DNA of 64,000 nucleotides from Hyaloraphidium curvatum (lineage: Eukaryota; Monoblepharomycota; Hyaloraphidiomycetes; Hyaloraphidiales; Hyaloraphidiaceae), in the NCBI GenBank assembly GCA_025558095.1, contig JAIVFI010000002.1:806001-870000 (forward strand), written 5' to 3'. Below are positions 1-64,000 of the stretch, one piece after another. Positions within the stretch are counted from its first letter, which is position 1. Each line of letters starts with the position of its first letter. Below the pieces are notes generated by a model. That model saw nothing but the letters and a program-made list of their open reading frames with translations, ran no database searches and had not been told where the DNA came from. A program made the position numbers and the translations under genes.

Positions 1-3000
1 AACCAGACAGGTGCGACGTATTGCAGCCCCGTGTCGCAGCTGTTGTTTAGTGGTGCACCGCCCACACAGGTCCTGAAGGAACTGACCTTGTACTTGGATA
101 CCCCCGACCGAAGGAGTCATAGGGATGAGATCCGAAACGCGTATCGGCTGTTTACTCAGCAGTGGCTCGTCGAATCGTACAAGTTCGCACCCGAGCTGAC
201 GGCCGGTGCGGTGCAGGTGGGCTCTTTCTGTCGCCTGAAACTTCCGTCCACTAACAGCCGTTCCTGCACGAAGAACTTCGCCATGGGGGTCGCTTTAGCG
301 TCGGACGAAAAGGGTGGCACCGGCCCTGGTTCGGTGTCAGCGTTAATGACCGGACTTGGCCTAAACGGTACGTTTCTTTCGAGCATTCGTGTTGCGTCGT
401 AGCCGACGCCCGGAACAGAACCTGCTGCAATGCGGAACGAGACCCTCGCGAAAGTAACCTACCGTTTGGGAGAAGTTTTGTCCGATCGAAAGAGGGCTCG
501 GGAACAAGGTATTCATCCTCTCCCGCCCTCATTATGCTGCTCATCATCGGGACCCTGCTGAAGATTGGCGCGATGTGTCCCGAGACTTGGATGGCTCTTA
601 CACGGCCAACGGGACTTTCCTTTCCTCAGCTGATGCGGCACCTTGGGTCATGGAACGAGCAGCCTGCCTGCTTATTGCGTCTCGAAAGGTGGGTGCTGTG
701 CCTGTCCCGTGCAAGCAGTGCCTCAACGGTGCTGCCCAGCACGATTTGCATCTTCTGCGCGCCGTGGCTTGGATCCCTCTTCGAACCTTTAGCGCTTCGA
801 GCTTGTCGTCGGCCTCCCTTTTCTGGAATAGCCTGATTGCTGCGCGTCCAGAGCTGGAGTCGGCGCTTCTTGCGGAGTTCGCCAAAGCTTGGGAGGCTCT
901 GCGTCGGAATAAGGCGGGGCCTTTCGGCTCCGCTTGGAGGTGTGTTCGCATCATGCGTGGGGAAAGCTGGACTGACGGCTTGGGAGCAGCGCGAGCAAGC
1001 CTACCATGTCGCCGATGATGTTCACCCCCTCAAGGAGCACTCCGAGGCGGTCGACGAGCGGCGACTCGCCCGGCGTCATATGGTTGCGTTTTCTTTCCAG
1101 CAGATTGCATGCCTCTATATGGGAGAACTCGTCCTTGCAAGGGTGGTATCAGAAGCTCATCCAAATGGGACTCGAGAGCTTTGCGGAAGAAAGGTGGGGC
1201 TTTGACGTTTGTGGAGGCGTTGGGGGATGCACGGAGTCATCACCATCGGGACTCGTGCAGGATCCACCACATTGACAAAAGGGCTCTTTCGTTGGTGCTT
1301 CAGTCGGCCACACTTCTGTTGGAGGCGCACGCGCGCTCTCAACGGCGCTGGAGCGTTTCTGCTACAGCGTTGGAACAGTACCTGTGGGAGGGAGTTTTGG
1401 CCTGGTTGTGTCGAATGTCGGGGTTCGTACACGGCCCGTTCTCTCCCCGGCATTCGCTGAACTAGTTTGCAGGGGAATCGATTACTTCCAGCCGGACCTG
1501 GAAATCGAGGCTGCAGATTTCGTGGCCTTGATGCAACCTTTCATCAATTTCCAATCTTCGGACGCCATTAAGCAGCCACTGGAGGTGCGGCCATTGAGGC
1601 CCATGGCACAGAAGCAAAGCAGGTTGATGAACCTGGTCTTTGACCCGATAGGTGTGGTTGTTCGTGACGGCCGCGCTCGGCAGGTGGTGACTCTCGGTGC
1701 AGGGTCCTCCAAGCGGAGCGATCTCTTGACTCTTGTTTCCCAACTTGCCTTGGACGAAGTGGAACGGTTGGGAGCGTGGATCGACCCCCTTAGGCAGCGC
1801 AAAGCCCCAACGATTGCAGGGTTGCAGGCAAGTCGTCCACTTCACGGCGTACCGGGAGGTCGAGCTTAGCATTCTTTCAAGGTCTCGGAAGCTTCTCCCG
1901 ACTTGCTCGATGTGTGCTGGACGGTCGGACCGCAAGCTGTCTTGGAAGTGCTTTCACGCTTTCGCACCACAGCTGGCCAGTTTGCGGGCGCGATCCTGGG
2001 GTCCCTTGCTGGATATGCTGTCGAGCCCGACGTGCTCGGTGTCGTTGATGAACGGATGGGCGCTGCCAACTCCAAGATTCGGCTTGCATTGCGGGTGAGC
2101 CGAGGCTCGCGGTTGCAAGCGCTACGGAATGACTTAACTTGCATTCCGCAGACGCTTACCGCGTTGACTGCTATTCCTCCAATAAGCGCCCTGGCCCTTC
2201 TAACGAGGACTTCGAGTCCCTGGCTTCTCCAGTATTGCGCAAGGACCTTGTCGCACTACTCCACGGACTCGCTATTCTTCTACGTCCCACAGTTCGTTCA
2301 AGCTCTCCGGCGAGATAGACTCCGTGCGTTCAAATCGGGGCAGATGACCAAAATTGCCCCTGACGTTCCCACGCAGGCTACATCGAGGAGTTCATTCTGG
2401 AGACTGGGCATGCATCGCAGCTGTTTGCACATCAGATCATTTGGAACATGAATGCCAACATGTTCAAAGACGATGACAGCAAGCAGGTGCGTGTCCTTGT
2501 TGGGAGCTATTGGATCTCGTCTCATTCCCCATGTAGCCAGATCCTATCTTGAAGCCGGCCTGTGATCGTCTGATCGAGAAGATAGTCGAAACGTTCTCCG
2601 TTACCGACCGAGAATTCTACGAGCGCGAGTTCTCCTTCTTCAACGAAGTGACCGGAATCTCGGGAAAGCTTAGACCTTACATCAAGAAGAGCAAGCTTGA
2701 AAAGAAGGTGCGGAAGTGTGCGTTGCATGCTCGCCATATGGTCTCACATTGCAGTGCAGCACAAGATCGACGAAGAACTGCAGAAGATCAAGGTGCAACC
2801 TGGCGTTTACCTTCCCAGCAACCCGGACAGCATAGTCGTGGACATCGACTACGATTCTGGGAGGCCGCTTCAGAGCCACGCCAAGGTGGGACCGTGTCCG
2901 CCAAAGGTGCGCTAGAGGAGCCTTGTAAACAGGTATTTGTCCAGGCGCCGTTCCTAGCAACGTTCTATGCGACACAGCGGGCCGATTCTAGTATCAAGGG

Positions 3001-4148
3001 ACGCCAAGGGCACCAGGCCGTCACGAAGCAGTCTGCAATCTTCAAAGTCGGCGATGATTGCCGGCAGGACGTTCTTGCTTTGCAATTGATCGCAATGTTC
3101 AAGTCAATCTTCGAGTGGCATGGTTTGGACTTGTACCTATTTCCCTACAGGGTGGTTGCTACTGCCCCTGGCGTAGGTCCTTCACGGAGCGGCGCTCCTG
3201 GACCGATGCTGACTACTTGTGATGCGTTCCCTCAAGTGTGGCGTGATTGACGTGATCCCAAACGCGATTTCGAGAGATCAAATGGGCCGCGAGAAAGTCA
3301 ACTTTCTCTATGAGTGAGATGTCGTTGCCCGCGATGCTGCGAGGGATCTGACGAAACATGTCAGCTACTTTCTTTCCAAGTACGGCAACCCCGACTCACT
3401 GGGTTTCCTCAAGGCGCGAAGCGCTTTTGTGCAAAGCCTGGCACCGTACTCCGTTATCCTCTACATCCTTCAGATAAAGGACAGGCACAACGGCAACATC
3501 ATGTTTGACCAACAAGGACACATCCTTCACATTGGTTGGTGCCCTCTGCAGCAGCACCCTGGTAGCAAGTTGTTGACTTCCCCACGCCCCGCAGACTTTG
3601 GGTTCATCTTTGACATCGCACCTGGAGGCATTCGCTTCGAGAGTGCACCTTTCAAGCTGACCACGGAAATGGTCAGCATCATGGGGGGCAGCCCAGCTGC
3701 GGAGCCATATCAGTGGTTTGCAGAACTCTGTGTGCGTTCCTTCCTCGCCTGCAGGTGGGTAGTTCAAATAAGCCTGGAAGAACGTGTTCACGAGCCCTCT
3801 TTTGCAGACGGTATGCTGCAGAGCTTTTGCAAATGGTTGAGTTGATGATTCCATCGGAGCTGCCGTGCTTCAAAGGTGGTTCCGCTTGTGATTAATCGTA
3901 CGCAGAGAACCTAAGCCTTCTTTTCCAGGCAAGACCATACCTGCTATGCTTGACAGGTTCCAGCTGCAGCTCTCGGAGCGTGGGGCTGCCGACCACATGC
4001 TTGAGTGCATCAGGCAGTCTAACCAGAACACGCGCACCGTGCTTTATGACGAATTCCAGCGGTGGCAAAACCAGATACGTAAGTTTCTCTCTATTCAATC
4101 AGTTCGTGGGCAGCCATTAATTCTTGCATGCCAGCCTATCATCGGTGA
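1..4148 (+). CDS. PI4KA/STT4: phosphatidylinositol 4-kinase III alpha (Stt4/PI4KA), 5' partial
   Basis: Makes phosphatidylinositol 4-phosphate at the plasma membrane. Only the 3' portion is in the window; the gene runs in from the left edge. From about 1900 the exons match the helical region ([12 protein letters not shown], then [14 protein letters not shown]). The kinase domain follows: [19 protein letters not shown] at about 2620, [11 protein letters not shown] at about 3040, the catalytic loop [13 protein letters not shown] at about 3470 and the metal-binding DFG at about 3597. DFG is split from HILHI by a short intron starting at about 3535. Intron 4079-4134 (GTAAGT...CAG) joins WQNQI to PYHR and a TGA at 4146-4148, matching the family's usual C-terminus ending in IPY. 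Exons before about 1900 are only roughly placed. Known for the family: lipid kinase of the PI3/PI4 superfamily. Confidence 0.93.
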
Positions 4149-4816
4149 TGATATCTGTAGTCTCGCTTTACCCTAGCTCTCTTGGCCTGCGATCTTTGTC
4201 ATTTCTCTCTGTCATTGCCTGTATACCCTGCCTTCTCCATAGAGTTGAAACGTGACTCCTGTTCCCCCAAAATTTCTTGATCCCAAAAGCTCTGAGGTTG
4301 TATGTATGCACCCATGGCATATATCTTGATGGTGACATCCGCCCCTGCTCCAAACTATGGGTTCACAGTGCGGTTTGCTGTCTTTCTTCCGTTGCCATTT
4401 TCTTCTCCTGGTAGAGCTTGTTGGTGATTTTAGATTTGCGTTTCCACTCGCACATAAAGGAATAACAGATCTGTCCTTGCTTTGTAGCTTGGCTCCTAGG
4501 TAATTTGGATGCAGGCACACACAATTCTATTGTGGCTCAAGCTCCTTGATCAAGCAAACAGCAGCCATAAATTCGGGGGCCCAAGTGTTTCCGGGGATGG
4601 ACTTTACATTGTGTAAGATCCTGCTCGTGCACCGCATCAACCTGCGCACCAATTGCTCTTCAGCACCCACAGCTCGACATAAGACAGATCTTGGAGGCTT
4701 TTGCAACATTTGGTTATAGAGCTGTCAGGAACGAACCCAGTAGGGGCCAGCTGGGCCCTAGTGGACTGCACAACATCGAGGCGGCGCGAGATGTCTATGG
4801 ACATGGAGAAGCAGTG
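4149..4816. other. intergenic stretch, no gene recognised
   Basis: Between the PI4K stop and the LINE 3' tail. Base composition is lower in GC than the gene-rich right half. Only short open frames occur on either strand and none resembles a known family. No RNA gene was seen. Confidence 0.5.
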
Positions 4817-6154
4817 AATAGAATAGAATAGTATTGGTGACCCGGACCTGCCCCTGGCTTGGCCGCTGTTACACCATGAGTTTGCTGCTAATTGCAAAGT
4901 TCATCGTCGTCGTGTGTCTTTTTCATTTTCCCAGTTTTCCTGTCCTTCATGGACTTTGAGATGAAGCTGGCAATGGAGTTGAGGGCCTTCTCCTTCTGCT
5001 GCCTTGTTTTGATCCTGGGCTCGAACTCCTTGATGCTAAGAGCCCAGAGCCAGGTCTCCATGTTCCACTCGCGGCCTAGTGCTTCCAATCTAGTCTGCAG
5101 CTTCTGGCGCCGCTCCGCATTTGCTGAACAGTGAAACAGAAAGTGTTGTTCGTCTCCAATGTGCTCAGGGTCATGCTTGCACGTTCTCTGCTGCACCTCA
5201 AGTCCTTGGTGCCTGCCTGTCTCCACCTCCAGGTCGTGGGTAGAGCAGAGCAGCTTCTGGACGTCCCTCCGGTGCTTCTCCACCCGGATCAGCGACAGTG
5301 CAATGTGACCAAAGGTCATGTCACACATCCTCCAGAAGTGCAGCTTGTCATTGTCCTCGAGCTTCTGGGCATTGATCTCCCTGAACTTGCCCTTCACAAG
5401 ATTCTCCACAGTCTCCTTGGGCCATGAGAAAGTGTCCTTCTCCCACATCTCCCTCCCATCTTCGCCGCCATAGTATACAAGTAGCTCCCTCAGGAAGGCA
5501 GCCCAGTTCCAGGACCCCTTCAGTGCCTCGATCTTGAGCTCTTTGTAAAGTAGGTACAGTGCAGGATCCGCTGTTTTGATGCGCATGAGGAACTTGAGTG
5601 CCGACTCGTGGTCATGAACTGCAAGGGGGTACTGGCCAGTGATCGCATACAGACAGGCCAGGGAGGTAGACTTGCGCAGATGAGTGACGGCACGAAGAGC
5701 CATGCATGACACTTTGTCCCTGGTGCTTTCCCCGGCAAGGTACTCCTCCTTCGGCATCTCAACAGTGAACGGGTTCCCATATTGGCCCACTGCCTTGACC
5801 TTTGTGTTGCAGAGCTTGAGCTGGAGGTCAGGACTCATCCCAGGCTGCTCCCTGATGTCACGGAGCCAGAGCCCATAAGCAGCATTCATCTTGGCCTCTC
5901 TGCCATTCACATGGTCCTTGCTCCGGCCGGTTGAGGTCAGCTGATACCCCAGAAGCTTCAAGCTGTCGACCCTCTTCAGCTCCTGGCCCCTGTACAAAAG
6001 CTTTGCACGGTGGGGTATCCTCCTGGCCATCCACTCTGTTTTGCTGACGTTGATCTCCAGCCCATTGCATTGGCATGTGCAGACAAAAGATCCAGCTGCA
6101 TCTATCTTGGCATCCTTCAGCGTCTTCGAGATCAAAGTGGTGTCGTCTGCAAAG
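4817..6154 (-). mobile_element. non-LTR retrotransposon (LINE), 3' half, interrupted
   Basis: The minus strand carries the end of a reverse-transcriptase ORF (stop near 4888). It is nearly identical in protein to the plus-strand LINE at 10930-12100 (shared LEINVSKTEWMARRIPHR and LLGYQLTSTGRSKDHVNG). Toward its C-terminus it has a Cys/His cluster (CKHDPEHIGDEQHFLFHC) typical of the tail of many LINE polymerases. The 3' end is a short run of GAATA units (TATTC on the element strand) at about 4817-4836, a microsatellite-like LINE tail. Homology stops at 6154, inside the codons for the RT box FADD, where an LTR begins. A 4-base insertion with a nearby compensating deletion changes the frame locally at about 6070-6105. 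Long intact frame (about 415 codons), but no complete polymerase. Confidence 0.88.
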
Positions 6155-6378
6155 TGTTGGAGTGGCTATGGGGCGTGGGGAATACGTAGCCCCAGTGGTC
6201 TGGACCGGGTCTGAACTCAGATGGACGGGATGGGGAGAGCGACAGTTTCACGTTGACCCGTTGTCCATTCCCTTGTGATGACAAGTCCCTAGATGACCCC
6301 TCCGGTCGTACCCAAGTATCCCCACACGCCAATAGACTCCCTATTGATACAGAATTGTAGCAACAATCCATTCCAACA
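6155..6378 (-). repeat. Ty1/copia-type long terminal repeat (3' LTR, 224 bp)
   Basis: On the minus strand the segment begins TGTTGGAATGG and ends TCCAACA, so it has the TG...CA ends and short terminal inverted repeat of an LTR. Just upstream on that strand lies a purine-rich GAGGGGGAG, the expected polypurine tract for plus-strand priming. The other end abuts LINE sequence within the FADD codons (LINE bases resume at 6154), so the LTR sits in the minus-strand LINE. No matching 5' LTR was found in the window. The boundary call rests on terminal signals, not on a second copy. Confidence 0.75.
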
Positions 6379-6748
6379 CTCCCCCTCGTTGCACGATTCC
6401 CTCCAATGCATGATCAACAACGTAGCAATGCATAGGTTTTAACACTCCCCCTCGTTGGAAAGTTGTCTCCCAGTTATGTTCTCCAGTTGCTATCCAGTTG
6501 CAAACATCAAGTCGCTTTCAATACTCCCCTCCTGTCAAGGATCCCTGAGAAATCTCCAGTTTCACTTTCAAATCTCCACAAATCTCCGAAGTGCTTTGAA
6601 ATGCTCAAACTTAGCTATCCACTTTTGGTCCTTCAAATTCAGTCATTTGCATCACAGTGTTATGCACCTCTTGCTAGTTTCCTGCACACAGACTGGTTCT
6701 GCCTCGTTGCACATTGCTCAGATCCTTCTGCTGATTCTAAAGCAAAGC
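6379..6748 (-). other. non-coding 3' internal region of the copia-type element
   Basis: Lies between the Gag-side ORF stop and the LTR. The polypurine-tract-like string CAACGAGGGGGAGTGTT (minus strand) occurs twice, at about 6374-6391 and 6440-6460, flanking a 60-base segment. The rest is rich in imperfect direct repeats (CAAATCTCC-like units around 6550-6590). No protease, integrase, reverse transcriptase or RNase H could be read here. Confidence 0.55.
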
Positions 6749-8563
6749 TCAACAGTCCCATTGCATGCGTGGTTTCTCCAGGTCCTTCCACCTGGTCAGT
6801 TTCCACCATTCCAGAGTCTTCCTAGAATATCTGGCTCTTCCATTGGTCACATGCTCTCCTCCTTTAGAGTCCATCCAGTTGTCCTTCAAGCTTGTTGGCA
6901 AAGCACTCTGATGATGTCCTTGCAACACCTCCTCCACGTGTCCCGTGTTGACAGGATCAAAAGCACATCTCCCAAAAAGTGATTCACCAATAGCAAGTCT
7001 CCCAGAAAGTGAGTCACCCTTCATCACTCCCCCTGAATCGCTTTCTTCTGCTCCTTCCAGGAATGGGTCGTTGCCTGTACAGTGCCCAAGAACATCTGTA
7101 TCACCAATACCCTTTGTCTCTGGTTCACCACCCTCAGGATCCGGTTTGTTGCAAGCATCAGATCTCACAGACTCTCCATGCAGCTCCACCTCCTCCTGAA
7201 TCATGTCTGGTTCGGAGTGATCTTCCATCAAAATGTCCCTGTCAAGTTCGCAAAGCAGCTGTCCATTTGCATCTTTAGTCTCCTTTCCCAAGTCAGCAAC
7301 AAAATCTGTTTCAGCATCTCCATTCTGAACCAAATTCAAATCCCCCTGGTTATCCGGCATGTTCAAATCGTCTTGCATGAGTGTCTGCTGCATCCCTCCA
7401 TATGATGCGTCCAGAATCTCAGCTCTGCTGAAAGTATTTTCACTTCCAGAGTCAGACCCTCCACTGGTCAGCCCACAGGCATCATGTCCTTCCAAATCAG
7501 AGCCTCTAGCTCCCTCTGCAAGGTATGGATCGTATTCCACGATCTCTGCGTTCATTTGATACGCGCCATTGCGCAAACACAGTGTTCCCATGAATTCTCC
7601 CTCTGGGGAAACCATCTGGCCACCTTCCGGGCTCAACAACACCTGAAATCCCATCATCACCATGCTCTCAATCGATGGCAATGCTCCAGATCGATCCCCA
7701 ATGTTTGCATCCTCCATCAAAGTGATGATCTTCCCTGTCAAGAACCTCAGTTTTGTCGTCTGAATACCGCCCGCAGTCGCCGATCCCTTCGCGGTCCCAA
7801 AGTCACGTAGGCCACAAATATCCTCTCCAGAGAGTGGTTCTTCGACCTCCAACACGTTCCTAGACGCGTTATCTTCCTCCATGGTCCTGTCCCCGAGAGC
7901 ATTCACGTGTGCTGCCTTCCTGGAACCCTCCAGCAGTTCGCGCTCCCGTTCCTCTCCTTGGAACGCGTTCTCCTTCCAATCCTCGAGTCCCAGTGCCACT
8001 ACCGTATCCACGAGGTTCTCCTTGATCAGATCATCGTCCAGGGTAAGCTCCATCTGCTTCTCCTCACGCGTTCTGGTCTCCGCGATCCTCTGACAGAGTG
8101 TCTCCCAGTGTCCAGGTTCCCCACACCGAACGCCAGCGTTTCCGTGGTGTATGCAATTCCTGTCATAATGTCCATCCTCTCCACACATGTAGCAGATGTT
8201 TCCCGACGCGTTACTCGCGTTTCCATACCATTGATCACGATGTCTCTCCACACGGTGTCGTTTCTGACCTCTGACACGTCTCCCGTCACCATCTCGGCCT
8301 CCCTTGGATGCTCCTCCATCTGCTCTTCGAGTTTCCATGGTCGATTGTGCTTCTGGCACTCCTCATTGGCGCTCCGTCCCGCCGTGCCGTCAGAAGTGTC
8401 CCAGAGTTCGCTGTTCCTCGCAAAACAATTTCCTCTCCAGACCGTCCCAGATCTCTCTAGCAGTGTCCACAGAGAAGAATACACGTTGAAGTCCCCTTGG
8501 AAGAGTCTCCAGGATCAATCCCTGTGCTTTTCCATCGCAAGCTTCCCGTGCTGCGCGCGGCTA
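6749..8563 (-). pseudogene. Ty1/copia-type Gag (UBN2 domain plus CCHC knuckle) with acidic extension, decayed
   Basis: Reading the minus strand down from about 8550 gives a UBN2-like copia Gag segment (AQGLILETLPRGLQRVFF, then TAREIWDGLERKL). Two in-frame stops follow near 8350-8390. The same frame then reopens as a 536-codon ORF ending at 6749. Near its start is a CCHC zinc knuckle, CYMCGEDGHYDRNC, followed by a degenerate second one (RCGEPGHWETLC). The remainder is acidic and low in recognisable domains. No D-T/S-G protease motif, integrase or RT follows before the LTR, so this is a Gag-only remnant or a non-autonomous element. The Gag start, the 5' LTR and the primer-binding site are missing: the upstream edge runs straight into the plus-strand LINE endonuclease at about 8545-8566. 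Confidence 0.72.
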
Positions 8564-8564
8564 G

Positions 8565-9820
8565 GAAAACGAGACTCGGACATGCCTCAAGATACTGTAC
8601 CAAAACGTCGAGCAGAAGCTCGAGAAGAGCCTCTTTATACGTGAGCTGCTGCTACACATTGTAGAGTACGATATCGTCGTTTTCGCTGAAGCAAGGTGGA
8701 CGGACAAAGGCGAGAAGCGGACTTGGGAGGAGCATATGAGCAACAACGACATCCGCGCAGAGGTTGCCGCGGTACTGGAAACGTTCGAGGTTTATGAGAA
8801 GAGCTGCTCGGAGCATGGTGGAGGAGGGTTGACGGTCTTTGTGCGAAAGGAGCTACCGCACACCGTACGGACAGACTTGGACCCGATCCTGGACGTCGTG
8901 CAGATCCAAGTCGGCGGAGTGAATGTGCTGGGGGCGTACATACCGCCGACGCCAACGCAGGACATACTCACACAGGACGAGATGTGGTCGAGGTTCTCAG
9001 GGATTGTGGCTGGGTGCGACATGCCGATCGTGATCGGGGACCTGAACGCACATGTGGGGATAAGCGAGGCAAACAGCGACGTGCGTGGCACGAGCTTCGG
9101 AAAGCGTGTAATCCGGTCGGAGCAGCGCACGGATCGGAGGGGGAAACAGCTACTTGCACTGTGCCACGAGGAGGAGCTGGTGATCCTGAATGGGCGCCTC
9201 GAGCCGGGGGCAACAACTCGCGCAGGAAAGGATGGCGAGCGGGACAGCACCTTGGACTACGCAATCGTGCCGCAGAGCCGCTACGGGACGGTCACCCAGC
9301 TTGCATTTGTGAAGGAAGGCTGGGTCGTCACCTCAGACCACATGGCACTGAGCCTGACCATCAAGGTTAACCTTGTGCGACCAGCTGCGAAGGAGAACAA
9401 GCCGCACGGCAAGCCCGTGCCGTGCGACTTCCACTTCCTTGCAATAATGCAAAACCTCTACGACAAGCCCTGGGTCAAGGAGGCAATGCAAGAGTACGAG
9501 CAACTTCAAGCTGGATCCGACAAGTGCAACCGGCTCATCCAGATCATGGCAGCGGTGAACAAGGTCGCGAAGAAGAAGTACGACAAGGTCAGCGTACACG
9601 AAGAGGCGGACAAGTTCCTCAACGGCTTTGCGGACTCGGCAGAGAGGGCCGAGATCGATCGGAAGCTGTCAGCATGCGGTTGCAATGTGAGCAAGCCGGG
9701 TCTAGAACGCGACCCGCTAACCAATGAAGGCGACCCCCTTGCTAGTACGGGGCAACCCCCTTGCCAAAATGACCCGCACCCGTGCCGCGGAGCAAGCCAA
9801 GCAAAAGGGAAGGCGCGCCC
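8565..9820 (+). pseudogene. LINE apurinic/apyrimidinic-type endonuclease segment
   Basis: From a stop codon at 8562 the frame reads LKILYQNV (first catalytic Asn), FAEARW (catalytic Glu), GDLNAHVG, TLDYAIV and SDHMALSL (catalytic Asp-His). These are the ordered motifs of the endonuclease/exonuclease/phosphatase fold in LINEs, which nicks target DNA. The first ATG in frame is at 8736, after two motifs, so it is not the true start. The frame then needs a shift to enter the RT reading at about 9790-9830. The segment 9710-9790 contains imperfect repeats of CGACCCCCTT/CAACCCCCTT that may explain slippage. Confidence 0.85.
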
Positions 9821-12100
9821 GCTGACGAGTGGAAGAAGGAGTACCAAGGGAAGACGCGGGAGCTGGAGAAGGAGCGGAAGAAGTTGGAGAAGAGGATGCG
9901 GAGGGTTGCTGAGCGAGAGAACTCCAAGCTGCTAGAGCGACTCTTCAGGCGAGAGCCTAAGGGGTACTACCAGCTGCTTGGAAAGGCTCACGCAAGGCGC
10001 AAGGGCAACCCCGTGCCCTTTGCAGAGCTGGTGCGCCACATGGAGATGGTCGCCAGCGCTGAGTACGTGACCAAGATCGAGGAGGATCCAAGGCTCACGT
10101 TTCCACCACTTCCCAAGGCCACGATCACGCCTTCTGGAGACCTGCTGCGCCCCATCACCCTCAAGGAGCTGGAGAGGGTCTTGAAGAAGGCCCCCAACGG
10201 CAAGGCAAAGGACGAGGATGGGATCCGGCTCGAGTTCGTCAAGTACGGGACTGCAGTACTGAAGCAAGCTGTTGTCAACCTCCTCAACGACGTGCTCAAT
10301 GGCGTCAAGATGGATGACTGGGGCCAGACACTGCTGGTGATGCTACACAAGAAGGGGCCCAAGAACGTGGCTGGCAACTACCGAGGCATCAGCATAGAGA
10401 GGACGCTGGAGAAGGTCTTCTCCCTGGTCTGGAACGCTCGGCTAGCTCCCTGGGCTGAGTGCAACAAGCTGCTGGAAGGCTCGCAGTTTGGATTCCGTGC
10501 ACGGAGATCGACCCTTCATGCAGTGTTCCTTGCCGAGGCACTCTTCTCCCTGGCCAAGGCACACAAGGAGAAGCTGATCATGGTGTTTGTAGATTTCACA
10601 AAGGCTTTTGACACGGTGGAGCGCCCCAGGTTATGGCAGAAGCTGGAGGAGATGGGTGTACCCAAACAGGTTGTTGACATGTTCGAGATGGCGTTCGGGC
10701 GCGTGTGGGGACGGCTCCGGGATGAAGACGGGACCAAGTCAGACTTCATCAAGTTCCTGACCGGAGTGAAGCAGGGGGACCCTCTCTCGTCGCTGTTCTT
10801 CATCTTGTTCATCAACGACATCACTGCTTTCATGGAGGCCAATGGTGCAAAGGGGATGGATCTGGGCATGGTGTCTGAGGAGGAAGAGGATCAGGAGAGG
10901 ATGGTCAGCTTGCTAGCTCTGTTCTTTGCAGACGACACCACTTTGATCTCGAAGACGGTGAAGGATGCCAAGATGCAGCTGGATCTTTTGTCTGCATATG
11001 CCAGTGCCAATGGGCTGGAGATCAACGTCAGCAAGACAGAGTGGATGGCCAGGAGGATACCTCACCGTGGAAAGCTCATGTACAGGGACCAGGAGCTGAA
11101 GAGGGTTGACAGCTTCAAGCTTCTGGGGTATCAGCTGACCTCAACCGGCCGGAGCAAGGACCATGTGAATGGCAGAGAGGCCAAGATGAATGCTGCTTAT
11201 GGGCTCTGGCTCCGTGACATCAGGGAGCAGCCTGGGATGAGTCCTGACCTCCAGCTCAAGCTCTGCAACACAAAGGTCAAGGCAGTGGGCCAATATGGGA
11301 ACCCGTTCACTGTTGAGATGCCGAAGGAGGACTACCTTGCCGGGGAAAGCACCAGGGACAAAGTGTCATGCATGGCTCTTCGTGCCGTCACTCATCTGCC
11401 CAAGTCTACCTCCCTGGCCTGTCTGTATGCGATCACTGGCCAGTACCCCTTGCAGTTCATGACCACGAGTCGGCACTCAAGTTCCTCATGCGCATCAAAA
11501 CAGCGGATCCTGCACTGTACCTACTTTACAAAGAGCTCAAGATCGAGGCACTGAAGGGGTCCTGGAACTGGGCTGCCTTCCTGAGGGAGCTACTTGTATA
11601 CTATGGCGGCGAAGATGGGAGGGAGATGTGGGAGAAGGACACTTTCTCATGGCCCAAGGAGACTGTGGAGAATCTTGTGAAGGGCAAGTTCAGGGAGATC
11701 AATGCCCAGAAGCTCGAGGACAATGACAAGCTGCACTTCTGGAGGATGTGTGACATGACCTTTGGTCACATTGCACTGTCGCTGATCCGGGTGGAGAAGC
11801 ACCGGAGGGACGTCCAGAAGCTGCTCTGCTCTACCCACGACCTGGAGGTGGAGACAGGCAGGCACCAAGGACTTGAGGTGCAGCAGAGAACGTGCAAGCA
11901 TGACCCTGAGCACATTGGAGACGAACAACACTTTCTGTTTCACTGTTCAGCAAATGCGGAGCGGCGCCAGAAGCTGCAGACCAGACTGGAAGCACTGGGC
12001 CGAGTGGAACATGGAGACCTGGCTCTGGGCTCTTAGCATCAAGGAGTTCGAGCCCGCGATCAAAGTGAGGTGGCAGAAGGAGAAGGTCCTCAACTCCCTC
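9800..12100 (+). pseudogene. LINE reverse transcriptase, frameshifted
   Basis: RT motifs in order: NYRGISI, FGFRARRST, FVDFTKAFDTV (motif A, catalytic Asp), GVKQGDPLSSLFF (motif B) and FADDTTLIS (motif C, FADD in place of YADD). The frame breaks at 11446-11449, where the minus-strand copy has five cytosines (read CCC CTT) and this copy has four. Reading resumes in another frame to the Cys/His tail domain (CKHDPEHIGDEQHFLFHC). With the endonuclease/RT shift this copy needs at least two frame changes and cannot encode one continuous polymerase. Motifs A-C are intact, so decay is recent. Confidence 0.87.
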
Positions 12101-12104
12101 GTGT

Positions 12105-12168
12105 GCTGTAAGCTGCCATCTAATGCGCTCGCAAGCGCTGTAAGCTGCCATCTAATGCGCTCGCGAGC
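12105..12168 (+). repeat. 32-bp tandem direct duplication
   Basis: Two adjacent copies of a 32-base unit starting GCTGTAAGCTGCCATCTAAT (12105-12136 and 12137-12168), differing at one base near the end (AAGC versus GAGC). It lies exactly at the broken 3' edge of the plus-strand LINE, so it may mark a repair or rearrangement junction. Confidence 0.9.
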
Positions 12169-13450
12169 CTTTCGTAGAAAATACAAGCAAAAACAGTCCC
12201 TTTTGACAGCATAACGAGCGTAACGGACTTATGCAAAAGGTTAGTGGAAATTATACCCGGGCTAAACACCTCTCAGAATGTGGAAGCTTTTCACAAACCG
12301 CCGTTTCTCGTCGAGCTTTGCCGAACGGCGCCCGGCCCCCGTTCCAACTGCCACTTTATTGTTACCGCCTCTCTCTCTGGGGTTGCTTTTGGTGGCGCGG
12401 GCCGGGAGCATGGCGAAGCAAGGACTATGGGGCCTTGGTCTGCCAGCGTCGCCGACCCTCGAATTCCGTCGAATCCCGGCCAAAGCCTCTTCGAATCGCT
12501 TTTCTGATGTGCAATCGTGGTTGTCGTGGGTTGCGTTGGGCTGCGCGATGGCATGGGTTGTTGGTGGAGGGGCAAGGGGAGCAACACGTTCGCTTGGCGC
12601 CTGTGGTTGCACTTGCCGCCTTCCTAGGCAGCTGGTCACGGGCGATTCGCTGCTTCTGCTATGGAACCACGTCTTTGGAGAAGCGGGAATCGTGGCCCGA
12701 AGGAATTCAGTGCGGGAGGACGCGCCGGAGATGCGCGGGGACCCCGGTCCCGACATCGCTGTGTCCCCCATGCACCACAAAGGATGGTCTTCTATTCGTG
12801 CGGGCTGGCGCATGCAAATGAGAGAAGTGCATTCATCTTGTGGCCATGGCGCTCACAAGGCCGGGAGGCCGTTCTTCTGGTCCCCGTTTGCGGCCGCGGG
12901 ACCGTACACGCGAAGGCCCACACCCTTGCTCGCCGGTCCGCCGGCCACTCTCCTGCCACCGCAATGCTTCCGTGGCTTTATTGCCTTTTGAGTGAAGCGC
13001 TCCCAGTGCGGCGACAGCCAGCTTGACATGGCAAAATGGAAACCCTGGCACAATTCGGCCGGTCAAATCTGCCCTGCCCCCCACGCCCCCGCTTTGCAAT
13101 GGGACAAACGCCGCCTCGCGTAATAGCTTGCCCTGATTGCCTATGGCAATGATTGATGTGGGCCTTGATTCCAGACGTGTTGGAGAGGGGCAGTTTCTGG
13201 CGGCAGGGGACAGTATGCCAGACCAGGTCAAGCCGGGCCTAGTGCTTTAGCCCGCTGCACAAGTGGTTCAATCTCACAGGACTCGGAAGGCCCGAAGTAG
13301 AGTTGATTGTAGCCGGGGTTTGACCTGGAGAATCGCTTGAGGGAGACTGTCTCCCGAGGGGGACATCTCAGAAGGATCGGACTGGACGGATTCGGACCCC
13401 GCCGAAGACAAATTCCGCACCGCGAGGACGAATGTAAACTGATGAACTGT
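12169..13450. other. unassigned stretch with uninformative open frames
   Basis: Several overlapping open frames exist on both strands in GC-rich sequence (for example plus 12278-12991, 237 codons). None shows a recognisable domain, and frames of similar length overlap in opposite orientation, the usual sign of chance ORFs in GC-rich DNA. Plus 12278-12991 begins with a hydrophobic patch and could be real, but nothing else supports it. Confidence 0.4.
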
Positions 13451-13560
13451 GGAGGAATAGAATGGTATTGGTGACCCGGAACTGCCCTTGGCTTGGCCTC
13501 TGTTACACCATCAGTTTGCTGCTAATTTGAAGATTGTCGCCGTGCATCTTTTTCATGTGT
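13451..13560 (-). mobile_element. third LINE copy, 3' tail fragment
   Basis: The minus strand here matches the last part of the LINE at 4817-4930: the end of the coding region, the AATTAGCAGCAAACT segment, GTGTAACAG, GGGTCACCAATAC and a single ATTC-type tail unit. It differs at scattered positions. It is about 110 bases, heavily 5'-truncated, the expected product of incomplete LINE insertion. Confidence 0.85.
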
Positions 13561-14776
13561 GGTGATTGACGACTGCTTGTGAGGACTAGCCCTATCTGTG
13601 ACTTAGGGAACCTCCGCATGCCCAACCCAAAGAAGCTCCGCTCCTCACGATCAGTTCATCATCTCCTTGTCATCAGCCTCCGCAACAGACTGCCGCTTGT
13701 AGTAGTTGACTGCATATGATACTGACCACTATTGCATCTTTGCCCAAACCTGGTGGCTGCCCATGTACTGCTTGACAAGCATGCACGGGCTCATTTCATG
13801 CCTTTTTGTTGCTGCCTTGCTTGCTGTCCCCCAAACTTGTGTCATGGGTCACTTCTGGGCCAACATTATGTGCAGTGCTTTCTTACTGAATCCGAGGCCC
13901 ATGGTGGAAGCTCCTATACTCGTTCTAAACAGCTTGCAGGGCTCCTGGAGTGCCTGGAAGTGGATAAGAAGCATTGCCCCGTCAAACTCAAGCTGTGGCT
14001 ACCCTGGGACCTGGGGGACTCAATGCTATGCTTGCCTTGGACTATTGAGGCTTCTCAATCATGCTGCTGTCCATTGACGAGCCTGGAGGACGTTGTCTTG
14101 ACAGGGATGCTCAATACAATGGCAAGGTCGTGGCCAAACTGTTGGGTGGACCTAGCAAGGACATTGTGGCAAGATGGCATGTATGACTGAGGCAGTTGGG
14201 TGTTCCAAGCTCAGGCAATGCAACCCAGTCAGACTTGATGGCAAGAATGGAGGAGGGTGGTAAGTGGTGCTAATTGTATTCCATGCATAGAAGTCTGACA
14301 ATTTGACAATTGTTCTGATCTGACCCTTGGCTCAAGATGCCTTTTGACTATAGATTTTGGTACAAAATCGAGTCAAAAGGTTGGGGAAAAAGCGTGTGGC
14401 AAGTGGTGGGGGGGGGGGCAAACGGGACCGTCATCGAACAAGGGATTACCTCCGCTCCACAACAACACGTCCCCCTCCCCCTTGCGACGGCTCAGAAAAG
14501 GCGTCTCCTCTCATTGTCCGCAACGGCGCCTACATAGGAGCACTCGCTGTGCCCTGAGCGGTGTCGGGCGGAGCGCCATCTCCATGCGGACCGGGGTCCT
14601 CGTCAGCGAGGTTTCGTTGGCCGTCTGTGCCGCGGTCGCGGCATTGATTCTAGCGGTTCGGAGCGCATCTAACTTTGGGAAATCTATTGCGGAATTCCAC
14701 GGGGTGAGTGGGGCGGAGCGCAAGACCTAGTATCGCTGACCGCAATGGCTCGCAGCGGTCACCGCGCGCCCCCTTC
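13561..14776. other. unassigned stretch, possible decayed coding DNA
   Basis: Plus-strand frames at 13706-14077 and 13732-14190 overlap and are the longest here; neither matches a family I recognise. Composition is lower in GC than the flanking genes, closer to the repeat island. An 11-G run lies at 14408-14418. It may hold remnants of a further transposable element and the promoter of the small gene beginning at 14777. Confidence 0.35.
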
Positions 14777-15511
14777 ATGACCTCACCACCGCCTGGCCTC
14801 CCCGATACCGGGCCTTCAAGCGTCAAATTATCTTCGGGCCTGGAGATTCCGCATCCGAGTCCCACTGCCGCGGCTAAGGCGGCGGTTGCCGACGCGTTGC
14901 GCCGCACCCCTGCTCTGTCACCTTCGCACCGGCATACCATCTATCACCGGACTTTTGAGCAAATCCAGCTCGCTAATCTAACCGAGGATGAACGCCCGCG
15001 CCGGGCGCAGAACGCGGCCTCGGCAAAGAAGTACCGCGCGCGCAAAGGTTCGTGGTGCGCGCCGTGTCGGGTTATTTCCGAGACGTCCTCGCAAAAGACG
15101 ACGAACCGATTGAATACGTAGCTGAAACCTCTGACTCGGAGCTCGGCCCGACGCCTCCGCGGATGATTCATAAGGTGGGGGCTTTTCGTCCGTGACTTAC
15201 CCCCCCCATCCTCACACCATCCCAAGACACCTAAGCCCGCCACAGGCCACGGCCGCGGTGCTTTGCACGGCAAGAAGACGACAGAACTGGACGGCTCGGA
15301 TGACGAGATCGCCACCTACAAACCACCTGCCACCAAGGTGGACTACGGCAAGCTGATTGAGGACAACCCGATACTTCAGGAGGCCATTGCCAAGATCCTT
15401 GCGGCCCAGTCTGCCACCCCCAGCAAGGGAGATGCACCCCCTGCCTCCTCTGGCCGCAAGAAGCTCAAGCGCCAGCGGGTGGCCAGCTCTACGGATTCCT
15501 GGGACTCTTAG
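14777..15511 (+). CDS. small unknown protein with bZIP-like basic region (about 210 aa)
   Basis: Not assigned to a family. The model uses ATG 14777, exon 14777-15047, intron 15048-15097 (50 bp), exon 15098-15174, intron 15175-15226 (52 bp) and exon 15227-15511 ending TAG. The three exons total 633 bases, divisible by three, and both introns are GT-AG, matching the local intron size. The N-terminal third is rich in Pro/Ser/Ala. The middle has an acidic-then-basic block containing RRAQNAASAKKYRARK, which fits the N-x7-R pattern of bZIP DNA-contact helices, but no leucine heptad follows. The C-terminal part is acidic, then has a short helix-like stretch (DNPILQEAIAKIL) and a basic cluster (GRKKLKRQR) that could be a nuclear signal. 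A nuclear role is inference. Confidence 0.6.
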
Positions 15512-16034
15512 CTCCGCTTGCTAAACATGGCCGTCAGGGGCCGCCAAGCTCGCCTTCTTATGTGACATTGTAAACATACTGTCGAATACTACCTTTCCCG
15601 CTTGTCAAAAGGCACTGTGCAGCAAGAAGCTTGCTTCTTGCCCCATGCACTCATTTTGTCAAAAGGGACCAGTGGGGGAAGCTTGCTTCCCTTGAGCTCT
15701 ACGTGTGCACGACGTGTCAATGCATTGCATGCGCACGGGGTATATGGCGCGCCACGCCAAGAGCCCAGGCTTCAACCTCTTTTTCGCAAGAGAAGCCGGC
15801 AACAAGGCAGAGAAACCACAAGAGTGTGCTGGGAGTGGTGGGCGGGTACAGCACACTCGGAGGCCTTGCCTCGGACACAGTGGGTCCTCGTCCACTGCGT
15901 GTTCCAAGTCCCTTTCACAGCGGCCAAGCCAGGGCCAGCAATATTATTCTCTTCTACGCACAGCCTCTTGTGCTTGATGGTATCTACAAGAAAAGGCGCC
16001 ACACGAGGTAAAAGGCATTGAAATTGCCGGTACT
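15512..16034. other. intergenic, includes a perfect 9-bp hairpin
   Basis: Separates the small unknown gene from the TRM61 stop. Contains an inverted repeat GCAAGAAGC-TT-GCTTCTTGC at 15622-15641. Overlapping short frames in all three plus frames have no recognisable products. Confidence 0.5.
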
Positions 16035-17337
<1,303 letters not shown>

Positions 17338-17409
17338 TTCGATGTTTGTTTATGGCGATGGTTCGACAGCGTCCATCACTTCGTGGACTTCGTGGGGTCG
17401 CGGGCAGCT
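17338..17409. promoter_or_regulatory. divergent promoter gap between TRM61 and METTL14
   Basis: About 72 bases separate the two start codons, so core promoter elements of two RNA-methyltransferase genes must overlap or lie in the 5' coding exons. No TATA box is evident. Confidence 0.5.
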
Positions 17410-18789
17410 ATGGACGTTCGTCACGTCATCCGCGAGCGGCGCAAACGTCGCGAGGCCTCCTTTAGGATCGCATTTGCCGGGCAGGCGACGTCCGGGCCAC
17501 GCTGGTTGCGGCCGGAGCCCGTTCCGAGAGGCATCGCCGCGTGGGAGACGGCCGCCGCATCCCTGGACCAAGATCGCGGCTCGGCAGCGGGTCTCGAGCC
17601 TCCCACGACTATTGTGCGGGTGCCGCGCAACGATTACTGCCAGCGCTTCGTGGACACCGGGGAGCGACCGCAGAACTTCATTCGCGACACTACCCTCCTC
17701 GCGCGCTTCGACGAGTACCCCAAGCTCAAGGAGCTCACGAAGCTGAAGGACGAAAGGGTCCGCGCACGGGCTTACCCTCCACTCGGTATCAGTGCGGATC
17801 TTAAGACCTTCGATCTGCGGACCTTGGAGTGCAAGTTCGATGTGATCCTTATGGACCCGCCGTTGGAGGAGTTGGTTGCCTTCTTTGCTCTATTGATGCG
17901 CCCTCACGCCACCCTGCACTCCCATGCAGATATGTGCGCCGATCCCCGCAGCTCGTGGGCACCGTGAAATCGAACGAAGACGCCTTTTGGAGCTTCGAGC
18001 AGCTCGGTTCGCTGCCCATCGATGAGATCGCGGCGACGCCTTCGTTCCTCTTCATGTGGGTCGGCGATGCCGAAGGCCTGGACAAAGGAAGGGATCTGCT
18101 GGCGAAATGGGGTGCGAGGCGAGCTGTCGCAATTCCAGTGTTACATTCCTCACCCCGGCCGAGCAGGGTACCGGCGCTGTGAGGACATAACCTGGATCAA
18201 AACCAACAAGAATGGCGCGCATAGCAACTTCCACGACAATCGCTCCGTCCTGAAGCATACGAAGGAGCATTGTCTCATGGGCATGCGGGGCACGGCCCGC
18301 CGCAGTACCGACGGGCACCTCATCCACTGCAACGTGGACACGGATGTCATTATTGCCGAAGAGCCGCTGGACGGAAGTCTGTTCCAGGGTCCGGTCGAGG
18401 GGATATTGGCTGACCTTGTCCTAGGTACATCGAAGCCGGAAGAGTTGTTCTATCTGATAGAGCGGTTCTCGCTCGGCCGACGAAGGCTGCACTTGTTCGG
18501 AACGGTTTGTGACCCAAGGGTGGTTTTCACCGCTTCCTCCCGCCTCATATCGACATGCCTTGCAGGATCGTAACATCCGTCCGGGCTGGCTTACGATTGG
18601 CACGGAGGTGACGAGCACCAATTTCGATCCCGAGGAGTACCGCGATCTGTTCAAAGGCCAAGATGGCCACCTCTTGGGTTCCACACCCGGTATGGATTCG
18701 TGGATTGGAGGTCACGGCGCTTGGCTGACGTGCCCGGCGACACAGAGATCGAACAGCTGCGGCCAAAGTCGCCGCCGCCTCGTGGGTAG
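17410..18789 (+). CDS. METTL14: METTL14-like subunit of the m6A mRNA methyltransferase
   Basis: Partner of METTL3 in N6-adenosine methylation of mRNA. It contains [20 protein letters not shown], the MT-A70 motif region [87 protein letters not shown] and the end [14 protein letters not shown]. Introns begin at about 17840 (GTTGGT), 18111 (GTGCGA), 18507 and 18691. Known METTL14 proteins carry EPPL in place of the catalytic DPPW; here it is DPPL, and the rest of the protein is clearly METTL14, not METTL3. The C-terminal RGG tail of animal METTL14 is absent. The TAG at 18787-18789 is one base from the GCN5 stop on the other strand. The short N-terminus is the least certain part. Confidence 0.92.
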
Positions 18790-18790
18790 A

Positions 18791-20770
18791 TCAAGTCAGG
18801 CCCAGCTCGGCCTTCTTGAGCTTCAGTCTCTCCGTGAAGTACTGCTCCAGCTTGTTCGCGTTCTTCACGTAGCTGGTGCTGGCATCGTTGTAGTGGCGAC
18901 TGGCGGCAGGCGGGGTCAGGCACGTCGCTTATGGACAACGAGGAGACCAACCAGTTGTTGAATATCTTCTTCGTGTCCTGCACAAGCGAGTGGGGGGCGC
19001 AAAGGGTGAGAAGGTAAAGCAACATTGCATGCGCCGAGGCTCACCTTGACAAACTCGTCTTCCTTGTCGTAGTAACCGTCGTCGACGCGTTGCGCTAGCG
19101 TGGCAAGGTCTGCACACCCGTTAAATTGCCGCTCCTCCTCTGCATCCCGCGGAATCCATACCCATGGGGTCTTTGATGATTTCGTAGTAGTCGGCGACGC
19201 CTTGGACGGGCTGCAGAAAAGGCCAGGCACTGGGGTGACCCTGCTCGACGGGATGAGTGGGATGTGGGGTCGCGTAGCCGTGCGCACGTGCCTGCATGTC
19301 GGCAACGAGAGATGCCATGAGGGGATAGAGCGCGTTGCGCTTCTGCGCTGGCGGCCGCCGGGGCCTGGAATGCGAAAGCGCGTTCATCAAATCCCCGCAT
19401 CCGTCGCAAACTCGCTCCACCAACATCTTATCCATCTCTTCCGTCCAACCCGCTTCGGCTGCAAAATGTCCGTCGGGTCAAAGGCAGCCAGCCGGTTGTT
19501 CAGGGAAACCCACCGACGCCTGGTATCTCCTGAGGGTTCACCGGCGTGATAGGCCCTTTGAGGCGCTGCTTCTTGAAGCAGTCGAGGCCGTGATAGCGGG
19601 TGTGGGAGTTGGTAGTGCTCTTGATCTTTTCCTGGATGGCCTGCACAGCGCAAATGTCGCCTTCAGTCACTCGGACATCGTCAGGGACCCGCTCACCTGC
19701 TTCTGGCGCTGGATGAGCTCCCAGGCTTCCAGGTACTTGACCGGAAGCATGGAGCACTAGGGAGCGGGGTCCCGGCGTCAGCCTCTGTGCAGCAGCGAAT
19801 CCAACAGCACAAACCTGCATGATTGTGCCGCCTTCGTAGTCTTTGATGTAGCCGACCCAAACAGATCGGTCCAGCGTGATGTCCGTGGTGAACCCCTGCG
19901 CGAAGGCTTAGGAAAGCTCTCTGCGTGAAACTAGCGCCTGCCCACCTGTTTCTTGAAATATCCGATCGCGTAGTTGTCGGCGTAAGTGAGGAAGTGCTCA
20001 ATGTCGAGAGCGCTCTTGACGTGATCTTTGAGCTGGGACATAAGTCGCGCGCCGTACCCCTGGCGAACGCTGTTGAGACATCTTGACCTCCGCCGGGGAG
20101 GCTGCGCCGTACCTTGACCTGCTCCGACGAAGCTATGGCGCAGAACACGATTTCCGCGAAGCGACGGGGTGTGAAGGGCCGGTACGTTATGCCGCCGACG
20201 ACCTTGAGGGGATGCTTGACCACAGCCATGCTGACGTGATTCCTGGCGACAACCACTGAGTCCCAAAGAAAGCCAAGTCGAGGCGCAGGTGGCCCACTTG
20301 TCGTAGACGAGCCGCGCGATGTACTCCTTGGGCATCTTTGGCAGCTGCTTCTGGAAGATGTTCTTGAGGCCCGTGAGGAGGATCATGGACTCCCTGGACC
20401 CGTCGTTGACGACGACGCGGAACTGGATGATGCCCTTTGCCTCCTCCTCGAGCGCAACCGTGTGTCGGCGACTCCGCGGCGGCTGTCCGTTCCGGCAACG
20501 GTAGTGAGCGAGGGCCGGGCCGTCTTAAGCACCACCGACCAGCTCTGCCGGCGCTCCGTTCGCCTGCACCGAGCCTGGTTCCTCCGGCACATGCTTTCCG
20601 GACGCGTCCGTCCCGTTTGCCCGGTCCGGGCCCGCGGTGTGACCGTTGCCGGCCACCGGGGCCTCCCCATCGCTTGCCGTCGCCGCGTCGTCCTCGCCCG
20701 CGGCGTGCTTGCCGTTCGGCGCGGGCGCGCCTTCGGCCGATGGGCCCGCCTCGTCCCGTGTCCTCTTCAT
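18791..20770 (-). CDS. GCN5: histone acetyltransferase GCN5 (HAT plus bromodomain)
   Basis: Acetylates histone H3 in SAGA-type complexes. The first exon (start 20770) encodes an acidic, low-complexity N-terminus with a basic MKRTRDEAG start. The HAT domain follows: [65 protein letters not shown] (acetyl-CoA loop, split by an intron), [23 protein letters not shown] and [11 protein letters not shown]. Then come a linker and a C-terminal bromodomain with [22 protein letters not shown], a DLATLAQRV helix and [24 protein letters not shown], where the acetyl-lysine-binding Asn region lies. Exons are separated by 50-70-bp introns. Domain order and length fit GCN5/PCAF without the large PCAF N-terminal domain. 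Confidence 0.92.
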
Positions 20771-20876
20771 GTTCTTTGCCCGGCGGCCCGACGCGACGCC
20801 TCTGTGTGTCCTAGCTGTCCGTGCGTCTCAGACAACCGGCACCGGGGGCCGGCGTCACCAATTCGACCGCGGCAAG
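20771..20876. promoter_or_regulatory. divergent promoter gap between GCN5 and Scm3-like gene
   Basis: About 106 bases lie between the start codons of two chromatin genes on opposite strands. No TATA box or named factor site was recognised. Confidence 0.45.
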
Positions 20877-22110
20877 ATGCTGTCCAGCACTCCCGTGCGC
20901 GGCGACGACGAACTCGCGACGGCGCGCGCGGCGTCGGCCAAGCGGCTGCAGGCGGCGTGGGAGGACATCTTCGCGCGGTACGGCGCGATCGCCGAGGAGG
21001 ACGACGACGTGGTCGACCTGCGCACCGAGACGCTGCTCGTCGACAACGGCTTCGTGCGCAACACGCCCGGCCGCCACTTCGGCGAGCTGCTCGGCTCGGT
21101 GCTCGGGCCCGGCCCCGAGAGCAGCCCGCTGGGCGCCCGCAAGCGGCGCCGCGACGACGACGGCAGCCCGCTCGCGCGCCGCAAGGCGCCGGCCAAGCGC
21201 GGTGCGTGGCCGCGGCACACTCCTTTGCATGCGCTGACCAGCCGCAGTGCACCGGGCCGAGGGGCCGGCGTGGGGCCAGGACGAGTTCGAGCTGCTCGTG
21301 GGGCCTCGCAGCGGCGCGCAGAGCAGCGCCCCGGCGTCGCAGAGCGGCCGCAAGTCGCCGGCCTCGTCGTCTGCACCTTCCGAGAGGCGCGAGCCGAGCT
21401 CCGAACCGCGTTCCGGGGGCGGCACCGATCCCGGGGGGCCAGGAGTGGGGTCGGACGGTTCTGAGGACATTCCCGACGCCGAACCTGGGCCGGACCAAGC
21501 CGCAGATTCGGACTGCGAGCACGGCAGCACGGAGCTGGACGCCGCCGACAGCGAGGGCGGGAACACTGATCGCGAGGAAGACGACGACGGCGGGGCGGAC
21601 CACGACGGCAACGGAGCCGACGACGAAGATTGCGACCGGGACGACGCGGTTCCGTCGAGCGTCAGCTCGCAGTCGATTCCCGACACAATCGGCGGTACAG
21701 GAGCGACAGACACAGGGGCCACGCGCCGGCCGCCCGAACCCTCCGAAGACGATGAGGATCCCCTCGTGAGCTCCGGGTCACAGCGGAGCAACGTTCCCGA
21801 GAATCAGGAGCAGCTTGAAGACTCAAGCACATCGGAGGAAGGCTCCAAAGAGCCGGCGTCCGGCGTGGACCAGTCACGCGAGGAGGAGGCTGGCGATGTG
21901 CACGACGATCCCCGACAAGGAGAGCAGGCGCGCTTCGCCGTCCCCGGGAGCAGTACGCCATCGCACTCCCCGGGAAGCGACCGGCGCGATACGCCGACTT
22001 TCTCCATCCGTCAGCCCAGGTCGACGACTGTGCCTTCCTCGAATGTTTCCACGCCGGGGGCCAAGATCCTGGTCTTCAGGCCGGGCGGAGGCTGGGAGTC
22101 GCTAAACTGA
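20877..22110 (+). CDS. Scm3/HJURP-like centromeric histone chaperone candidate
   Basis: Starts at ATG 20877, with one intron 21202-21247 (46 bp, frame-preserving, joining AKR to VHRAEG). Residues 15-65 contain RLQAAWEDIFARYG, then an acidic run, VVDLRTETLLVDNGFV and RNTPGRHFGELLGSVL. This resembles the fungal Scm3 core, in which a helix F-x2-I-x2-KYG is followed by an acidic turn, DL-x-T and V-V-D-x-G-hydrophobic. Scm3 delivers CENP-A/Cse4 to centromeres. A basic cluster (KRRRDDDG, RRKAPAKR) follows, then about 260 residues of acidic Ser/Glu/Asp/Gly-rich disordered sequence ending with FSIRQPRSTTVP and ILVFRPGGGWESLN. Assignment rests on one short domain and may be wrong; the alternative is an unrelated acidic nuclear protein. 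Confidence 0.55.
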
Positions 22111-22128
22111 TCGTGACCTGCAGCGACA

Positions 22129-22620
22129 TCACTTGGAACTCTTCTGCGGCGCCGTCGTCGGCACCGAGGGTAGTTGGGCCAGGAGATTCGAGGAAGCGGC
22201 TTTGGCACGGACGTTCCGCTTCGCAAGCCGCTCCTCGCGCATCCGGAAGTAGGCACTCGTCAGCTTGTACAGTTTTGGCGTTGGAATAGGGGTGGCCTTC
22301 GTCTCGCCGTCCTTTGCCTTTGGATCCTTCGAGTCCTCCTTCTGATCCCGCTTCTCGGGCGTGCTGCTTTCCGTTTTAGGCGGCTCAGGCGGCGCCAGCG
22401 GAACGCAGAAGGCAACGTCCGAAAGGTGCGATTCGCAAGTGAAAAGGAAGTCGGCATCGTTCTGGGCCACAGGGAGCTTGAGAAAACCTCCGCGCCTAAT
22501 CATGCCACGGGAAATGAGGCCTACATGGAGAACAGTGGATGAGGTCTTCCGACAGACATAGCAATCACGAGGCTCTGACGCGGTCCGACGTTCGTAACGA
22601 TTGACTAGCTTTGCGGCCAT
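22129..22620 (-). CDS. VFA1: Vps4-associated protein 1 (Vfa1)-like
   Basis: The start MAAKLVNRYERRT is at 22620; an upstream in-frame ATG at 22734 exists but precedes no conserved sequence. The N-terminal half has the family's paired zinc-binding pattern: CYVCRKTSSTVL, then DFLFTCESHLSDVAFCVPL, matching the CxxC ... CxxHL arrangement of Vfa1. Vfa1 binds the ESCRT ATPase Vps4 and helps regulate it. The C-terminal half is Lys/Glu/Pro-rich and then helical (LYKLTSAYFRMREERLAKR), the region that would carry a Vps4 MIT-interacting motif. Intronless. CHMP5/VPS60, another Vps4 pathway component, lies further right in the window, unlinked. Confidence 0.75.
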   Translation of the reverse strand: MAAKLVNRYERRTASEPRDCYVCRKTSSTVLHVGLISRGMIRRGGFLKLPVAQNDADFLFTCESHLSDVAFCVPLAPPEPPKTESSTPEKRDQKEDSKDPKAKDGETKATPIPTPKLYKLTSAYFRMREERLAKRNVRAKAASSNLLAQLPSVPTTAPQKSSK

Positions 22621-22769
22621 GTTGTGTATTGGGCAACGACGGGGAATCGTCGTGACCCGCAAACTCCGGTCAACACCTTCCGAATCAAAAGGCGGGACCA
22701 GGACCGGACCTTCATCGCAAGACGAAATGTACATGACATAGACGAAGAAGAAGAATCGAAGAAGAAAAC

Positions 22770-25355
22770 CTATGCTGCCGGCGGCACGTGCCCGTTCACG
22801 AGAATCTCCCCCGTGATCGCCGGATTGGCCATCGATATCAGCTTCTCGAAGCTCTGCACCGATCCAGCGCTTGCCGCGCGCTCAAAGAAGCGCGAGGCCT
22901 CTGCAATGTCCCTAGTGCATCCCAGGCCGCTCTCTAAGCAGATCCCGGTCCAATGCATCGCTTGGACCGAACCCCCCTCCGCGGCCTTCCGGAAGTTCTC
23001 ATACGCTTCCTCGTAGTTACGCTCGACCCCATGGCCGTGGAATAGGTGCCACGCGAGCTTGTTCTGAGCCCTTGCGTGGCCCTGTGCCGCTGCCAGGCGG
23101 AAGAGGCGCACAGCCTCCCTGACATCGCGCTTCACCCTGGCCGAGCCCTCCGCCAGCAGGCAAGCCAAGTTCGTCTGGGCCCACATGTTGCCCTGTTGGG
23201 CGCTCTTGGTGTACCAATGAAGCGCCCGTCTTGAGTCAGCCGGGGTCCCCGATCCGGACTCATAGAGCGACGCCAAGGTGTTCTGCCGATGGGCACGATC
23301 AACCACAAATGCAGCCGCGACTCGTGATGTACAAACCTGCGCGAGATCGTTGCCGCCGCGTGCTGCCAACCGGATCCAATAGAAGGCTTGCTTCTCGCAC
23401 ACTTCCACCCCGATCCCAGATCTGTAGCAGCACCCCAAAGACAGCTGCGCCGGTGCGTGGCCCATGGATGCGCTTGCTCTGTAGAGCGCGACGGCTTGCC
23501 TCGGGTCCGCGTCCACTCCGATGCCGTTCTGGTAAGCATAGCCTTGGCAGAGCATCAGAGGACCGCGGATTCCTCTCCCCACCCAAACCCAAAACCCACC
23601 GAGGCTGTGCATGGCAAATACATTGCCTTGCTCTGCACTTTTCCTGTACCACTCTACCGCTAGTGCCTCATCTTTGGCCACTCCAATGCCTGAGGGAGGC
23701 GTCGTCAGTGTAATTTATCAAGCATTAGCCCCGGCAGGCATCGGAGTGACTGATCCAAGCAGCCCTGCCCCGAAACCTACTCACCATATTGAAGGGCGTG
23801 CCCGTAATTATGACCGGCCCGACTGTGGCCTTGAATAGCGGCTCTCCTGTACCATTCAGCGCCCTGTTCCACGTCCACCACGCAGCCGATTCCGTTCTGC
23901 AAACAGAACCCTGGACAACACCAGCGTTAGGCGGGTTCCGGAGGCCGTATGGAAAGCGTATCACCGAGGTTGGTTTGTGCCCAAGGATACCCTTGCTCCG
24001 CGGAAAGCCTGTAGTAGTGAACTGCAAGTTCCTCGGACTTCTCGAAGCCCGCTTGCCCTTCCTCGAGAAGGAATCCGAGGGAATTCTGCAACGCATTTCA
24101 GCAAAAGCAGCATTGGCACAGTCGTGACATGTGGAAAACATACTTGAGCGTAGCAGTTTCCGGCCTCTGCGGAAAGCCTGTACCACCGTACAGCCTCGGA
24201 AAGCGATTTTTGGACCCCGATGCCTTCCTCGTAACCTTTCCCCCCAGAGTCAATCAGATTGGGACCTTGAAAAGACGAACCTTAACCCACAATGAGCGAC
24301 GTTGTACTGTGAGACGCTCTCCCCTTGCTCAGCCGCCTGAAGGTAGAGCTGAAATGCCTTCTCGACGTCCTTTTCGCAGCCAAAGCCCCTGCGGCGAAAT
24401 TGAGGACCACACGCGCGGCGGAACTTGAAGATGACACTTACTCGCCGAAACAATATCCGAGGATACCAATGGCTCGTGGTTGGCCGGCGTCAGCACCTCG
24501 ACGGTAGTGGTGGATAGCCATGTGGGCGTCTTGGTCGCATCCAACCCCGTCATGGAAGCAGACTCCGAGGGCGTAGTTCGCTTCTGGGTGGTTATACTTC
24601 TCCGCAGCATCCCGGAGCCACTGAATGGCCGAGGGTCCCTGGGCCTCGACCTTCTTGATCCACCCCTCTGCCTCAATCCGGTCGATCTTTACGCCGGGTC
24701 GACCGTACTTGCGAAGGAACGCCAGCCGCGCTTGCGCTAGCCCTGATGCACGAGCGGCGGCAGCCATGTAAAGCGTTTCGGCTCCCTTGAAGTCCTGGGA
24801 ATCCATTCCTAGGCCGAACTCGTGGGCGAAACCGAGCAAAGCCTGTGCATGCACATGTCCCTGGGCAGCTACACGGCGAAGGATGCGCACAGCCCGTGCA
24901 TCGTCGCGGGCAACCCCGTCACGCCCAAGAAGAAGCCGGTCAGCCTGCTCGACCAGGGAGTCCAGGGATCCTTCATCCGAGCTCTGGGGCTGTGAAAGGT
25001 GCACCCGTCTTCGCAGCCGCTTGAGTATCGATCCGAGTCCCGCAGCGTGTTGGTGGGGCTCAGGGGCCGAGCTCGGCAGAGGAGAGCTCGGAGGGGATGG
25101 CAGACCATGAGGCTCGCAGTTCGCCGCAGGCCACGTCCCGTGCGATTCCAATCTTCCAGATATTGAGCTCGGTGGGCCAGGGGACGACGGCGCGAGACCG
25201 CCCGGCAGCGGTGCGTAGGTGGGGGACACGGGTGCCGCAGCGGGCGATCGCGTCGGATCAGAGTCCTCTGCGGTGCGATGAAGGAGGAGATCGGGCTTTC
25301 CGATCCCCTCCTGCTTGCCAGAAGCGCCGCCGTTCGCCGTTGGCCGGGCTGCCAT
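22770..25355 (-). CDS. Sel1-repeat (TPR-like) protein
   Basis: Starts at 25355 (MAARPTANGG). About 125 residues of Pro/Ser-rich low complexity come first, then a long series of Sel1-like repeats, each with the A-x-x-L-G-x2-Y/F-x2-G-x-G-V pattern. Examples are LLGFAHEFGLGM, YALGVCFHDGVGCDQD, VQKSLSEAVRWYRLSAEAG, QLSLGCCYRSGIGV, LASLYESGSGTPADSRRA and TGICLESGLGCTRD. At least ten repeats can be read across several short-intron exons, to a stop at 22770. Such solenoids are adaptors; fungal members include chitin-synthase activators (Skt5/Chs4) and ER-associated degradation factors (Hrd3/Sel1). No signal peptide or CAAX box is visible, so neither role can be claimed. Confidence 0.82.
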
Positions 25356-25575
25356 TGCTGCGGCGGGCAGCCCCCGAATCTTCCACGCGGGTGCTAGTCA
25401 CGATGCGGGCTCCAGCGCCCCGAGTTCCTTTTGGCACCCCAAAAGGAGGACACAGAAGGAGTCGGTTGGCCGCGGCGGGCCGGGATCGGTGCAGGGCGAC
25501 GTGAAGCGTGCCAGGAATCTGCTGCGGTCGTCGATCGCCCGCGCGCCCGGTCACATCCCCCTCCGCCCGCCCACC

Positions 25576-27737
<2,162 letters not shown>

Positions 27738-27877
27738 ACTCATTAGGAGTATTGTACGTTCGATATACCCTGAATACCACTCTGTCGCTGGCAAGGATCA
27801 GCTCGCGGCCGCGATCGACTGACTGACTGCGTCTCAAAAGCCTTGGGGCCCCCGGGCCCTCTATAAATCGTCGGCTG

Positions 27878-29852
27878 ATGGAGATAGAGTCAAGCGAGTG
27901 GGCATTGCTGCTTTTCCTTGTATCTTACAATGCCTGATGAGGGCGATGGAGCGTCGTCCGGCTGATCGAGCAGTTTCTGAAGGAGAACAACCTTCTGCGG
28001 ACTCTGCAAACTCTGCAGGCGAGGACGGCCTTTGTGAGACCGTTCCACGGCACTGATAGACGTGTTCAGGATGAGTCCAGCATCACGCTCAACACGGTGG
28101 ATAGCGTGGAAGGGTTCACGTCGGATATCGAGCACGGACGCTGGGACGCGGTGTTGAGGACGGTTGGACAGCTGCGGCTGCCGAGCAGCAAGCTCCTCGA
28201 CCTCTACGAGCACATCGTGCTGGAGCTCATAGAGATGAAGGAGATTGGGGCTGCACGGTCACTGCTGCGACAGACGGAGCCCATGAACGTGCTCCGTCTT
28301 CATTACCAGGATCGATATCTGCATCTGGAGAGCCTCCTGTCCCGGTCTCATTTCGACGAGAGGGAAGCTTACGGGGACGCACCAAAGGAGGAGCGACGGC
28401 GCGAGATTGCCCGAGGTTCCATCCCCTGCGGGTTGCCGGGAGGCTGTTCTGACATCGGACCCCAGCTTTGGCAAAGGAAGTCACCGTCGTCGCTCCGGCC
28501 AGGCTGCTTTCTTTGCTCGGGCAGGCTATGAAGTGGCAGCACGCGCAGGGCCTCCTTGCTGCCGATACCCCATTCGACCTCTTCAGGGGAAGCGCACAAT
28601 CGGCTTCTGTGGCCGATCGCGTGCCTTCCACGCGGTACCAAAACATCAAGGTAGCTTTGCAGCTTTGCACTGCGTTGGGACCCGCGGTTGGTAACATGTG
28701 GACGGCGGTCCGACCAGTTCTCGAAAAAGCAGCACACCGAGAGCGCGGCGTTCTCGCCGGATGGGCAGTTTCTCGCTGTCGGCGCCGTTGACGGCATAAT
28801 TGAGATCTACAATCACGCGACCGGGAAGCTTAGGAAAGACCTCAAGTACCAAGCAGAGGTACCAGCGCAAACCGGCGTGGTGAACACATGCTGAGTTGGG
28901 CTTCAACAGGGCAACCCCATGTTGATGGAAACCGCAGTTCTGTGTATGGCATTTTCGAGGGATGCCGAGTACCTCGTTTCCGGTGCCCAGGATGGAAACA
29001 TCAAGGTGTGGAAGATAGCGGCTGGCGCAGTTGTGCGCCGATTCTCGGGAGCGCACTCGTTGGGCGTCACGAGCGTGTGCTTCACCAAGGATGGGAGCCA
29101 GGTTCTGAGCGCCAGCTTCGACACTACCGCGAGGTGATCCTCGGCGTGCAGGGGTTTCGCAGTGGAGCTGACTGTTGCATGTGCGAAGGATTCATGGCAT
29201 CAAATCCGGCAAGCTCCTGAAGGAGTTCCGCGGGCATGCTTCCTTCGTCAACGAGGCCATCTTTGCTACCGAGGCGCGCGTTCTGACGTGTGGCAGTGAT
29301 GGCGTGGTCAAGGTAGCGAAGAGCCTCGCTCTTGTCGTCATCCATTTCATCGTCGCTCGCAATCGCAGATCTGGGATGCAAAAGCTTGCACGTGTCTGCA
29401 TAGCGTCGTTTTGAGCGAGGGCGTCGTCGCGCCGCCGGGCACAGCGGGTGTCGGGGTTACCCGCCTGCTGCAACACCCGCGCATGCCGGATCAGGTAGTC
29501 GTGCTGAGCAAGGGTCCGTGGATCCACATCATCGACTCTAGGGGTCAGGTGCTGTGCGGCGGAGCTGATGCCGCGACATCGCTTGACTTTCGCACCGCAG
29601 GTCTCGCGTGCTTTTTCCTTGGCCAAGCAGTGCCCAGCGGGTTTCGTTGCTGGCTCCCTGAGCCAGCGAGGAGACTTGCTCTACCTGGCCGGCGAGGACA
29701 GACAGCTGCATTGCCTCCGACTCGAGACTGGGTCTGTGGACGGCCATCCACTGCAACTGGCCGACTTCGAGCTGATCGGCATGGTGTGCCATCCGTTTGC
29801 GAATGTTCTGGCGGCATGGGATGAGAGCGGCTCTCTCGGACTATGGAAGTAG
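27878..29852 (+). CDS. SMU1: SMU1-like WD40 splicing factor
   Basis: The start is chosen at ATG 27878. A 20-base first exon (MEIESS plus two bases) joins across intron 27898-27951 to give [15 protein letters not shown], matching the SMU1 N-terminus. A LisH/CTLH region follows: [59 protein letters not shown]-like and [15 protein letters not shown]. The C-terminal WD40 propeller includes [66 protein letters not shown] and, at the end, [23 protein letters not shown]1 is a spliceosomal B-complex component working with RED. Stop TAG at 29850-29852. A TATAAA string at 27862 lies only about 10 bases before the ATG, too close for a standard TATA box. Confidence 0.92.
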
Positions 29853-29912
29853 CGACGAACGTTTGCTCGATACCCTCGATCCATCGATCCATTGTAATTG
29901 TCCCTGTTCAAT

Positions 29913-31596
29913 TCACTCTCCGGCTTCGTCACCGCCGCTTGGCGCCGTTTCCGTCGCAGCCTCCCCATCTTTCGCAGACGGAGCGCATGCATTGGCATCG
30001 TTGCTGGCTGCCGCACCCTCCCCCTCGACCGCATCCCTGCTGCTCTCGTCACCCGTCGCGCTTCGTGCTTCGTGTCCTCCGGGGTCGTCGTCGCTGCCCT
30101 TGACGTCGTTCGCCGCTTGAGACACTTCCCCTCCGTGGTCCTGTCCGTGCTCATCTCGACGCTCGCCATCCCCAAACCCGGCATCGTGCTCGCTGCCAAT
30201 GTCCACCGAGTCTTCGTCCCCGTCGATGCCGGCATGGCCCTCCCCGTGCGCGCTGCTATGGTCCTCCGCCGCTCTCTCGTCGTCGCCCGAAAGCGAAACG
30301 TCCGGGTTGTGGGCATCATCCGGGCCAGACGCCTCCAGTGCCTTCCAGGGATCATCGAGGAAGGTCTTGCGGAAGTAGCGCCTGACGTCAAACTGGTCCT
30401 CCTGACCGCCTTCCCGACGGTATCCCCTCTGCGACGGACCCCGGCCGTCGCGCCGTTCGTACGGCCCCTGCCGTCTCTGGTCGACCCGCGGACCCCACGG
30501 ACCGCCGCCGTACGGCGGGCCCATTCTTCCGCCCGGACCGCCGCCCCGTCCGGCGCGCGGGTAGCCGCCAAAGGGTCCCATGTCGTCCCGCGGGCGGCGG
30601 AACTGCCCGCCACGATCCGGCCCGTAAGGCTCACGGTACCTGTCTCGGGGGTAGCCGTCGCTTCCGCGCATCCTCTGCGGGAGAGGGTGGCTAAGCTTCG
30701 GTGAGCAACAAATGCCTGCGCGAACCAACCTTTTGAGGCGGCCCAAAATCCCTCGGTGGGCCGTAGTCGCCCCGAGGGCCGCGATCGTAGTACGGGTCCT
30801 GCCACTGGTCCATGCGACCGCGCGGGGGCCGCGGACCGCCGGGCGGCCCGTCGTAGAAACCCGGCCTACGGTCGCCGGGCGGACCTCCGCCGTGATGTCC
30901 TCGCGCCGGCGACGCAGCGGAATCGTTCGGCGGCTGCTGGCCGTGGCCGCTGGGTTCCGCGGGGCCAATCATCCCGGGCTGTTGCGCGGATGGCGGGAAA
31001 ACCAGGTCAGCGTAGCTCTTGGAGGAAAACGCCGGGCTGCTCGGGTCCAGGTTCGGGGGCACGGAGTTTGCGGCGCTGCTGTACGGCTGGCGGCCCCTCG
31101 CCGCGCCGGGGCCTGTGCCCGGGCCCGGCCGATCGAAGCCGCGCGGGGGCCTCGCGTCCGCGTACGGCGGCCTGTCGCGCCCGCCCCTGTCGCTGCGGAA
31201 GCCCGCGCCGGCCTGTGCGTAGGGCAGCTGCTGGCCGTATGCGGGCTGCGGGAACGCCGCGGGCTGCGCGAAGCCGGGCTGCGCGTATGCGTACGCGGGC
31301 GCCGCCTGCTGGCCGTACTGCGCGTACGACTGCGCGTACGGCTGCGCCATCTGCATCTGCATCTGCATCTGCGCGGCCTGCATCTGCGCCTGCGGGTGCG
31401 CGTACGTGCCTGGTTGGAAGCCGAAGAACGCGGCCTGCAGGGCCGCCGGCGGGGCCGCCGGCGTCTGCTGCGCCGCGCCCATCGACGCCGCGTAGTACTG
31501 CTGCTGCACGCTGAGCTGGTCGTAGTAATTTTGCCACGCCGCCGCCGCCGCATCGCCCGCCGCGGGCATCGCCGCCCCGGCGTTCTTGTTGCTCAT
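29913..31596 (-). CDS. RGG- and Gln/Ala-rich low-complexity protein (putative RNA-binding)
   Basis: Starts at 31596 (MSNKNAGAAMPAAGD). The first 130 residues are rich in Ala, Gln, Tyr and Met, with YAQ/PYAQ and QMQMQM runs resembling prion-like domains. Next comes a long Arg/Gly/Pro region with many RGG, RPP and PRGR motifs. One intron at about 30690-30745 joins GPPQK to RMRGSDGYPRD. After the RGG zone is a compact conserved-looking segment, DVRRYFRKTFLDDPWKAL, then an acidic Asp/Glu/Ser tail to TGA at 29913. Not assigned to a family. Composition suggests an RNA-granule or mRNP protein, but that is inference. The start lies about 73 bases from the proposed VPS26 ATG on the other strand. Confidence 0.72.
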
Positions 31597-31669
31597 GGTG
31601 GTGGTGTTTGGAGTCGCGCAAGCCGCGTCGCCGCGGCACACACACACCTCCCACCCCTCCCAACCCGCG

Positions 31670-33151
31670 ATGGTATGTCGGCCATTCGATTTGGGGAGAC
31701 AGACCCGTGCCCCGTGCGCACTCCTGTCGGCGCCGCGCATGGTCTGCCCGGGCCCCGGGTGCGGCACGCCCGAGCGCCCAACTCCGCGTGCCCGTCCCGA
31801 TCGGGCTGCGTGTCGGTCGCTCGTGGAGCGGAAGGCTCGAACGACGCGTCAATTGCGGTGACGGTGGCGGGGCGCCGGAGCGGAGGGGGGTTCCACGTCT
31901 GGGGCGGCCGCTCATCCCCGGTTCCGTCGCCAGTCGCTCTTTGGGCTGGGCTCCGTGCCCGCCGACATCGAGATCTCTCTGCTGGGGGAGGACCAGCGGA
32001 AGATGGTGGAAACAAAGGTCGACAAGGACAAGAAGGCCAAGTTTCCCCTCTACTTTGACGGCGACACCGTGGCTGGCAAGGTGTGCCCCTGCGAGCTCCG
32101 TCCCTCTTTGGAGCCCCCGTGGACACCGGTGCTGATTGGAAGCTGTCGTGCCTCGCGCATGGATGGCCCGTAGGCCCAGATCCGGATCCGGGACGGCAAG
32201 AAGCTGGACCACAACGGGATCAAGGTCGAATTCGTCGGCCAGATCGAGCTCTTCTACGACCGCGGCACCCACCACGAGTTTGCGACAATGTCGCAGGAGC
32301 TGGCCAGTCCCGGCGAGTTGCGGCAGACGACGACCTTCGAGTTCGAGTTCAAGAACGTGGAGAAGCAGTACGAGAGCTACTTTGGCATAAATGTGAAGCT
32401 GCGGTGGGTTGTGAACGTTCAAGCGGACCTGCCACGGCCCTGACACGCGCCTCGCGCAGCTACTTCGTCCGGGTCACGGTGGCTCGGCGGCTGTCGGACA
32501 TTGTAAAGGAGAAGGACATCTGGGTCTACTCGTACAAGATGCCGCCAGACACCAACAACTCCATCAAGATGGAGGTCGGCATCGAGGATTGCCTCCACAT
32601 CGAGTTTGAGTACAACAGGAGCAAGTGCGTAGCGCTCCATCTCCTTCCCGATCGGCGGCTCACTCTCCTTGGTAGATACCATTTGAAGGACGTCATCATC
32701 GGCAAAATCTACTTCCTTCTCGTGCGGATAAAGATCAAGCACATGGAGCTCTCCATCATCCGGAGGGAGACGACCGGATCACGTGGGTTCGCCGCGTGCA
32801 GACGCGCCTCGGGGACTGACGCGCGCTGCAGCACCCAACCAGTACAACGAGTCCGAGACGATCACAAAGTTCGAGATCATGGACGGGGCGCCGGCACGGG
32901 GCGAGACGATCCCGATCCGCCTCTTCCTGTCCGGGTTCGAGCTGACGCCGACGTACCGCGACGTCAACAAGAAGTTCTCGACCCGCTACTACCTTAACCT
33001 CGTGTTGATCGACGAGGAGAACCGGAGATATTTCAAGCAGCAGGAAGTGACCTTGTACGTGCCGCCGTCTCCTGCGTTGCGCGTGTGGGCTGAGCGAACG
33101 ATCCCTCCATGCAGCTATCGCCTCAAGGACGGCGAGCAACCAGTCCAATGA
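31670..33151 (+). CDS. VPS26: retromer subunit VPS26
   Basis: Arrestin-fold subunit of the endosomal retromer. Conserved blocks across several exons are [142 protein letters not shown] and [12 protein letters not shown]. The proposed first exon is only the ATG at 31670-31672, followed by GTATGT and an intron to 31933. That gives [15 protein letters not shown], close to known VPS26 starts; without it no ATG precedes the first conserved block. The C-terminus is shortened: after QQEVTLY the last small exon ends GEQPVQ with TGA at 33149-33151. The intron at 31673-31933 is longer than most here. Confidence 0.9.
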
Positions 33152-33294
33152 CGATTGCATTGTTGTGCAGATGTATTCTTTCGCACGGGCGGTTGAACAC
33201 GGTGATCGATTCTTGACCTTCCCTCGGCCGCCCCGCGGACAGGGCAGGGGACAATCGTCCCACACCTTTCTCTCGAAATTCTTTGAGGCCCGCC

Positions 33295-35286
33295 ATGCTC
33301 GCCGGGTCCGCGCCGGATTCGGACGCGGAGATGCACGTCGACGACGTGCCCGAGGGCGACCGGAAGCGGCCCCGGACCGCGGAATCCGAGGGAGCCCCGG
33401 ACCTCGCGGCGTCGCTGTTTCCGGAGCTCGAGGCCGATGCTGCCGTCGGCGCCACGCCCGAGGACATCGAGAACGCCGTGAAGGATTTGAACGAGGACGT
33501 TTTCGCCTGGAGCGACGACGATGGCCCGGAACGGTCCGGTGCCGCGCAGTCGGCGGCGCCGAAACCAAAGCCCGCGCCGCGGCAGGTTACCAAGAAGGAG
33601 GCGGAGGAGGGCAACTTTCTGCAGCTCATGAAGGTCTTTTACGACCGGCTGTTTCCCTTCAAGAAGTACTACCAGTGGCTCAGCTACGGCAACGGTGATC
33701 CCGCCATCCTCGTCTCTCCGGCGCCGCTTACCTGGGCAACGTCTTGGCAGTCCACAAGACGTACTTTCCCCACCGGGAGTTCAGCTTTACCCTATATGGC
33801 GACGTCTACATCCGCTTTCAGTCCTTCAAGGACGTGGAGGAGCTGAAGCATGAAATCATCAGCAAGAATCCCATCAAGATCGATATCGGTGCCGTCTACA
33901 CTGCCAAGGTAGCTCCGGTTGCCATGCATCCGTCACGTTGGTGACGTGTGGTTGGTTGGCGGCAGCCCAAGGACAAGAAGACCCTCCGGCCGGCCGCATT
34001 CGTTCCCGTCGAGAAGGAGCTGGTTTTCGATATCGACATGACGGATTACGACGAGATCCGGACTTGCTGCAGGTTAGCGGTATATTCGTAGGCATCGAGT
34101 GTCGCCTCTGACATTCGGTCCGCGTGTGAAGCGGCGGGAGCATTTGCCTCAAGTGCTGGGATTTCATGACAATCTCGATCAAAATCATCGACGAGATATT
34201 GCGCAACGACTTTGGTTTCCAGCACCTTCTCTGGGTCTACAGTGGTCGCCGTGGAGTTCACTGCTGGATCTGCGATGAGCGCGCCCGGAAGCTTAACGGA
34301 GAGGCGCGGAAAGCCCTCGTCAGCTACGTGGAGGTGGTCAAGGGGGGTGAACAGCAGACGAAGAAGGTCAACCTCCCTGGCAACATGCACCCATCGATTG
34401 CGTGAGTCAGTCGGCTTGATTCGCCGCGCAACGGACTTACGTCCACCAAGGCGGTCGTACGAGATGCTGCGCAAGTTCTTCCCGCGGGTCATTCTCGAGA
34501 ACCAAAACGTCCTTGGCACAAAGGAGAGCTGGACAAAGCTGCTCCAGCTGGTTCCGGACGAAGGTTGGTTCTGACTTGCACCTTGCGGCGCAGACTGACG
34601 GGCTTTCTCAGCTATGCGCATGGTGCTCGACGAGCGGTGGACTGCGAAACAAGCATCGTCGAGGGAACGATGGAGCGAGCTGGAACAGGAGCTGGACGCG
34701 GCATCAACCGGGAAGGTACTCGACAAAAGGCGCGGAAACCGCCCCGAACTCATTGATTTGCCGGACCGAAGAAACGGAGTCTCATGCAGAACACCGAGAG
34801 AGACATCATCTTCCAGTACTGTTATCCGCGACTGGATGACAAGGTCACGACGCAAGTCAACCACTTGCTGAAGAGCCCCTTTTGCGTGCACCCCTCCACA
34901 GGTGGGCCTTGGCTTGGTAGTGGGCTGGCACGCCAAGCTTGACGCGCCGCATCGCAAAGGGCGCGTCTGTGTTCCGATCGTGCCCAGCGAATGCGAGAGT
35001 TTCAATCCGTTCAACGTGCCCACGTTGTCGGACCTGGTGCGGGAAATCAACGAGTACGACGCCGCGCATCCGGTCACCTCGGACGATGCGCCTCGCATTC
35101 CCGGTGGGATCGATACGTATCGCAGACTCATTGGCGCTGATGAGCACCGTCACAGACGTCGACAAGACTTCCCTCAAGCCATACGTCGAGCTTTTCGACA
35201 AGTTCGTGAAGGGTTTGGACGAAAGCGTCCGCAATAGCCTGCGCGCCAAGCGCGCAGACGAGGATCGGAGATCGCTCGCGTTCTAG
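33295..35286 (+). CDS. PRI1/PRIM1: DNA primase small (catalytic) subunit
   Basis: Synthesises RNA primers with DNA polymerase alpha. From ATG 33295 there are about 90 acidic residues, then [52 protein letters not shown] (the DxD catalytic carboxylates, at about 34025), [23 protein letters not shown] (the conserved [10 protein letters not shown] block), [36 protein letters not shown] and CVHPSTGRVCVPI. The C-terminus is helical ([15 protein letters not shown]) with TAG at 35284-35286. Introns are 40-70 bases and are confidently placed only near the conserved blocks. Compared with human PRIM1 it has an extra acidic N-terminal segment. The stop is about 25 bases from the stop of the convergent gene. 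Confidence 0.93.
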
Positions 35287-35310
35287 CTGTAATTCCGGAG
35301 GTGCAGAAAT

Positions 35311-35940
35311 CTACGCCGTCGCGCTGCGCTTGGCGGTCCTCTGCTGCCGCGGTTTTGATGCCTCAAGGTACACGATGCCGTGACTGTCCAACAGCTGCGC
35401 GAGAGACGCCTTCGAGATCCTCAAGCCGCGGAAATTGAGGAGCGCGAGAGTTTGTTCGAAGGCCAACGGCGTGTATGTGAGGATAGCTTCGGAGTATCGT
35501 TCCCGGAGGATTGCGAGCGCGATTTCGACGTCGCTCGCTTTCGGCTCGTCCCCCTCCTCGTCCCCGGAACTGAGTTCGAAATACTCGAGCGAAGACAGAG
35601 ATCCTTCCACGGCATCCGCCGGCTCGCGTTTCTCTGCGGCTCGAGACTCGCCCGCAGTCGCGGTCTTGGCGGGTTTCGCCTTCCTGGTTTTCGCCCGGAG
35701 GTCTGCGGGATCCACTGGGGGTGCCTTGGCTACCAAGTCCATCAGGGAGCTCGACTGGATAGAGTTTAAATCCCCGGCAGCTTTCCAGAGCGGAGGCAGG
35801 GAGCCAGTGCCCCGACACGCGCCAATGTTCCCCGGTCGCAGCGCTGCAGCCGAGCGCTCCAAGGACAGAGCGTGCGCGTCCGCTGGGGGAAGGATTGGCG
35901 GCCGGGGCTGAGTTGCCGCCACCGCCTGCTTCTTCGGCAT
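35311..35940 (-). CDS. protein with SLX4-like C-terminal domain
   Basis: An intronless 209-residue frame starting MPKKQAVAATQ at 35940. The first 140 residues are low complexity with a Lys/Arg/Ala stretch and an acidic SSGDEEGDEP patch. The last 60 residues, VEIALAILRERYSEAILTYT, then PLAFEQTLALLNFRGLRIS and LAQLLDSHGIVYL, resemble the conserved C-terminal domain of SLX4, which binds the SLX1 nuclease: a helix ending in an L-x-Y-x-P step, a second helix, and L-D-x-x-G-I plus an aromatic residue. SLX4 proteins are usually much longer. This could be a reduced SLX4, as in some fungi, or an unrelated small nuclear protein. The SAP, UBZ and BTB regions of animal SLX4 are absent. Confidence 0.45.
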   Translation of the reverse strand: MPKKQAVAATQPRPPILPPADAHALSLERSAAALRPGNIGACRGTGSLPPLWKAAGDLNSIQSSSLMDLVAKAPPVDPADLRAKTRKAKPAKTATAGESRAAEKREPADAVEGSLSSLEYFELSSGDEEGDEPKASDVEIALAILRERYSEAILTYTPLAFEQTLALLNFRGLRISKASLAQLLDSHGIVYLEASKPRQQRTAKRSATA

Positions 35941-36024
35941 ACAGTAGATTCGAAGAGGGGATCCCCCAGGTGATGAACAAGAGGATGAAGCGCGGCTGGA
36001 CGCGCCCGCGCACACAACACACAC
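35941..36024. promoter_or_regulatory. divergent promoter gap (SLX4-like / uL13m)
   Basis: 84 bases between the two start codons. It includes an ACACAC-rich run just before the uL13m ATG. No specific element recognised. Confidence 0.4.
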
Positions 36025-36604
36025 ATGCTCCGCCGAGTATGGTGGCACGTCGATGCGGAGGAGAAAATCCTCGGGCGCATGGCCGTCCAAATCGCCACGA
36101 GGCTGATGGGGAAGAACCGGGTCCTCTTTTCACGGGGAGGTCTGTGGGCGGACGCGGCGCCTGGGAGGACCTCTGCTGAACGAGGCCGCCTGGTCCAACT
36201 GCAGCCGACTTGGGGGACTTTGTCGTGGTGACTAACGCGGACAAGGTGATGATGACGGGCAACAGGATGAACACGAAGGTGTACAAGAGCCACACGGGGT
36301 ACCCGGGCGGGTACAAGGAGACGCCGTTCAAGGCGATGGTCGAGAAGCATCCGGAAAAGGTGGGAGGCCACCGGAGCTCCGTACTCGCTGCACCTTCATC
36401 TGCTCGCCGCTCCGGCAGGTTATCCGGTTGGCGGTGCGGAGGATGCTACCGAAAAATCCTACCCGGGAAGTCCGAATGAAGCGGTTGCTCGTGTTCAGCA
36501 GCAACAACCCGCCGCCGGCCACGGTGCTGGAGAATGTGACGAAACGGTTCGACGGACAATCTTTCTCTTCGGCACCACGACCGCCGGCAGCAGCTGCGAC
36601 ATAG
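36025..36604 (+). CDS. MRPL13: mitochondrial large-ribosomal-subunit protein uL13m
   Basis: ATG 36025 opens MLRRVWWHVDAEEKILGRMA, matching the uL13 start (W-h-x-DA-x-x-x-LGR-h-A). The next exon encodes DFVVVTNADKVMMTGN, TKVYKSHTGYPGGYKETPF and EKHPEK, and the last VIRLAVRRMLPKNPTREVRM followed by KRLLVF. These are the canonical uL13 blocks, including the LAVRGMLPKN-type motif. The two introns lie at about 36140-36205 and 36360-36418, both short. The stop at 36602-36604 follows a 30-residue low-complexity extension (SSNNPPP, APRPPAAAAT). Mitochondrial rather than cytosolic uL13, because it resembles the bacterial type; no separate targeting peptide is obvious. Confidence 0.9.
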
Positions 36605-36655
36605 ATTGGATGCGTATGTACAGGGAATCTGCTCGGGTATCGCAGTAGCACGACC

Positions 36656-38564
36656 TCATGCGTGCGAAGTAACAAGCTCGAGAATGCCGAGTATCTCCTG
36701 CAGCTCGTGCTCGAGCCGGAGCTCCTCCTGAACCTTGTCCGAGATCTTCCGAATCAGGTCCTCCAGGATTGGTGACTGCCCAATGACGCCGCCGTACATG
36801 TCTGCACACAGCAAGCGACCGTCAGCGGAAGACCGTCCGATCAATGCACTCCTCCCACCGAGAACGACGTTGACAATCTCCACCAAGAGCTTGGTGTACC
36901 GCGGATTGGGCAGGTTCTTCATGAGGAACCGCAGCAAGGGTTCCAGGGAAGCATCGTCCCTGCCCGCGAGCGCTGTCCGCAGACCATCGCGGTAAATGAG
37001 CTCTTCCAAGAGCGACACGATGATGACGGGTGAGCGGTTCTGTAAGCAAATGCAAGCTCAGGGCAAGGCTTCGGACAACAAGAGCGGCCTCATACGCTTC
37101 CAAGAACGGCGTCCAGCGCGCTTGTGTACTGGAAGGACTTGAGGAATCTGTCGTAGTCCTTGAGCTTTGCGCGCCGCACGGTCTCGACCTGAATGTCGTC
37201 CGTCCGCGGCTTGTACACTGGTGTCTTGGTCACGTACATGGTGCCCGAGGTGCCGGCCAGCTTTGTCGAAACGTCCGAAGCGGTCTGCTCTTTTTGTTTG
37301 ATGCTCAAAATGCCAGTCGACATCCCGACGGCGAGATGTGTGTCGTCCGGCTGGGCAGGTTCCACGTCAGGCTCATATGAGGGCGAATCGGCACGAAGAA
37401 ACGCACCGACACTGCCATGCTCAGGAGAGGGGCCTGAAACTTCATGCTGTAGGTGACCTTGTAGTCAACCACGTCGTAGACCTTGACGTGCTGGTCGAGG
37501 CCGGCCGAAAGCAGCCGCGTGTACGTCGAGTCGAAAGCCAGCGATGTGATTGTCTTTTGGTGGTTCATGACCCCCCGGATCTTGTTTCCGCCGCCCAAGA
37601 GATCCCAAACGCGGACCACGTTGCTGCCTGCAGACACCGCGACGCCCCCGTTGGGGAACATTACCACCGACTCTACAGGGTGACCGTGGTTCATCGTCAT
37701 CGAACTTTCCCGAGTCCTCAGGTCCCAAAGCTTGACCGTATGGTCGTAGGAAGACGTCAGAACAAGATTGCTGTTGTCCTCGCAAACCGCGCAGCTCCGG
37801 ACATAGTCCTGGATGTGACGTTTGAGCTTGAAGCGCCACAAGGGCACGTGACGCCGTCCCACCTTGTGCTCCGCGAACGTCGAGACGCACGTCTCTGTCG
37901 GAATATCCCACAGCTTCACCGTCGTGTCATCCGAGGCCGTCAACAGCTGGGTGTTTTGCGACGGCAGAAACCTGACTACGTACGTGGGCCTGGGTTACAA
38001 GCGGATGAGTATTGGCTCCCGTGATGCCGGAGACTGCCATACTTGTCGTGCCCTCTGAAGGTGCGGAGAATGGCTCTGCTCGACAGGTCGAATAGCTGCG
38101 AAAGCAAAGTTGAGAGCGAGAAACGATGCCGCCTGTCGACCCGAGACCGACCTGGACCAGGCCCGTGCTATCGCCCGACGCCATGACCTTTCCATCCCTG
38201 CGAATAGCCGACCCTAGGGCGGTGTCCTTGAATCTGGATATCGTCTTTTTGACAACATGGCTCGAGGAGCTGTATATCTGGACCCTCGTCCCCGCAGTGA
38301 CGGCGAAGTCGTGGGGCGCAGCTTGAGAGAAGTGTATCGAGGTGACTGCCCCCTGCTCTCGGACAGTGATGGCAGACTGTGCAAGAAAAGGGCGGTGCGG
38401 GGTTCCGCGAAGAAGGTTGGCAATGTCGAAAGCTGGGCACATGTGGCAGGCCCTGCCTTGAATCGGCGCCAGAACCGGTCCTCTGCGGTGGCCCGCGTAG
38501 GAGTCTTCGGAACGGGCCTGATCGCCAGCTTCCTGTACGGCTCCGTGGCCCCAGGGGCCGCCAT
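36656..38564 (-). CDS. UTP15: U3 snoRNP / t-UTP protein UTP15 (WD40)
   Basis: Start at 38564 (MAAPGATEPYRKLAI). The N-terminal part has VREQGAVTSIHFSQAAPHDFAVTAGTRV-type UTP15 sequence (read in two pieces) and TISRFKDTALGSAIRRDGK. A WD40 propeller follows, with SDDTTVKLWDIPTETCV, TSSYDHTVKLWDLRTRES, VSAGSNVVRVWDLLGG and LSAGLDQHVKVYDV. The helical C-terminal UTP15 domain contains LKDYDRFLKSFQYTSALDAVL, LLEELIYRDGLRTALAGRD and FLMKNLPNPRYTKLLVEI. UTP15 acts in the tUTP/UTPA complex for rDNA transcription and 18S pre-rRNA processing. Stop at 36656. Exons are separated by short introns; the repeats between 37900 and 38150 are the least well joined. Divergent from uL23m by 77 bases. Confidence 0.9.
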
Positions 38565-38641
38565 TCTCGGCCTGATGGTCTGTTGTTGAATTGTTGACTT
38601 GTCCGCGCCGACCGCCTGACCCCGCCCTTCCAATAGCCACG

Positions 38642-39274
38642 ATGCCGCGCTCGTGGACGCCGCAGGGCCCCAAAATCTTCTTCCCGAACATCATCTTCCG
38701 GATGATCCGGTCGCCGCCCGGCTACCTGCCGAACCAGGTCGTGTTCCGCGTGCCGCCGCACGTCAACAAGCTGGACATCCGCACGTACCTCGAGCGGCTG
38801 TACGGCGTGACCGTCACCGACGTGCGCACGGCAAACTACATGGAGAAGGTCAAATGGAAGGAGCTGGCGCGCGCGACGCGCTCGCTCGTCCGCCGCGAGA
38901 AGCGCGGCATGGGCCTCAGGCCGACGCGCGTGCCGGCCTACAAGCGCGCCATCGTCACGGTCACGGAGGACTTCAGGTGGCCCGATGCACCGGACCCGGA
39001 AAAGGCGGACAGCGCCACGTTGATGGGGGACTTCCAGAAGGAGAAGCGCAAAGAGAGGCTGGCCGAGCGGCGACAGAAGAAGACGCTCGACGCCGAGGCT
39101 GCAGCGGAGCGGAAGGAGGAGGAAAACGCCACAGAGATGCGGCGTTTGATGGAGATGCTCCGCCTGAGCGAGCCGCCGACTGCTCGGGTGAGGGGTGGGG
39201 CGATGCTTGCCGCTCTGCGATCGGGCGCGGACCCGGCCAAAGGCCAGTCGGCGGATAATGAGGCTAGCCCCTGA
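38642..39274 (+). CDS. MRPL23: mitochondrial large-ribosomal-subunit protein uL23m
   Basis: Intronless frame of 210 codons. FFPNIIFRMIRS, YLPNQVVFRVPPHVNKLDIR and YLERLYGVTVTDVRTANY match the uL23m signature (PN-x-V-x-F-x-VPP-x-x-NK-x-DI-x-x-YL-x-x-x-YGV). After this come a basic segment (SLVRREKRGMGLRP) and YKRAIVTVTEDFRWPDAP, then a charged coiled-coil-like C-terminal extension rich in Glu/Lys/Arg of about 90 residues, as in several fungal Mrp20 proteins. Start ATG 38642 is the first in frame and immediately precedes the conserved block. Confidence 0.9.
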   Translation: MPRSWTPQGPKIFFPNIIFRMIRSPPGYLPNQVVFRVPPHVNKLDIRTYLERLYGVTVTDVRTANYMEKVKWKELARATRSLVRREKRGMGLRPTRVPAYKRAIVTVTEDFRWPDAPDPEKADSATLMGDFQKEKRKERLAERRQKKTLDAEAAAERKEEENATEMRRLMEMLRLSEPPTARVRGGAMLAALRSGADPAKGQSADNEASP

Positions 39275-39407
39275 CGCCATGTAAAGGAACGATGGGGGGA
39301 AGAACGCTAGGTCTGACCAGCTCGTGCACCGCGGTTCACTTCATTGCGACAGAGTAACACGCTCCCAACCGCCCGGGCACTTCCTTCGACCAACGTAACC
39401 CCAAGAC
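39275..39407. other. convergent 3' gap
   Basis: 133 bases between the uL23m and SEC24 stop codons. No gene seen. Confidence 0.5.
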
Positions 39408-42400
39408 TCAGCCGCTCAGCTCCACCTGGATCTGCCTGTGCACCGAGCACAGGTAATCGACATCTGGCGGGAATGTGAGCTGGCCCCGAACCGACGCGCT
39501 GTCGATCTACCCACAGGTTGCGTTGTCCTGATTCTTGTCCTCGACCAGCATGTTGTTGTACTCGACCTCCAGGAACGGGTCGATCTGGTGCCGCACGATC
39601 TGCAGCTGCATGTAGTTGTACCGCTGGTTCTGCACGTAGTCCACGATGGCTCTGATGAGCTGCGATCGCCTGTTGTCCAATTCAGGCAGCATGCGCTGGT
39701 GACAGAGCGCCTCAATTAGGGTTGAGCGGCTCCGAGAAGGTGATGGACGCTCACCAAGGACGGCTGGACCTGGTCCACCGTGTCGACGCCAAAGACGTCG
39801 CGAAGGAAGTCCTGGGAGATCTGCCTACCGATCCACAGGAACAGCTGGAAGCCGTTTTCTGCGCGACGCGGGTATCAGTCGATGCCTTCCGGCCCGTGCG
39901 ACAACCTCCAGCCCACCCAGGATGTACGCCCCGTCCACTTCCATTCGCTCCAGGGAAACGCGCATGTTGGGCGGGAGAATCATCCGCCCGCTCGGCGCGT
40001 ACTGGCCAACCTATGGTGGCCGAGTCGTTAGACGTGACCGCACATGTCGCGACGATCGATACGCACGTCCTCGGGCATCTCGTGGATGGCAAAGAGGCGG
40101 GGGTAAATGAGGGGAACGCTGGTGGAGACGGCAAGGGCTTTCAGCGTCCGGAGGTTGAATACCCGGACGTCTGAAGGGATCTCTTGGCCTGGACGGCGGC
40201 GACGCTGTCAACCGAGCCTGAAAGCGCGACCATCGTCGATTCTCACCTCCGCGGAAGGACTTCATCTTGAGCAGGGCCAGGGTATACAGGGGGTATAGCT
40301 TGAACGACTCGGGCAGGATGAGTTGTCCGGGGGCGGTGGAGGAGCCGCAGTGCTTGCGGTAGGCGGCGAGGATCTTGACGCACTTGACCGTGAGCTCGTC
40401 GCGGATGGTACGGAGGGGGTAGCTCGCCGTCATGGCCACGCTCGTCTTCTGGAGGTAGTTGATGGAGGTGTCCATGTCGGCGAAGCGGAAGACGTTGGCC
40501 AGCACGGTGGAGGAGGGTACGGAGAGGGTGGAGACGCGGATGCGGCGCTCGCCCGTCGCGGCAGTGTACAGCATTGCGCACTGGAACGCGGACTCGGTCC
40601 GCTCGTCCAGCTTCGAGTCGTACTTGAGCGTGACCGCAAATGCCTTGCTGCTGTCCAGGCCGGCAAACTCGAGGTCCGTCGAGTTCTTCATGTAGAAGTT
40701 GCCGTGGTGCTCCGCAACGCGGAGTCCGTTGGACGCGCGCACGCGGAGAATAACGTCAAAGGCAAACGGTCGACGCAGGTTGCGGACGAGGTCGTTGGCG
40801 AACTTGAGGCCGTCGCGGCCGTCGTCGTACGACTGGTACATTGTGGTGGTCCCGCCCGTCATGGCCGAGAGGAGGCCTAAAGTGGAGCACGGCGTGTGAG
40901 GCGGAAACAAGGGCGGTAAGAGAAACATGGCCACCGACCGACGGTGGCGACGTCCACGTAGGCGCTGGGGAAAATGTAGAGGTCGATGCCGATGCCGGCC
41001 TCGGCGCAGTGCGTCGCCATCTTCTTCCACGCGGCATCCTGGGGCTCATAGAGCTGCCTCTCCTTGTCTGAGTTCAGGAGCTTGATGTCCTCGCGGTTCT
41101 TGAGCGGGTGAGGGCCGAAAGTCGGCAAAGCCGTTTGGAAGACGCTCAGCTTGCCGCCGCGGTCCTTCTGGGAACGCAAACTCATCAGGAAACGCTCTTG
41201 CCCGCGGGTTGGCGCGACGAACCATGGCGCCCATAGCGGCCTCAACCGCAGCGCTCAAGGCCGGCTCACTCTGCCTGTTGCCCTCGAACATGGAAGGGAG
41301 GCTGTCGAGGAGCGCCTCAATCTGCGACCTGCGGTTCATAATCCGTGACAGTCAATCAGAGATCGGCCAGACCGAGACGCAACCACCAACCTCGACTTCG
41401 CCGGATTCACCAGAAACCCCGCGTTGAGGGGCGCGAAGACGTCCATCACGTCCGGGATCACCATCATGTGCGCCTGATCGAGCTGGGGCTGCGGAAAAGG
41501 TACCGCCGTCAGCACCATCTCACGCCTGCGGATCCACGAATGCCCACGCTCAGGTTGTAAAAGTGGACCGCCCGGTCAAAGGTGACGATGCCGACATCGC
41601 ACCCCGGCGCCAGCCCCTCGCCTTCGTACAGGAACCCCTTGAGCGTCCGGCAGAAACGCGCCAGCATCCCCGACTGCACGGCGCTCCAGGACACGTCGAT
41701 GGCGAACACGTAGGCTGCCGGGTGCGCCGGGCGCGAGTAGTACTCCTTGGTCGGCACGAATTCGACGGTGCCGTAGCGGAGCTCGGGCCGCTGGTCGTGA
41801 TCCATCCGGCGGCCCGTCATGTCCAGGTTGCAGAAGTACTCGGGAGGCACTGGATGTACCGCGCGAGCTGAGCAGGGCGCCCGCGGACCGCGGACAGGGC
41901 AACCCACCTTCGTTGGCAAACTCGCACAGGTTGCAGGCCCATTTCTGCCCGCCGTCGACGAACCGCACCATTGGGTTGATGTAGCCCCGGCAGCGGTTAC
42001 ACCGCACCGGTCCGTTTTCTCCAAAGTCCACCAGCTGGATCGGGTCCTCGTCCGGCCGCAGCTCCGCGAGCGGCTGAATTACGAGGCCCAGGGGCAGGTG
42101 CGACATGTTGCAGAGCTCCTCCGTCGCCGGGATGTTGTAGGTCGTGATGCGCATTAGCCGCGGGCTGGCGTTGCCGTCGTCCGAGATGCGGACGTCGGTG
42201 GACGCCAGTGGTGGCAGCGTGCGCGACGCGGTGCTCCACACCAGGCCCTCGTGGTTCTTTTGGTCCAGGTCCTGCACGGCCACGGGGCTCGGGATCTGGT
42301 TCGGGTCGATCCTCGGGCGCGGCGCGTTGGGCGCGGCGGATTTCGGGCTGATTCCCGGGCGCGGGCCGGTCGAGACGGGCGGCGCGGCCGAGGGCTGCGT

Positions 42401-43180
42401 GGCGGCGATCATCTGCGCCTGCTGCAGCGGGGAGACCGTGGGCTGCTGCGGCGGGTTGGCGTACAGCAGGGGGCGCTGCGGCTGGGGGGCCGCCATCCCG
42501 GGCAGGGGCGGCGGCGGGATGCCGGCCGCGACGCCGGGCGGGGCGGCCTGCATGCCGGCCACTGCCGCCGCGGTGGCCTGCTGGTATGCGAACTGCGGCT
42601 GGCCGGGGAACTGCGGCTGGCCGGCGAACTGCGGCTGGCCGGGGAACTGCGGCTGGCCGGCGAACTGCGGCTGGCCGGACGGTCCAATTGGCGGCATCCC
42701 GATCGGCGACATGCCCTGCGCCGGGTCCGTGCCCGGCATGCCCTGCGGCGCGAACTGCGCGGGAGCCTGCATGGCGGGCGCGCCGTTCGCGGGCGCCGGC
42801 GACGGGAAGCCCGAGCCTTGCGCCGAGGCGTACACGCGTTTGGGACGCGACGCGGGCCGCGGCGCGCCGGCCACCGGCGGGGGCACGCCGGCCGGAGCGG
42901 CGGGCGCGAAGCCGGCGGGGGCCGCCTGCTGCGCCGCCTGCTGCGGCGGCACTTGCGGGTACGCCGCCGGCGCGCCGGGCTGGGGAGCCGGACCCGGAGG
43001 CCGCGGCATTCCGTTGGGTGCGGGCGGCCGGGCCGCGCCGGCGGTGGGCGGCCGCGCCGCGGGAGGCCGGGGCCCCGGAGGTCCCAGCGGGGCTCCGTTC
43101 GGCATCGGAGGTCGCGGCGCCGTCCCCGGCACCGGCATCCCCAAAGGGCGCGGCACGGGAGGCCGCGGAACGGGGTCCAT
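39408..43180 (-). CDS. SEC24: COPII coat subunit SEC24
   Basis: Cargo-selecting coat protein of ER-to-Golgi vesicles. Start at 43180 (MDPVPRPPVPRPLG). The first 300 residues are Pro/Gly/Ala/Gln-rich, as in SEC24 N-termini. A zinc-finger domain follows at about 41990 (VRCNRCRGYINPMVRFVDGG, then WACNLC), then the trunk (YVFAIDVSWSAVQSGML, GCDVGIVTFD), IDLYIFPSAYVDVATVG, GTTTMYQSYDDGRDGLKFAND, the beta-sandwich GLRVAEHHGNFYMKNSTDLE, the helical domain INYLQKTSVAMTASYPLRTI and the gelsolin-like C-terminus (YLVD-, FLWIGRQISQDFLRDVFG and VDYLCSVHRQIQVELSG). Stop TGA at 39408-39410. Several short introns. A six-residue repeat, QPQF-A/P-G, lies in the N-terminus (42593-42680). Confidence 0.93.
42593..42680 (-). 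repeat. 18-bp tandem repeat inside SEC24
   Basis: About five units of the pattern CTGCGGCTGGCCGGSGAA on the plus strand, encoding QPQF(A/P)GQ on the minus strand. Units alternate regularly between Ala (GGCGAA) and Pro (GGGGAA), so the real period may be 36 bases. In frame, so expansion or contraction changes length without a frameshift. Confidence 0.88.
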
Positions 43181-43248
43181 TTTCCGTGTGCTGGCAGCAG
43201 CGGGGCGAAGCGCGACGCTCGATCAAACAACCAACCCCGCGCAGGAAA
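43181..43248. promoter_or_regulatory. divergent promoter gap (SEC24 / ENP1)
   Basis: 68 bases between start codons, the shortest head-to-head spacing in the window. Contains CAACCAACC near ENP1. No TATA box. Confidence 0.45.
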
Positions 43249-44941
43249 ATGCCCTCTCCCGCCGCGGCAAAGCCCGCCCGGGCAAAGCCGTCCTTCGCCG
43301 TGGCGCGCTCGCACCCGTACCGCAAGTCCCTGGGGCAGAAGGCCGGTCCCGCTGCCAAGATGCGGCCGGGGAAGGGCGGGCCACGCAAAGCAGGACCAAA
43401 GGGCAGGACTGCCGGCAGGACCGACGGCGGGGGCCAGAAACCCACCAAGGACACGGAGATGGACTCGGGGGCCTCGGACGAAGAGGAGGACGAGGACATG
43501 GGTGCCGTGGGTGCCTTTTCGCGCCCCTCGCCCACCCCGCCGCTGACGGTCCTCGCTCGCTCCCGCTTCGCAACCCACCAGAAGGGCTCGGGATTCGTCG
43601 ACGCGCGCACGTCGAAGCGCATTTTGGACATTGCGCGGCTGCAGCAGGAGGAAATCGACGCCGAGGACGGGGCACCGGGGGACACCCGCAGAGCCGCGCC
43701 CGCCCGGCCGTCGCGGCCCGACAGCGACGACGAGGGCAGCGGCGGCTCGGACTTCGACGCCGAGAACTTTGATGAGGACGCTGGCTTCGACGACGACGAC
43801 TTTGCCGCCTTCCGGGACGGCTTCGCCGCCGACGTGGAGCTTGACGACGCGGAACGGAGGCTGATCGAAAAGTTCATCGCGCCGTCGTCGAAGCAGCAGC
43901 GGAACCTGGCGGACATCATCATGGACCGCATAAAGCAGGCCGAGGAGGCACCTGCAGAGGCCCTGGAGCCGGCCGGGCAGCAGGCCGCACAGGCCGCCCC
44001 GGCACCGCTGATGGTCCAGGGCCCCAAGGGCCACATGCTGCACGTCCCCCCGGGCATGAACCCCAAAGTCGTCGAGGTGTACTCCAAGGTCGGCCTGCTG
44101 CTGTCGCGGTACCGGTCCGGCAAGCTCCCCAAGCCCTTCAAGATCATCCCCTCGTTCAAGAACTGGGACGAGATCCTGTACCTGACCCGGCCCGAGGACT
44201 GGACGCCGCACGCCACCTACCAGGCGACGCGCATCTTCGTGTCGAACCTCAAGGGCAACATGGCCCAGCGCTTCTTTGAGCTCGTGCTGCTGGACCGCGT
44301 GCGCGACGACATTGCCGAGAACAAGAAGCTCAACGTGCACCTCTACTTGGCCCTAAAAAAGGCGCTTTACAAGCCCGCCGCGTTTTTCAAGGGCATCCTG
44401 CTGCCTCTCCTGGAGGTGGGTCCCACGTGCTGCACGAATTGCTTCCCCAACAGCTGACTTATCGTGCGATCGCAGTCCGGCAACTGCACCCTCCGCGAGG
44501 CGGCCATAATCGGCTCCGTCGTCTCCAAGGTCTCCATCCCCGTCCTCCACTCCTCTGCCGCGCTCCTCAAGGTCGCCGAGCTGCCCTACACCGGCCCGAG
44601 CTCCCTCTTTGTCCGCATCCTGCTGGACAAGAAGTACGCGCTGCCCTACCGTGTCGTCGACGCGCTCGTCTTCCATTTCCTGCGGTTCAAGCAGGACAAG
44701 AGGCAGCTGCCGGTACTGTGGCAGCAGAGCCTCCTGGTGTTCAGCCAGAGGTGAGACGGCGCTGGCCCGAGGACCGCGGGTTCAGAGCTGACTTGTCGCC
44801 TGGATTTCTAGGTACAAGGAGGACATGACGCCGGACCAGAAGGACGCGCTGCTGGAGGTGGTCAAGGTCCACTTCCACCCGACAATCTCGCCCGAGATCC
44901 GGCGCGAGCTGGGGAGCTCGTCAAGCAGGATGGAGGAGTAG
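43249..44941 (+). CDS. ENP1: bystin / ENP1 ribosome biogenesis factor
   Basis: 40S assembly factor bound to the pre-40S head. ATG 43249 opens a basic N-terminus ([31 protein letters not shown]), then an acidic stretch and the bystin domain from about 44000: [80 protein letters not shown] and [20 protein letters not shown]. After an intron at about 44417-44472 comes [20 protein letters not shown], then [20 protein letters not shown] and [17 protein letters not shown]. Intron 2 is at about 44752-44811. TAG at 44939-44941. All bystin motifs and a full-length domain are present. Confidence 0.95.
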
Positions 44942-44993
44942 CCGGTGGTGTTACCGCGATAGCTCCCGATACACCTCGAACGCCGGGACGCGG

Positions 44994-46536
44994 CTACGAA
45001 GACATGAAGGCTACCGACGCCTCGGTCGGCTTGAAGAATGGCCCTTCGTTCAGGTACCGCGTGATCCTCGCCCTCAGCTCGGGGTGCAGCACCGCCCCGG
45101 CCGCCGGGCTCGTGTCCATCGCCTGCACGATCGAGTACTTGAACTCCATGCCCGTCCGGGTCTGGTCCGTCCGCCGATCGAACAGGAAGTTGTCCACGAC
45201 CTCGTGCGAGGCCAGCGCGCGCAGGCCCCATTCGTGGCGCGCGAGCGCCTTGAGCACCGAGTAGCCGGCCACGCGGTTCTCCTCCAGGGCGCTGCGGCAC
45301 AGGTGCACCATGTCCTTGAGCGGGGTGCGGCCGAGGTCCTCGAACACGCGCCGGGCATAGTCCGCCAGCTCGGGCGGGCAACTCTCGACGAACACGCTGA
45401 CGGCATGCAGAGCCACCAGCCTGCCGTCGGTCGACGCCGAACGGTACGCCTGGACGAAAGCCGACACCACCCGGTCCTGCTCCTTGAGCAGCGCCAGCCC
45501 GCGCGACGAGGAAGAGAGGTTCTCGACAAAGACAAAGAGGCTCGTCTCCAGGGTCCTCGTGGGTTCCTCCATGAGCGGCTGCACGCGGTCGAGGATCCCG
45601 TAGGACCGGAAGGCCGCCTCGACAGCGGGCACCGCGTCCATGACGGCGCCGATCTGGCCAAAGAAGCGGACGACGTTGGACGTCACCAGCTCCTCCTCCG
45701 ACGTCCCGAGGGTTTCCGCGAGCCGGCGCAGGATTCCGAGCTGCTCCAGTAATGCGAGGCCGTGCGGCGAGCTGCGCACGAGCTGGGCGCACAGCTCCAG
45801 CGCCGCCAGCGCACCGAGGAGGTCGCCGTCAAAGTCGATCTCGTCGGCCAGCCGCTGGGGAATACCAGTGGTGACGCTGGCCTGGAACGCGGCGTCCGAG
45901 GTGCTGCCAATCCGCGCGACGGCCTCGAGAACGCGGTGCTTTGCGATGTCGTCCCTGGCGACGCAAGCGTCAACGCTGGTCGGCGCCCGCAAGGAGCGCG
46001 ATCGCCCACCTTTCGTACAAATATTCCAAGATCCGTAGCGACTCCGGCGCGTAGATGGCGGCCGAGGCCTCGGGCTGCCCGGCAAGCTCCACGAGCAGCT
46101 TGGTCGCCTTCTCGGCCACGGCGAGGTCTTCGATGCCCACCGTGTCCCACAGATCGGGCAAAAATCTCGGCAGGGGCAGCCTGCGCACCAGATCCAGGCA
46201 CACGGCGCGGACCTGGGGCAGCGGGCTGCGCAGGCCCTGCTGGATGAGGCCCGAGTGCTGCTGCAGCGAAGGCCCGTCCAGGTCCGCGAATGAGTGTGCC
46301 AGCACGGCGCACACGTCGTCCACGGCGTCCGGCAGATCGAGCCACTGCAGCAGGGCGGGCAGCGGCAGCTGCGCGCGGAGGGCCGCCGGCGGCACGCGGC
46401 GCCCGCTGCACGCGACGCGCAGGTCCCGCAGCAGCGTCGGGCCGGCGTCGTCGGCGAGCGACACGGCGGCGAGCCGCGCGGCGAGCGCATCGGCGCCGTG
46501 GGAGGCGGTGCCGTTCGGCTGCGCGTCGACTGCCAT
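44994..46536 (-). CDS. PSMD5: PSMD5-like proteasome assembly chaperone (armadillo/HEAT)
   Basis: Start at 46536 (MAVDAQPNG), stop TAG at 44994. All-helical armadillo/HEAT-like protein of about 500 residues with an intron at about 45955-46010. Blocks fitting 26S proteasome non-ATPase subunit 5 (S5b) are LLRDLRVACSG, LPRFLPDLWDTVGIEDLAVA, VLEAVARIGSTSDAAF, VVRFFGQIGAV, YSVLKALARHEWGLRALASH and, near the end, FDRRTDQTRTGMEFKYSIVQ, the most conserved stretch of the family. PSMD5 binds the base ATPase Rpt1/Rpt2 during assembly; the budding-yeast functional counterpart is Hsm3. Confident in the family from the C-terminal motif, less so about function in this organism. Convergent with ENP1, about 52 bases between stops. 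Confidence 0.82.
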
Positions 46537-46722
46537 GAGCGGAGTGGTGGTGGAAGGCGCGAGAGGAAGCGGAGGAGGGCGAGAAACGCGAACCGCGCCC
46601 CGCAGCCGCAACCAACTCCCGACAGCCCGCCCGCCCCGCGCGTCCGGCCCTTCCGCGGCTCCGCGCCCCGCCGCCTACCGATTTCATTCGCGCGCCGCAC
46701 GCCCCCGCGCTGTAACGCCGAA

Positions 46723-47311
46723 ATGACGTGGGGCCCGGCCGCCGCAGACCCTGGTCCCACCCGCTCACCCCAGCACCGCTCGCAGGGAGCGAAAGGCGGT
46801 CATCAAGAATGCCGACATGAGGTGATCCCGGTCTCGCAGGGCTGCTTGCTCGGCGCTGAGCCCCGGGCGTCCACCCGTCCCGCGCTCGCAGCGAGGAGAT
46901 GCAGCAGGACGCGCTGGACTGCGCGACCCAGGCCACGGAAAAGTTCTCGGTGGAGAAGGACATTGCCGCCTATATCAAGCGGGAGTTTGACAAGGTCGGC
47001 TGGGCCGTGCGGCTGGCTCGGTACCGAGGGCTGACCCGCTGCCATGGGGATCTCTCCGGAACAGAAATACAACCCCACCTGGCACTGCATCGTCGGACGG
47101 AACTTTGGATCTTATGTGACGCACGAGACGAGGGTGAGTCGCGGAGCCAGCGATCGCCTGCCGGGGTTGAGATTCGACGCCTTCCAGCATTTCATCTACT
47201 TTTACCTGGGCCAACTGGCGATTCTTCTCGTGAGTCCTTGTCTCGTCTTCTCACTGACATCCTCTTACCTATACCGGCTCATCCGCGATCTTCCAGTGGA
47301 AGTCGGGCTAG
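46723..47311 (+). CDS. DYNLL1: dynein light chain LC8
   Basis: A dimeric hub protein binding dynein intermediate chain and many partners. Six exons give exactly 89 residues, the family's usual length: 46723-46727 (only ATGAC), 46786-46821, 46892-46994, 47065-47133, 47188-47229 and 47297-47311. Coding bases total 270. The product begins [20 protein letters not shown] and contains [36 protein letters not shown] and [18 protein letters not shown]. All introns are GT-AG, 52-70 bases. The five-base first exon is supported by frame and by matching the conserved N-terminus. The final Phe-Lys-Ser-Gly of most LC8 proteins is Trp-Lys-Ser-Gly here. Presence implies cytoplasmic dynein or other LC8 clients. 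Confidence 0.94.
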
Positions 47312-47376
47312 ATCGATGCTACTTGCATGTACCTCTCTGCTGAAATGATGCGTGTGATACCCAACCAAAACAAACG

Positions 47377-48372
47377 ATGAATCGTGCCTGGGGCCTCGCG
47401 AACGCGCTCTCGGCGCCTGCGTGCCGACAAATCGTGGCGCGAAGAGGCGCCCGGAAGCTCCTGCGGGCCAAGAACTATGAGCCGCTGCCCGAGGGGATCG
47501 CAATCCACCGGGAACGCGCCGCGAGCGTCGGCGTGCTCCTGCGGCGCGATCCCGTCATCCTGCCCGAACCCGAGCCGTTCGAGGCCGCGTATGCCGCCCA
47601 CGCCGAGGCGTTGAGGGCCGAGGTCGCGCGGCCGATGGCCTCGGCTTTCTTTTTCAAGAAGGGGACGGACGATGAGAAGCTCTTCCAGGAGGCGCAGGCT
47701 CTTGCCGCGGGCGGGGGCCCGTCGGGCGCCGCTGCGGCGTCCGCTTCCGACTCGGAGGCATCCGCGGCGCCGGCCCTCCCTGGCAGTGGCCCGGAGAACC
47801 CCTTCCTTCCCTACAACGGACCCTTGGCGCCCCGCCATACCGAGGCGGACGCCGCCAACGACGTAACGTCGCTGAACAGGGCCCTGGACCGGCCGCTGTT
47901 CCTCGTGGTGCGGAATCGGGACGAGCCACAGGGGTGGAAGCTTCCGGACAACCCGGTTGGGAGGACGGAGCTCCTGCACGAAGTGGGTCCGCCGCCGGGC
48001 CCGCCATCGCACCGCCCGCTGACGCCTTTTGGTAGGCCGCACAGCGTTTCATGAAGGAGGACTACGCGGACTTGGACACCTGGGTGGTCGGGCGCGTGCC
48101 GATCGGTTTCTACACCTACCTCTTCAGGGAAGACGACAAAGCGTCCCGGGCGCTGTTCCGCAATCTCGGCGCGAATGTGGGTTCCATCTGCCCGATACTG
48201 AGGCCGTTCCCTGACGACGGCGCATCAGGTCTTCTACATGAAGGCGCACGTCATGAGCGGGCAGATCCAGCAGCTCAAGGACCGGGCAAAGGAGTGGGCG
48301 TGGGTGACCAAGGAGGAGCTGAAGGAGATGACGGCGCCCGACTACTACGAGGCCATCAAAGACATGCTCTAA
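47377..48372 (+). CDS. MRPL46: mitochondrial large-ribosomal-subunit protein mL46 (NUDIX fold)
   Basis: ATG 47377; the N-terminus MNRAWGLANALSAPACRQ is basic and Ser/Ala-rich, consistent with a mitochondrial presequence. It continues AASVGVLLRRDPVILPEPEP, an Ala/Gly-rich linker, LFLVVRNRDEPQGWKLPDNP, AAQRFMKEDYADLDTWVVGR, VPIGFYTYLF and, at the C-terminus, FYMKAHVMSGQIQQL with EWAWVTKEELKEM. The order (substrate strand, G-W-K/P-loop-like turn, helix, late acidic W-V-T-K-x-E-L) matches MRPL46/Mrpl17, a degenerate NUDIX fold without the full NUDIX box. Two short introns at about 47983-48033 and 48167-48227. Stop TAA at 48370-48372. Same strand as LC8, 65 bases downstream. Confidence 0.85.
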
Positions 48373-48409
48373 TGTATCGGGTATCGGCAACCAATCAATC
48401 ATCCCGGGA

Positions 48410-49152
48410 TCACGAGCTCTGCCGCAAAGAATCCCGCTCGTCCTCCAACGCCTGGATCTCGGCACCCAGGCCCAGAATCGCGGCCTCCAGCGAGATCACT
48501 TTGCCGATTAGCTCGCTCCAGCGGAGCTCCAGGCTCTGCAGCACGTTGCCCTGGCTGATTTGGTCAAACTTCCGCGTTTTGTTGAGCTCGAGGAGCTTCT
48601 TCCGGTAGTCCTCCAGCTGTGCCTGCAGCTGTTTCACCAAATGCTCCACCTGGTAGTTGTGCATGAGCCAGGAATTCGGCCCGAACTTGCTCAACAGCTC
48701 CAGGTTCATCATCCTTGGGGCGCAGTTCCGTCAGCGGGATCACCCCTGCAACGGCAAACCATCACGTACCTGTTGTACTGGGCCTCCATCTGGGCTTTCG
48801 CGTTGTCCACTGCCTGCTCCCACGCGGCGACGTCGTCGTCCTTGTCCAACGGCGGTGCCGGAAGGCTGTACCGCTCAAAGTCTATGGCCGCGAGCTTCTG
48901 TCCCGCCGCCGCCCGCTCCAGTTCGGCTGCCAGGAGCTTGTTGCCGGCAAAGAGCTCGATCTCCTTCGGCAGCGAGGTCGCTTCCCGGTTCCCGCCCCTT
49001 TGCAGCTCCTCCTGGATCATCCGGTCCACCTGCGTCTTCATGGCGGCCGTCTCGTAGTCCCGGTCCACGTAAGGCATGGCGTCCAGCAAGACCTGCTCGC
49101 CTGCGGACTCCCCATTGGGCCCGCTCGGGCCATCGATGCCGTCTGCGGCCAT
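48410..49152 (-). CDS. BCAS2: BCAS2/SPF27 subunit of the Prp19 (NineTeen) complex
   Basis: Start 49152 (MAADGIDGP). Contains LLDAMPYVDRDYETAAMKTQ, VDRMIQEELQ, LFAGNKLLAAELERAAAGQ, LAAIDFERYSLPAPPLDK and AAWEQAVDNAKAQMEAQYNR. An intron at about 48720-48772 (GTACGT...AAG) leads to a second exon with MNLELLSKFGPNSWLMHNYQ, VEHLVKQLQAQLEDYRKKL and LELRWSELIGKVISLE. These are the SPF27 signature blocks. The C-terminal half is a long coiled coil that in the family packs in the Prp19-CDC5 core. Stop at 48410. Convergent with mL46, about 37 bases apart. Confidence 0.92.
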
Positions 49153-49291
49153 CGCGCACTAAGAAGAGTTGGACGTGGGAAAGGATTTCCCCAACGACTT
49201 CGTTGTCGTCGATGCCGTGCTGACGGGGTCGGTCCGGCCGTTTCAAGGACGCCGCATCGTCAGTCTTATCGTGTTGACGTTGCAGACGGGA

Positions 49292-49602
49292 ATGGCGGCG
49301 AAGGCGAAGGCAAGGTGGGGCCCCGAGTGTGGCACCCCGGGAACCCCGCTGACGCAGTTCCTGGGGCTATTCCTCGCACATCTCCATTGGCAACGTCATC
49401 CGGGACCCAGAACCATCGTCGTGCGGCTCTACAGCCAGGCGGGCACGGGCTACTACTACACGACGACGCGGAGACGGACGGCGATAAAGCTCACGAGGAT
49501 GAAGTACGATCCAATAGGTTGGTGCCGCCATGGCCCGCATTCTGGCCGAATCTGAACCATCGGACAGTGAACCAACACGTGATCTTCTCGGAGAAGAAGT
49601 GA
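49292..49602 (+). CDS. MRPL33: mitochondrial large-ribosomal-subunit protein bL33m
   Basis: Three exons (49292-49314, 49411-49517, 49568-49602) give 54 residues, the normal bL33 length. Product: [20 protein letters not shown], then [21 protein letters not shown] and [10 protein letters not shown]. The S-x-A-G-T-G-x-x-Y-T-T-T motif and the C-terminal V-x-x-H-V-x-x-x-E-x-K are diagnostic. Introns are 96 and 50 bases with GT-AG ends. It lacks the Cys pairs of zinc-binding bacterial L33, as mitochondrial forms usually do. Its start is about 139 bases from the divergent BCAS2 start. Confidence 0.92.
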
Positions 49603-49826
49603 ATGAGCGGGCTGGGACTTGGGCTCGCCGGCACGGCATCGGCACCCTCACTATGTCGTCGTCCTTCGAGGACGACCCGCCCGGCGGCCTGATCATTCGT
49701 CGGGGAGCAAATACAATAGATTCAACCACGATCACGGGTATCTGAGTTACAATTTCGTCCTCGCGACACAGTCCGCCCTCGCCGCGTCCCTCCCGCCGGC
49801 CATTCCGGGTTGTGTCCAGCCATCAC
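49603..49826. other. convergent 3' gap
   Basis: Between the bL33m and ERH stops. Short frames only; no product recognised. Confidence 0.45.
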
Positions 49827-50433
49827 TCATCGCCGGGTAGCCGCCCTCTTCAGATGTGCGTAAACCCGTTCCTTGATCCAGTCTCGATCGTGCGGCGTGT
49901 ACTTGGCCGTCGCGGGGTCGAAGCTGGAACGTGTGAGGCGTGAGCAATGGCGGAGGCCAAAAGAAGAAACATCAATCGTCCGCTTCTTATCTCGGGAACA
50001 GCCCGATGGAAATGCTTACACCAGCGCCGCCATGTCCTGGTACGACGTGTCGAGGAACTTATTGAGGTCGTTGATGTCGTAGCTGCGCGAACGCCAGGGA
50101 CCTCAGACCGACCTGCAGAGCACCGACACGTGTCGAAGCATACCTGATGTTCAGTTGATTCGGGTACTTTGACTTCAGGTGTGTTTCAAAGAGCTTGATG
50201 ACCGCTGGAGGACGTCCGCACCGCGTCTGAGCACCGGTCCCGGCAGAATCCCGACCAGAGTCCGGCAACACACCCTCGCAGCACAAGGAAATGCTCTCAA
50301 AGTCATCGTAGGTCCGCGTCAGCTTGTTGGGCGTCTTTTGAAGCAAGAGAATCGTGTGGACCGCCTGCCGCTCTTCCGTTGAGTACGGAGTCCCCTGCTT
50401 GGTGCCAGCGCCGCGGCGCTCCGTTCCCACCAT
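49827..50433 (-). CDS. ERH: enhancer of rudimentary homolog (ERH)
   Basis: A small dimeric protein that binds RNA-processing partners (in fission yeast, Mmi1; in animals, DGCR8 and others). The model starts with an exon of just ATG (50433-50431), an intron 50365-50430, then AVHTILLLQKTPNKLTRTYD and FESISLCCEGV. After another short intron come IKLFETHLKSKYPNQLNIRY and then further introns. The last exon reads FDPATAKYTPHDRDWIKERV and YAHLKRAATRR with TGA at 49827-49829. Sequence around V-H-T-I-L-L and D-R-D-W-I-K-E-R-V-Y is diagnostic. The internal exon near 50030-50080 (DINDLNKF-like) is present but splice joins there are approximate. No other in-frame ATG exists near the conserved start. Confidence 0.9.
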
Positions 50434-50591
50434 CGCCGGTCTAAAGTTGACCACTTAGACCCGATTGCCCAGAGCTCTCCGAGGCCACGCGGAGAATCGT
50501 TCACCTTACCAGTTCACCCGATCTCTGAGAGGCGTCACCTTGCGCCCGAACTTTTCCCCCATTTCCCGGCCCCTCCTGACGCCAGGCAGCC

Positions 50592-52567
50592 ATGTCCGAC
50601 CAGGCGATATTCCGCGTACAGCGCGAAGTACGCCCCATCGCGGTCCGCCTGCTTTGGCCCAGCTTACGGGGTCGGATTGCGGCCGTTCCCAGATCGCGGA
50701 CCTGATGCGGAACCCGGACCAATCGTTCATCGTTCATCAGTCGGAGGACAACATCCTCCATGTTCACGCGCTGGTGTTTGGGCCCCCGAGCACCCCGTAT
50801 GCCCACGGCATGTTCGACTTCACGCTAGGTCCTCTTTCTCCCGACCCCTGGCCATCGTTTCTGGAGGCGCTCACCGCGGACGATGCAGACTTCCCGAAGG
50901 ACTATCCCACCAATGCTCCCAAAGTCGTTGCCACGACGACCAGCGGAAACCGGGTCAGGTGGGTACCGCGTGACGGCGATGTGGGCCAGGCCTCCCGCGG
51001 CAATTGGGACCTAACTCCTGTCGACTGCAGGTTCAACCCGAACATCTACGCCGGTGGAAAGTGGGTAGACCCCGTGCATTCGCAGTGCGCGCGCTGACTG
51101 GCCGTGCCACAGGGTTTGCCTGTCGATTCTGGGGACCTGGCGCGGGGAGACCGGGGAGCAGTGGAGCTCCGCACACGGGATCCTGTCCGTGCTCATCTCG
51201 ATCCAGAGCTTGATGTCCGACAAGGTAGGCGAGTATCTTTTCACCCTTGCTGAATGCTCACCCAGCTTGTTTCGCAGCCTTATCTCAACGAAGTACGATT
51301 GTGTGACAGATGTCATCCTTCCATCACTAACTCTCTGGCTGCAGCCCGGCTTCGAAAACACAAAGGACGACAAGATAATCCAGTCCTACAACGAGTGAGT
51401 CGGTCCGTGGAACCGATGGTCCCGCCGTTTCCAACGCTGGCGCTGCAGCAAAATCCGTCACGAGACGCTCCGGGTGTCTGTCTGCGAACGCATGGAGGCC
51501 ATCCTGAAGCATTCGGAGGGAGGTGTGCTGCGCAATTGGTGCTCGTGCCGGCCGCGGAGCCCCTTTGAGGACATTGCGAAGCGGCACTACCTTTTGTTCC
51601 ACGAGACCTACCTGGAAACGGTGGAGAAGGAGATGGAGCGGATTTCGGACAACACTGCCTTCCCCAGAATGCAGTTTGAGGTGGCTACTGGTCGTTGGGA
51701 AGGAGAGCTTGTCGGCTGACGACTCTGCCAGTACGCGTCCAACACCATGGAGGGCAACTACAACTACAAGGTGATCAAGGAGAAGCTGCTGAAGATCTAC
51801 AAGCAGCTGGAGGACGAGTGGCAGATCGAATGGGTCAAGTGAGTTAGCCGCGATCCGCCGAGGGCCCGCACCAACCCCTGCTGCACAGGGACTCGCTGAA
51901 GCGGATCGCGGACGATACCACGACAAAGAGCAACCTGAAGAGCCAGTTCGATCAGATCATGGAGTCGAAGGAGTTCGAGGGACGGATGGACATTGAGCTG
52001 GAGGACGGCAACCCTTTCATTTGGAACGTGACCGTCTGGGGTCCGATGATGTCGGCTTGTGAGTTGCCCCTGGCTCGGAGTATAGGCGGCGCCTGACCGT
52101 CGACAGGGGAGGGTGGCATGTTCCGGGCGAGGATCGTCTTCAACGAGGGGTTCCCGGTAGGTGGGCTTCCCCGACCATGGATCGTTCTCTGAGACGCTGC
52201 TCAGGACGTGTGGCCGCGCGTCAAGTTCACCACCCCGTTGGCGCATCCGCACATCACAAAGACCGGTGGCTACCCGTACTACAAAGTGCGGAGGGTGGAG
52301 GACATCCGGTCACACCTGAACGAGCTCTTCAAGCTCTTCTCTGACCCCGTCGATCCGAACCCTGGTTCGTTCATCGCGTTGCAGGGCAGCTCCGCTTGCT
52401 GACACGTTGCTGTCGTTTGTAGGCTCGCACGTGAATCTCGAGGCGGCGGAGCTCTGCTTTGGCAACAAGGATCAGCGGCGAGAATGTGGGTCGGCTGCCT
52501 GCGGCCCTCCTTTGTTGTAGACTGACCCGCCACTCGCATTCCAGACGCCAGGAACGCTCGAAGGTAG
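50592..52567 (+). CDS. tandem ubiquitin-conjugating (E2) protein: UBE2Z-type UBC plus pseudo-UBC
   Basis: ATG 50592. The first UBC domain has [16 protein letters not shown] (spliced), [50 protein letters not shown] with the catalytic Cys, and [12 protein letters not shown] with [17 protein letters not shown] in place of HPN and the SILGTW step match UBE2Z/USE1-type E2s. After about 100 linker residues (Cys-rich [10 protein letters not shown], then a helix) comes a second UBC fold: [36 protein letters not shown] and [19 protein letters not shown], then [17 protein letters not shown] and EAAELCFG. Where an E2 has HPN...C this domain has HPH and no Cys, so it is probably inactive. The last exon ends YARNARR with TAG at 52565-52567. 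About ten exons. Confidence 0.85.
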
Positions 52568-52817
52568 TGTGCCCGCTTGTGAGACGCCGTTTTGAGACTG
52601 ACCCATGTGGCTTGGCAGAGCTGCTCAGCGGAGTACGGAGTACTCGTGATTGCGACCAGGGTGCCGTTTGATGATTGCTCATTCTCATTCATTGCTCATG
52701 CCATGTGTACCGCTCTACTGTGTAAATACTCAATCGACCAAGCTCATCACACCTTTTTGCTTGTCCTCGGCGCTCTTCTCACTCCCTGCCCGTATTCCTA
52801 CCATTCGTGACACGCCG
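52568..52817. other. convergent 3' gap
   Basis: 250 bases between the tandem-E2 stop and the DUF1769 stop. AT-richer than coding DNA here; nothing recognised. Confidence 0.45.
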
Positions 52818-54228
52818 TCACGGCTTTTTTGGAGACTTGGGCCGATCAGGTAGCGGCGGAGGATCCACGAGTTCAAACTGAATGCAGCAGAAAGTTTGGC
52901 GTTGGCGGCTCTGGAACACGAGCCGGATGGGCTGATCGTTCAGAGCCGATGTGACGCTGAGCGTTATGCCGAGCTCAGCTGTCTGCGTTTGAAACGAGAA
53001 AAATGGACCGAATATGTCGAAACTGTATATGAGGTCCGGTTGCAAGGTGATTGCTGTTGGTGGGGGGTCGGGGGTTAAGCACGGGAGGCGTTTACAAGAA
53101 ACCCTCAGGCCAAACACACGTACCCTGCCTGGTCTCCTCGTCCCCCAGAAAGTCTCTGCGTTCCGCCACAGACGTCGTATCGAAAGGGACGGGGATGCTC
53201 TCGGGAAACAGCCGAGAGCTGTCCTCCGTAAGCTCCTTCTCGCCGCCCCATTCCCACTTCCCCAAAAGGTCATCCGCGGTGAGCTTTTCCCCCCTAGATC
53301 GTCGGTCATTGATCTCTTTCCAGGTGTGCTGTGCAGGAACGACGTTGACAGTGTCTGCAAGGAAAACTGACATCAGATACGAGGGTGTTCAGGACAGTCT
53401 GGCAGCAACCCACTCATGCTGCATCGGTACGGATTGCGTACGCAATGCGTAGTAATGCATATGGAAACGGTCGAGTCAGTAAGGAATCAGTGTCCGACAC
53501 AGCAGCGCGGAGCGTTTCTGACCTGCAGAGCGCCGGGCTAAGAATCCAAGGTTGTGCGGCATACAGATCGTACCGCAAAGCCGGGTCGATGACGTTCGCT
53601 GCTTTGAATGCTAGCCACGTACCCTTGTCGCCAAGAGAACATCGGCGGTGAGCTCTTCGCCCTTGGCCCCAGTCGAAAGTAACTGACCATGGGGGGCGAG
53701 ACCTTCCTCTCGAACACGCCACCGAACATGAGCTGCCGCAAAAGAGGGTTAGTGTCCGTGGTAGAGAAATCGGAGAACATCCCAGGCTGAAGTCCCGCAC
53801 GCACTTCTCCGGAATCTCGCCCTGTCCAGGTCAACTCACATCGTCAGCAAGTATGGGTTTCGTGAAACGGCCCTGCACTTGGATCGAGAAGATCCGCTTC
53901 CGTGTTCCAAAGTACGGCGTTGACGGTCTTGCGACTCCGTCGGGCGAAATGCCCTGGAAAGGGCGTCAGGGAGCCCGGGCCTCCGGGTGGGGCGATTGGG
54001 AAAGACCTTGAAGTCCTTAATCCTCACGCAGACCCGCGCCACGAAATCCTCGGACTCGAAGAAGAGGGGATTCGCATCGTCGTTCACGGCGTGAAGGACC
54101 TTTTCCCCTGTGTCTTTGGGGCCGATCGAGACGCGGCAGACTTTCGCTTGAGTGGGCTCTTCATCGCTGTCGGTGCCCAGGTCCGGCGTAGGGGTCTTCT
54201 TCCCCGACCCCGTGAGGGCCGCCCACAT
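52818..54228 (-). CDS. DUF1769 / Duc1-like protein
   Basis: Start taken at 54228 (MWAALTGSGKKTPTPD). Blocks: VCRVSIGPKDTGEKVLHAVN, PLFFESEDFVARVCVRIKDF, FGGVFERKVS, VIDPALRYDLYAAQPWILSP, RRDFLGDE, and at the end LQPDLIYSFDIFGPFFSF and IRLVFQSRQRQTFCCIQFEL. This order (PLxF-E at the start, a D-P-x-L-x-x-D-L-Y-A-x-x-P-W core and a C-terminal Y-x-F-D-x-F strand) fits the fungal DUF1769 family. Its fission-yeast member Duc1 binds phosphatidylinositol bisphosphate at the cell cortex. The exons are well separated and intron ends are approximate. If the family call is right it supports a fungal host, as the family is largely fungal. Confidence 0.7.
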
Positions 54229-54352
54229 CTCGACGCGCGGCCGATTAAATTGAATGGCCGGGGCAAGCAGAGTTGGAGTGGTCGCGGCGTGAGCGGGGAG
54301 GCGAACTCGGAACGCACCAGCCGACGCCGAATACAAAGACCGGTTCGTCGCG

Positions 54353-56457
54353 ATGGCCAAGGAAACGGCCAAGAAGGGCGATCTTCACCGCTCCTCGAAG
54401 CACTCTGGGGACCTTAGGAGGAAGAAGGGGGCCGGAAACCGCAACGATGACCCAGAGGCGGACGTTGCGACTCTCGCGTCGGACGAGCGCTTCCGGCACA
54501 TCCTGCGGGATCCGCGCTTCAAGAAGCTGAAGAAGGACAGGGCAAAGGTGGACATCGATGAGCGTTTTTCCAAGATGCTGGACAGCGAGGAGTTTGGCCA
54601 CGTTGGTGGGTGTGGAGGGGCTCCCCGTGACCTTGGTCTCACGGTCGAACAGCCAAAGTGGACAAGTACGGCCGGAAGCTCAAGCAGAAGAAAGGAGATG
54701 ATTTGCGCCGCTACTACAAGTTGGACAAATCCGAACCGCCGGGCAAGACCCGCGAGCGGGAGGCGGACGCGGGTCTCATCGACTCCGAAGATGAAGAAGA
54801 GGCAGAGCAACCGCAGAAGGAGTGGGACCGGGCCCGCGGCGAGGGTCCCATGTACTCGAGCTCGGAGGACGAGGAGGAAGAGGCAGAGGAAGCGTCGAGC
54901 GACGGGGAGGGATCACTTGGGGGTGCGGCCGACGATCTCGTCGAGTTTGAGGAGGACGATGTCTACGACCGGATAGGCCCCTTTGCCAACGAGGACATTC
55001 CCATGGGCGACGAGACCAGGAGGCTGGCGGTGGTGAACTTGGACTGGGACAATCTCAAGGCGCGGGATCTGTACAAGGCGCTCGCCAGCTTCAAGCCACC
55101 GGACGGGAGGGTTGTTTCCGTGAAGATCTACCCCTCCGAGTTCGGAAAGGAGCGCATGGCCCTCGAGCTGGAGCAGGGCCCGCCGGCCGAGATTTTCGGA
55201 GCCGGGTCCGCGGGGAAGGACGACGTGGGGACCGCGGGCGAGACCGACGTCGACGCCACCGGGCTGATCCAGGCCGATGCTGGGGAGGAGTTCGACAACG
55301 AGAAGCTGCGGGTCTACCAGCTCGAGAGGTTGCGGTACTACTATGCCATCGTCGAGTGTGACTCGGTGAGCACGGCCAAGGCCATCTACGACGCCTGCGA
55401 CGGGTCCGAGTTCGAAAAGACTTCGAACTTCTTGGACTTGCGCTACGTGCCCGACGAGGAGGAGTTTGCCGACGATCCGACCGACGTTGCGGACGACAAT
55501 CCGGCGGGATACAAGCCGGTGGACTTTGTCACCAAGGCTCTGCAGCACTCCAAAGTCGAGCTCACGTGGGATCAGGACTCGACGGAGAGAGTCAAAACCA
55601 CGCGGCGCCGCTTCACCAAAGATGATCTGGCCGAAATGGACTTCCAGGCGTACTTGGGCAGCGACTCGGAAGAGGACGAAGCGGACGAAGAGACAAAGAA
55701 GAAGTACAGGGAGATGCTCCTGGGGGGATTGGAGGACGGGCAGGATGAGGAAGCCGAGGAGATGGAGATCACCTTCGCCCCCGGTCTGGACGGGAAGCTG
55801 GAGAACTCTGGCAACGACAAGCCAGGCCGAGGCGCCGCGAAAGACAAGAAGGGACGTTCGAAGCGTCAGGAGACGGCGAAGGACGACGCCGGCGACGGGC
55901 CCGAATTGGCAGAGCCGGACCTTGGGTTCGACGACCCCTTCTTCCTCGATGCCGAAGACCCGAAGGCTGCCAAAAAGCGAGCTAAAGAGTCGAAAAAGAA
56001 GAAGGACCGCCATGCACCGGACGACGGGCAGTCCAAGGCCCGCGCAGAACTCGAGCTCCTCCTGGCCGACGAATCTGGTGCGGCGCCGCAACACTTCGAC
56101 ATGAAGGAGATTTTGAAGGAGGAGAAGAGGGCTCGCCGGAAGAAGGGCCGCAAGGGGAAGGATAAGACCGAGGCCGCCGACTCGTTCGAGATCGACGTAA
56201 ACGATCCGCGCTTCGCACCAATGCTCAGTTCCGGCGCCTTTGCCATCGACACGACCAGCTCCAACTTCAAGGACACAACGAACATGCGGAAGCTCCTGGA
56301 GGCCCGGAAGTCGCGAGCTTCGGGTAGCGGGGACAAATGGACCGTGACCGAGTCGGAGCAGAGGCCCGACGACATCAAGGCTCTCGTGGCCAACGTGAAG
56401 CGGAAGGCGGCTGTCAATGGAGGTTCTAATGCGCCTGCGAAGAAACAAAGGCAGTAG
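54353..56457 (+). CDS. ESF1: ESF1 nucleolar pre-rRNA processing factor
   Basis: ATG 54353 begins a basic N-terminus. DERFRHILRDPRFKKLKKDR and VDIDERFSKMLDSEEFG are ESF1 hallmarks. An intron at about 54605-54655 joins to DKYGRKLKQKKGDDLRRYY. A Glu/Asp-rich stretch follows, then an RRM-like region (RRLAVVNLDWDNLKARDLY, RVVSVKIYPSEFGKERM, RYYYAIVECDSVSTAKAIYD) with the acidic ESF1 insertion, LDLRYVP, DFVTKALQHSKVELTWDQD and, near the C-terminus, FEIDVNDPRFAPMLSSGAFA and IDTTSSNFKDT. The last block is the conserved NUC153-type domain. ESF1 acts in early 18S processing with U3. One of the longest uninterrupted exons in the window. TAG at 56455-56457. Divergent from the DUF1769 gene by about 125 bases. 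Confidence 0.94.
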
Positions 56458-56532
56458 ATCATGGTTGTGTTCAGAGTCGTTTCCAATGGATGTTGTGAAA
56501 ATAAACGAAAGATGTCTGCGCACAGCGCAGCT

Positions 56533-59500
56533 TCATTCCTCGTGGCGTGCAGCGATCTGCTTGATGCTTTCAGTCGAGACAGCCGCCATGTAGCCGAGAA
56601 TGTTGATCAGGGCCTCAGGGTTGGGGAGTCTGTACATAGCTTGTGTCCTGGAACCAATGCGTGAGCGTTCTGGCGGAATGAAAGCCACGATAGGCGCCTC
56701 ACCGGTTGCCAGCGTCCCCGATGTAAATGGTGTACACGTGATCCTGCGACTCCACTGCGGCGCGGATCGACTTGAACATCTGTCAACGCAGAAGGATGTC
56801 AGTGAATTCACGGCAAAGTGATTCCCCACATACGTCTTCGTCGGTCCGGTCGTCGCCAGCGCACATGATAAAGTCGTAGTGCTGGTCGCGGGCCAGCAGG
56901 CGCTTGACCATCTCCCCCTTGTTGATCATGCTAGGGCGCACTTCGAGATTCTTCTTGCCGAGCAAAATCTGGAACACGGCAGGTGAGCCAAATGCGCGCG
57001 CCTGAGGTGTCGCTGCAGCAACTTACATCCACGGGCAGCTTCGAGAGGATGGCGTTCTCAAGGTGGTTCTGGCACTCCTTGGCCTGGAATGACCCAAAGT
57101 CGGGGTCACTGAGCCGGTAGTGCCACGTCACGGCGCACGACTTGAGCTCCACGAACGAGCCCTGGGTGCGCTCCGTGTAGTAATCGAAGATCTTGCGCAC
57201 GTCCTCCTTCCAGCTGAGGTCCAGCCCGACTTCCTGGGTCACGTCCACCCACTCCCAGTCTCCTGGCCAGCGTATGAAGCACCCGTGCTCGGCGCAGAGG
57301 CCCAGGCCGGGGATGTGACCTAGCCACTCCTCCAAAGCGGCCCTGTCGCGCCCGGACACAACGAAGACGTAGTTGGCGGGATCGAGGACGAGCGTCGTCA
57401 GGGCGGTCAGCATCTTTGCTGGCGGCACTGCCTCGCCCGGCGTCTTGCGGATCGGGGTGAGCGTGCCGTCGTAGTCGAAGATGAGCAGCCGCCGCGCGCT
57501 GCCGCGGTACGTCCCGAGGATCGAGCTGGCCTTGGCCATCGGCACGGGGCCCTGCACCTCGGGGGCCTTGTGGCAGCTGCGCAGTTCGCGGACGAACTGG
57601 TGGCCCCAGACCTGCGCCGTCTGGTTGATGACGTGGTTATAGAGCTGCTGGTGCCGCGCGATCTTGTCCTCCTTGGACATGGTGAGCGCCTCGTAGATCG
57701 CGTTGGCGCATCCAAGGTGGTCCCAGGGGTTGACCTGGAGTGGAACGTTCAGCATCGCAGTCTGCGCAGGTCACGATGCAAGAGCTTACCATGATGCTGC
57801 TACCCAGCGAGCCGGCCGTACCCGTGAACTCGGACAGGATCAGCGGCGACTTGTTCTCTGTGGAAGCACGTCAGTGAGAACAAAACGCTGGCTTCTCCGA
57901 GAAGAGCGCACCCTGCTGGCAGACGATGAACTCGTGGCTGGTCGTGTTCATGCCGTCGCGCAGCGCGGTGACCAGGCCGACGTCGGCGATTGATAGCAGC
58001 GCGTAGTACTCTGAAGAGCGGACAGGTCAGCGACAGGACAAACGGCCACCACCGGGGCGCGCACCATCGCGATCGAGGTTCAGCTGGTGGTAGTGGTGCA
58101 CGGGCGCAAACTCGAGCGAGCCAAAGTGGCCGTTGATGCGGGCCACCAGCTCGGCGAACTTGGCCTCGAGGCGCGGGATCTCGCGCTGCGGCGGCGTCGT
58201 CACCTGGATCAGCACGACCTGGGTTGGCAGAAGATCAGCATGACATCAGATCCCGCCCCGTTGCCCGCCAGACCTTGTTCTGAAACTCGGGATACAGCCT
58301 GAGGAACTTCTCGAAGCTGGCGAGCTTGTGCGCGACGCCCTTGACCTGGTCCAGTTTGTCCCTCCCCACGATGATCTTCTTGCCCGGGTACATCTCCCGG
58401 ATCGACTGCATCTTCTCCAGCACCGCGGGCATCTTGCGCCTCCGCTCGACGCGGTTGACGTCGATCCCCACCGGCACGATGCGCACCTCGACGAGGTTGC
58501 CGTTGTACTCGACACCGCGGGGCGACGACTCGAGGCCCAGCACGCGGGTGCAGGAGGAGATGAAGTGGCGGGCTGGCGGGCATGAAGGGTGAGCACGACG
58601 GCCACCTTGTGTGACGTGCAAGCCGCTCACCGTAGCTGTAGGTCTGGAACCCAATAAGCTGCGAGCCCAGGACCCCCTCCAGGATCTGCTTCCGCCGCGG
58701 ACCGCAGCGGAAAATCTCAGAGGACGGGAAGGGGGTGTGGAGGAAGAAGCCGATCGTCGCCGCGGGCCGCAGCTCGCGCAGCATCGCGGGTATCAGGAAG
58801 AGATCTGAGGCGTGCCGGCCAAGTCAGAGGGAGTCACCGGGAGGGAAACGCTTCATACGAACGGTAGTCATGGAGCCAGACGAGGTCGTTGTCCTGCATG
58901 GTGGCCGCGATTGTTTCGGCAAACTTCCTGCTCATCGCGACGTAGTCGTCCCAGTTCCGGTTCTCGGCAGCGCCGTCGAATTCAATGTCCATCATGACGT
59001 AGTGCAGGAGCGGGTACAAATCTGTCGCCGACGATGAGCGCCACAAGTCTTGGGCCATGATCCCTCCGGCAAGTGACTCACGGGTCTTGCAGTACCCCTC
59101 GTAGCTGCCGGTGGCCACCTTGTCCTCCAGGATCACGGGCACGTACTTGTACTCGAGCCACAGCTGCTTTTTGAGCTCCTCGATCAGGTCCGGGGGCATC
59201 GTCGCGGGGTCGACGATGTTGCCGTTGACGTCGGTTATCGGCCCCGTCCAGGCGACGTAGACGAGCTCCTCGGTCGACTTGAGCGAGTGGATGCCCGAGT
59301 ACATGGCTGGAGGTTGCGGGATCAGTCAGACGAGATACGGCGACGGGACAGACGGGACGGCCCCCCGTGACTCACCGCTGTACCCGCCCCGCGGGGCAAA
59401 CTTCCACAGCTTGTTGGTGTTCGCCTCCCTCGACATCTCGTCCTCCGAGTGCGGATCGGCCGGGACCCGGTCCTCGCCGTCGTCGAGCAGCGTGCTCTCG

Positions 59501-60069
59501 TTCTCGTCCAGCGAGAGCGAGCGCTCGTCCCCGTCCGCGCCGATGTCTCCCGAGGTCCCGCGGGACCGCAGGCCGTCGGCGGCAGCGGCCCAGTCCTGCC
59601 CCGAGGCGGCCGACGGGGTCGATCGGTGCCGTGGGCGCCGCGGCAGCCTCGCCAGGGGGGGTTGTGGGGGGGCTTCCAGGGGGTCGGGGGCGTCGGCGCC
59701 TCGCAGGCCGTAGCCGCCGCCGTCGTCGTCGCGGCCGACGCCGGACACGTCCGTGTCGCGGGCGTACGAGTAGATGCCGCCCATGGAGGCGCCCCGGGCG
59801 AGGCCGGAGCCCCACGTCGAGTGGGCGCCGAACGATGACGTGTGCGACGAGCGAATACGCTCCATCGTCGCCGAGTACGAACCCGCGAAGGGCGACGACG
59901 CGGCGGGCGACTGCGGCGGCGCGGCGCCGTGTGCGTGCGCGTAGGCGGCGAGCGTCGTGTTGAGCGTGCATGTCACGGGCAGGAACATTGACGCGGCGAG
60001 CAGCCTCCCCTGCTCGGGGGCCGGTGCCGGGGATCCCGGGGGCGACGCGCCAACTGCGCTGCCCGCCAT
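56533..60069 (-). CDS. trehalose-6-phosphate synthase/phosphatase (GT20 plus HAD)
   Basis: Start 60069 ([12 protein letters not shown]). A Pro/Ser/Gly-rich N-terminal extension of about 240 residues precedes the GT20 domain: [105 protein letters not shown] (Arg and Lys that bind the donor phosphate) and [20 protein letters not shown]. The HAD phosphatase domain follows: [16 protein letters not shown] (DxDGT), [37 protein letters not shown] and [15 protein letters not shown], ending near QIAARHEE at 56533. Both parts retain key residues. Fungal Tps2-type proteins have this order but often lack synthase activity; which activities this one has cannot be settled by eye. At least ten introns. Confidence 0.92.
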
Positions 60070-60298
60070 AGCCGCGGTAGTGCGGAGGAATCGGCGGAAG
60101 GACGCGGGGAGAATCGCAGGGAACGCCGACAGCTCGGAGGAGAGCCTCGTGGAAATCCCCTGGAAATCCCCTGCCACCGATCACCGTCCCCAGCCCGCTT
60201 CCGCCGCTCCGCCCGGCCACCGCACACAGCCGGGAAGCCGCCTGCCGTCGCCGCGGAGAAGCCGCCACGCCCGGCCCGCCGCCGCACCCAGGCCCGGC
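60070..60298. promoter_or_regulatory. divergent promoter region (trehalose gene / CHMP5)
   Basis: 229 bases between start codons, longer than most such gaps here. Contains a short direct repeat TGGAAATCCCC at 60149-60172. No stress-response element was identified with confidence. Confidence 0.4.
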
Positions 60299-61195
60299 AT
60301 GCTCAACCGCTTCTTCGGCACCTCGAAGCCCAAGCCAAAGGCCACGCTCCAGGATGCCATCTCGTCCACAGACTCGCGCGTCGACTCGGTCGAGGTCAAG
60401 ATCAAGAAGCTGGACGCGGAGCTGGTCAGGTACAAGGACCAGATGAAGAAGATGCGCGAGGGCCCCGGCAAGGTGCGGGGCCGCTTGCGTCGCCCCCCCT
60501 GCCGGCGCCGACCTCGCCTCAGAACGCCGTCAAGCAAAAGGCGATGAGGGTGCTCAAGCAGAAGCGCATGTACGAGGCGCAGCGCGACCAGCTTATGCAG
60601 CAGTCGTTCAACATGGAGCAGACCCACATGGTTACGGAGAACCTGAAGAACACAATGATCACCGTGGACGCGATGCAGATCGCAAACAAGGAGCTCAAGT
60701 CGCAGTACAAGAAGGTCAACATTGACAAGATCGAGGTGAGGAGGAACGGGGTCGGAACCGGCGGAAAGACGCGTCTGACGCGTCTACCTCCCCTCCCCGG
60801 CCATTCCTCACCGCCTGGGCCTACCCACTCCCTCAACGCCCCACCTAGTCCCTCCAAGACGAGATGGAGGACCTGCTTGACTCGGCCAACGAGGTCCAGG
60901 AGGCTCTGGGCCGGTCGTACGGCGTCCCCGAGGAGCTGGACGAGGCCGACCTGGAGGCGGAGCTGGACGCGCTGGGCGACGAGCTGCTGGAGGAGGACGA
61001 GGAGGTGCCGAGCTACCTCCAGGAGCCGTCGGTGGCCGTGCCGGACGTGCCGGATAAGGAGCCGGGGGAGAAGGACAGGTCGTCGGGGAAGGTCATGGTG
61101 GACGAGTTTGGGCTCCGTGGGTTTCCGCCATCGGCAGCATTGCCACTGCACCCGAGTGCTGACTTGATTTTCAGCGGTGGCCGAGCGGTCATGAG
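60299..61195 (+). CDS. VPS60: ESCRT-III-like subunit CHMP5/VPS60
   Basis: ATG 60299 opens [20 protein letters not shown], then [20 protein letters not shown]; next exon [40 protein letters not shown] and NIDKIE. After an intron at about 60736-60849 comes [39 protein letters not shown] and, C-terminally, MVDEFGL. The last exon is joined by an intron from about 61112 to 61175 giving GLPVAERS with TGA at 61193-61195; this keeps the conserved V-D-E-F-G-L-P. Reading through the intron instead would add about 35 unrelated residues. CHMP5 functions in multivesicular-body sorting and regulates Vps4 through Vta1/LIP5. Full-length coiled-coil architecture. Confidence 0.93.
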
Positions 61196-61408
61196 GAGGG
61201 GAAAGGGAGGGTGCGTCGTTGTTTTGTGATCTGCCTCGAGGCTTCTTGATTCGCGCTCTTGCGCTTCACGATACCCAGGGCCCAGTTGGCCCGCACACGC
61301 TGTACAAAGACACGGATAATCTAATCGCAACGAAGAAGAGTATGTACAGCTTCCGTCCGTCGTGCTGGGTATCTATCGCTGGCCGCGCCCACCCGGAGCC
61401 CTACTCCG

Positions 61409-62123
61409 TCAATGGAAGTAGTGTGCCATCTCGTTGCCCCGCCGTTCGTAGCCCGTCTTTGTGTAGAACGGCACGCGGTCGTCGAGGCAGTTCAAGATGA
61501 CCTTGTATGCCCCCTGGGCCCGCCCCAGCTCCGTGAGAGTCTGTACCAGCTTCAACGCCCCGTCCGATTAGGTGCTGGTGGCCATCGGAAAGCGACGCGC
61601 TCACGATCGTGCCGAGATTCTTGCCCCTCATAGAACCGTCGACAACAACGTCCTCGATGTGCCCGACTTTCGAACATCCATGAACGAACTTTCCGTCTAG
61701 GAGGAGTGAACCGGCGCCCACGACGCGTCGGGAGGCAATCTCCTCGATAATAACTGTAAAAAATATGTCGTTGTGAGTCCTCAGGAAAGCGAACCGGTCT
61801 GCCGGAGCCAGCAATGAGCCACGCCAGGGGATACCGCTCCAAAGCGCGAGCACCTCGCCACATGTCCTCCGACACGTTGCCGACGGTCGTCAGCTGCGCC
61901 AAAAGCTGCAGATGACCTCGTGCATAATCGCCGGAGAGAAGTGGCCTGGCGCGAAACTCCGGCGGAAGGCTCGGGACCTGGGAACCCGAAGTTGGTCCCT
62001 GTCCGGGCGGGCAGCGGGCGCAGCTACCGAGAGAAGGTCCGCCGAAAATTGCGGCTCGTCCGTCTCATTTGCCCCGCCTTGAGCTTCAGAAACGGGACTT
62101 TGCGGGCTCGGAAGGTGGGACAT
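61409..62123 (-). CDS. GNA1: glucosamine-6-phosphate N-acetyltransferase
   Basis: GNAT enzyme making GlcNAc-6-phosphate for UDP-GlcNAc (chitin, GPI and glycan precursor). The N-terminal exon encodes DEPQFSADLLS. A GTAGCT...CAG intron near 61990-62035 joins it to LPPEFRARPLLSGDYARGHL and QLLAQLTTVGNVSEDMW, then FIVIIEEIASRRVVGAGSLL-like sequence and KFVHGCSKVGHIEDVVVDGS with MRGKNLG (acetyl-CoA-binding R-G-K-x-x-G). The C-terminal exon reads LTELGRAQGAYKVILNCLDD, PFYTKTGYERRGNEMAHYFH and TGA at 61409-61411. The motif pair C-x-K-V-G-H-I-E-D-V-V-V-D and C-x-x-x-x-x-P-F-Y-x-K-x-G is diagnostic. Exact 5' end uncertain: ATG 62123 is the furthest upstream in-frame start. Confidence 0.9.
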
Positions 62124-62230
62124 TTTCGTTCAAACTCCGCTCGCGATCGGCCACGGACGAATCTTGAGAAAAGAGCTGTACAGAAAAAGCTTTCGGGTAT
62201 CATCATCGCCATGCCAAAGCAATCTCCGCA

Positions 62231-64000
62231 TTACGCAGCAACAGACGCGGGAGTCTGCGGTACCTTCGCAGACGGTTCGGCAGCCGCGGCTGCTGCCGCA
62301 GGCGGGCCCGCCCGCGGCGGAGCCGCGCCTCCCTCGCGGGCAATCGTCCGCACCGGTTTCGCTACCCGGTGTACCGGCCGATGGAGGATCTTGCGGAGCT
62401 CCTGCTGAATCATGTGGCGCCCCTCGGTCGAGCTGATGGCCGGCAGCGTCCGCGTCAGCTCCAGCAGGTCGCAATCCGGCACAGCCGCCGGAGCCTGATC
62501 GCCCACGCGGAGCACAAAGAACTGGGGGTGCAGCCGCTTCATGAGCAGGCTCGCGTCCGGGATCGAGACGGGGTACTCCATCGCCGGCGGATCCCCAGGC
62601 TTCCGGATGAAGCCGATCATGTCCATCGACGCCAGCCGCTCGGCCATGTCGTACTCGCTGATGCTCGACCAGATGTTGTGCTCGTGTGGATCGACGCCCT
62701 CCTCGCCCAGGCTGCCCGAAATTGGGCCCACGAAGCCAAAGAAGGGGTTTCGGCGCCAGCTGTCGTCGACAAAGATGTCCTCTCCGTCGCGCCGGATCCG
62801 GAACCGCTTCGGCTTCGGGAGCTCCTCGAAGTGGCCGTCGTAGTCGGGATCGATGGTCCAGTAGCTACCCTTGCCCGTCCCATCGTCGCGAGGGACCTTC
62901 TTGAACGCCTTGTTCAGGCTCAGCTGATGGCGCACAGAGTTCTGGACGGCAACGTCAGATACACTCACCGACGAGAAAGGGCACGGCAACTGACCTGCCA
63001 CTTGAGGCCCGCGTAATGGTAGTAGGGGTACCTGTCCTTGATGGCGTCGTAGATCCCTGCGAGGGTGAGCCTCTTGTTCGGGGCCAAGATGATGGCCTCG
63101 CCGATCAGGTTGGCGTAAGAATACTCCGGTTTCGGGTACGGGATGCTGGCGGGATCCATGATGATCTCGTCATCGTTCCGTTTGCGCTTCAGGCCGTCGA
63201 ACTTGGGTTTGGAAACCATGGGCTTCGGCAGCTTCGGCTTCGGGATCTCCGAGACAACAGCAAGCTCTTCGTCCGCGACAGCGGCGGCCGGCTTCTTGGC
63301 TTTGGCGAGCTCGCCCTTGGGCTTTGCCTTGGGCTTCGACGGCTCCTTCAGCTTGACGGCCTTTGCGCTCTCCGACTTGCCAATCTTTGGCCCTTCCGGT
63401 TTCGCCTTGGCTTTGGCAGCCTCGACCCTCGCCTTAGCAGCGTCGCTCTTGGCTTTGGCCTCGGCCTTTGCTGCCTTTGCCGCATCGGCCCTCGCCCTCG
63501 CGGCCTCCGCCTTGGCGGACTTGCCCTTGGGCTGCTTCGCCTTGGGCTCCGCTTTCTTGGCGGGCTTCTTCTTCCTCTTCTTCCGCTCGGGCTCGTCGTC
63601 ATCGGGCTCGTCAATGTCCATGGCAAAGTCGTCCTCCGGGAGCTCGTCAAACTCCTCGGGCTCCAAGCCGAGATCCAGATCGGCCTCCGCCTCGTCCGCA
63701 GCATCTTGGCCCGCGTCTGGAGCGGTTGGCAGTCCGAACTCAAAGGTGACGCCTCCGATTTCGAGCTGGTCTCTGCGGGACGGTGACGCTTGAGCGGCCC
63801 GTGTCCCCCTCGACCGGGTCCAGCACTTACCCCGATTCCAAAAGCACGGGCTCGGGACTCGGCTTGTAAAGCTCGCCGGCATGCCGAACGCCGTTCCTTC
63901 CGAGGACGAGCAGCTCCCTGACACGGAAGGCTCTGTGAGCGGGAGCCTTCGACGCAACTCCGACAGGCTTCCAACCATTTCCTCGTCCGGAAATTGAACT
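62231..64000 (-). CDS. FHL1: FHA plus forkhead transcription factor, FHL1-type, 5' partial
   Basis: The gene runs off the right edge; its N-terminus is missing. The first visible exon reads [20 protein letters not shown], then [12 protein letters not shown]. An intron at about 63772-63830 joins it to [15 protein letters not shown], together the C-terminal half of an FHA phosphopeptide-binding domain. A long Lys/Ala/Pro/Glu-rich linker follows (63250-63600), then the forkhead: [40 protein letters not shown], an intron, and [20 protein letters not shown] with [10 protein letters not shown] (recognition helix N-S-V-R-H-x-L-S). FHL1 controls ribosomal-protein genes in yeasts. The C-terminal 200 residues include a conserved-looking [20 protein letters not shown] and a Pro/Ala tail. 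Stop at 62231. Confidence 0.9.

Follow-up and report, generated by a model that had tools for sequence, protein, structure and literature searches.

The tandem-E2 gene and its surroundings

The window examined here is a 64,000-nt stretch of a Hyaloraphidium curvatum contig with a GC content of 61%, taken from a genome of 31.9 Mb in 55 contigs with short introns. At 50592-52567 (+) it contains one intact gene which, in a hand-built model of 14 exons and 13 introns, encodes a protein of 417 amino acids with two ubiquitin-conjugating (UBC) domains (Table 1); we refer to it as the tandem-E2 gene. Downstream of it are genes for an ESF1-type nucleolar protein at 54631-56454 (+; RRM_ESF1, 8.5e-58), a TPS2-like trehalose-phosphatase at 56934-57770 (-), and a forkhead protein at 62234-63999 (-), the last split over frames. 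Near the other end of the window lies a LINE-type retrotransposon at 8565-11551 (+), whose two adjacent open frames code for an Exo_endo_phos_2 endonuclease and an RVT_1 reverse transcriptase (2.7e-31), and an additional RVT_1 fragment was found at 4891-6165 (-).

All 13 introns of the tandem-E2 gene are bounded by GT-AG and measure 48-72 nt, and a branch-site-like motif (CTNAC/T) was present in 10 of them. The initial annotation had described two UBC folds in one spliced gene, and a single open spliced frame does occupy the interval it gave; a 15-nt micro-exon was added to the model here. Our own initial hand-built model comprised 13 exons and 412 amino acids, again with every intron GT-AG, and its longest intron (120 nt) resolves into introns of 53 and 52 nt flanking the micro-exon. 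The five residues gained, PYLNE, bring back the UBE2Z motif PYHNEPGF and lift the phmmer score against UBE2Z (PDB 5a4p) from 143.1 bits (9.5e-41) to 161.8 bits (1.8e-46). In the 13-exon model, GC3 was 0.84 in both halves of the gene as compared to an intron GC of 0.62; domain 2 is thus as strongly coding as domain 1.

It is very unlikely that this model wrongly merges a UBE2Z-like E2 gene with an adjacent UBC pseudogene. If the intron at 51681-51731 were retained, the first product would terminate at the stop codon 51717-51719, but just 50-51 nt separate the exons at the join, the introns there are GT-AG and of normal size for the gene, and no room is left for a promoter. Moreover, the exon past the join still codes for the tail of a UBE2Z-type extension (GNYNY, compared with GHFDY). 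One protein joins an active-looking E2 to a UBC fold without an active site, and this architecture is well supported.

Table 1. Positions of the tandem-E2 gene features within the window, and of the ordinary UBE2Z gene found elsewhere in the genome.
Feature	Position	Strand	Remarks
Complete coding region	50592..52567	+	14 exons, 417 aa; stop TAG 52565-52567
Exons 1-5, UBE2Z-like UBC domain 1 core	50592-50627, 50693-50828, 50889-50958, 51031-51060, 51113-51224	+	
Catalytic Cys93 codon	51117..51119	+	aligned with UBE2Z Cys188
Micro-exon 6, 15 nt, PYLNE	51278..51292	+	+18.7 bits against 5a4p; missed by simple reading
Exons 7-9, last part of UBC 1, then C-terminal helical extension of UBE2Z/BIRC6 type with CxC	51345-51394, 51449-51680, 51732-51838	+	
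Exons 10-14, UBC domain 2 (residues ~262-417), predicted dead	51889-52058, 52107-52156, 52205-52364, 52423-52485, 52545-52567	+	
HPH, residues 350-352, replacing E2 HPN	52244..52252	+	
Pro360 codon at catalytic Cys column	52274..52276	+	within unbroken exon 52205-52364
Ordinary UBE2Z gene	L026 (G000:C44:35500-40500), ~3894-2910	-	

The two UBC domains

Domain 1 is an E2 of the UBE2Z class. Together with the C-terminal extension its top PDB match was 5a4p (E = 1.8e-46), the four best matches were all UBE2Z, followed by BIRC6, and the domain matched Pfam UQ_con at 5.2e-30. Cys93 aligns with the catalytic Cys188 of human UBE2Z, bearing out the initial description of this first UBC as UBE2Z-like with a catalytic Cys, and the UBC core is approximately 52% identical to that of the human protein. 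Loops LA and LB, as defined for UBE2Z (PMC4705383), are present in the alignment, LA as TTSGN and LB with its Trp, although LB is 3 residues longer than in UBE2Z. In UBE2Z and BIRC6 the C-terminal extension lies against the backside of the UBC (PMC4705383). That of the tandem-E2 protein aligns with the UBE2Z extension at the sequence level, and the BIRC6-class chain 9qgg aligns over residues 24-249 of the tandem-E2 protein. The disordered N-terminal extension of class IV is absent, the protein beginning at helix 1, and the gene is therefore a paralogue within the UBE2Z clade rather than an orthologue that has the complete UBE2Z architecture.

A stretch containing CxC had been taken initially for a Cys-rich linker between the domains and for a possible metal site. 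The stretch is part of the UBE2Z-type extension, where it corresponds to KCPCPEP of human UBE2Z, rather than of a spacer between the domains. The metal site was considered and rejected. It is unlikely because the host's own ordinary UBE2Z has no cysteines at the aligned position; in addition, the stretch offers only one CxC pair, and zinc is never mentioned in the UBE2Z structure paper (PMC4705383).

Domain 2 matched UQ_con at 1.3e-14 over profile positions 17-136 of 140, its 54.5 bits exceeding the curated cut-off of 27 bits, and matched PDB 5v0r at 2.2e-18. Given the UQ_con and PDB scores of both domains, neither is a chance match. The usual C-terminal UBC helices close domain 2, and the changes observed are in its motifs: HPN has become HPH (His352 in the Asn column), Pro360 followed by Tyr-Tyr occupies the column of the catalytic Cys, the loop after this column is shortened by 3-4 residues, and the YPxxPP motif is altered to FPDVWP. 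The first two of these changes had been noted in the initial annotation, and the splice variant restoring a Cys, which it had named as a possible objection, is excluded because Pro360 lies inside one uninterrupted exon (52205-52364). Judged by its sequence, domain 2 is a true UBC fold that is predicted to be unable to carry ubiquitin.

As to its family, the initial label of UEV did not hold. By sequence, domain 2 resembles class I E2s and falls outside the MMS2/UEV1 and TSG101 families: its best 60 PDB matches were E2s, with no MMS2/UEV1 or TSG101 chain among them, and it had no match to Pfam UEV. Two other origins were also considered and rejected. An internal duplication of domain 1 is at odds with the single weak match of 35 residues (E 0.001) shared by the two domains, whose best relatives differ, and a stand-alone copy of domain 2 was not recovered from the rest of the genome, the next best matches being ordinary E2s at 32-36% identity.

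With Cys, HPN Asn and post-Cys loop all gone, domain 2 could be the remnant of an ancient E2 fusion, a relic or scaffold without function that has been retained only for chain stability. We regard this as improbable, since the fold-defining residues have been retained (54 bits of UQ_con) and the frame stays open across five exons with a GC3 equal to that of domain 1.

Paralogues and E1 repertoire

An ordinary single-domain UBE2Z is encoded elsewhere in the genome, on contig C44 (3.9e-64 against 5a4p, extension included), along with a BIRC6-like E2 on contig C39 and a UBE2O-like E2 on contig C3 (L005), the latter in an open frame of 1022 amino acids. Immediately downstream of this UBE2Z are two mutually similar F-box/LRR-like genes in tandem. 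The BIRC6-like UBC (L012; KVCLSLLNTWQGSPEEMW) appears to be in a compact gene and not in a giant BIRC6.

In a tree of 6 sequences and 148 columns, the tandem-E2 protein fell inside the UBE2Z clade (94% bootstrap), and the fungal and human UBE2Z formed a pair (92%) that excluded it. This branching order suggests that the tandem-E2 gene is not a recent copy but an old, divergent UBE2Z paralogue, although the same pattern could arise from rapid evolution along one branch. The separate ordinary UBE2Z in the same genome likewise makes the gene a divergent and apparently old paralogue. If the duplication is old, then homologues of the two-UBC protein are expected in other fungi and likely exist. No relatives were found in the bacterial and archaeal genome contigs or the viral contigs searched, as expected because the gene is fungal and has many introns. 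In the open-licence literature we found no paper describing a two-UBC or tandem-UBC layout like the present one. Protein family databases contain entries with two-UBC architectures, and these lower any claim of novelty; the layout is an uncommon one assembled from well-known parts.

An exon-by-exon search of the genome recovered one gene with both an SCCH module and a UFD domain, on contig C33. The E1 it encodes is closest to yeast UBA1 (9.7e-109), with UBA6 far behind (~2e-63). A second, weaker SCCH match on contig C1 was accompanied by no UFD match and is likely to be a SUMO or NEDD8 E1 subunit. UBA6 was not detected by the exon-by-exon search of this assembly, which may have gaps, and the case for its absence from the genome is strong but not proven. 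In UBE2Z, the N-terminal extension is needed for UBA6 selectivity, and the protein without it loses that selectivity and takes ubiquitin from UBA1 (PMC4705383). A precedent for class IV E2s functioning with UBA1 is provided by PDB 9qgg, in which a BIRC6-class E2 occurs together with an E1 that matches the host's UBA1.

These results run against the UBA6-like E1 choice offered in the initial annotation, as the sole ubiquitin E1 found is UBA1 and the tandem protein has no N-terminal extension. For the same reasons the protein is most improbable as an enzyme of a UBA6/FAT10-type pathway: domain 1 does lie in the UBE2Z clade, and human UBE2Z does use UBA6, but UBA6 was not found in the genome, the single E1 with SCCH and UFD is UBA1-like, and the extension required for UBA6 selectivity is missing.

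Proposed role and known systems

The interpretation that we favour, and consider probable, is that the tandem-E2 protein is a UBE2Z paralogue charged by UBA1 and equipped with a non-catalytic, class I-like UBC docking module in cis. The proposed mechanism is as follows: Cys93 of domain 1 would be charged by UBA1, while the extension would lie against the domain 1 backside in the manner seen for UBE2Z and BIRC6. Because the UBE2Z extension covers the UBC backside, the tandem protein, too, is probably unable to bind ubiquitin there. Domain 2, at the end of the extension, would then serve as a built-in non-catalytic docking module, bringing an acceptor ubiquitin, a substrate or a partner near the charged Cys93. 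A UEV performs comparable positioning in trans for UBC13, and the docking role of domain 2 is proposed by analogy only; a non-catalytic role in cis is plausible. That an old fungal UBE2Z paralogue forms a self-sufficient two-UBC enzyme, with a pseudo-E2 in cis setting acceptor or substrate choice, in a lineage whose E2s of this class use UBA1 and not UBA6, is a possibility we put forward tentatively and with some doubt.

The main rival to docking is inhibition. Domain 2 might act in cis as an inhibitor or regulator, packing on domain 1 or on the extension and restricting charging or discharge until it is freed by a partner. The anatomy would be the same, with domain 2 placed directly after a helical extension that packs on the core in UBE2Z (PMC4705383), and loop LB, the Trp of which is kept in domain 1, already partly masks the active sites of the UBE2Z class. 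No feature of the sequence favours inhibition over docking, however, and we consider an inhibitory role unlikely.

E2 cofactors such as UEVs are usually separate proteins, and a covalent pair of active and inactive UBCs would allow the steering of an active UBC by a dead one to be tested in a fixed geometry. To our knowledge, nearly all work on UBE2Z concerns UBA6 and FAT10. A fungus with UBE2Z, a tandem paralogue, BIRC6-like and UBE2O-like E2s, and only UBA1 would reveal what the class does without UBA6.

Among known systems, UBE2Z (USE1, a class IV E2) shares with the tandem-E2 protein loops LA and LB, the active site NPN...VCLSILGTW and, by sequence alignment, a C-terminal helical extension in which the PGF, SYN and RHET motifs are conserved. 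It differs in having an N-terminal extension and an LB loop shorter by 3 residues, and in lacking a second UBC after the extension. The UBC module of BIRC6/BRUCE is of the same UBC-plus-extension class (3ceg, 2e-33) and has an LB loop of equal length, but the tandem protein has no BIR domain or giant scaffold, and the tree does not place it in the BIRC6 branch. Domain 2 is comparable to the class I E2s (RAD6/UBC1) in its whole UBC fold, C-terminal helices included, and in its WNVTVWGP segment; it departs from them at Pro360, HPH, the shorter post-Cys loop and FPDVWP. With the UEVs (MMS2/UEV1, TSG101) it has in common a UBC fold without the catalytic Cys, but domain 2 is closer to class I E2s and, unlike the UEVs, it is fused covalently to an active-looking E2 of a different class, and not to UBC13.
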